Below are positions 1 through 32,867 of a DNA stretch of 32,867 nt, piece after piece. Source of the stretch: a virus. Position 1 is the stretch's first letter; each line of letters starts with the position of its first letter. The position numbers and the translations under genes were made by a program. The stretch covers positions 1 to 32,867 of the IMG/VR virus record IMGVR_UViG_3300024231_000035; one strand, 5' to 3'. Below the pieces are notes generated by a model. The model had not been told where the DNA came from. It ran no database searches and worked only from the letters and a program-made list of their open reading frames with translations.

Positions 1-2
1 TT

Positions 3-1415
3 ATTTCTAAAGCTAGAGATTTTGTAAATGATAAATTAGGTATTCCATCTGGAGTAATACCAACAAAAGTAATAGGATTTGATTCTATTTCTAAAAAAGG
101 TGAAACTCAAAATAGAATGATTGATTTAGCAGAAATCAAAAAATCAGGTGAAGGTAAACTATTAGGACAGTTATTAAAAGATGGTGGTGGTGGAAACCTA
201 AAAACTATCGGAAAACAAGCATTAGGTAGTGCACTAAAATTAGGAAAAGATAAGTTAAGAGGAGCATTATTTGGAGGAGCTCCTACAACTGGATTCAATG
301 GGGCATCATTAGCAGGTCTAAAAAATACAACGATAAATTATGGTAGTATTAGTAATGGTGCTGGTGATATCAATAGAACTGCTGATAACAATGGTATAAT
401 AGATGTAAAAGGTTTAATGTATTCTAAGACATTTAATTTAAAATTACCACCAAAGTTAGAAATACCAATGTGGGGTATTGATTTCGATGGAGTTAACTCA
501 GCAGGTACAGATACAAGAGTTGGTTTAGATAACAATAAACAAAATGACCCAAATCCTAACAAACTTGATTTTGTTGATATATCCGATGAAGGTGGTTTAG
601 GTGGAAGATATTCAAAAGCCCTAGAAGATTTAGATACCCCAAATAAGATATTATTCAGTTCAAACCCTGATAGAAAAGGAAAATCATTTGCAAATAAGAT
701 TAAATCACCAATATCAAAAAATGATTTTATAGAAAAGAAAAGAGGTATGGGTCAGATATCTGATATTATAAATAGTACCAATATCTTTGAAGGTGAAACT
801 CTTACATTAGGTGATGGAAAAACTTTAGATGAAAAAGATTTTGTACCATTAAAATTTACCTCAATACATAGAAATAAAACTGTACAATTTAGAGCAACAT
901 TAAGTGGATTGAGTGAAACACTTTCTCCATCTTGGGATTCTCATAAGTTTATTGGTTCACCATTCAGTAATTACACATATAGTGGAATAGAAAGAAGTGT
1001 AACTTTTAATTTTAAAGTTTATTCATTAAATGCAGCAGAACATAAAATTGGATGGGATAAAATTAACTTTTTAAATTCATTAGTATTCCCACAAGGGTAT
1101 TATGATTCATCTGCAGTAGTTCCACCATTTATTAGATTAACAATTGGTGATTTATATAAAGGTAAATTATCATTTATAGAATCTTTATCACATACATGGG
1201 ATGATAATACTCCTTGGAATGTAACTGATAAAGAAAGAACAGTATTATCGAATGCAGTAGGAATTGTAACAGGTACTTCTGAGAATGCTGATATAGATAT
1301 GAAAGGATATCGATTACCAATGATTACTGATGTATCAATGACTGTTAAATTTTTAATAGGTAGAAATAATACATCAGGTAGAAAATTCTATTCATTTGAA
1401 CCTCAAAGTAAATAA
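3..1415 (+). CDS. Phage virion structural protein, probable baseplate/tail component (5' end cut off)
   Basis: The reading frame is open to the left edge of the window, so the real start lies outside it; about 470 residues are visible. The first in-window ATG, at 117, is preceded by 38 sense codons in frame and is probably internal. The visible N-terminal part is rich in Gly, Lys and Leu. The C-terminal third (from about 850 on) is aromatic-rich and beta-like, with patterns such as SPFSNYTYSGIERSV and SFIESLSHTWDDNTPW. There is no signal peptide or membrane segment in view. The next gene starts 3 bases after the stop and has a LysM-like baseplate pattern, and a hub-like gene follows, so a baseplate or tail role is inferred from context. 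I cannot name an exact T4 equivalent. Confidence 0.6.
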   Translation: MSKARDFVNDKLGIPSGVIPTKVIGFDSISKKGETQNRMIDLAEIKKSGEGKLLGQLLKDGGGGNLKTIGKQALGSALKLGKDKLRGALFGGAPTTGFNGASLAGLKNTTINYGSISNGAGDINRTADNNGIIDVKGLMYSKTFNLKLPPKLEIPMWGIDFDGVNSAGTDTRVGLDNNKQNDPNPNKLDFVDISDEGGLGGRYSKALEDLDTPNKILFSSNPDRKGKSFANKIKSPISKNDFIEKKRGMGQISDIINSTNIFEGETLTLGDGKTLDEKDFVPLKFTSIHRNKTVQFRATLSGLSETLSPSWDSHKFIGSPFSNYTYSGIERSVTFNFKVYSLNAAEHKIGWDKINFLNSLVFPQGYYDSSAVVPPFIRLTIGDLYKGKLSFIESLSHTWDDNTPWNVTDKERTVLSNAVGIVTGTSENADIDMKGYRLPMITDVSMTVKFLIGRNNTSGRKFYSFEPQSK

Positions 1416-1418
1416 TAG

Positions 1419-1709
1419 ATGGCAAGTAGATACGAAAATAACAAAAGTAAAAAAATAAATGATGGTAGAGTAGTATATCGTTCTAAGATATATCCTAACA
1501 TACCATTACGAGATGATGATGTTTATGTAGCTACTGAAACTGGTGATAGATTAGATACTCTAGCATATCAGTACTATGAAGATGCATCCCTATGGTGGAT
1601 AATTGCATCGGCAAATAATATACATAATGCTCCATTTGGTTTAAAAGATGGTACAATTTTAAGAATACCACAAAACTATATTGAGATATTAGTAAACTTT
1701 AGTGAATAA
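1419..1709 (+). CDS. LysM-like baseplate wedge protein, gp53-like
   Basis: This is a 96-residue protein. Its central part has the pattern of the LysM-like fold in phage baseplate proteins: a stretch around GDRLDTLAYQYYEDASLWW (about residues 42-60), then IIASANNI, and a closing GTILRIPQNY. The aromatic-rich YY..ASLWW followed by an N-containing helix is typical of T4 gp53 and tail protein X relatives, which help assemble the baseplate or bind the tail. T4 gp53 is about twice as long, so this is a compact form. It sits 3 bases after the preceding structural gene and 5 bases before the hub-like gene, so the three are probably cotranscribed. The family assignment is by pattern only. Confidence 0.6.
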   Translation: MASRYENNKSKKINDGRVVYRSKIYPNIPLRDDDVYVATETGDRLDTLAYQYYEDASLWWIIASANNIHNAPFGLKDGTILRIPQNYIEILVNFSE

Positions 1710-1714
1710 CAGTT

Positions 1715-4021
1715 ATGGGAACATTTCCAAAATTTTCAAATATTGCGGGATATGCTACGAAAACCTTAGAAAGTAGAAAACGTAGTGTATATAACGTATC
1801 TAAGTTAAATGCTTGGGTAAGAGTAACATCTGCCGTTTCTGGTAATAAGGGAGATGGATTAACAATAGTATCTAATCCAAATTTTAGATTATTTGGAGCT
1901 GCTGGTGTTTCTTCTATTTATGGAATTAATAAACAAAGTGGTACTATTGGTGAAACTTGGGGAGGTTCCCCAATAAATCCATCAGAAGGGCAAGGTTATA
2001 AACCTTCTCCAATTATTGAATCTATTGAAATAGATGAAGGTGCTGGTAATTTAAGTAGAAAAGCTAGTTTTACAATTAAATGTTTTTCTAAAGACCAAAT
2101 GGAAGTAGTAACTCAATATTTTCAAGAACCAGGATTTACTGTATTTTTAGAATGGGGATGGAATACCCCAGAATCTATGAAAGGTTTAGTAAAAAAATTA
2201 AATGCAACTGAAATAGCTAATTTTCAAAATTTCAAAAATCTAACAGATAGAAGAATAAAATCCAAAGGACAATATGATAATTATTTAGGATTTATAACTG
2301 GTGGTGGGATTGGAACTGAAGGTGAAAATTGGACTATTGAAGTAAAATGTACAGGTTTTACTGAACTACCTGCTTATTTGGTAAATGGTGATAATGCTGG
2401 TGATGATTCTGGAAAAAGTGCTAAAAAAGAACCTGATTATAAAAATTTAAGTCTTGAAACTGATTTAAATATAAAACGATGGATGTTTGCTTATAATGCA
2501 TTACCATCTAATAGAAAAACTGCTGAAATAAAATCATTAGCTACTAAAACCGATGATTCCCTTAGAAAAGTACCAATGGCACAAGCGGTTAATTATGTAA
2601 ACTTTGATGAAACGATTACTGATACTTTAAATAATAAAGCAGATGGAACGGCTATTGGTAGGTTCTTTGGCTGGGGTGGTGCAAAAGAAAAAGGTAATGA
2701 TGGAAAAGAACGTATAGATGTACCCGGAGGTACTAAAATAGTTGGTAGTGAAAAATTTATAAGATTTGGTACTCTTATGAAGATAATGAACCAAATGATT
2801 ATAAAGGGTTTAAAAATAGGAAAAAAGACAGTTTCTATGGAAATCCACTCAGAGCATACTATATGTTCAGCTTATCCAAATATATTTAGTACTGATAAAA
2901 GTAAGTTATTAATCCCAAATGTAAAAACACCAAAATTTAGTTTTCTTGATGCTAAAAATAATACAAAATCATTAGAAGCAATACCAACTGATTATGAAGA
3001 TTGTTCAATAGAATATGGTGGTAGAAAAATACAATTTCCTTTTGAAAATAGTATTAATGGTGGTTCAGTTCAAGTTGGTGGAAAGTTTTATAATTTACAA
3101 TATAAAGATGATACTACACCACCGAGTGAATGTATAGACAAACCACAAGGTGAATGGGGATTTTTAGATGACTTATATGTAAACTTTGATTTCGCATCAG
3201 GTATTATGGGAACAAGTAACTTCACAGTAAAAGATGCTCTATATCAAATTCTAAATGGAATGTCCTCCGCTGTAAATGATTTATGGAATTTTCAGATTAT
3301 GGAAACAACTTTGGAAAATGATAAGGGAAATTTAAAAAAGGGAGACCAAATAATCACAATACAAGAAACTAATTTTACATATAAACCAAAAGTAAACCCA
3401 TATACATTTAATTTAATAGGTACTGATTCTATTTTCAAAGATGCTTCGTTAAATTTGGATATGAGTGCTGCTAAGATGAATCAAGTTATCGGTACAAGAT
3501 TAGGAAAAAAGATTAATGGTGAAACTCAACCATTTATTGGTAAACTAAATGCAGTGGGTATGACTGATTTAGTTTTAAAAGAAATAGAATCTAAAAAAGA
3601 AGCACCGGTAGAACAAAAATCCGATACTGAAGAAACAGATGAAGAACTAAAAGAAAAAAATTACGCTAATTTTTTAGGTAAAATGGGTACATATCCTAAA
3701 GTACAATTTGAAAAAAAGGATATAAAAGATAAGTTTGTTGTGCAAGAAAAAACTTATGCATCTGTTTATGATGATAAGCAATTATTAAAAATGGCTAAAT
3801 CTGATATGGAAGAGGAGAAAGGTGTATCTATTTTATTACCAATTAATTTTACATTTACTGTACATGGTGTTAGTGGTATAAAAAGAGGAGATAGGTTTAG
3901 AGTAACTGGAATCCCAAATAAATATAAAGATGGATTTTTCCAAGTTTTAGGTGTAAAACATACTATTCAAAGAATGGAATGGACTACTGAAGTTGAAGGT
4001 GGATTTAGAAACAATACATAA
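1715..4021 (+). CDS. Large baseplate hub-like virion protein
   Basis: This is a 768-residue protein with no signal peptide or membrane span. The N-terminal region (about 90-150) has the pattern SPIIESIEIDEGAGNLSRKA followed by FTVFLEWGWNTPES, which I associate with hub or spike-base proteins of marine T4-like phages. The C-terminus (about 700-768) has a beta-rich section with GIKRGDRFRVTGIPNKY and FFQVLGVKHTIQ, resembling the closing domain of gp27/gpD-type hub proteins. An acidic, Lys/Glu-rich linker lies near residues 625-650. Its stop codon shares one base with the next start (TAATG at 4019-4023), implying coupled translation. The ATG at 1715 is preceded by AACAGTT, a start context seen repeatedly in this window. 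The hub role is inference from pattern, length and neighbours. Confidence 0.55.
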   Translation: MGTFPKFSNIAGYATKTLESRKRSVYNVSKLNAWVRVTSAVSGNKGDGLTIVSNPNFRLFGAAGVSSIYGINKQSGTIGETWGGSPINPSEGQGYKPSPIIESIEIDEGAGNLSRKASFTIKCFSKDQMEVVTQYFQEPGFTVFLEWGWNTPESMKGLVKKLNATEIANFQNFKNLTDRRIKSKGQYDNYLGFITGGGIGTEGENWTIEVKCTGFTELPAYLVNGDNAGDDSGKSAKKEPDYKNLSLETDLNIKRWMFAYNALPSNRKTAEIKSLATKTDDSLRKVPMAQAVNYVNFDETITDTLNNKADGTAIGRFFGWGGAKEKGNDGKERIDVPGGTKIVGSEKFIRFGTLMKIMNQMIIKGLKIGKKTVSMEIHSEHTICSAYPNIFSTDKSKLLIPNVKTPKFSFLDAKNNTKSLEAIPTDYEDCSIEYGGRKIQFPFENSINGGSVQVGGKFYNLQYKDDTTPPSECIDKPQGEWGFLDDLYVNFDFASGIMGTSNFTVKDALYQILNGMSSAVNDLWNFQIMETTLENDKGNLKKGDQIITIQETNFTYKPKVNPYTFNLIGTDSIFKDASLNLDMSAAKMNQVIGTRLGKKINGETQPFIGKLNAVGMTDLVLKEIESKKEAPVEQKSDTEETDEELKEKNYANFLGKMGTYPKVQFEKKDIKDKFVVQEKTYASVYDDKQLLKMAKSDMEEEKGVSILLPINFTFTVHGVSGIKRGDRFRVTGIPNKYKDGFFQVLGVKHTIQRMEWTTEVEGGFRNNT

Positions 4022-4371
4022 TGGATAACGATAGATATAAAGAAATAGCAAGTGCACAATCTTATATTATTGGAGATGTAACAACATTTGTTCCAACTAT
4101 AACGAATAGACAATATCAGAGAGGATATATTGAAAGATGTTTTGTACAAAAAGCTAACGATTCCTCATCTAATATATTTGAAGTTTCAGTAAGTGAAATT
4201 AATCGATACAAAGGTAATCCTTTTTATATTCAGACAAAATTAGATTGGAGAATAACTGGAGACCCTATTGAAGTGAAGAAATCTAACTCAATATCATTAC
4301 AATTAGCATCTGAGGATATCCCTAAGATTGCATTGTACTTACCAAACCTTTTACAATTTCATAAAAAATAA
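4021..4371 (+). CDS. Small protein of unknown function in the baseplate cluster
   Basis: This 116-residue soluble protein starts on the last base of the preceding hub-like gene (TAATG), so it is probably translated by coupling to it. I do not recognise the family. It is mixed alpha/beta, with one Cys (IERCFVQKAN), no obvious catalytic motif and a basic tail ending LLQFHKK. Its position as last gene before a promoter makes it the distal member of the left structural operon. A minor baseplate or assembly role is plausible but is only inferred from position. Confidence 0.55.
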   Translation: MDNDRYKEIASAQSYIIGDVTTFVPTITNRQYQRGYIERCFVQKANDSSSNIFEVSVSEINRYKGNPFYIQTKLDWRITGDPIEVKKSNSISLQLASEDIPKIALYLPNLLQFHKK

Positions 4372-4403
4372 TTTGGATATTACAAATATTTTTCTTATAT
4401 TTG
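4372..4403 (+). promoter_or_regulatory. Bacteroidota-type promoter upstream of the PolA-like gene
   Basis: TTTG at 4372-4375 and TATATTTG at 4396-4403 are separated by exactly 20 nt, matching the -33/-7 consensus of Bacteroidota sigma factor (TTTG and TAnnTTTG). The -33 element begins directly after the preceding stop codon. The predicted transcription start falls at about 4407-4409, on top of the ATG at 4408. Confidence 0.8.
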
Positions 4404-4407
4404 TTAG

Positions 4408-5691
4408 ATGATTGTAGTAGAATCTAATAAAGAGAAGGAGAATTTTATGCAAATGTGGGAAAATAATCCCTCAATTGTAATTCCTATATGGTGTGATTTG
4501 GAAAAACATCCAATGAACAACGAACTTGCTTTCTTATTCGTAAGAGTGGGAAAAACTGACTTTATTCTCATATACAATCATATTGATGGTAAATCCCATC
4601 ATTTAGACCTTTCAACATCAACACAACCAAAATGGGTATGGAATAAGAAAGGTTTATTACAAACTGGTACAAATATACAAAATATTTTTGATATATCCAA
4701 CTATTACTTCTTTGAAAAGAATCAAACTATACCTTATGAGGTACAAAATCAATCATTTATTTCACATTATATCCGAATGGGTATAAGAGATAATTTAGGA
4801 AAGATAGCACCTATAATGAAATGGGGAGAGTATTTAAAATCATTTGTTGACAATATAAGTACTACTATTCCTCCTCCCGATTTATCTCCTAAAAGTTGGA
4901 TTGATGATACTATGATTCCTCTATTATCTCAGATTGAACGATATGGGGTTCGGGTCGAAGGGGAAAAATTTTTTGATAGATATCCACAAGCTACTAAACA
5001 TTTAAACAACAATATCGTATATACCGAATATAACCCATATACGATTACATCCCGTCCTTCCAACCGATTTGGGGGAATCAACTTCTCTGCTTTAAATAAA
5101 AAGGATGGAACGAGAGAAGTATTTATTCCCAAAGATGGGCACATATTCCTACAAATGGATTATGATGCCTATCACCCCCGAATCATAGGTAAGTTGATTG
5201 ATTACGAATTACCCGATACTTCGGTTCACCAATGGTTAGCGGACCAATATGGTGTTGATTATGGTGAATCCAAAGGAATTACATTCCAACTCCTTTATGG
5301 TGGGATACCCGAAGAGTTCGATTCTATTCCTTATTATAAGAAGGTTAGAGAGTACATCGATGAAATGTGGGGTAACGCATCCAAAAAAGGTTATGTATCG
5401 ACTTACAATCGAAATATACCCCTTAGTTCGATAGAAGGTTTGAATCCACAAAAAGTATTCAACTATTTACTACAAGCAACTGAAACTGAGTTAAATATGG
5501 ATACAATGAGGAAAGTGTTGGAGTTTATTGAACAAACCGACATTGAGTTAAGTTTATACACATATGATTCATTCTTATTTTCTTTTCCATTAGATACTCC
5601 TAAAGAACAAGCTCTTAAATTAAAAGAAATTGTAGAAAGTAATGGGTTTCCTATAAATGCTAGTTGGGGTTCGGATTACTCAAAACTTTAA
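4408..5691 (+). CDS. Diverged family A DNA polymerase-like protein
   Basis: This 427-residue protein keeps the outline of a Pol I palm/fingers domain. A thumb-like IERYGVRVE precedes a TSRPSNRFGGIN section that corresponds to the TGRLSS-PNLQNIP region. Motif A is DYDAYHPR (251-258), motif B is K289, F293, Y297, G298 with the Pol I spacing, and motif C is YDS (386-388). Both catalytic Asp residues (D251, D387) are present. The Glu after motif A's Asp is His256, the motif B Arg is Tyr285, and HDE has become YDS. The first 120 residues look like a degenerate 3'-5' exonuclease domain. An alternative start at 4447 has GGAG 6-10 bases upstream. The phage also encodes a family B replicase (25511), so this is probably accessory. 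Calling it polymerase-related is fairly secure; activity is not. Confidence 0.75.
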   Translation: MIVVESNKEKENFMQMWENNPSIVIPIWCDLEKHPMNNELAFLFVRVGKTDFILIYNHIDGKSHHLDLSTSTQPKWVWNKKGLLQTGTNIQNIFDISNYYFFEKNQTIPYEVQNQSFISHYIRMGIRDNLGKIAPIMKWGEYLKSFVDNISTTIPPPDLSPKSWIDDTMIPLLSQIERYGVRVEGEKFFDRYPQATKHLNNNIVYTEYNPYTITSRPSNRFGGINFSALNKKDGTREVFIPKDGHIFLQMDYDAYHPRIIGKLIDYELPDTSVHQWLADQYGVDYGESKGITFQLLYGGIPEEFDSIPYYKKVREYIDEMWGNASKKGYVSTYNRNIPLSSIEGLNPQKVFNYLLQATETELNMDTMRKVLEFIEQTDIELSLYTYDSFLFSFPLDTPKEQALKLKEIVESNGFPINASWGSDYSKL

Positions 5692-5721
5692 TATTTATAA
5701 GATATAGGAAGATTTTAACAT

Positions 5722-7761
5722 ATGAATTACTTTAAACAATTTATAAACGATATATTAACTGAGGTTTCGTATAGAACTAACGAAGGAGTTGTTAATCTAA
5801 AAAACAAAGACCATATAAGTATCTTATCTGAGGTATTGGATGAGATGGAACTAACAGAAATTAAAAACGAATTAATTCGAAACCTTTTAGAAGCTGGTGA
5901 ACAAACCTTAGACCCAGACCAAAAAGAAAAAGCTAAGAAAATGGGATTAGTTTGGAAAGGTAAAGGTTGGGGTAAAGAAGAAGATGATTTTGTATCTTAT
6001 AATGTTGAAAAGGGTAAATTAGTTAAAGTTGATAGAGGTGGAGAAAGTGGTGGTGAAGAGGAAGCCCCAAAAACTTCTTTAAGTCCGGGTACTAAATCAG
6101 GTGATTCTTATATAGATTCATTACCAGATGGAGACCCAGCAAAAAAAGCAGTAGCTACTGATACTAAAAAGTTTTCATCAGAAGATAATAAAAAATCATT
6201 AGATTCTTTTATAAAAAATGGATTTTCTAAATCAAAGGGAGCTCCGGGTAGTGCAGGTTCTATGTTAAATGAAATATTCTCATCAACAGGAGCTACAAAT
6301 GCATTAAATTCAAATAGTGATTTTAATTTTGATGAAACATTAGATTCTATTATAAATGAATTAAAGGGAACTGGATTAGCTAAAGAAAACAAAAGTAATA
6401 ATTTACCAACAGGTATAAAAAAATCAGAAGCTCAACCAATTGCTGAAAAATATGGTATTTCATTGGGTGAGGCTGGTAAATCTATAATTGCTGCTAGAGC
6501 AGCTAAAAGTAAACACAATCACGTATCTAAAAATATAATAGAAAAGAATAATATTTCAAATTCAAAATCAGAACCCTTTTTTGGTGATAAAGATGGTATG
6601 ATGGCTCAACAAACTATGGTATCTTCTACAACTGGTAAGGTTTTCTTAGGTAATACAGAAGTAACTAAAGAAGAAGCTATTAAAATTATAAAAAGTGGAG
6701 GTGGTGGTGAAAACCCATCAGATACAGCAATATTTATCTTAAATGAAGATACTGGTGATTTACATATGACTTTTTATTCAGATAAAGATAATGTAAGTGC
6801 TATTGTTGCTCAATCTTCATTAAAAGCTGAATTTAAGTTAAAAAAGAATGAAGTTGATAATTTGGTTGAGAATGGTAAATTATCTAATGAAGAATCTGAA
6901 ATAGCTAAAAAAATAATGGATGAATCTGAATCAAAGCATAGTGATTTAGAATCTCAATTAGATAATGTAACAGCAGGACCTGGAAAACATTTAAATACAA
7001 TTGAATCGGATAGATTGGTTAAACTTTCTAAATCTCTATCAAAGGGAGCCGATCCTGAAAAATATTGGAATAATAACATAAAAAAGAAAATGTTAAAATC
7101 AACATCATCACAATATTTACCCGATGGTTCAGATACTCCTCCAAATGATGTTCAAATAATGAGAGCATTTATAAATTATGCTAATGATAATCCGGGTAAT
7201 TTAACAAAAGATGAACAACGTATTATATCTGATTTATCAAATCAAACCGATGGACCAAGAATTGGTGCAGAAATTGGAAAGATAAGAAAAGCTACAGTTG
7301 CAACTGATTTAGATACTATTAATAAGTTAAATGATACCAAAATTATGGTTAATGGTAAGGAAGTTGGATTAGGTAATTTATTAGAAGCAGAATCAGTAGC
7401 AGAAAAACTTCACTTAGGGATGATGTTTGGAGGTGAAGGAGTATTCCAAGATTCAGATGCATTTTATCAAGAAAGTGGTGGTGTTAAAGTAGATAAAGAA
7501 TCACTAGAAAATTGTTTACCTTTTGAAAACAAAGATGATATGATTGTTAATTTTGAAGTTGGTGAAGAAAAAGAACAAATTCAAAGAGGAGGTACAAATA
7601 TAACAGGTGGTTCTAAGATTATATATGCCGTAACAAAAGATGGTAAGAAATATGCTATGGGTGAAAAGAAACAACGTTCAAAAATGGGTGTTTTGGGTAA
7701 ATTAGCAACTGTCTACAACTATCATCCTGATTTACAAAAGTGTTTAAAATCCAAGTCTTAA
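5722..7761 (+). CDS. Large hydrophilic probable virion protein, unknown function
   Basis: This 679-residue protein is Lys/Glu/Ser/Gly-rich, with no membrane span or catalytic motif that I can identify. The first 65 residues (FKQFINDILTEVSYR, then ILSEVLDEM) resemble an N-terminal module I recall from several large proteins of T4-like marine phages. A section around KAKKMGLVWKGKGWGKE (about 72-88) follows. Residues 100-150 look disordered and charged. The middle contains a beta-like stretch around AIFILNEDTGDLHMTFYSD, and the C-terminal 150 residues look more globular (LGMMFGGEGVF, then IIYAVTKDGKKYAMG). A packaged virion protein or capsid/tail accessory is inferred from size and location. A purine-rich AGGAAG lies about 10 bases before the start. 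Confidence 0.5.
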   Translation: MNYFKQFINDILTEVSYRTNEGVVNLKNKDHISILSEVLDEMELTEIKNELIRNLLEAGEQTLDPDQKEKAKKMGLVWKGKGWGKEEDDFVSYNVEKGKLVKVDRGGESGGEEEAPKTSLSPGTKSGDSYIDSLPDGDPAKKAVATDTKKFSSEDNKKSLDSFIKNGFSKSKGAPGSAGSMLNEIFSSTGATNALNSNSDFNFDETLDSIINELKGTGLAKENKSNNLPTGIKKSEAQPIAEKYGISLGEAGKSIIAARAAKSKHNHVSKNIIEKNNISNSKSEPFFGDKDGMMAQQTMVSSTTGKVFLGNTEVTKEEAIKIIKSGGGGENPSDTAIFILNEDTGDLHMTFYSDKDNVSAIVAQSSLKAEFKLKKNEVDNLVENGKLSNEESEIAKKIMDESESKHSDLESQLDNVTAGPGKHLNTIESDRLVKLSKSLSKGADPEKYWNNNIKKKMLKSTSSQYLPDGSDTPPNDVQIMRAFINYANDNPGNLTKDEQRIISDLSNQTDGPRIGAEIGKIRKATVATDLDTINKLNDTKIMVNGKEVGLGNLLEAESVAEKLHLGMMFGGEGVFQDSDAFYQESGGVKVDKESLENCLPFENKDDMIVNFEVGEEKEQIQRGGTNITGGSKIIYAVTKDGKKYAMGEKKQRSKMGVLGKLATVYNYHPDLQKCLKSKS

Positions 7762-7823
7762 TAATTAACGCTAAAAATATTATATTATATTTATAGGTGA
7801 TTGATTAATATATAAAAAAATTT

Positions 7824-8225
7824 ATGAAAACACAATTATTGTGTACATTTACTTCAAAGGATGGGTTACAAAAGACTCTGCAGGATATCAGAGAGACTTA
7901 TGTGATAGTGTATAACTATATCTATATCTTACAAAATAAGTCAAACTTAGATGAACTTTACGTTACCTATAATATTAATACGGAGTTCAAACCACCACAA
8001 CCTTTAGAAGATACAATACTAATACACAGAAAAAAAGAATCAAATACTTTATACACCATTAACGCATTAAACCAATTAGTGAGAGAAGAAAATGGTGGTG
8101 TATTAGATAAGACATTTGTAATAGACTGGCAAAAATTTAGAAATTCAATAATACTTACAAATACTGAGGGTACGAAACGTATTCAGACTCGTATCTTTGA
8201 GGTTATAGAATTTAATCAAAAATAA
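7824..8225 (+). CDS. Conserved small phage protein, unknown function
   Basis: This is a 133-residue protein. It begins MKTQLLCTF and has an internal RKKESNTLYTINALNQLV segment (about 71-89) and a closing IDWQKFRNSI. I recall this combination in hypothetical proteins of T4-like marine phages encoded near tail genes, but I know of no function. There are no transmembrane helices. The 62-base gap upstream is very AT-rich and contains a weak -7-like TATATTTA (7786-7793) without a convincing -33 element. The next gene begins 10 bases after the stop. Its location between a probable virion protein and a peptidoglycan-related protein suggests a late, virion-linked role. Confidence 0.55.
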   Translation: MKTQLLCTFTSKDGLQKTLQDIRETYVIVYNYIYILQNKSNLDELYVTYNINTEFKPPQPLEDTILIHRKKESNTLYTINALNQLVREENGGVLDKTFVIDWQKFRNSIILTNTEGTKRIQTRIFEVIEFNQK

Positions 8226-8235
8226 AAAATAACAA

Positions 8236-8847
8236 ATGGGAAAATTCACAAGAGAACAAATCGAAGAAGCATTAAATTGTAATGGGTATAAATACTTTAC
8301 AAGTGATAAAGGATATGATGTTAACATTGTTGGTATCAGAAATTCAGACACATATGGTGAAGTAACAAATAAATTTGATGATACTCTCACGATATCCTAC
8401 AAAGATTCAGATGGGAAGTGGATTTACAACGAATATAAAGCAACAACTGATCCTGGTTCACATTGGGAAAAGAACTTGTTGAACAAAGATGGTGTTGCAA
8501 TTCTTAAACCAGGTCAATACAGAGGTTCTCATAAAATTGGATTACACCAAGGTAAATATGAGGCACTAAGACAACAAAAACCTGTTAAGGTTTATAGAGA
8601 TAATAACAAAGATGGTAAATATGATATGATTGAAGAAAATGTACATGAAGGTATATTTGGAATCAATATTCATAAAGCTGGAAAGTTTGTAAATGGTTCA
8701 ACTCAGATTGATAAATGGTCTGCAGGTTGCCAAGTATTCTCTAAAGAATCGGATTTCAACGAATTTATGGAAATTTGTAGAAAGGCTAGAGATATATGGG
8801 GAAATTCTTTCACATATACGTTGATAGAATCCAACGATATTTCGTAA
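8236..8847 (+). CDS. L,D-transpeptidase-like (YkuD-type motif) tail-associated protein
   Basis: This is a 203-residue protein. The key pattern is H146 in INIHKAG followed by S162-A-G164-C165 in KWSAGCQVF, the H...S.GC signature of L,D-transpeptidase-like cysteine enzymes that act on peptidoglycan. Upstream, residues 122-130 read DNNKDGKYD, a DxNxDGxxD calcium-binding-like loop. A GxHxG-like segment (KIGLHQGKYEAL) precedes it. There is no signal peptide or membrane helix, as expected for a virion-delivered or lysis protein. The genes around it are tail-like, so local cell-wall opening during infection, or lysis, are the two plausible roles. The catalytic triad geometry is inferred from sequence only; the reaction (transpeptidase or hydrolase) cannot be decided. 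Confidence 0.6.
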   Translation: MGKFTREQIEEALNCNGYKYFTSDKGYDVNIVGIRNSDTYGEVTNKFDDTLTISYKDSDGKWIYNEYKATTDPGSHWEKNLLNKDGVAILKPGQYRGSHKIGLHQGKYEALRQQKPVKVYRDNNKDGKYDMIEENVHEGIFGINIHKAGKFVNGSTQIDKWSAGCQVFSKESDFNEFMEICRKARDIWGNSFTYTLIESNDIS

Positions 8848-8861
8848 AAAAATAAAAAGTT

Positions 8862-9410
8862 ATGACACTTACACTTTCTGGTACAATAGCGGCAGGTAAT
8901 ATAAGCCAAGAATTTGGTAGAGCATACTCTAGCTATATGTCTATTTGGCATGCAAGAAATGGTAGGTATGGTGCTATCAATGGTCAATCGGCAAGACATC
9001 CTACAAATGGAATTTCCAAAGCTAATAATGGATATGCATATTCTGATTGGTATGGATATAGACATAATGCAGTAAGTGCTACAATAAATCTTTTTCAATC
9101 CGAAAGAAGAGCTGATGCGGATACTAGAGCTTGGGAATTTAGATACAATGGAACAGCTTTAGGTCAAAGTTGGCAATGGGGAACCACAAATATACGTGGT
9201 TGGCTTCGTATTCCATTTGGTAATAGAATGGATGTTTATTTTGATAATAGTATTAGTTGGGGTTCATCTTGGACAACTGCCTTTAGAGCTATATATTCAA
9301 ATCAAAGAGGATGGTTGTTGCGTGTTAATGAAGCTGCAAGAACTTATAGAAATTATACTAATTTATTTGTTCAATCATCTGAAAATATTAGTATTTATAA
9401 TCAAAGTTAA
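8862..9410 (+). CDS. Tail fibre-like structural protein
   Basis: This 182-residue protein is rich in Asn, Ser, Gly, Trp and Tyr. Its start resembles phage tail-fibre modules that begin with a short Gly/Ser strand, then ISQEFGR, and later end in a WYGYRH-like motif (about residues 64-69), equivalent to the DFYG element of such repeats. The C-terminal half has repeated Trp-rich beta segments (WQWGTTNIRGWLRIPFG, then WGSSWTTAF), consistent with a carbohydrate-binding or fibre tip fold. There are no catalytic residues or membrane spans. The start context AAAAAGTTATG recurs in this window. It lies 14 bases after the transpeptidase-like gene and 11 bases before a pair of small paralogues, suggesting one tail-tip operon. 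Confidence 0.55.
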   Translation: MTLTLSGTIAAGNISQEFGRAYSSYMSIWHARNGRYGAINGQSARHPTNGISKANNGYAYSDWYGYRHNAVSATINLFQSERRADADTRAWEFRYNGTALGQSWQWGTTNIRGWLRIPFGNRMDVYFDNSISWGSSWTTAFRAIYSNQRGWLLRVNEAARTYRNYTNLFVQSSENISIYNQS

Positions 9411-9421
9411 AAAAAGTTATT

Positions 9422-9670
9422 ATGGCAAATCATTATTTTAAAGAAAGAGATTCTTATTTTAAGTTAGTAGATGAAACACATGAGGTAATTTGTGTAACTA
9501 CTAATTTTACAAATAAATGCATAGCTATAAGTTTTGATAACGATGGTGGATATGAAAATATGAGAGATACATATATAGGTGGTGATGTGCCTGGTGTTGA
9601 ACTTATATCTGAAGAACTCTTTGAGGCAAAGAGAGATGAGGTAAAAGATTACATAATTGAAAATCTATAA
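9422..9670 (+). CDS. Small tail-cluster protein, first of two tandem paralogues
   Basis: This is an 82-residue protein. It shares a colinear pattern with the next gene: an N-terminal DxYFK.vDE, a middle YENMRDTYI, and a C-terminal iSEeLfEaKrdEvKdYII..L. The C-terminus is an amphipathic, charged helix. I do not recognise a known family. It is separated from the fibre-like gene by 11 bases and from its paralogue by 2 bases, so the set is surely cotranscribed. A fibre chaperone or a fibre-associated accessory protein is plausible from location and size, but nothing in the sequence proves it. Confidence 0.55.
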   Translation: MANHYFKERDSYFKLVDETHEVICVTTNFTNKCIAISFDNDGGYENMRDTYIGGDVPGVELISEELFEAKRDEVKDYIIENL

Positions 9671-9672
9671 AA

Positions 9673-9975
9673 ATGGGTAATTGGTTTGTAAAATCTTTTG
9701 ATAACTACTTTAAATTTATAGATGAAGATTCATCTATGATAGTACTAACATCAGGTAGTTTAAATGAAAGTGGTAGTGTAGATAATGTAATTTCTTACAA
9801 TTTTTTATCTGAGAGTGTACCTAAATATGAAAATATTAGAGACTCTTTCATATCATCATCATTTTTTACATCATCATATACGGGTTCATCTGAACCAATA
9901 CCACAAATTATTAGTGAATCCCTTTGGGAAGAAAAGAAAACAGAATTAAAAAGTTATATAATAAACAGTTTATAA
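9673..9975 (+). CDS. Small tail-cluster protein, second of two tandem paralogues
   Basis: This 100-residue protein is a paralogue of the preceding gene. It conserves DNYFKFIDE near the start, KYENIRDSFI in the middle and ISESLWEEKKTELKSYI at the end. It differs by an inserted Ser/Thr-rich section (SSSFFTSSYTGSS, about residues 56-68) that is probably a surface loop or linker. Its stop codon is immediately followed, with no spacer, by the ATG of the halogenase-like gene (9976), so the two are likely translated in tandem. Function is unknown; a tail-tip role is inferred from neighbours. Confidence 0.55.
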   Translation: MGNWFVKSFDNYFKFIDEDSSMIVLTSGSLNESGSVDNVISYNFLSESVPKYENIRDSFISSSFFTSSYTGSSEPIPQIISESLWEEKKTELKSYIINSL

Positions 9976-11508
9976 ATGAAAATAGTTATAGCGGGTGGAG
10001 GAACTGCTGGTTGGTTATCAGCATTATTCCTAGCCAAACAAAATCTACATAGAGATGAACCAGCATACGATATCACTGTAATAGAAAGTGAAGATATTCC
10101 TATAATCGGAGCTGGAGAAGGTTCAACTGGAGTACTACAAAAAGTACTTTTATCAACACTAACACAATTAGAAGGATTTGGAGAGCAAGAGTTTTTCCAA
10201 CATTGTAATACTACATTTAAATTAGGAATTGATTGTATAGATTGGAATGGAGTAGGTGATAGATTCTTTGAATCGTTATCTGGAACACAAACTTCATTAT
10301 GGCCATTGGATAGAGATTTTACCCTTTGTTCAAAATATGGAGTAGCTGCAGAATCTAGTCCTAACAAATATCTTTGGGAAAAAAATCTAACACCATTTTT
10401 AAAAGCCGAAAGTAGTGATAATTACGAAACTGGATATGCGTATCACTTTGATGCACATAAAGTTGGTGAATGGTTCAAAAAGATTGCATTAGAAAATGGA
10501 ATCAAACTTCAAACAGGTACAATAACTAATACAAATCTAAATCCTAAAAATGGTGAATTACAAAAGGTAATTTTAAAAGATGGAACTGAAATAGAATCTG
10601 ATTTTTGGATTGATTGTACTGGATTCAATAGAGTACTAAGTAATGCAGTAGGTGCAGAGTGGGTTTCATACTCAGAATACCTTCCAATTAATTCAGCATT
10701 AGTTTATACACATCAATATGAAGAAAATGAACAAATTCCAAATGTAACAACCGCATGGGCAATGCCAAATGGTTGGATGTGGCAAATACCAACACAAGAA
10801 AGATTAGGATGTGGATATTGTTATTCTGATAAGTTTGTATCTGAGGAACAAGCCCTAAAAGAAATGCAAGAAATAACTGGTAGAAAGATTGAACCACTTA
10901 GAAATATAAAGTTCGATAGTGGTAGGTTGAAAGAAGTTTGGAAAAAGAATGTACTTTCAATAGGATTATCATCTTCCTTCTTAGAACCATTAGAAGCAAC
11001 ATCAATACATTCATCAATTATTCAGTTAGTAGAATTAACACAACATCACTTATCTCCTTATAAAGAAGATATGATGAGAGAATCAAACATCAAAGCAAAT
11101 AACGAACACTTCAATATGATGTTAGATGAATTTAGAGCGTTGATTCAAATTCACTATATCACAAAACGAAATGATACACCATTTTGGAAATATGTACACA
11201 ATGACTTGAAAAGAGACCCATTAGTTGAGAGTATTTTAGAAGTGTGTAAATGGAGAGTTCCAAACGCTAATGATTTTCCACATTACAATGGTTCAGCTGG
11301 TTGGGGTGTGTTTAATTGGATATTGGCAGGTAATGATTTAATTAGTAAAGAGGTATTAGATAAATCCTTACATACTCATAATTTTGAAAAATCATCTGAA
11401 CAAATTTATAAACATATGGTAAAACAGTATACATTTGATAGTAAACAACACTTTCCACATACTGATTTTATCAAATGGACAAAAGATTTTGCAAAAAATC
11501 CAAAATAA
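9976..11508 (+). CDS. Flavin-dependent tryptophan-halogenase-like enzyme
   Basis: This 510-residue protein is the usual size for the tryptophan halogenase family. The N-terminus has the FAD-binding GGGTAGW (7-13), then GAGEGS (45-50). Lys82 in TTFKLGID corresponds to the catalytic Lys of PrnA-type enzymes. The WxWxIP signature is present as WMWQIP (267-272), and FLEPLEATS (335-343) matches the segment that carries the catalytic Glu. The key residues are intact, so an active enzyme is likely, but the substrate is not evident; the family includes free tryptophan, indole and pyrrole halogenases. It needs a flavin reductase, and none is seen in the window. It abuts a tail gene with no gap. I recall similar genes in marine T4-like phages. 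Confidence 0.85.
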   Translation: MKIVIAGGGTAGWLSALFLAKQNLHRDEPAYDITVIESEDIPIIGAGEGSTGVLQKVLLSTLTQLEGFGEQEFFQHCNTTFKLGIDCIDWNGVGDRFFESLSGTQTSLWPLDRDFTLCSKYGVAAESSPNKYLWEKNLTPFLKAESSDNYETGYAYHFDAHKVGEWFKKIALENGIKLQTGTITNTNLNPKNGELQKVILKDGTEIESDFWIDCTGFNRVLSNAVGAEWVSYSEYLPINSALVYTHQYEENEQIPNVTTAWAMPNGWMWQIPTQERLGCGYCYSDKFVSEEQALKEMQEITGRKIEPLRNIKFDSGRLKEVWKKNVLSIGLSSSFLEPLEATSIHSSIIQLVELTQHHLSPYKEDMMRESNIKANNEHFNMMLDEFRALIQIHYITKRNDTPFWKYVHNDLKRDPLVESILEVCKWRVPNANDFPHYNGSAGWGVFNWILAGNDLISKEVLDKSLHTHNFEKSSEQIYKHMVKQYTFDSKQHFPHTDFIKWTKDFAKNPK

Positions 11509-11509
11509 A

Positions 11510-11541
11510 TTTGGTAATCTCAAAATAATTTCTTATATTTG
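11510..11541 (+). promoter_or_regulatory. Bacteroidota-type promoter, distal of two before the gp32-like gene
   Basis: TTTG at 11510-11513 and TATATTTG at 11534-11541 have a 20-nt spacer. The element begins one base after the halogenase stop. Transcripts would start near 11546 and carry a long leader. Confidence 0.75.
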
Positions 11542-11589
11542 TATCAACAAATGAGAAAAATCAGCGTTTCAAAAAAAAATCAAAAAACA

Positions 11590-11621
11590 TTTGGAATTGT
11601 TAAAAACTTTTCGTATATTTG
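11590..11621 (+). promoter_or_regulatory. Bacteroidota-type promoter, proximal of two before the gp32-like gene
   Basis: TTTG at 11590-11593 and TATATTTG at 11614-11621 are again 20 nt apart. The predicted start near 11626 leaves a leader of about 115 nt before the ATG at 11742. Two promoters in tandem fit the high demand for an ssDNA-binding protein. Confidence 0.78.
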
Positions 11622-11638
11622 TATAAATAAATGGAGAT

Positions 11639-11663
11639 AGACCCTCTTAAAATTGGGTTTTTT
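11639..11663 (+). terminator. Terminator-like hairpin in the gp32 leader (possible attenuator)
   Basis: AGACCC (11639-11644) can pair with GGGTTT (11655-11660), with one G-U pair and a 10-nt loop, followed by more T residues to 11663. The stem is short, so termination would be partial at best. It lies between the proximal promoter and the gp32-like gene, where it could attenuate transcription. Confidence 0.35.
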
Positions 11664-11676
11664 GATATTTATATAA

Positions 11677-11741
11677 GGTGTAGGAAAGACACCAAAATAA
11701 AACCTAAATAATAAATAATAAACCTTTAAAATTTAAAAATT
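11677..11741 (+). promoter_or_regulatory. Candidate translational operator of the gp32-like gene
   Basis: A 5-bp hairpin, GGTGT (11677-11681) with ACACC (11689-11693) and loop AGGAAAG, is followed by 48 bases up to the ATG that contain no G at all and only four C. The loop AGG could pair with CCT at 11703-11705 to form a small pseudoknot. T4 gene 32 mRNA has a pseudoknot followed by an unstructured A/U-rich tract to which gp32 binds to repress its own translation; this leader has the same layout. Confidence 0.45.
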
Positions 11742-12566
11742 ATGGCACTGGATTTAAGCGCAATCAGAGGTAGACTGAACAAACTACAAAACACTTCAAA
11801 CAGAACATCTAACCTATGGAAACCCACACCTGGTAAACACCAAGTGAGAATCGTTCCTTACAAATTCTCTCCTGAGAATCCTTTTATTGAATTATTTTTC
11901 CATTACAACATCAACAACAAAACGTATTTGTCTCCTTCTTCTTTTGGAAGACCAGACCCTATCGTTGAGTTCGCTGAAAAGTTGAAAAGAATGGGTGATA
12001 AAGAAGATTGGAAAGCAGCTAAGAAGATGGAACCGAAATTAAGAACTTTTGTACCTGTACTTGTAAGAGGAGAGGAATCAGAAGGAGTTAAGTTTTGGGG
12101 ATTCGGAAAGACTGTTTACCAAGAAATCTTAGGTTACATCGCTGATCCTGATTATGGAGATATTACTGACCCTACTAATGGTAGAGATATTACTATCGAA
12201 TATACATCAGCTGAAGATGCAGGAACTTCTTATCCTGTAACTACTATCCGTGTTAAACCTAATGTAACTCCATTAGGGGAAGATGCAACGGCAAATCAAA
12301 ACTTTATGGAAACTCAAAGTAACATTACTGATATCTATTCAGAATTATCTTACGATGAGTTGAAATCAGTATTAGAAGGTTGGTTAAACCCAACAGCTGA
12401 AGAAGCTGAAGAGAGTGTTTCACAACAAACTCTAGCAACTCCATCAGCACCGAAAACTGAAGCTAAAGCAGCACCAGCTGCAGCACCTTCAAACGCGGTA
12501 AGTACTGAAGAGAAAAAGAAAATGGATGATGTTGCATCAGCATTTGATGATTTGTTTAACGGATAA
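11742..12566 (+). CDS. Single-stranded DNA-binding protein, gp32-like
   Basis: This is a 274-residue protein. The core (about 20-190) has the pattern of T4-like phage gp32: LWKPTPGKHQVRIVPYKF, then FIELFFHYNINNKTYLSP, then VKFWGFGKTVYQEIL. It is followed by an Ala/Pro/Glu linker (about 215-255) and an acidic tail ending DDVASAFDDLFNG, typical of SSBs that recruit partners through the C-terminus. The zinc-binding His/Cys set of T4 gp32 is absent, as in many marine relatives. The product would coat ssDNA at the fork and in recombination, with UvsX encoded 10 bases downstream. Its leader carries two promoters and a candidate autoregulatory operator. Confidence 0.85.
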   Translation: MALDLSAIRGRLNKLQNTSNRTSNLWKPTPGKHQVRIVPYKFSPENPFIELFFHYNINNKTYLSPSSFGRPDPIVEFAEKLKRMGDKEDWKAAKKMEPKLRTFVPVLVRGEESEGVKFWGFGKTVYQEILGYIADPDYGDITDPTNGRDITIEYTSAEDAGTSYPVTTIRVKPNVTPLGEDATANQNFMETQSNITDIYSELSYDELKSVLEGWLNPTAEEAEESVSQQTLATPSAPKTEAKAAPAAAPSNAVSTEEKKKMDDVASAFDDLFNG

Positions 12567-12576
12567 TATATAATAA

Positions 12577-13698
12577 ATGGCAAAAAAAGAAATGGACTTA
12601 GCAGCGGAACTAGCTTCCGAGCTAAACAAAACAAACAAAGACCAGAAGGTTGCCTTCTTCTTAGGAGAGGATGATGCACCCACAAATGTGGATGGATGGA
12701 TATCAACTGGATGTGCTATGTTGGATGTTGCCATTTCGAATCGCCCTTATGGTGGACTTCCTGTTGGAAGGATTACTGAAGTAACTGGTTTAGAACAAAG
12801 TGGAAAATCATTAGTATCTGCACACCTCCTTGCTGAAACACAAAAGCAAGGTGGTGTTGCGGTTCTAATCGATACTGAAACTGCGGTAAGTAGAGAATTC
12901 TTAGAAGCAATTGGTGTAGATGTAGCAAAGCTACTTTATGTATCAGCTGATTCAGTAGAACAAATTTTCGAATTTACCGAAACAATCATTGAAAAAGTAA
13001 GAACCACACAAAAGGATAAATTAGTTACAATCGTAGTAGATTCAGTTGCAGCAGCTTCAACTAAGAATGAGTTAGCAGCTGATTATGGCAAAGATGGATA
13101 TGCTACTGATAAAGCTATTATTATCTCAAAAGCGATGAGAAAGATTACCAATCTAATTGGTAGGCAAAAAATTACCTTAGTATTCACTAATCAATTAAGA
13201 CAAAAGATGAATGCTATGTTTGGTGACCCTTGGACTACTTCTGGAGGAAAAGCTCTTGCATTCCATGCATCAGTTAGACTTCGTTTGAAGAATATGGGAC
13301 AAATCAAACAAAAGGTAAATGGTAAAGATAAAACCATTGGTATGAAAGTAAGATGTCAGGTTATCAAAAACCGAATGGGACCACCTCTTCGAGCAGCTGA
13401 TTTCGAAATATTCTTTGATAGAGGAATCGATAACTTCGGTTCTTGGTTAGGAGTAATGAAAGAAAATAAGTTGTTGAAGCAAGCTGGTGCTTGGTACACT
13501 TACATTGATACGGATACTGGAGAAGAAATAAAGTTCCAATCTAAGGATTTTATTGATTTGATGGAAGATAGAGAAGATGTTAAAGAACAAATCTATAAAA
13601 AGATTTGTGAAGCAACTATCTTACAATACAAATCAGATTCAAAAGATATCGAAGCACATAAGTTAGATACTGAAGGTGCTGAAGTGGTAGAAGATTAA
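12577..13698 (+). CDS. uvsX: UvsX/RecA-like recombinase
   Basis: This is a 373-residue protein. The RecA core begins with STGCAMLDVAI, then the Walker A motif GLEQSGKS (71-78). VAVLIDTETAVSREF carries the conserved Glu region, and KLVTIVVDSVAA is the Walker B strand. VFTNQLRQK followed by TSGGKALAFHASVRLRL is the L2/Gly-rich region typical of RecA/UvsX. It would form filaments on ssDNA to drive strand exchange in recombination-dependent replication, with the gp32-like protein encoded just upstream. The acidic C-terminus ends EGAEVVED. The length is close to T4 UvsX (about 390). Confidence 0.93.
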   Translation: MAKKEMDLAAELASELNKTNKDQKVAFFLGEDDAPTNVDGWISTGCAMLDVAISNRPYGGLPVGRITEVTGLEQSGKSLVSAHLLAETQKQGGVAVLIDTETAVSREFLEAIGVDVAKLLYVSADSVEQIFEFTETIIEKVRTTQKDKLVTIVVDSVAAASTKNELAADYGKDGYATDKAIIISKAMRKITNLIGRQKITLVFTNQLRQKMNAMFGDPWTTSGGKALAFHASVRLRLKNMGQIKQKVNGKDKTIGMKVRCQVIKNRMGPPLRAADFEIFFDRGIDNFGSWLGVMKENKLLKQAGAWYTYIDTDTGEEIKFQSKDFIDLMEDREDVKEQIYKKICEATILQYKSDSKDIEAHKLDTEGAEVVED

Positions 13699-13713
13699 AA
13701 AAAATAATAAGTT

Positions 13714-13950
13714 ATGAGTAAATTAAAAGAAATGTTAAAAGCATCTGCGCAAGCAGATAGAGCGAAAGCACTCCTTACTTTGGAGTTGTTGGAAAAGCAT
13801 CCTGCTGGAATTGGAGACCACTCAACTGGTGATTTCTATGAAAATGCAGAATCAGCATTACAAATGTTGGTAGATGCAAATGATAGATTAGAAACCATTG
13901 AAGAATATTTTGGTGGTGAAGGTATCACTTATACAACAACAACTACATAA
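13714..13950 (+). CDS. Small conserved protein between uvsX and RNase H, unknown function
   Basis: This 78-residue helical protein has ADRAKALLTLELLEKHPAG (15-33), then IGDHSTGDFYENAESALQML, and a tail of five Thr. It looks like a small helical bundle with no catalytic motif. I recall similar short proteins in T4-like phage replication clusters but know no function. Its start has the AAGTTATG context, and its stop TAA shares a base with the start of the exonuclease gene (TAATG at 13948-13952), so the two are probably coupled. An accessory role in recombination or replication is inferred from position. Confidence 0.6.
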   Translation: MSKLKEMLKASAQADRAKALLTLELLEKHPAGIGDHSTGDFYENAESALQMLVDANDRLETIEEYFGGEGITYTTTTT

Positions 13951-14996
13951 TGAAAGGACTCTACAAAGATATCCTCAACGAAGTGAGTGAGGAACATAAG
14001 ACTAATCATCTTCGAGAAAGGAATAGTAGGGTTTTAATTATTGATGGACTAAACACCTTCATCCGAAGTTGGACAACCAACCCCACAATGAATGAGGATG
14101 GTGACCATACGGGTGGGGTGATTGGCTCCCTCAAATCTATTGGATACCAAATTAGAGAATTCAATCCAACCCGATGTATTGTAACTTTTGATGGTAAAGA
14201 TGGTTCCAAATCCAGAAAGAAAATCCACGAAGGATATAAAGCTGGTAGAGAAAAGAACCGATTTAGAGTAAACCGTCAATATCAAGGTATGATGGATGAG
14301 GAAGAGGAGAGATTATCTATGAAACAACAATTTGTTTGGTTAAATGATATATTAGATTATCTTCCAGTATCAACAATGATTTATGATGGTATTGAAGCAG
14401 ATGATACAATCGCATATTTAACTAAACATAATGAATCAGATTTAGGTAATGAAGTTGTTATTGTTTCAACTGATAAAGATTTTCTTCAATTGGTTTCTGA
14501 TAAAGTAAAGGTATTCTCACCAACTAAAAAGAAATTATACAATAGACAGATGGTATTTGATGAGTATGGTATTTGGCCTGAAAATCTTTTATTATATAGA
14601 ACATTGGATGGTGATAAATCAGATAACATACCAGGCATCAGAGGATGTGGTATTAAAACTCTTTTAAAGAGGTTTCCTGAACTTTCTGAGGATAGAAAGA
14701 TAACACATGAGGAATTCTTTCAAATGTGTGAGGAGAAGCAAGGTAAAATCAAATTATATGATGATATCTTAAAATCAAAAGACCAACTTCTTATGAATAA
14801 AAGGTTGATGGAGTTAGATGAACCCCATATCCCAACAAATCAGAAGTTGAAAATCTTAGATAGATTCAATGAGAATGATATTGAATTTAAGAAGTTAGAT
14901 TTCCTTAGAGTAGGTCAGAAATATAAGGTACTCCAAAATTGGAGAGACATTAACGATTGGTTACATTCAACCTTTCATAATATTATTACAAAATAA
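13950..14996 (+). CDS. rnh: RNase H / 5'-3' exonuclease (FEN-1-like)
   Basis: This is a 348-residue protein of the T4 RNase H/FEN family. VLIIDGLNTFIRSW contains the first catalytic Asp (D32). Next come RCIVTFDGKDGSKSRKK, the double acid pair in YDGIEADDTIAYL, STDKDFLQLV, and DGDKSDNIPGIRGCGIKT, which combines the last metal-binding acids with the helix-hairpin-helix DNA-binding motif. It would remove RNA primers and flaps on the lagging strand. An N-terminal extension of about 25 charged residues precedes the first strand; no better internal start is evident and coupling to the upstream gene supports the ATG at 13950. Confidence 0.9.
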   Translation: MKGLYKDILNEVSEEHKTNHLRERNSRVLIIDGLNTFIRSWTTNPTMNEDGDHTGGVIGSLKSIGYQIREFNPTRCIVTFDGKDGSKSRKKIHEGYKAGREKNRFRVNRQYQGMMDEEEERLSMKQQFVWLNDILDYLPVSTMIYDGIEADDTIAYLTKHNESDLGNEVVIVSTDKDFLQLVSDKVKVFSPTKKKLYNRQMVFDEYGIWPENLLLYRTLDGDKSDNIPGIRGCGIKTLLKRFPELSEDRKITHEEFFQMCEEKQGKIKLYDDILKSKDQLLMNKRLMELDEPHIPTNQKLKILDRFNENDIEFKKLDFLRVGQKYKVLQNWRDINDWLHSTFHNIITK

Positions 14997-14997
14997 A

Positions 14998-15029
14998 TTA
15001 GGTTTATTCAAATATTTTTCTTATATTTG
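14998..15029 (+). promoter_or_regulatory. Bacteroidota-type promoter upstream of the helicase gene
   Basis: TTAG at 14998-15001 (one mismatch to TTTG) and TATATTTG at 15022-15029 are separated by 20 nt. It begins one base after the exonuclease stop; the leader to the ATG at 15050 would be about 15 nt. Confidence 0.72.
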
Positions 15030-15049
15030 TAAATCAAATTAGGTTATAG

Positions 15050-16408
15050 ATGCAGAACATAGATACTCTTTCCAAATACGGGCAATCATTTCAAACAAAG
15101 GTTTTATCATCTTTGATTACTGATGTTCGTTTATTGGATACTCTTAGTGAGATTATACATCCAAAGTTTTTTGAAGCTGAAGCAAACAAATGGATAGCAG
15201 AAGAGATAATTACTTATTACGATGAGTTTAAGAAATCTCCAACGTTAGATGTTTTCAAATCAGAAGTTTCAAAGTTAGAAGATAGAGGGTTTCAGAAAAG
15301 TATAGTAGAGCAACTAAAATCAGTATTCACCAAAGTTGGTGATTCTGACTTAGATTATGTAAAGAAAGAGTTTTCTTCGTTTTGTATCAACCAAAACCTA
15401 AAACAAGCTATCGTTAGTTCAGTTGATTTACTAAAAGCTGGTAACTATGATAGAATCAAAGATTTAGTAGATAAGGCAATGAAGGTAGGAGTGGATTCAG
15501 ATATGGGACACGATTACCTTTTAGATTTTGAAGAAAGAACTAATGAAGTTGATAGAAGTACAGTTCCAACTGGTTGGGATTGTATTAATGAACTTATGGA
15601 TGGTGGTTTGGGACCTGGCGAATTAGGAGTAGCAGTAGCACCTTCTGGTGTTGGTAAAACTTGGGTACTATGTGCATTAGGAGCAGCAGCTGTTAAGCAA
15701 GGATTAAATGTAGTACATTACTCTTTGGAATTATCAGAACATTATGTGGGACAGAGATACGATACTGTATTTACACAAATCCCATCAACTGATGTGAAGG
15801 AAAAGAAAGAAGTAGTATTAGAGAAAATCAATAGATTGAGTGGAAAACTTCTTATTAAGTATTTCCCACCTAAAGGTATATCTGCTAAAAAATTAGAATC
15901 CCATATTGAGAAGATGACAGCAGCAGGAAATAAACCTGATTTGATAATTATTGACTATGCTGATTTGTTATTATCTCACACTAATAAATCTGATTCAACT
16001 TATGGTGAGCAAGGTGGAGTTTACATTGAGTTGAGAGGTATTAGTGGTGAATTGGGTATTCCTATTTGGACAGCATCCCAAACCAATCGTTCAGCAATTG
16101 ATTCTGAAGTTATTGAAGCTGATAAAGTAGCAGATTCTTACGCTAAAGTAATGAACGCAGATTTCATTATGAGTATCAGTAGAAAAGCTAAAGATAAATT
16201 AAACAATACTGCAAGGTTCCATATTATGAAAAATAGATTTGGACCTGATGGTATTACCTTCCCTTCTAAAATGGATACAAATACTGGATTCATTGAGGTG
16301 TATGATGGTAACTCTTCAGATGGAATCATCACACAAAAAGAATCTGCTAATGGAGAGCAGATGGAAAAAAAGTTACTCCATAAAAAATATGTAGAGAATT
16401 TTGGATAG
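15050..16408 (+). CDS. Replicative DNA helicase, DnaB family (gp41-like)
   Basis: This is a 452-residue protein. The N-terminal 150 residues are helical (FFEAEANKWIAEEIITYY and FCINQNLKQAIV), as in the DnaB/gp41 N-domain. The RecA-like motor has Walker A APSGVGKT (197-204), the VVHYSLELSE strand, and Walker B LIIIDYADLL (298-307), followed by IPIWTASQTNR, the sensor-like segment H3. ADFIMSISRK and FHIMKNRFGPDG close the ATPase domain. It would be the hexameric 5'-3' fork helicase. It is transcribed from its own promoter, and the next gene is separated by a terminator. Confidence 0.92.
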   Translation: MQNIDTLSKYGQSFQTKVLSSLITDVRLLDTLSEIIHPKFFEAEANKWIAEEIITYYDEFKKSPTLDVFKSEVSKLEDRGFQKSIVEQLKSVFTKVGDSDLDYVKKEFSSFCINQNLKQAIVSSVDLLKAGNYDRIKDLVDKAMKVGVDSDMGHDYLLDFEERTNEVDRSTVPTGWDCINELMDGGLGPGELGVAVAPSGVGKTWVLCALGAAAVKQGLNVVHYSLELSEHYVGQRYDTVFTQIPSTDVKEKKEVVLEKINRLSGKLLIKYFPPKGISAKKLESHIEKMTAAGNKPDLIIIDYADLLLSHTNKSDSTYGEQGGVYIELRGISGELGIPIWTASQTNRSAIDSEVIEADKVADSYAKVMNADFIMSISRKAKDKLNNTARFHIMKNRFGPDGITFPSKMDTNTGFIEVYDGNSSDGIITQKESANGEQMEKKLLHKKYVENFG

Positions 16409-16607
16409 TACTATCAAAATTGGTAAACTCTATAAAAAATATTTTAACAGTCAATTTAAAAGTTGATTAAAAAATATCAAAAACAAAAAAGTACTAAAAA
16501 TCATATTGGAAATATATTTTTTTTCAATATATACAATAGTTATAAACACCGAACAACATTCGAGTGTTCGGTTTTTTAATTTAATTAATTTATAAAAAAT
16601 AAAATTT
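16409..16607 (+). other. Intergenic region between helicase and histone-like genes
   Basis: This 199-base stretch is very AT-rich. It contains a strong intrinsic terminator (16548-16577) and a weak inverted repeat ATATTG/CAATAT around 16503-16530. I see no promoter of the TTTG-N20-TATATTTG type between the terminator and the next ATG. Confidence 0.6.
16548..16577 (+). terminator. Strong rho-independent terminator after the helicase gene
   Basis: ACCGAACA (16548-16555) pairs perfectly with TGTTCGGT (16565-16572), with a 9-nt loop, followed by a T run to 16577. This is the clearest intrinsic terminator in the window and should end the helicase transcript. It lies only 30 bases before the histone-like start codon. 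Confidence 0.85.
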
Positions 16608-16778
16608 ATGGCAAATTCACAACAAATTTTCGAAGAAATCACAGAACTATTTTCTCAGTTTGAGGAAAATCACAACTCACCAACTAAAGCTGGTAAATCA
16701 AGAGCTAGAAAAGCAATTGGTGAAATCAAAAAATTAGTAACTGATTATAGAAAAGCATCTGTAGAAGAAAATAAGTAA
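16608..16778 (+). CDS. Histone H1/Hc1-like small basic protein
   Basis: This is a 56-residue protein. It has the layout of the Hc1-like histone H1 family of Bacteroidota: an N-terminal helix (QQIFEEITELFSQFEENH), a short basic turn KAGKSRARKA (27-36), and a second helix IGEIKKLVTDYRKAS. The match to the usual KAAGTRVRKxMQEIK-type motif is clear by eye. These proteins bind DNA or RNA non-specifically and can compact nucleoids. The SET-domain gene begins 5 bases after its stop, so the two are probably an operon. An AT-rich, G-free stretch precedes the ATG. Function is inferred from family resemblance. Confidence 0.7.
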   Translation: MANSQQIFEEITELFSQFEENHNSPTKAGKSRARKAIGEIKKLVTDYRKASVEENK

Positions 16779-16783
16779 TTAGA

Positions 16784-17194
16784 ATGGAAGTTCTTGAATA
16801 TCTCAAACATCATTTAAAAACAGACATTGCACCATCTCCAATACATGGAATTGGTACATTTGCACTAACTGATATTAAAGTTGGTGAGCCGGTTTTTATG
16901 TTATGGCCTAACGAAAGTAGAGTTTATACGATTGATAGAAGTGAGTTTGAAGAACTTCCAGACTTTACTAAAAGGTTAATTCTAAAATCGTATCTGAATA
17001 AATCAGATTATCCTCTCGTTTGGTTTAGATTATTTAGGGATTGTTATTTTAATTTAGCAAACCCATTAGTTTATACAAATACAGCTGAAAAAGATGGTAA
17101 CTTTGATTCGATGAAACGGGTAGCAGTAAAACCGATAAAAGCAGGTGAAGAGATTTTAGGTAATTATAAATTAGAAGATACAATATTAAAATGA
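16784..17194 (+). CDS. SET-domain protein (putative lysine methyltransferase)
   Basis: This 136-residue protein is a minimal SET domain. The opening SPIHGIGTFALTDIKVGEPV (18-37) matches the SET start, where S-adenosylmethionine binds. The NHSC.PN element is represented by FNLANPLVYTN (89-99), which is diverged but in the right place. The end AVKPIKAGEEILGNY (114-128) matches the closing GEEL..dY with its Tyr. There are no pre- or post-SET Cys clusters. The expected reaction is methylation of protein lysines. The gene follows a histone-like gene by 5 bases and overlaps the MazG-like gene by ATGA (17191-17194). Whether the altered NHSC-like motif is catalytic is uncertain. Confidence 0.75.
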   Translation: MEVLEYLKHHLKTDIAPSPIHGIGTFALTDIKVGEPVFMLWPNESRVYTIDRSEFEELPDFTKRLILKSYLNKSDYPLVWFRLFRDCYFNLANPLVYTNTAEKDGNFDSMKRVAVKPIKAGEEILGNYKLEDTILK

Positions 17195-17502
17195 CATTTG
17201 ATGAATTGATTAATAACATCACCCAATGGGCTGATGATAAGGGAATACTTGTTTCTGATAATATCCCACAACAAACTATGAAAGTTATGGAAGAGTTGGG
17301 AGAAACGGCAGGAGCAATTTTAAAACATAAAAAAACAGATGAGGTTATCGATGGAATCGGAGATATCCTTGTTACAGTTATAATTTTAAGTAAACAATTA
17401 GGGTTAGACCCAACCGAATGTTTGGAATCAGCATGGAATGAAATCAAAGATAGGAAAGGTAAAACAGTAAACGGCACATTTATTAAAGAAGAAGAACTAT
17501 GA
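17191..17502 (+). CDS. MazG-like nucleoside triphosphate pyrophosphohydrolase
   Basis: This is a 103-residue protein of the all-alpha NTP pyrophosphatase family. It shows the metal-binding EELGE (34-38), then E51..D54...D58 in DEVIDGIGDILV, and a third helix LGLDPTECLESAWNEIKDRKG. This is the pattern of phage MazG-type enzymes, which hydrolyse (d)NTPs to monophosphates or lower ppGpp. It overlaps SET upstream and NrdB downstream by ATGA tetranucleotides, so it is translated within the ribonucleotide reductase operon. This supports a role in nucleotide pool control. Confidence 0.85.
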   Translation: MTFDELINNITQWADDKGILVSDNIPQQTMKVMEELGETAGAILKHKKTDEVIDGIGDILVTVIILSKQLGLDPTECLESAWNEIKDRKGKTVNGTFIKEEEL

Positions 17503-18776
17503 GTAACTTTGTAGATACAACAGCGGAAAACGTAAGATTCGTAATTAAGAGAAATGGTGAAAAAGTTTCATTTGAATTAAGTAAAATGAAAAGTGCAATT
17601 ACCAAAGCTATGGAAAGCATCGATAAGGTAGATGTAGAAATGGTTGAAAAGATTGCAAGAAGTAGTGAAATAACTATTTATAGAAATCCAAATCATATCC
17701 CTCATGTAGATGAGATTCACGATATAGTGGAAAATAAACTGATGGATAGTGGTTTGAATGATGTAGCAAAAGAATACATCATCTATCGTTCAAAAAATAA
17801 ACCAAATATCTTTAAGAAAAGAGTAAATCTTAAACCTTACGAATATCCTCAGTTAGTAGAATACGTTGATGCTATTAGACACTCATATTGGGTTCATACT
17901 GAGTTCAACTTTACATCAGATGTTCAAGACTTCAAAGTTCACTTGAACGAAAAAGAAAGAACTGCAGTACAAAGAGCTATGTTAGCAATCTCACAAATTG
18001 AAATCGCTGTTAAATCATTTTGGGGAGATATCTACAAAAAAATGCCAAAACCTGAGATTGGAGCAGTTGGTGCAACTTTCGCTGAATCGGAAGTTAGACA
18101 TGCTGATGCATATTCCAACCTAATTCAAGTATTAGGATTAAACTCAGAGTTTGAAAATCTTTTACAGGTACCAGGTATCAGAAAAAGAATTAAATATTTA
18201 GATAAAACAATGAATGCTAGTAGGGCAATTGAAAACAAAGATTACTTTGAATCAGTTGTTTTATTTTCTATGTTTATCGAAAATGTATCGTTGTTTTCAC
18301 AATTTTTAGTTATTATGTCTTTCAACAAATATAAGAATGTATTGAAAGGTATGAGTAATGCAGTTGAGGCAACATCAAAAGAAGAAAAGATTCATGCAGA
18401 ATTTGGATTTGATTTAGTAAATACAATCAAACAAGAAAACCCATCTTGGTGGACTGATGAATTAAAAGAAGATTTAGTTGATGCAACTTTAGATGCTTAT
18501 GATGCAGAAGCAGATATTGTTGAGTGGATATTTGAAAAAGGAGATTTAGATTTCCTTACTAAAGAACAAACTTTAGAATTCATTAAACATAGATTCAACG
18601 AATCATTGAACGCTATTGGAATCGATAGTGTATTTAGTGTAGATGAAAAATCATTAGAAACTACTGAGTGGTTTGATGATGAAATTCTAACTACAAAACA
18701 TACCGATTTCTTTAACAAACGAAGTATTAATTATAGTAAAAAGCAAAAGTCAATTACGGAAGATGACTTATTTTAA
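17499..18776 (+). CDS. nrdB: Class I ribonucleotide reductase beta subunit with N-terminal ATP-cone
   Basis: This is a 425-residue protein. Residues about 10-105 form an ATP-cone (VRFVIKRNGEKVSFELSKMK, then HVDEIHDIVENKLMDSG, then IIYRSK), which in most enzymes sits on the alpha subunit. The beta core has the complete metal ligand set: E168, E198, H201, E261, E296, H299. Tyr205 stands at the position of the E. coli radical Tyr. The first ligand is Glu rather than Asp, as described for class Id enzymes. The C-terminus ends in ITEDDLF, resembling the tail that docks on NrdA. ATP-cones on NrdB are documented in Leeuwenhoekiella blandensis (Flavobacteriia), where they give allosteric control through the beta subunit. 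Its start overlaps MazG by ATGA. Confidence 0.93.
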   Translation: MSNFVDTTAENVRFVIKRNGEKVSFELSKMKSAITKAMESIDKVDVEMVEKIARSSEITIYRNPNHIPHVDEIHDIVENKLMDSGLNDVAKEYIIYRSKNKPNIFKKRVNLKPYEYPQLVEYVDAIRHSYWVHTEFNFTSDVQDFKVHLNEKERTAVQRAMLAISQIEIAVKSFWGDIYKKMPKPEIGAVGATFAESEVRHADAYSNLIQVLGLNSEFENLLQVPGIRKRIKYLDKTMNASRAIENKDYFESVVLFSMFIENVSLFSQFLVIMSFNKYKNVLKGMSNAVEATSKEEKIHAEFGFDLVNTIKQENPSWWTDELKEDLVDATLDAYDAEADIVEWIFEKGDLDFLTKEQTLEFIKHRFNESLNAIGIDSVFSVDEKSLETTEWFDDEILTTKHTDFFNKRSINYSKKQKSITEDDLF

Positions 18777-18794
18777 ACAGTTATAGATAAAATT

Positions 18795-20501
18795 ATGAAC
18801 GATAGACAACCCTTTGAGTGGATTAATGAGGAATCCATTACCTTTCTTAGAAGAGGATACCTAAGTGAAGGAGAAGAACCCTTAGAAAGAATTAAAATTA
18901 TTGCAGACCATGCTGAGAAACTATTAGGAATCGATGGATTCGCTGATAAGTTTTATGGATATATGAGTAAAGGATGGTATTCCTTATCATCACCAGTTTG
19001 GGCAAACTTTGGAAAAAAGAGAGGTTTACCTGTAAGTTGTTTTGGTTCAAATGTTGCTGACAATATTGAATCAATTCTTTTTACACAAGCTGAAGTTGGT
19101 GAAATGAGTAAAATGGGAGGTGGTACTTCTGGTTACTTTGGAAACCTAAGAGGTAGAGGAGCACCAATTACTGATAATGGTCATGCACCAGGCGCTGTTC
19201 ACTTTATGAACTTATTCCAAAGTGTTGTTGATAATATTTCACAAGGTTCAACTCGAAGAGGTAGATTCTCACCTTACTTACCAATAGAACATCCAGATAT
19301 TATGGAGTTCTTAGAAATTGGAACTGAAGGAGCTACAATCCAAGACTTAACTCATGCCGTAACTGTAACTGATGAGTTTATGGAATCTATGATTGCTGGT
19401 GATAAAGATAAAAGAGCTGCTTGGGCAAAGGTAATTCAAAGAAGAGGAGAAATAGGATATCCTTATATTATGTTCCACGATACTATGAACAAAAACACTG
19501 TTGATGTTTATAAAGAAAAGGGAGCAAAAATCTATAATTCAAATCTATGTTCAGAAATCGCTCTTCATAACTCAGAAGAAGAATCATTTGTATGTGTACT
19601 TTCTTCAATGAACGTACTACATTATGATGAGTGGAAAGATACTGATGCAGTAGAAACTCTAACTTATTTCTTAGATGCAGTTGTAACTGAATTTTGTACT
19701 AAGATTGAAGCATATAGAGATAATGGTACTATTGAAGGTAAAAGAGCTTTTATGTATATGGAAAAAGCTTACAACTTCGCTAAAAGACAAAGAGCATTAG
19801 GTTTAGGTGTTTTAGGATGGCATTCACTTTTACAATCTAAAGGATTGGCATTCGATACTAAAGATAGTGCAAAATTAAATGTTGAAGTATTCAAACTAAT
19901 CAAAGATAAATCATATAAAGCATCCGAAGAGATGGCACAAAAATATGGTGAACCTGAATACTTAGTTGGATATGGTAGAAGAAACGTTACTCTTAATGCA
20001 GTAGCACCAACAACATCTTCAGCATTTATATTAGGACAAGTTTCACAATCAATTGAACCTATTTGGTCAAATTGTTATGTGAAGGATGTTGCCAAAATGA
20101 AGGTAACAATCAAAAACCCAGTTCTTCAAAAATTATTAGAAGAATTAGGAAAGGATACTAAATCAACTTGGGATAGTATCAAAAAAGCAGATGGTTCAGT
20201 ACAACATTTGGAATTCTTAACCGATGAACAAAAAGATGTATTTAGAACATTTGCAGAAATCAATCAAGCATCTATTATTAACCAAGCAGCAATCAGACAA
20301 GATTTCATTGACCAATCACAATCATTGAATATAATGGTATCACCTGATATGCCAACTAAGGATATTAATAAGTTATTGATTGATGCATGGAAGTTAGGAG
20401 TTAAAACTCTTTACTACCAACATTCGATGAATTCAGCACAAGCGTTTGCTAGAAAGAAACTAAATCTTAACGATTTAGCATGTGTAGCTTGTGAAGGTTA
20501 A
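18795..20501 (+). CDS. nrdA: Class I ribonucleotide reductase alpha subunit, short form without ATP-cone
   Basis: This 568-residue protein is well below the about 760 of E. coli NrdA because the N-terminal ATP-cone is absent; that domain is on NrdB here. The catalytic set is complete: C82 in LPVSCFGSNV, N250-L-C252-S-E254 (the radical Cys motif), C267 in FVCVLSSMN, and the YY pair in KTLYYQHS of the radical transfer path. The C-terminal CVAC (563-566) is the swinging-arm pair reduced by thioredoxin, which is encoded next. It reduces ribonucleoside diphosphates to deoxy forms. The start at 18795 follows the NrdB stop by 18 bases and gives a natural N-terminus. Confidence 0.94.
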   Translation: MNDRQPFEWINEESITFLRRGYLSEGEEPLERIKIIADHAEKLLGIDGFADKFYGYMSKGWYSLSSPVWANFGKKRGLPVSCFGSNVADNIESILFTQAEVGEMSKMGGGTSGYFGNLRGRGAPITDNGHAPGAVHFMNLFQSVVDNISQGSTRRGRFSPYLPIEHPDIMEFLEIGTEGATIQDLTHAVTVTDEFMESMIAGDKDKRAAWAKVIQRRGEIGYPYIMFHDTMNKNTVDVYKEKGAKIYNSNLCSEIALHNSEEESFVCVLSSMNVLHYDEWKDTDAVETLTYFLDAVVTEFCTKIEAYRDNGTIEGKRAFMYMEKAYNFAKRQRALGLGVLGWHSLLQSKGLAFDTKDSAKLNVEVFKLIKDKSYKASEEMAQKYGEPEYLVGYGRRNVTLNAVAPTTSSAFILGQVSQSIEPIWSNCYVKDVAKMKVTIKNPVLQKLLEELGKDTKSTWDSIKKADGSVQHLEFLTDEQKDVFRTFAEINQASIINQAAIRQDFIDQSQSLNIMVSPDMPTKDINKLLIDAWKLGVKTLYYQHSMNSAQAFARKKLNLNDLACVACEG

Positions 20502-20524
20502 ATTAAAAATTAAATTATAAAGTT

Positions 20525-20788
20525 ATGGTAGAAATCAAAAAATTCGAAGCAGATTGGTGTGGTCCTTGTAGGATGTTAAAACCAACATTTGAAAAATTAG
20601 AAGAATCATTTGGAAATTCGGTAAAATTTTCGTATATTAACGTAGATGAAAACCAAGATGAAGCAGCTAAGTATTCAGTTCGTTCAATCCCAACAGTCAT
20701 TATTGAAAAAAATGGGGAGATTACTGAAAGACTTACAGGCGCACAATCAGAGTTAGCATATAAAAATGCGTTAAACGAATCTTTATAA
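20525..20788 (+). CDS. Thioredoxin
   Basis: This 87-residue single thioredoxin domain has the active site WCGPC (11-15) and the cis-Pro segment RSIPT. It is shorter than E. coli thioredoxin (109), lacking most of the N-terminal strand and helix, as is common in phage thioredoxins/glutaredoxins. Its most likely substrate is the CVAC tail of NrdA, whose gene ends 23 bases upstream. The start is preceded by AAAGTTATG. The HTH gene begins 3 bases after the stop. Confidence 0.92.
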   Translation: MVEIKKFEADWCGPCRMLKPTFEKLEESFGNSVKFSYINVDENQDEAAKYSVRSIPTVIIEKNGEITERLTGAQSELAYKNALNESL

Positions 20789-20791
20789 AGA

Positions 20792-20995
20792 ATGCCAATA
20801 CTAAGGGGACAGACTCATCCTTCCGCAAAATTAACGGATGAGCAAGTTTTAAATATCAGAAAACTATGGAAAATGGGACACCGAAATGTTCGAGTTATGG
20901 CTCGTAACAATAAGTGTTCTTCAGCCAACATCATTAAGATTGTTAAGAATAAGACTTGGACACATTTGAATGAATTTTGGTCTGGTAGTTTATGA
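20792..20995 (+). CDS. Small helix-turn-helix DNA-binding protein
   Basis: This 67-residue basic protein has GQTHPSAKLTDEQVLNIRKL (about 6-25), then an HTH-like RVMARNNKCSSANIIKIVKN, ending in TWTHL. This is the DNA-binding module usually found at the C-terminus of HNH homing endonucleases, but here no HNH catalytic domain is present. Its stop overlaps the start of the first Mom-like gene (ATGA at 20992-20995), implying coupled translation. It might be a remnant of a homing endonuclease, or a regulator of the adjacent gene. The DNA-binding fold is fairly convincing; the role is inference. Confidence 0.65.
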   Translation: MPILRGQTHPSAKLTDEQVLNIRKLWKMGHRNVRVMARNNKCSSANIIKIVKNKTWTHLNEFWSGSL

Positions 20996-21759
20996 AAGAA
21001 GAAAAAACATATTGTGATACTTCTAAACTTTCTATACGTCTTATCACAAAATCAGTAGCTAAAGATATTATTGTAAACAATCATTATAGTGGATTGTGGA
21101 CAAAGGTATCTTACGCAATTGGTTTGTTTACTTCGGATGTTGAAGAACATCCTTTTTTTGATAACGTAGAAGATAAACTAATTGGAGTAGCTTGTTATGG
21201 AGACCCGATTGGTAGAAGTGCTGGGCAATCTATTTCCCCTTTATTGGAAAGAACTGAAGTTTTAGAACTAACTAGATTATTTGTATTTGATGATTATGGT
21301 TCAAATATAGAGAGTTGGTTTTTAGGTCAAACATTTAATTGGTTAAGAGAGAACGTACCTCATATAAAAGGATTGATATCTTACTCAGACCCTAAAGAAG
21401 GTCATTGTGGTACGATTTACCAAGCAACTAATTGGTTGTATCAGGGTAATAAACTAAGGTTCAATGATAGTTGGGATTTCAAATGGGAAGAAGGTGGTGA
21501 ATGGCACCACGGAAGAACTTCCTATGTAAAATTTGGAACAAATAATCCCAAAGAAATACAAAAAATAACATCATCTACATTTTGGATAAAGAAAAATCCA
21601 AGAAAACATAGATATGTGTACATTTTATCAAAAGGTGGGGAAAGAAGAAAGTTAATGAAGAACATTAAACACCCAATATTCCCTTATCCTAAAGAAAATG
21701 AAGAATTTGTGGAAGAAATTCATAGAATGGACCCAATAAATTTGGAAATTACAAAATAA
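20992..21759 (+). CDS. Mom-like DNA-modification protein (GNAT-type fold), copy 1
   Basis: This is a 255-residue protein. It has the Mom family pattern: NHY (30-32), SYAIGLF, GVACYGDP (65-72), ELTRLFVFDDYGSNIES (92-108), then LISYSD and GHCGTIYQATNWLYQG (137-152), WHHGRT and KHRYVYIL. In phage Mu, Mom modifies adenines in DNA to a carbamoylmethyl derivative, protecting phage DNA from restriction. The core aligns without gaps to a second copy at 21926 over residues 65-152. It is coupled to a small HTH gene by ATGA and lies at the 3' end of the NrdA/NrdB operon. The modification chemistry and target base cannot be read from the sequence. Confidence 0.75.
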   Translation: MKEEKTYCDTSKLSIRLITKSVAKDIIVNNHYSGLWTKVSYAIGLFTSDVEEHPFFDNVEDKLIGVACYGDPIGRSAGQSISPLLERTEVLELTRLFVFDDYGSNIESWFLGQTFNWLRENVPHIKGLISYSDPKEGHCGTIYQATNWLYQGNKLRFNDSWDFKWEEGGEWHHGRTSYVKFGTNNPKEIQKITSSTFWIKKNPRKHRYVYILSKGGERRKLMKNIKHPIFPYPKENEEFVEEIHRMDPINLEITK

Positions 21760-21772
21760 TTTATTATATTAG
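21741..21772 (+). promoter_or_regulatory. Bacteroidota-type promoter before the second Mom-like unit
   Basis: TTTG at 21741-21744 and TATATTAG at 21765-21772 (one mismatch to TATATTTG) have a 20-nt spacer. The -33 element lies inside the last codons of the first Mom-like gene. The transcription start would fall within a few bases of the ATG at 21780, giving an almost leaderless mRNA. Confidence 0.65.
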
Positions 21773-21779
21773 TAAAATT

Positions 21780-21938
21780 ATGACAGAAGAAAGAGAAATA
21801 GAAGAAATTCTAATGGAATCTCACTCATTTGGGTTGAGAAACGAAGTGATGAAAACTGCTTCTGAAATTATGGGTAATAATCCTAAGATAAGAAGAGTAG
21901 ATGCGTATCACCAAGCTTTTAAAGAATGGGTAAAGTAG
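21780..21938 (+). CDS. Small acidic/helical protein overlapping the second Mom-like gene
   Basis: This is a 52-residue ORF. It starts with TEEREIEEILMES, continues HSFGLRNEVMKTASEIMG and ends AYHQAFKEWVK; it looks like two or three helices. Its 3' end overlaps the start of the second Mom-like gene by 13 bases in another frame. It is directly preceded by a good promoter, and short proteins with this pattern seem familiar from T4-like marine phages, so it is likely a real gene. The arrangement resembles com-mom of phage Mu, where a small upstream ORF controls mom translation, although this protein has no Cys and so is not a Com-type zinc finger. Confidence 0.6.
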   Translation: MTEEREIEEILMESHSFGLRNEVMKTASEIMGNNPKIRRVDAYHQAFKEWVK

Positions 21939-22732
21939 ACGGAAAACATTATGTAGATGCAACTAAGGTAAGTGTAGCTCCTATTGCTAAATCTATCGCT
22001 AAAGATATGATTATCAAAAAGCACTATACTCACGCTTGGACTGCTTGTAGATACGCATTGGGTATCTATCACACAATGGATGAAAATGATATATTCGGAA
22101 ATGACCAAGAATTAGTTGGTGTAGCTGTATATGGATTTCCAGTTGGTGCAAAAGCATCCACTTCAGTTTGTGAAGGGTTAACCAAAGATAACATATTAGA
22201 ACTTACTCGTTTATATGTAGATGATGGTTATGGTTCAAATATTGAAAGTTGTGCATTAGGTAAAACCTTTCAATGGTTAAAGGATAATGATAAGAATATT
22301 AAAGTTCTTTTATCTTATGCTAATAATGGACAAGGACATGTTGGTGGAATATACAAAGCAACTAATTGGATTTATCAGGGTTTGAATACTGATATCGCTT
22401 TGATGCCAAATTGGGGTATTTCACTATCTAATGACCCATTTGATTGGATTCACTCAAGAACTGTATTTAATAATTGGGGAAGTGGTAACTTAGAACACCT
22501 TAGAAAAGAAATCGGTAAGCAGGGTTACAAAGAATTTTGGAGAAGAGAAGAACCACCAAAACATAGATACATTCAGATTCTTGCTCAAAATAAAAAAGAG
22601 AAAAAAGATTTAATCAAAAGGTTAAAGCATGAGATAAGACCTTATCCAAAAGATTTAAATGATTATAATACTGAAGTGGTACATCATACAACATATCCAC
22701 CTGAAGAAAGTAATGAAATAAATTTTTGGTAA
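21926..22732 (+). CDS. Mom-like DNA-modification protein (GNAT-type fold), copy 2
   Basis: This 268-residue protein is a paralogue of the gene at 20992. Shared elements in the same order are KHY (32-34), RYALGIY, GVAVYGFP (65-72), ELTRLYVDDGYGSNIES (92-108), LLSYANNGQGHVGGIY (128-143), ATNWIYQG, WIHSRT (174-179) and KHRYIQIL. It keeps the acceptor-like HY, the TRL strand and the GH.G.IY.ATNW segment, so both copies look intact. Differences cluster between residues 155 and 175 and at the C-terminus, which could change target specificity. It overlaps a 52-residue ORF by 13 bases. The promoter of the next gene starts 5 bases after its stop. Confidence 0.75.
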   Translation: MGKVDGKHYVDATKVSVAPIAKSIAKDMIIKKHYTHAWTACRYALGIYHTMDENDIFGNDQELVGVAVYGFPVGAKASTSVCEGLTKDNILELTRLYVDDGYGSNIESCALGKTFQWLKDNDKNIKVLLSYANNGQGHVGGIYKATNWIYQGLNTDIALMPNWGISLSNDPFDWIHSRTVFNNWGSGNLEHLRKEIGKQGYKEFWRREEPPKHRYIQILAQNKKEKKDLIKRLKHEIRPYPKDLNDYNTEVVHHTTYPPEESNEINFW

Positions 22733-22736
22733 AATA

Positions 22737-22768
22737 TTTGGATAATTAAAATATTATTCGTATATTTG
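22737..22768 (+). promoter_or_regulatory. Bacteroidota-type promoter of the DGQHR-HNH / polymerase operon
   Basis: TTTG at 22737-22740 and TATATTTG at 22761-22768 have a 20-nt spacer. It starts 5 bases after the Mom-like stop. The predicted start near 22773 leaves a leader of about 95 nt, unusually long here, that contains two hairpins. Confidence 0.8.
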
Positions 22769-22783
22769 TAAAACAAAAGAGTT

Positions 22784-22850
22784 GATATCACTCTATAACG
22801 ATATCGAAACTGTTAAATATGGGGTAAGGTATCACCTCAATAACGATACC
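22784..22850 (+). repeat. Two tandem, covarying hairpins in the leader of the DGQHR-HNH gene
   Basis: Unit 1 is GATATC (22784-22789), a 10-nt loop ACTCTATAAC and GATATC (22800-22805). Unit 2 is GGTATC (22828-22833), an 11-nt loop ACCTCAATAAC and GATACC (22845-22850). The units are diverged copies, and the second base pair has changed from A-T to G-C on both sides, a compensatory change that supports a stem. They could be RNA hairpins bound by a regulator, or paired DNA operators. Confidence 0.6.
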
Positions 22851-22867
22851 ACTTAAATTATTATATT

Positions 22868-24388
22868 ATGGCATTTAAAAAATCAATTGATGCAAAAGTT
22901 CTAACGGGTGGAACTCTAAACAAACTCAGAGAATTATTTCCCTACATTCATGTAGATAAACACCAACTTCAAAGACTATTATCAGAGTGGGATGACCAAA
23001 CCAAAGCTGAACATATGAGAGCTTGTTTCGAAGGTCATTCTAACATCTATACAATAGTTCTTATTAGTATAGAGGGTTGTTTAAATTATTGTAATGAAAT
23101 TATTTCAGATTATGATAAAGAAGATACTCAATATGCAGCTGTAAAAGAGACTATTGATTACCTATCTGACTTAAAATCTAAAGGTAAAAAATACTTAAAT
23201 ATTGATGGTCAACATAGGGTAAAGACATATGAAGATTTTCTTAAATCTAAGTTTACATTAGATAAGAATGTAATTGATTACATTGAAAGAGATGGAAAAA
23301 CTCCAATTGCTTATGATATGAAGGGTAAGGTGTTTAAAGATATGCCCGAAGAAACTCAAAAAGCAGTATTGGAAACACCATTAACATTGGTTATGATAAA
23401 TAAAGCAACTCTACAAGATATGGTAGATGTAACTATTTATACCAATATTGGTGAACCTTGGAATAATCACGAAAGACGAATTATCGTACCATCTAAATTC
23501 AATAGATTTTTGATGAGTTATATGAATGATAATCCTCTATTGGAGGCAATGTTTAATAATACAAAAAATCTATCTAGTGCATACTCTCTTTTAAAGAAAG
23601 GTGATTCATTGATAATTGCTGAGTGGATTACTTATTACTATAATGTTTTGAAGAACGATATCTATAAGTGGCCAAAAGAATCTCAATTAGATTTACAATC
23701 ATCTGTGGTTGGATTAGATGGACAATCTACTTCAAAATTAAAAAAATCTACAAAAGTAGTATCTAAAGTGGTGGATATGACAAACACAATTTCAAGTGTA
23801 AAATTTGAAAGAACACTTTTAGATAATTTATTCATATTACTTACTATATTGGAAACTTCATCGCATCCATTAAATTCTTTCCAAAAGAAAGTTAAGATTG
23901 GTAATCTAAGTAAATTTATGGATTGGTTTATGAAAATGGAATCCAAATTAAGAGAAGCTGATTATTACATTAAAGATACTGATGGTAATATTGTTGTAGA
24001 ACCAATTACAGGTAAAAAAATGACAAATTCAGAATCATTTAAAAGAAAATGTGGAGCTAAAAAAGTAGATGATATTCAACTTAGAAGTAATCTGATGATT
24101 GAAGAATTCAACAATGATTATGATAACTTATTTGCATCTGGTGTTGTATCTTTAGTTGATACCAAAAATTATACTAAAAAGGATAAGTTAGAAGCTGCTA
24201 TCGAAAATGATTGGATAGATGCTAGTGGTGAGGAGTTTACTTTTGAAGAACTTATGGGGTCTGATTCAATAATTGAAGGAGACCATCAAGAAGCTAGAGA
24301 TGCTGGTAATGATACTTCAAAAGAAAATTTGGTTCTTAGAAACAAAAGAGCAAATATTAGAAAATCAAATAAACAAATAATAAATTAA
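22868..24388 (+). CDS. DGQHR (DUF262/ParB-like) plus C-terminal HNH protein, putative modification-dependent nuclease
   Basis: This is a 506-residue protein. The N-terminal half has HQLQRLLSEWD (32-42), YTIVLISIEG (61-70), NIDGQHRVKTYEDFL (111-125) and, near residue 190, TNIGEPWNNHERR. These match the order of DUF262/DGQHR domains: QR motif, IDGQ(Q/H)R, then N.G...E.R. The last 37 residues form an HNH-like motif: D472-H473, N487-L488 and N496..K499. DUF262 fused to an HNH nuclease is the plan of GmrSD-type restriction enzymes that cut modified DNA; here the nuclease is of the plain HNH type. It is downstream of two Mom-like genes and coupled (TAATG) to a glycosyltransferase gene. The exact role is not known. 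Confidence 0.65.
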   Translation: MAFKKSIDAKVLTGGTLNKLRELFPYIHVDKHQLQRLLSEWDDQTKAEHMRACFEGHSNIYTIVLISIEGCLNYCNEIISDYDKEDTQYAAVKETIDYLSDLKSKGKKYLNIDGQHRVKTYEDFLKSKFTLDKNVIDYIERDGKTPIAYDMKGKVFKDMPEETQKAVLETPLTLVMINKATLQDMVDVTIYTNIGEPWNNHERRIIVPSKFNRFLMSYMNDNPLLEAMFNNTKNLSSAYSLLKKGDSLIIAEWITYYYNVLKNDIYKWPKESQLDLQSSVVGLDGQSTSKLKKSTKVVSKVVDMTNTISSVKFERTLLDNLFILLTILETSSHPLNSFQKKVKIGNLSKFMDWFMKMESKLREADYYIKDTDGNIVVEPITGKKMTNSESFKRKCGAKKVDDIQLRSNLMIEEFNNDYDNLFASGVVSLVDTKNYTKKDKLEAAIENDWIDASGEEFTFEELMGSDSIIEGDHQEARDAGNDTSKENLVLRNKRANIRKSNKQIIN

Positions 24389-25518
24389 TGAGAGTATTAG
24401 TAATACCTAATTATACAAATTTTGGACAAGTAAAGGATATCAATAGGGATTCGTTCCTATTGGTATTCAAATCTTTTTTAGATAACACACAAATTGGTAA
24501 AGAATGGGAGTGGGTTTTACCTTATCCAGGTGGTGGAATGCATAATCATCCTGGTATTATAAACACCTTTGAATACCCGAATGTAACGATGTTACAAATG
24601 GACCCGATAGATTGTTTCCCAGCTAAGATGCGAGTTGATTATCCTCATAAATTTTTTGAGAAAACTATTGAGAAATATGAAGGAGAATTCAATTTAGTAT
24701 GGTCACACCTACCAGAATGGACTAATTTATATAAGATATCAAGAATATATAATAAATTACAACCAATAATTGGGTACTGTCATTGGAGTGAAATACCTGA
24801 AAATGGTGCAAGAACTGAAAACTCATTTTGGACAAACATTAGAGGTATTTTACAAATGGAAGTTTGTGGTGTAAACTCAAATTATCAGAAAAGTGTTATT
24901 CTTAAAAACGCAGCTAAAGATTTCCAACCACATATCGTTGAAAAGTTGGATAAGATTATTCAGCCTTGGTATTTAGGATGTGATTCAGCTACTCCATCAA
25001 ATGGGTATGATGATAAAACAATCGTATTCAATCATAGAGAAGGTGTTTATACTGGTTCTAAGTGGTTTTGGGAAACTATGGATGAGTTATGGAAAGAAAG
25101 ACAAGATTTCAAAGTTTATACTACCTTAAAAGAAATGGGTAAATCATACACTAAATATATTGGAGCAGCTGATAGAAAAGTATATCTAAATCAGTTATCA
25201 AAAGCACATTTTGGTGTAGGTACGTTTCAAGGTTATTCAGCTTGGAGTATGAGTACAACTGATGGATTTTCAGTAGGTGTACCATATTTACTACCAAATG
25301 ATTTTTGTTATCCTGAAATGGTGGGTAATGATTATCCACTTCTTTATAATGGCAAGAAAGAATTTAAGGAAATGGTAATTAAGTTATTAGATGGTGATAT
25401 TAAAAGACCTGATGTAACCCATCTTGCCCAATCTCTTTTATGGGAATCACAAATTGAAAAATATTGGAATGTAGATAAAAACTTTATTAATACTGCTAGA
25501 AAAGAATTTAATGTATAA
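24388..25518 (+). CDS. Glycosyltransferase, GT-B fold (GT4/DUF3524-like)
   Basis: This is a 376-residue protein. The N-terminus MRVLVIPNYTNF is a first Rossmann strand. The C-terminal domain has IVFNHREGVYTGSKWFWE (about 210-227), then YLNQLSKAHFGVGTFQGYS, and a donor-site-like GVPYLLPNDFCYPEMV. The last part resembles the LLPNrlsYPEl segment of queuosine-tRNA mannosyltransferase-like (DUF3524) and GT4 enzymes. The acceptor could be DNA, a protein, or a nucleoside; nothing decides it. It begins on the last base of the DGQHR-HNH gene (TAATG) and overlaps polymerase by 8 bases, so it is expressed early with replication genes, as T4 DNA glucosyltransferases are. There is no signal peptide. Confidence 0.6.
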   Translation: MRVLVIPNYTNFGQVKDINRDSFLLVFKSFLDNTQIGKEWEWVLPYPGGGMHNHPGIINTFEYPNVTMLQMDPIDCFPAKMRVDYPHKFFEKTIEKYEGEFNLVWSHLPEWTNLYKISRIYNKLQPIIGYCHWSEIPENGARTENSFWTNIRGILQMEVCGVNSNYQKSVILKNAAKDFQPHIVEKLDKIIQPWYLGCDSATPSNGYDDKTIVFNHREGVYTGSKWFWETMDELWKERQDFKVYTTLKEMGKSYTKYIGAADRKVYLNQLSKAHFGVGTFQGYSAWSMSTTDGFSVGVPYLLPNDFCYPEMVGNDYPLLYNGKKEFKEMVIKLLDGDIKRPDVTHLAQSLLWESQIEKYWNVDKNFINTARKEFNV

Positions 25519-28033
25519 AAATTGTTATTACCAACGAGAAAAGAATCTCGTTCACATTTGGGATGATAAACAAGGATATAGAGCATTTCCTTATACTCGA
25601 TACGCTTATGAAAAAGCAGTAAATGGCCCATTCACCACTTTATATGGTGATAAAGTAAGTAAGATTTACAAATTCAAAAAGGATGATCCTGATTTATTCG
25701 AAAGTGATGTACCTGAAACTACAAGAGTATTAGTAGATACTTATACTGATTCGGATTTACCATCAGAAGGACACGTTATTCTTACATACGATATTGAGTG
25801 TGAAATGGAGAGTGGTTTACCAAATCCAGAAGAAGCAGAAAATGAATTAACTTCAATAGCATTACATGATTCTGCTACCAATCAATATTGGGTGTTGGTT
25901 ATGGATAAAGATGGTATCTTAGAAGAGAAAACAACGGATAAATGTATTGTACTTCCTTTCAGAACTGAAGAGGATATGTTAATGAAGTATTTGGAGTTAT
26001 ATGAGATGATAAATCCATCTATTGTAACTGGTTGGAATATCGATTACTTTGATACACCAATGTTGTATAATCGTATCAAACGATTATTAGGTAAAAGACA
26101 CGCTAATAGATTATCACCAATCGGTGAGTGTTTTTGGTCACCTTATCGTAAGAGATACTTTATGGCGGGTGTATCTTATTTAGATTATCTCTCACTTTAT
26201 AAAAACTTTACATACTCAGAATTAGATTCATATCGATTAGATTCTATTGCACAAAAAGAGTTAGGTAGAGGTAAGATTGAATATGATGGAAATTTGGATA
26301 TTCTTTTCAAAGAAGATATTGAGAAGTTTATTGAATATAACTTAGTGGATGTTGAGTTAGTAGTTGAGTTTGATAAAAAACTTCAATTCATTGATACTGC
26401 AAGAGGTATTTGTCACGCTGGACATGTTCCTTATGAAGATTTCGTTTATTCATCAAAATACTTAGAAGGTGCACTTTTAACTTATTTGAAAAGAAAAAGT
26501 ATTGTAGCACCTAACAAACCTGCTGATAGAAGAGAACGAATGGAAGCTCTTAAAGAAAATAAGCAAGAGAAGTTTATCGGAGCTTATGTAAAAGCACCAA
26601 TCGTTGGAAAGTATGATTGGATATATGATTTGGATTTAACTTCACTATATCCATCAATTATTATGACAATTAATATTTCACCTGAAACAAAGATGGGTAA
26701 GATTGCTGATTGGAGTGCTGAGGATTTCGTAAAAGATAAGAGAGATAGTTGGGAAATTAATGGTGATAAAATCACACAAGAAAATCTAAAGAAGTTTTTT
26801 GAAAGAAGTAAATTTTCAGTTGCATCAAATGGTGTTTTATATAGAACTGATAAAGTAGGTTGTATTCCTGATATTTTGGATTTATGGTTCTCTCAGAGAG
26901 TTGAGTTCAAAAACAAAATGAAAGAATATGGAAAAAGTGGAGAAAAAGAAAAATACGAATGGTATAAAAAACGTCAGTTGGTTCAGAAAATTTTACTTAA
27001 CTCTTTATATGGTGTGCTTGGCCTTCCTGCCTTTAGGTTCTATGATGTTGATAATGCTACCGCTGTTACCACAACGGGACAGACAGTTATTAAATCAACT
27101 GCGGATATGGCTAACATCAAATATAATAAGGAGCTTAATACTCCTGATGCTGACTCTAATATATACATTGATACTGATTCAGTATTTTTCTCAGCAGCAC
27201 CTCTTTTAGACCATAGGATTCCTAATTGGAAAGATAATGACCAACAAACAATAGCTGGGTTTGTAAATGATATTGCTGGTGAGATGCAAGATTATCTCAA
27301 TGATTTTTATGATATTCTTGCTGAAAAGGTATTCAACGTAGATAAGGATAAACACCGATTTGAGATTAAGAAAGAATATGTTTCAAAAGCCGGTATTTGG
27401 ATTGCTAAGAAACGATATGCACAATGGATTATATCAGATAATGGTGTACCTGTTGATAAGTTAGATGTAAAGGGATTGGATGTTGTACGTTCTTCATATC
27501 CAGCAGCATTTAGAAAGTTTATGAGTGAGGTTCTTATTGAAATTCTTAGAGGTGATACTGAAGAACAACTTACAAATAGAGTTTACGATTTCAAAAATGA
27601 TTTGGTAAATATGGATGTTGTTAAGATTGCTAAAGCAGGGGCTGTAAAAAACTTAAATAAATACATGCCTAAAAAGAAAGACCAAACGGCAATGTTCCAA
27701 TTCATTAGTGGAACACCAGCACACGTAAAAGCATCAATTGCATACAATCAATTGTTAAAACACTTCAAAGTGGAAAATCAATACGAACCTTTGAAGGGTG
27801 GTGATAAAATTAAATGGGTATATTTGAAACAAAATCAATATGGGTTAGATGCAGTAGCTATGAATGGTTACAATGACCCACCTCAGATTATGGAGTTAAT
27901 AAAAACTCATATCAACCACGATAAAATCTTCGAAAGAGAACTTCTAAAGAAATTAGAAGATTTCTACGGAGCATTAGGGTGGGGAGAAGTTCTCTCTTCC
28001 AAAAAGACAGCTGAAAAGTTTTTCTCTTTTTAG
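25511..28033 (+). CDS. Replicative DNA polymerase, family B (gp43-like)
   Basis: This 840-residue protein is close to T4 gp43 (898). Exo I is TYDIECE with D94/E96, Exo II is TGWNIDYFDTP near 172, and Exo III is YNLVDVELV near 275. Motif A is DLTSLYPSII near 373, motif B is KILLNSLYGVLG near 493, and motif C is YIDTDS near 550. So both proofreading and polymerase sites are intact. The C-terminus ends KTAEKFFSF, consistent with a clamp-binding tail. The ATG at 25511 overlaps the glycosyltransferase stop by 8 bases. The sliding-clamp gene is next, under its own promoter. Confidence 0.96.
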   Translation: MYKNCYYQREKNLVHIWDDKQGYRAFPYTRYAYEKAVNGPFTTLYGDKVSKIYKFKKDDPDLFESDVPETTRVLVDTYTDSDLPSEGHVILTYDIECEMESGLPNPEEAENELTSIALHDSATNQYWVLVMDKDGILEEKTTDKCIVLPFRTEEDMLMKYLELYEMINPSIVTGWNIDYFDTPMLYNRIKRLLGKRHANRLSPIGECFWSPYRKRYFMAGVSYLDYLSLYKNFTYSELDSYRLDSIAQKELGRGKIEYDGNLDILFKEDIEKFIEYNLVDVELVVEFDKKLQFIDTARGICHAGHVPYEDFVYSSKYLEGALLTYLKRKSIVAPNKPADRRERMEALKENKQEKFIGAYVKAPIVGKYDWIYDLDLTSLYPSIIMTINISPETKMGKIADWSAEDFVKDKRDSWEINGDKITQENLKKFFERSKFSVASNGVLYRTDKVGCIPDILDLWFSQRVEFKNKMKEYGKSGEKEKYEWYKKRQLVQKILLNSLYGVLGLPAFRFYDVDNATAVTTTGQTVIKSTADMANIKYNKELNTPDADSNIYIDTDSVFFSAAPLLDHRIPNWKDNDQQTIAGFVNDIAGEMQDYLNDFYDILAEKVFNVDKDKHRFEIKKEYVSKAGIWIAKKRYAQWIISDNGVPVDKLDVKGLDVVRSSYPAAFRKFMSEVLIEILRGDTEEQLTNRVYDFKNDLVNMDVVKIAKAGAVKNLNKYMPKKKDQTAMFQFISGTPAHVKASIAYNQLLKHFKVENQYEPLKGGDKIKWVYLKQNQYGLDAVAMNGYNDPPQIMELIKTHINHDKIFERELLKKLEDFYGALGWGEVLSSKKTAEKFFSF

Positions 28034-28064
28034 TTGGATAATTAAAAATAAATTCGTATATTAG
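28033..28064 (+). promoter_or_regulatory. Bacteroidota-type promoter of the clamp operon
   Basis: GTTG at 28033-28036 (one mismatch to TTTG) and TATATTAG at 28057-28064 (one mismatch) are separated by 20 nt. The element starts on the last base of the polymerase stop codon. The leader to the ATG at 28096 is about 25 nt. Confidence 0.65.
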
Positions 28065-28095
28065 TAAACATTAAAATAAATCTTAAAAGTAAATT

Positions 28096-28791
28096 ATGGA
28101 AAAAGCAAAATTTGATGGTTTCATCAATCGATACAATCTCGGTGGAGAGGTTGAATCAGTAATGGTAAAATCTGAAGGTTCTAACCTTTCAGTTAGAATG
28201 ATTTCAGATGATAAAACTCTTTTAGGGGATGTAACAGTAACAGGCGCAGATTTTCCTGATGGTGAATTTGGTATCTATACTACATCTCAATTAAAGGGGT
28301 TATTAAGTGTATTAGATAATACAATCGATGTAGAAGAAGTAACAGGTGCACTAAAGTTCTCAGATAAAGGAACTAAGATGCAATATATGTTAGCAGCACC
28401 TTCAGTTATCCCAGCGGTACCTGATTTGAAAGCACTTCCTCCATTCAATGTAGATATTACATTAGATAATGAGTTTGTAAACAAATTCATCAAATCTAAG
28501 GGAGCATTAGCAGATGCTGATACATTCACATTCACTTGTAAAAACAACAAAGGAGAAATCATCTTAGGATATTCTTCTATTAACTCAAATAGAATCTCTA
28601 TTTCAGTTGATTGTAAGTGTGATGGTGATGTAGAACCAATCGCATTCTCAGCAAAATATCTAAAAGCTATCTTATTAGCAAACAAAGGTTCATCAACTTC
28701 ATCTCTACAAATTTCTTCGCAGGGATTATCTAAAGTTGCATTTACCGAAGGAGAGTATGTATCAAATTACTATTTGGTAGAGATTAAGTAA
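28096..28791 (+). CDS. Sliding clamp, gp45-like
   Basis: This 231-residue protein matches T4 gp45 (228). It has two PCNA-like halves: the first with LSVRMISDDKTLLGDV and FGIYTTSQLKGLLSVL, the second with FTFTCKNNKGEIILGY, AFSAKYLKAILLANKG and the closing YLVEIK. Position between polymerase and clamp loader supports the call. Three subunits would form a ring that tethers the polymerase. In T4, gp45 also links to late transcription. The upstream promoter would allow higher expression than of the polymerase. Confidence 0.9.
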   Translation: MEKAKFDGFINRYNLGGEVESVMVKSEGSNLSVRMISDDKTLLGDVTVTGADFPDGEFGIYTTSQLKGLLSVLDNTIDVEEVTGALKFSDKGTKMQYMLAAPSVIPAVPDLKALPPFNVDITLDNEFVNKFIKSKGALADADTFTFTCKNNKGEIILGYSSINSNRISISVDCKCDGDVEPIAFSAKYLKAILLANKGSSTSSLQISSQGLSKVAFTEGEYVSNYYLVEIK

Positions 28792-28811
28792 TAACCATTA
28801 AAAAAGTAACT

Positions 28812-30029
28812 ATGAGTTTTTGGGATACCGAACCAGCAAAACCTGAATTTATATTCGAAGATGAGAAAAGAAAACTCATTGAGAATATGGACTACCTTAT
28901 GACAATGAGTGTAGAAGAACAAACACTTTATAAAAAGTGGGTTGAGTTGCAAGAGGATTCTATGATTAGAGATAAATCCCAAATCGCTACTCTTTATGAT
29001 GCACAATGGAAACCAACTGATATCAACAATAAGGAACTAACAATCAAAGAAATTGAAGAGTTAGAACCTTATGTTGAAATCGTAGAGGATTCAACTGAAG
29101 CTACAAAGTGGACTTATCTTAGAAAGATGATTCACACTATGAGTTGGACAGCTAATCCCGGTAGAAATGTGAAATTGTTTATCAAAGATAAAAAGAGTGG
29201 TAAACTTTTAGGTTTAGTATCTTTAGCATCAGATGTAACATCTATGAAAGTAAGAGATGATTATATCGGATGGAATAAAGAGAACAAATTCAAAGAGGGT
29301 AAGTTGAACTACACAACTATCGCATCCACCATTGTTTGTACCCAACCTTTAGGTTACAACTTTTTAGGTGGTAAACTCACCGCAATGATGACTACTGTTC
29401 CAGAAGTTAGAGAGTATTGGAAAAAGAAGTATGGGCAAACATTGATAGGTGTAGGAACAACTTCCCTTTATGGAATTCATTCACAATATAATGGTATTCC
29501 ACATTTTAAAACGTTAGGAGAATCAGCTGGTAAGATTGCATTGAAACCTGATGATGAGTTCTATGACCCTTGGCATCAATGGATTAAGGAAAATAGAGCT
29601 GATTGGTATGAAAATGCTATTACTAATGAAAGAATCCGAAATGGTAAATCTATGGGAACTGGTAAAGGAGCTAGTGGACCTGTGAGTGGTATCAAACAAA
29701 AGATACTTTCTCAGATTTTCAAAGAATGTGGTATTAGAGCATCCGATTATCATCACGGATTCAAAAGAGGAGTATATCTTGCTATGATGTATGAAAATGG
29801 ACCTGAGTTCCTTCGTTCAGAAATTGAGGAATCAGAACTTAAAATGAAAAAGAAGTTTGTTGAGGGTGTTGATTACATTAATAATTGGTGGAAAAGACAA
29901 GCAATTAAAAGATACTCAAAGTTACATGATTCTGGTAGATTGAAACCTGAAGATTTATTCTATATCGATGGTATAGGTAAAGATTGGGAAACTTTCAAAT
30001 CAGATAGATTAAACGAAGTAGGTAGATAA
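28812..30029 (+). CDS. DUF4338/DruA-like protein inside the clamp operon
   Basis: This is a 405-residue protein. The central region has KSGKLLGLVSLASDV, RDDYIGWNKENK, an IASTIVCTQPLGYNFLGGKL segment and GVGTTSLYGIHSQYNGIPHF. This order (LLG-strand, RD.(Y/F)IGW, VV..t..lp....LG.KLL, then a substrate strand) resembles the DUF4338 domain of DruA in Druantia defence, which I believe has a GNAT/Mom-like fold. The N-terminal 100 residues are acidic and helical; the C-terminal 150 are basic, with YHHGFKRGVYLAMM and WWKRQAIKRY. It lies 21 bases after the clamp and 10 before gp44. Its role here is unknown; no DruE-like helicase is present. Confidence 0.5.
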   Translation: MSFWDTEPAKPEFIFEDEKRKLIENMDYLMTMSVEEQTLYKKWVELQEDSMIRDKSQIATLYDAQWKPTDINNKELTIKEIEELEPYVEIVEDSTEATKWTYLRKMIHTMSWTANPGRNVKLFIKDKKSGKLLGLVSLASDVTSMKVRDDYIGWNKENKFKEGKLNYTTIASTIVCTQPLGYNFLGGKLTAMMTTVPEVREYWKKKYGQTLIGVGTTSLYGIHSQYNGIPHFKTLGESAGKIALKPDDEFYDPWHQWIKENRADWYENAITNERIRNGKSMGTGKGASGPVSGIKQKILSQIFKECGIRASDYHHGFKRGVYLAMMYENGPEFLRSEIEESELKMKKKFVEGVDYINNWWKRQAIKRYSKLHDSGRLKPEDLFYIDGIGKDWETFKSDRLNEVGR

Positions 30030-30039
30030 AATATAAAAT

Positions 30040-30987
30040 ATGGGATTTTTCGAAGAAACAAATAATGAACAAGTTGATAATAGTTTATGGGTAGAATCAT
30101 ATAGACCTGTAACATTAGAAAACTATGTAGGTAATGAACACCTAAAAGAAAAAGTAAGTGGTTATTTAGAAACTGGTGATGTACCACACCTTCTACTTTA
30201 TGGTAGAGCTGGTACTGGTAAGACAACTCTTGCTAAACTAATTGTAAAATCAATGGATTGTGATTATATGGTAATCAATGCATCTGATGAAAACAATGTA
30301 GAAACTGTAAGAAATAAAGTAAAAGGATTCGCATCATCAATGGGATTCAAAAAATATAAGATTGTTATTTTAGATGAGTTTGATTATATGTCTCAAAACG
30401 CACAAGCTATTTTGAGAAACTTAATGGAAACATTTTCACAACATTGTAGATTTATATTAACTTGTAACTATGTTGAGAAAGTTATTGACCCTATCCAAAG
30501 TAGATGTCAAACTTTTCAAATCATACCTCCAACTAAAAAGGATGTAGCAGTTCAAATATCAAAGATTTTGACTAGTGAAGAAGTAAAGTTTGAACCAAAA
30601 GATTTAGTTCCAATTATTGATGCTGGATATCCTGATATTAGAAAGATTATCAATACTTGTCAATTAAACTCAATCAAAGGTGAGTTAAAAGTAGATACTC
30701 AAAACCTTTTAGAGAATGATTATAAAATGAAGGTATTAGATATCCTAAAATCTTCAGATGATAAAAGAAATAAATATGTGAAAATGAGACAAGCTATTAT
30801 TGATAGTAGAGTAACTGATTTCTCAGAATTATTCACATTATTGTATGAAAAAGTTGATGAGTACGCTCCACAAAATACAGCGAATGTAGTTATTGCTCTT
30901 TCCGAAGGACAGAACAAACACTTTAACGCTATTGATAAAGAGATTCCAACTGCAGCAACTTTGATTGAAATTTTAAATTTAATATAA
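30040..30987 (+). CDS. Clamp loader large subunit, gp44-like AAA+ ATPase
   Basis: This 315-residue protein is close to T4 gp44 (319). WVESYRPVTLENYVGNEHLK is the start of the clamp-loader family. Walker A is GRAGTGKT (55-62), Walker B is LDEFD (111-115), and the sensor/Arg-finger SRC motif is at 154-156 in DPIQSRCQ. GYPDIRKIINTCQ is the sensor-2 region. It forms the four ATPase subunits of the loader that opens gp45. Its stop shares one base with the start of the zinc-ribbon gene (TAATG at 30985-30989). Confidence 0.95.
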   Translation: MGFFEETNNEQVDNSLWVESYRPVTLENYVGNEHLKEKVSGYLETGDVPHLLLYGRAGTGKTTLAKLIVKSMDCDYMVINASDENNVETVRNKVKGFASSMGFKKYKIVILDEFDYMSQNAQAILRNLMETFSQHCRFILTCNYVEKVIDPIQSRCQTFQIIPPTKKDVAVQISKILTSEEVKFEPKDLVPIIDAGYPDIRKIINTCQLNSIKGELKVDTQNLLENDYKMKVLDILKSSDDKRNKYVKMRQAIIDSRVTDFSELFTLLYEKVDEYAPQNTANVVIALSEGQNKHFNAIDKEIPTAATLIEILNLI

Positions 30988-31298
30988 TGGCAAATATAAT
31001 TGGTAAAGGTGGTAGTAAACCACAAAAAGCATCAGAGCAAAGTACACAACAACCAAAGTTAGATTTAGGTAAATCAACTCCTATTGTATGTGCTCATTGT
31101 GGGTATGATGTATTCATCGATGGTTCTAAGTTTAGAAAAATTTCAAAACTAATTACTGGTACTCCGCAAGATGTGATTGTACCAATCGAAGTAATGATGT
31201 GTGGTAATTGTGGTGAGATTTGTGAAGAGTTACTACCAGAACAAATGAAAGTATTAGCAGAGATTGATAGAAAAAACGCTGAAGAAACAAATGGCTAA
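30987..31298 (+). CDS. Small zinc-ribbon protein between clamp loader genes
   Basis: This is a 103-residue protein. The first 30 residues are polar and probably disordered (GSKPQKASEQSTQQPKL). Then come two Cys pairs, C35-AH-C38 and C72-GN-C75, spaced as in a zinc ribbon, with FRKISKLITGTPQDVIVP between them; C79 follows. The C-terminus is a charged helix. It is coupled by TAATG to gp44 and overlaps gp62 by 8 bases (ATGGCTAA). The location in the loader operon suggests it works with replication or clamp-linked transcription, but no named family is recognised. Confidence 0.65.
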   Translation: MANIIGKGGSKPQKASEQSTQQPKLDLGKSTPIVCAHCGYDVFIDGSKFRKISKLITGTPQDVIVPIEVMMCGNCGEICEELLPEQMKVLAEIDRKNAEETNG

Positions 31299-31740
31299 AT
31301 CACTATTCGACCATATTAAACAAATTACTAACGTTCAAAATCCAAAGTATTGGGATACGTTAGAAGAAGCAGATAAAAAGACTTGGAGTAACTATATGGT
31401 ACTTCGTTTTTTATCTATGAAATATGAGTGGGTAGAAACTATTGCTGCTGTACAACCTTATCTACAAGAAGTTCCTCCTAAAGCAATGTATTTAGCTATG
31501 ATTGATTTACTTCCAAAAGGTAGACACTTTATGAAGTATATGAAAGCTAAGGGAGCTGATAAATATGAAGGTTGGTTAGTAGAGTTAGTAGCTAAACATT
31601 ATGAAACCTCAAAGTTAGAAGCTGAAGATTACTTAAAGATTCTATATGCTAGTAGAACTGGTAAGGAAAAGATAAAACAATTATCAGAGGATTATGGAAC
31701 TGACCCGAAAATAATAAAGAAATTAAAATTAAAAATATAA
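31291..31740 (+). CDS. Clamp loader small subunit, gp62-like
   Basis: This is a 149-residue protein starting at the ATG of ATGGCTAA (31291); an upstream in-frame ATG at 31264 would add nine residues and lies deeper inside the previous gene, so it is less likely. The N-terminus SLFDHIKQITNVQNPKYW, then DKKTWSNYMVLRFLSM and the PKGRHFMKYMKAK segment match the gp62 family. A basic C-terminal helix (KIIKKLKLKI) ends it. With gp44 it makes the clamp loader. T4 gp62 is 187 residues, so this is a compact version. It is the last gene of the operon; a hairpin follows 5 bases after its stop. Confidence 0.85.
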   Translation: MAKSLFDHIKQITNVQNPKYWDTLEEADKKTWSNYMVLRFLSMKYEWVETIAAVQPYLQEVPPKAMYLAMIDLLPKGRHFMKYMKAKGADKYEGWLVELVAKHYETSKLEAEDYLKILYASRTGKEKIKQLSEDYGTDPKIIKKLKLKI

Positions 31741-31745
31741 TTGAG

Positions 31746-31770
31746 AAAAGTTTGGAAATCCCAAACTTTT
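31746..31770 (+). terminator. Terminator-like hairpin overlapping the next promoter
   Basis: AAAAGTTTGG (31746-31755) and CCAAACTTTT (31761-31770) form a perfect 10-bp inverted repeat with a 5-nt loop, ending in T residues. It sits 5 bases after the gp62 stop and can terminate that operon. The TTTG -33 element of the following promoter lies inside its left arm (31751-31754). Confidence 0.65.
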
Positions 31771-31782
31771 TTCGTATATTTG
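31751..31782 (+). promoter_or_regulatory. Bacteroidota-type promoter upstream of the Cas4-like gene
   Basis: TTTG at 31751-31754 and TATATTTG at 31775-31782 have the same 20-nt spacer as the other promoters. The leader to the ATG at 31801 is about 13 nt. The -33 element is in the arm of a terminator hairpin, so termination and initiation are physically fused. Confidence 0.8.
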
Positions 31783-31800
31783 TATAACAAATAAAAGTTT

Positions 31801-32667
31801 ATGGCAAAAGTAAGTTTTTCACAATACCAACTATATTCATCTTGTCCTCGTGCATATAAACTGAGGTACATAGATAAGTTGGGTGAATCATCTGCTAACA
31901 TTTATACAATCTTTGGAACGGCTATCCACGAAACCATACAACATTTCCTTTCAGTTATGTATGGAGTTTCGAAAAAACAAGCAATGGAGATTGATACTGA
32001 TAAGTTGTTATTAGAGTGGATGAGAAAAGAATACATCAAAGAGAATGATAAACTAAGTGAGGGTATTGTATGTACCCAGTTAGAGTTAGAAGAGTTCTAT
32101 GGTGATGGTAGAAGAATATTAGAGTGGTTTAAAAAGAAATTAGATAAGTTTTACACAAAGACTGGATTTGAATTAGTAGGAATAGAGATTCCACTAAATG
32201 CTAAAGTAAAAGAAGGTGTAAACTTTATTGGATTTGTTGATGTGGTAATGAGGGATTTATCAGATAATTCAATTATCATTATTGATTTAAAAACATCAAC
32301 TAGAGGTTGGAACAAATACCAAAAATCAGATAAGTACAAAAATGCACAAATTGTATTGTACAAAAAATACTATTCTGAATTATTCCAAATTCCATTAGAA
32401 AAAATTAAAGTGGAGTATCAGATTATGAGAAGAAAATTATATGAAGATGCACCATTTCCAATTCCTTATATGTCGAGGCACGTACCAGCAAATGGTAAAC
32501 CAACTACAAATAGAGTTTATTCAGAGTTTATGAACTTTGTAGATGAAGTATTCGATGATAAAGGAAACTTCAATGATTTACCTTATCCAAAGGTTCCTGG
32601 CGATAGACAAAAGAATTGTAGATTCTGTGAGTTTAAGACTAGGGGAATTTGTGATGGGAAAGTTTAA
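31801..32667 (+). CDS. Cas4/RecB-type PD-(D/E)XK nuclease with Fe-S cysteines
   Basis: This is a 288-residue protein. The N-terminus SFSQYQLYSSCPRAYKLRY holds C15, as in Cas4 and RecB-type nucleases. H43 in GTAIHETIQ is the family His. GFVDVVMRD and IIIIDLKTS (about 146-154 and 157-166) supply the catalytic D...D-x-K set. The end has C273-x2-C276-x7-C284, which with C15 gives the four Cys of a [4Fe-4S] cluster. Such enzymes process DNA ends, acting in recombination or degrading host DNA. It is a single-gene unit with its own promoter, and no CRISPR genes are near, so a replication/recombination role is more likely than spacer acquisition. Confidence 0.88.
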   Translation: MAKVSFSQYQLYSSCPRAYKLRYIDKLGESSANIYTIFGTAIHETIQHFLSVMYGVSKKQAMEIDTDKLLLEWMRKEYIKENDKLSEGIVCTQLELEEFYGDGRRILEWFKKKLDKFYTKTGFELVGIEIPLNAKVKEGVNFIGFVDVVMRDLSDNSIIIIDLKTSTRGWNKYQKSDKYKNAQIVLYKKYYSELFQIPLEKIKVEYQIMRRKLYEDAPFPIPYMSRHVPANGKPTTNRVYSEFMNFVDEVFDDKGNFNDLPYPKVPGDRQKNCRFCEFKTRGICDGKV

Positions 32668-32719
32668 CGGAAAATAAATATCTATATACTTATATATATA
32701 AATACTAACAATATATACT

Positions 32720-32867
32720 ATGAGTGTAGAAACTAAACTAACAACTGTAAAGATTATAAAGGGTGTTTATTCAAATTTTAAAAGAGTATCATTCGAATCG
32801 GATGTAACACTTCAAAAATTGGTAAACAGAACAGTTGAACGATATGTAAACGATGACGGATTTAGAA
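32720..32867 (+). CDS. Small protein of unknown function (3' end cut off)
   Basis: The ORF runs from ATG 32720 to the right edge, with 49 codons visible and no stop. It starts MSVETKLTTVKIIKGVY and contains VSFESDVTLQKLVNRTVERY, which has a strand followed by a helix and could belong to a ribbon-helix-helix-like protein; this is a weak impression. The 52-base gap upstream is almost pure A/T and contains TATAAATA (32697-32704), identical to the T4 late promoter consensus, though such matches arise easily in AT-rich DNA. Confidence 0.5.
   Translation, partial: MSVETKLTTVKIIKGVYSNFKRVSFESDVTLQKLVNRTVERYVNDDGFR

What the first reader, a model, noticed from the sequence alone, without database searches (positions are those of the whole stretch)
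20792..25518. DNA modification and recognition island inside the replication cluster
In order: a small HTH protein, Mom-like copy 1, a small ORF, Mom-like copy 2, a DGQHR/DUF262-like protein with C-terminal HNH, and a GT-B glycosyltransferase, followed by the replicative polymerase. Seen directly: the paralogous Mom-like cores, the DGQHR and HNH motifs, and the stop/start overlaps. Known: Mom protects phage DNA by modifying adenine, and DUF262-nuclease fusions (GmrSD) cut modified DNA. Inference: the phage marks its own DNA and carries a nuclease that reads marks, to attack host or rival phage DNA, or the DGQHR domain senses modification for another purpose. I know of no described system with this composition.
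Basis: partly seen in the sequence, partly recalled or inferred. Interest (0 to 1): 0.8.

Follow-up and report, generated by a model that had tools for sequence, protein, structure and literature searches.

The report
Phage DNA-marking genes with swappable nuclease
A large uncultured phage, probably of Bacteroidota bacteria, keeps two DNA-marking enzymes and a sugar-transfer enzyme beside a slot where close relatives carry entirely different predicted DNA-cutting proteins, which looks like a viral version of a bacterial self/non-self DNA defence system.

Summary
Two paralogous Mom proteins (Pfam Mom, E about 1e-45 each), a glycosyltransferase-like gene and a small HTH gene form a conserved block upstream of a T4-like DNA polymerase in dozens of uncultured phage contigs. 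Between mom2 and the GT lies a polymorphic slot. Here it holds a 506-aa protein with a DUF262/GmrSD-like N-terminus (DGQHR; profile comparison with annotated DUF262 proteins 98.7%, E=2e-16) and an HNH-like C-terminus. In phages 88-99% identical in most other genes, the slot holds unrelated large proteins. Other occupants include a canonical GmrSD_N+HNH protein, ParB-like proteins and GIY-YIG-like proteins; some slots are empty. In 17 of 18 large contigs exactly one of the two main families is present, only at this slot. Best reading: a phage-borne, restriction-modification-like module in which Mom/GT marks protect phage DNA and an exchangeable, mark-sensing nuclease attacks other DNA. Chemistry and cutting are inferred. 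A homing endonuclease is the main rival.

The parts
20792..20995 (+). Small HTH protein (67 aa), resembles the C-terminal HTH of phage HNH endonucleases; first gene of the block
   Evidence: PHROG 20467 E=9e-5; kept in front of mom1 in nearly all relatives
20992..21759 (+). Mom1, Mom-family (GNAT-fold) DNA modification enzyme with all five residues that align with H/Y/R/D/Y of Mu Mom
   Evidence: Pfam Mom 7.5e-45; alignment with Mu Mom 8bv8; residues
21780..21938 (+). 52-aa ORF of unknown function between the two mom genes; present only in the nearer relatives
21926..22732 (+). Mom2, second Mom paralogue; Asp of the Mom1/Mu set replaced by Asn, as in 9 sequences of its clade
   Evidence: Pfam Mom 3e-45; tree and residue table
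22737..22768 (+). Bacteroidota-type promoter-like sequence (TTTG - 20 nt - TATATTTG), with a recognisable counterpart in front of most slot alleles inspected
   Evidence: read from the sequences; consensus from own knowledge; not statistically tested
22778..22805 (+). Leader pseudoknot 1: AGAGT|T|GATATC|ACTCT|ATAAC|GATATC
22821..22850 (+). Leader pseudoknot 2: GGGGT|AA|GGTATC|ACCTC|AATAAC|GATACC
22868..24388 (+). Slot protein (506 aa): DUF262/GmrSD-like N-terminal domain with DGQHR motif, helical middle, HNH-like C-terminus (about 24275-24370)
   Evidence: hhalign to DUF262 proteins 98.7%, E=2e-16; tblastn neighbours annotated DUF262; dN/dS 0.05
23204..23218 (+). DGQHR motif (residues 113-117)
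24388..25518 (+). Glycosyltransferase-like protein (376 aa), probably GT-B, the constant right border of the slot
   Evidence: 189 related stretches in IMG/VR; homologue hits Glycos_transf_1

Best explanation
This is a phage-borne module that works like a restriction-modification system. Mom1 and Mom2 modify adenines in phage DNA, and the GT probably adds a sugar to phage DNA (to the Mom product or another base), so that progeny DNA carries a mark. The slot protein uses its DUF262 (ParB/Srx-type) domain to sense that mark, coupled to NTP hydrolysis, and its HNH domain nicks DNA without the mark: host chromosome or competing phages. The marking enzymes stay constant while the nuclease is exchanged by recombination, as expected in an arms race between related phages. 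The tandem pseudoknots in the 5' leader of this nuclease allele control its translation. Shown: homologies, conserved block, slot exchange, purifying selection, covarying leader structure. Inferred: the chemistry, the direction of discrimination, the targets and the role of the leader.
For: Mom family for both copies, maintained as two clades, two strong copies in all 18 large contigs. DGQHR family homologous to DUF262 (98.7%, E=2e-16; controls below 1%); the blind plasmid search returned DUF262 proteins. In L189 the same slot holds a protein above the GmrSD_N cut-off with DGQQR and HNH. The nuclease family is next to a GT in three different gene arrangements, two without Mom. L011, L012 and L013 match the window at 88-99% in most genes but have unrelated slot proteins. 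Main slot families are single-copy and mutually exclusive. dN/dS 0.05. Leader pseudoknots. Literature: DUF262+HNH proteins SspE and DndI use a DNA mark as self signal (PMC13251355, PMC11662687); Mom-nuclease pairs in jumbo phages were predicted to be restriction-like (PMC7824862).
Against: No chemical or enzymatic data. At least 3 lineages have mom2 and GT with no protein in the slot, so the nuclease is dispensable. The window protein itself does not reach Pfam GmrSD_N or DndB even at E<=1. The commonest slot family (SLOT2) is not shown to be a nuclease or to be ParB-like: hhalign to the DGQHR family 0.1-0.2%, and several members have Q in place of H in the HNH-like motif. Mom2 of this clade lacks the Asp. 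AlphaFold models are of low confidence (pLDDT 52 and 66) and fold matches are not significant.
Confidence: 0.5

Rival explanations
1. The slot proteins are free-standing homing endonucleases that occupy one favoured site between mom2 and the GT; they have no functional tie to the modification genes, and allele turnover reflects homing with co-conversion of flanks.
For: Empty sites exist (L067 49 nt, L101 and L111 4 nt); L013 differs from the window most around the slot (DNA identity 76-96% from 21.9 to 27.9 kb against about 90-100% outside), as co-conversion would give; a GIY-YIG-like SegE/HEase-like protein occupies the place in L055, L170 and L186; phage homing nucleases can also serve competition (PMC11620839).
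Against: In 18 contigs of 95-271 kb the two main families are found only at this slot and never together, whereas homing genes scatter. The DUF262 domain with DGQHR is a hallmark of restriction/defence effectors. The DGQHR family sits beside GT genes in other, unrelated places.
Confidence: 0.25
2. GmrSD-like reading of the first reader: the nuclease cuts modified DNA, killing rival phages that carry other modifications, while the phage's own Mom/GT mark is exempt.
For: DUF262-HNH enzymes GmrSD and BrxU cut glucosylated and other modified phage DNA (PMC4619093, PMC13390438); adjacency to a GT.
Against: A nuclease that cuts modified DNA beside enzymes that modify the phage's own DNA would need extra exemption; known modifier-plus-DUF262 pairs use the mark as self signal (PMC13251355, PMC11662687).
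Confidence: 0.12
3. Anti-restriction only: Mom1/Mom2/GT protect the phage from host restriction, and the slot protein regulates or repairs (a DndB-like regulator or recombination nuclease) rather than attacking other DNA.
For: Mom is a known anti-restriction enzyme; DGQHR is also the signature of DndB (PMC4619093); block conserved even with an empty slot.
Against: DndB profile does not match; HNH-like C-terminus in a protein under purifying selection; complete exchange of the protein between close relatives is unusual for a regulator.
Confidence: 0.13

Closest known systems
SspE (SspABCD-SspE phosphorothioate defence) and DndI (DndBCDE-DndI)
   Same: N-terminal DUF262 domain with DGQ[QH]R motif plus C-terminal HNH; genes of DNA-modifying enzymes next door (PMC13251355, PMC11662687)
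   Different: Here phage-encoded, modifiers are Mom and a GT rather than phosphorothioation enzymes; protein shorter; sensing not tested; slot is polymorphic; pseudoknot leader
GmrSD / BrxU type IV restriction enzymes
   Same: DUF262 plus HNH; one slot allele (L189) exceeds the Pfam GmrSD_N cut-off
   Different: Window protein below that cut-off; sits beside its own modification genes; in a phage
Mom-REase fusions predicted in jumbo phages (PMC7824862)
   Same: Phage Mom linked to a nuclease, predicted restriction-like role
   Different: Separate genes, two Moms plus GT, nuclease of DUF262-HNH type and exchangeable
Phage Mu Mom
   Same: Same family; Mom1 keeps the aligned H, Y, R, D, Y residues
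   Different: Two paralogues, T4-like phage, next to replication genes; Mom2 of this clade has N for D
Leader pseudoknots: T4 gene 32 autogenous operator (PMC535899); type III toxin-antitoxin RNA repeats (PMC8860590)
   Same: Pseudoknot in front of a nucleic-acid-acting protein; tandem copies as in type III systems
   Different: No Rfam match; downstream gene unrelated to gp32 or ToxN

Membership tests
Mom family (PF25680) | Profile match over most of the protein | tested here: met
   7.5e-45 and 3e-45, far above cut-off; match to Mu Mom 8bv8 1.4e-27
Mom family (PF25680) | Residues aligned with H48, Y49, R101, D139, Y149 of Mu Mom (catalytic importance from own knowledge) | tested here: inconclusive
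   Mom1 has all five; Mom2 has N for D in a 9-sequence clade
Mom family (PF25680) | Adenine carbamoylmethylation | not testable with these tools
   needs mass spectrometry
DUF262 / GmrSD_N | Pfam PF03235 match | tested here: not met
   Window protein: no match at E<=1; slot allele L189 does match
DUF262 / GmrSD_N | Profile-level homology to annotated DUF262 proteins, QR, DGQ[QH]R and FxxxN motifs | tested here: met
   hhalign 98.7%, E=2e-16; QR and DGQHR present; FxxxN only as TxxxN in the window
GmrSD/SspE/DndI architecture | C-terminal HNH (D/E-H-N-N) | tested here: met
   Motif by eye in complete members; weak profile match to L189 C-terminus; no Pfam HNH match
GmrSD/SspE/DndI architecture | NTPase and mark-dependent nuclease activity | not testable with these tools
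   biochemistry needed
DndB (PF14072) | Pfam match | tested here: not met
Free-standing homing endonuclease | Empty allele in relatives | tested here: met
   L067, L101, L111
Free-standing homing endonuclease | Scattered copies at several sites per genome | tested here: not met
   single copy, slot only
Free-standing homing endonuclease | Site-specific cutting of the empty allele | not testable with these tools
   biochemistry needed
Type III toxin-antitoxin | Tandem pseudoknot RNA upstream of the effector | tested here: met
Type III toxin-antitoxin | ToxN/CptN/TenpN-type effector and terminator between RNA and gene | tested here: not met
   effector is DUF262-HNH-like; no terminator-like site between 22850 and 22868
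GT-B glycosyltransferase | Pfam group-1 GT match | tested here: inconclusive
   none for the window protein; 2.7e-4, below cut-off, for homologue in L149

The most novel reading that the evidence does not exclude
A phage-encoded self/non-self DNA discrimination system for conflict between phages: constant marking enzymes (two Moms and a GT) combined with a polymorphic effector locus in which mark-sensing nucleases of several unrelated families replace each other, each allele bringing its own leader, here a tandem-pseudoknot RNA switch that delays the nuclease until phage DNA is marked.
Probability: 0.3. Interest if true: 0.9.

Novelty: new variant of a known kind. Interest (0 to 1): 0.75.

Why it matters
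Phages are known to mark their DNA to escape restriction; that they carry exchangeable, mark-sensing nucleases beside the marking genes would mean that lytic phages run their own restriction-modification-like immunity against rivals. The slot gives a natural series of alleles in nearly identical genomes, so that competition between phages, and the evolution of DUF262 effectors, becomes testable. The covarying leader pseudoknots are a new candidate RNA regulator with a clear test. The GT, the DGQHR protein and the ParB-like slot protein tested have no detectable relative among 50,697 deposited phage records.

Tried and rejected
Homology of the common SLOT2 family to the DGQHR family, suggested by look-alike motifs (DRGH, N..W..H), was not supported by hhalign (0.1-0.2%) and is not claimed. 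Pfam DndB and GmrSD_N in the window: none. PDB sequence profiles of GT, DGQHR and SLOT2: nothing. AlphaFold models too weak; top fold matches (ParB, SspE for DGQHR; DndI, Spo0J for SLOT2) are in line but not significant. PADLOC NsnA match (1.1e-8) could not be interpreted: none of the papers listed mentions it. No DGQHR relative in the bacterial and archaeal genome collection by a close-relative scan. Rfam: none. Ordinary folding of the leader without pseudoknots gives a different, unremarkable structure (z -1.3), so the pseudoknot claim rests on covariation, not on energy. MAFFT alignment of the leaders shifts stem 1 by one column where loop 1 differs, so pairs were counted on hand-aligned units in a script. 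Papers on the Mu Mom active site were not held.
Full report
WHAT IS THERE. The window is a 32.9-kb IMG/VR fragment of a T4-like phage: SSB, UvsX, gp47-like exonuclease, DnaB-like helicase, ribonucleotide reductase, thioredoxin, then the island, then family-B polymerase, clamp and clamp loaders. Both Mom-like proteins are true Mom-family members (Pfam 7.5e-45 and 3e-45) and their profile finds Mu Mom in the PDB (8bv8, 1.4e-27).

MOM1 AND MOM2. A tree of 95 Mom sequences puts the second copies in one strongly supported clade (100/100, 51 rows), apart from the first copies; all 18 large contigs (95-271 kb) carry both. The pair is therefore an old duplication kept in both halves. At the positions aligned with H48, Y49, R101, D139 and Y149 of Mu Mom, Mom1 is complete. 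Nine Mom2 sequences, the window's among them, have N for the D. That these residues are catalytic in Mu Mom is from my own knowledge; the paper was not held.

THE CONSERVED BLOCK. HTH - mom1 - mom2 - [slot] - GT - polymerase recurs across the contigs found by scans with the GT, the DGQHR protein and Mom1, including lineages whose ribonucleotide reductase is only 32-39% and polymerase about 50-56% identical while mom1 is about 64-74% and GT about 71-83%. The Microcystis phage Mel-JY01 (polymerase 51%) has two other short genes between thioredoxin and polymerase and no Mom, GT or slot protein in the 20 kb read. Neither the GT nor the DGQHR protein has a relative in 50,697 deposited phage records.

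THE SLOT. L011, L012 and L013 are close relatives of the window (most genes 88-99% identical), yet have unrelated proteins in place of the DGQHR protein. Over 48 distinct mom-GT intervals: 27 SLOT2 family, 11 DGQHR family, 2 ParB-like, 1 each of two further families related to SLOT2, 2 with other genes, 4 with no gene (in one of the four, L055, a GIY-YIG-like protein lies on the other side of the GT). Later loci add GIY-YIG-like proteins (L170, L186), a ParB-like protein (L190) and a canonical GmrSD_N+HNH protein (L189, PF03235 35.2 bits against a cut-off of 33.2). In one group with GT 89-100% identical among L018, L066-L069 and L112, the slot holds SLOT2, nothing, DGQHR, a ParB-like protein or a 184-aa HNH-like protein. 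In 18 large contigs DGQHR (5) and SLOT2 (12) are single-copy, at the slot and never together; the remaining one (L013) has a third family there. DNA identity between the window and L013 is mostly 90-100% on either side, falls to 76-96% from mom2 to the end of the polymerase, and returns to 94-100%: an exchanged tract around the slot.

THE DGQHR PROTEIN. hhalign of the family against five DUF262 proteins fetched from plasmids gives 98.7%, E=2e-16, while GT and Mom controls stay below 1%; these plasmid proteins came up in a blind tblastn in which 5 of 8 matches were annotated DUF262. The QR pair and DGQHR are kept; FxxxN reads TxxxN here and FxxxN in a distant member. The C-terminus (EGDHQEARDAGNDTSKENLVLRNKRANIRKSNK) fits the D-H-N-N pattern described for GmrD (PMC4619093) and far members have a clearer HNH look (HIEAHSKGG...). 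It is under strong purifying selection (dN/dS 0.05 against L006, 0.17-0.23 against more distant ones). Formal Pfam membership fails, so it is filed as DUF262-like, not as GmrSD. It lies next to a GT gene in three arrangements: mom2-DGQHR-GT-pol; GT-DGQHR-ssb (L147, L153); PLOD-type GT-DGQHR-GT (L149), the last two without Mom in the stretch read. This recurring neighbour is the best argument that nuclease and glycosylation belong together.

THE LEADER. The 135-nt gap before the DGQHR gene holds a Bacteroidota-type promoter-like sequence (TTTG-20-TATATTTG) with a counterpart before most slot alleles, which points to a Bacteroidota host; so does the best Mom match, from Polaribacter phage P12002L. 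Behind it stand two tandem H-type pseudoknots, 22778-22805 and 22821-22850, each with a 5-bp stem 1, 1-2-nt loop 1 (1-3 in relatives), 6-bp stem 2, no loop 2 and a 5-6-nt A-rich loop 3. All nine near-DGQHR leaders contain one or two; no shuffle of 60 reached any of them; other slot families show nothing comparable (two ParB-like leaders have weak candidates, 2/60). Over 11 distinct units, 119 of 119 base-pair cells are standard pairs; 8 of 11 pair positions have changes on both sides; 0 of 5000 row permutations reach 119 (maximum 106). The units are related, so the permutation is not a strict probability, but eight two-sided changes are hard to get otherwise. The hand alignment is by structure, which leans in its favour. 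No Rfam family matches. Interleaved complementarity suggests RNA rather than DNA operators, though the stem-2 arms are also DNA inverted repeats.

HOW IT PROBABLY WORKS. By analogy with SspE and DndI, where a DUF262 domain senses a self mark, hydrolyses NTP and licenses an HNH nickase to act on unmarked DNA or releases it from marked DNA (PMC13251355, PMC11662687), I infer that Mom/GT marks are the self signal and the slot protein attacks unmarked DNA. Exchange of the effector with constant markers would fit conflict with related phages. The leader would hold back or autoregulate the nuclease; T4 gp32 is a precedent for a leader pseudoknot in a T4-like phage (PMC535899). A homing endonuclease remains possible (25%), given empty sites and exchanged flanks; single-copy, mutually exclusive occurrence and the DUF262 domain speak against it.

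NOVELTY. The idea that phage Mom plus nuclease acts like restriction-modification was put forward for Mom-REase fusions in jumbo phages (PMC7824862). The composition here (two Moms, GT, DUF262-HNH), the polymorphic effector slot and the covarying tandem-pseudoknot leader I did not find described in the papers searched.

Noticed in passing
window 22778-22850: Tandem covarying pseudoknots in the leader of the DGQHR gene, found only in front of this allele family; no Rfam match.
   Followed up: yes
L013:9312-10001, L023:9273-10001, L045:1012-1728, L149:494-1303, L099:7311-8000: A second glycosyltransferase of the PLOD GT family (PF25342, up to 2.9e-29 in the three tested) often sits just upstream of the GT or the nuclease in relatives.
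   Followed up: partly
window 21926-22732: Mom2 of a nine-sequence clade has Asn in place of the Asp conserved in the other 86 Mom sequences compared.
   Followed up: partly
window 17499-20501 and relatives: Ribonucleotide reductase genes next to the island are only 32-39% identical in many relatives, some of whose neighbouring genes are 80-95% identical (L007, L021, L034): wholesale replacement.
   Followed up: no
window 9976-11508: Tryptophan halogenase-like gene (PHROG 2928, 9.9e-107) in the window.
   Followed up: no
L027:12932-13546, L028:13878-14489, L057:6038-6745, L018:14543-15241: Third, divergent Mom copies in some relatives, two of them between polymerase and clamp.
   Followed up: no
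L008:984-2503: DGQHR gene split into two frames in one contig; sequencing error or decay not resolved.
   Followed up: no
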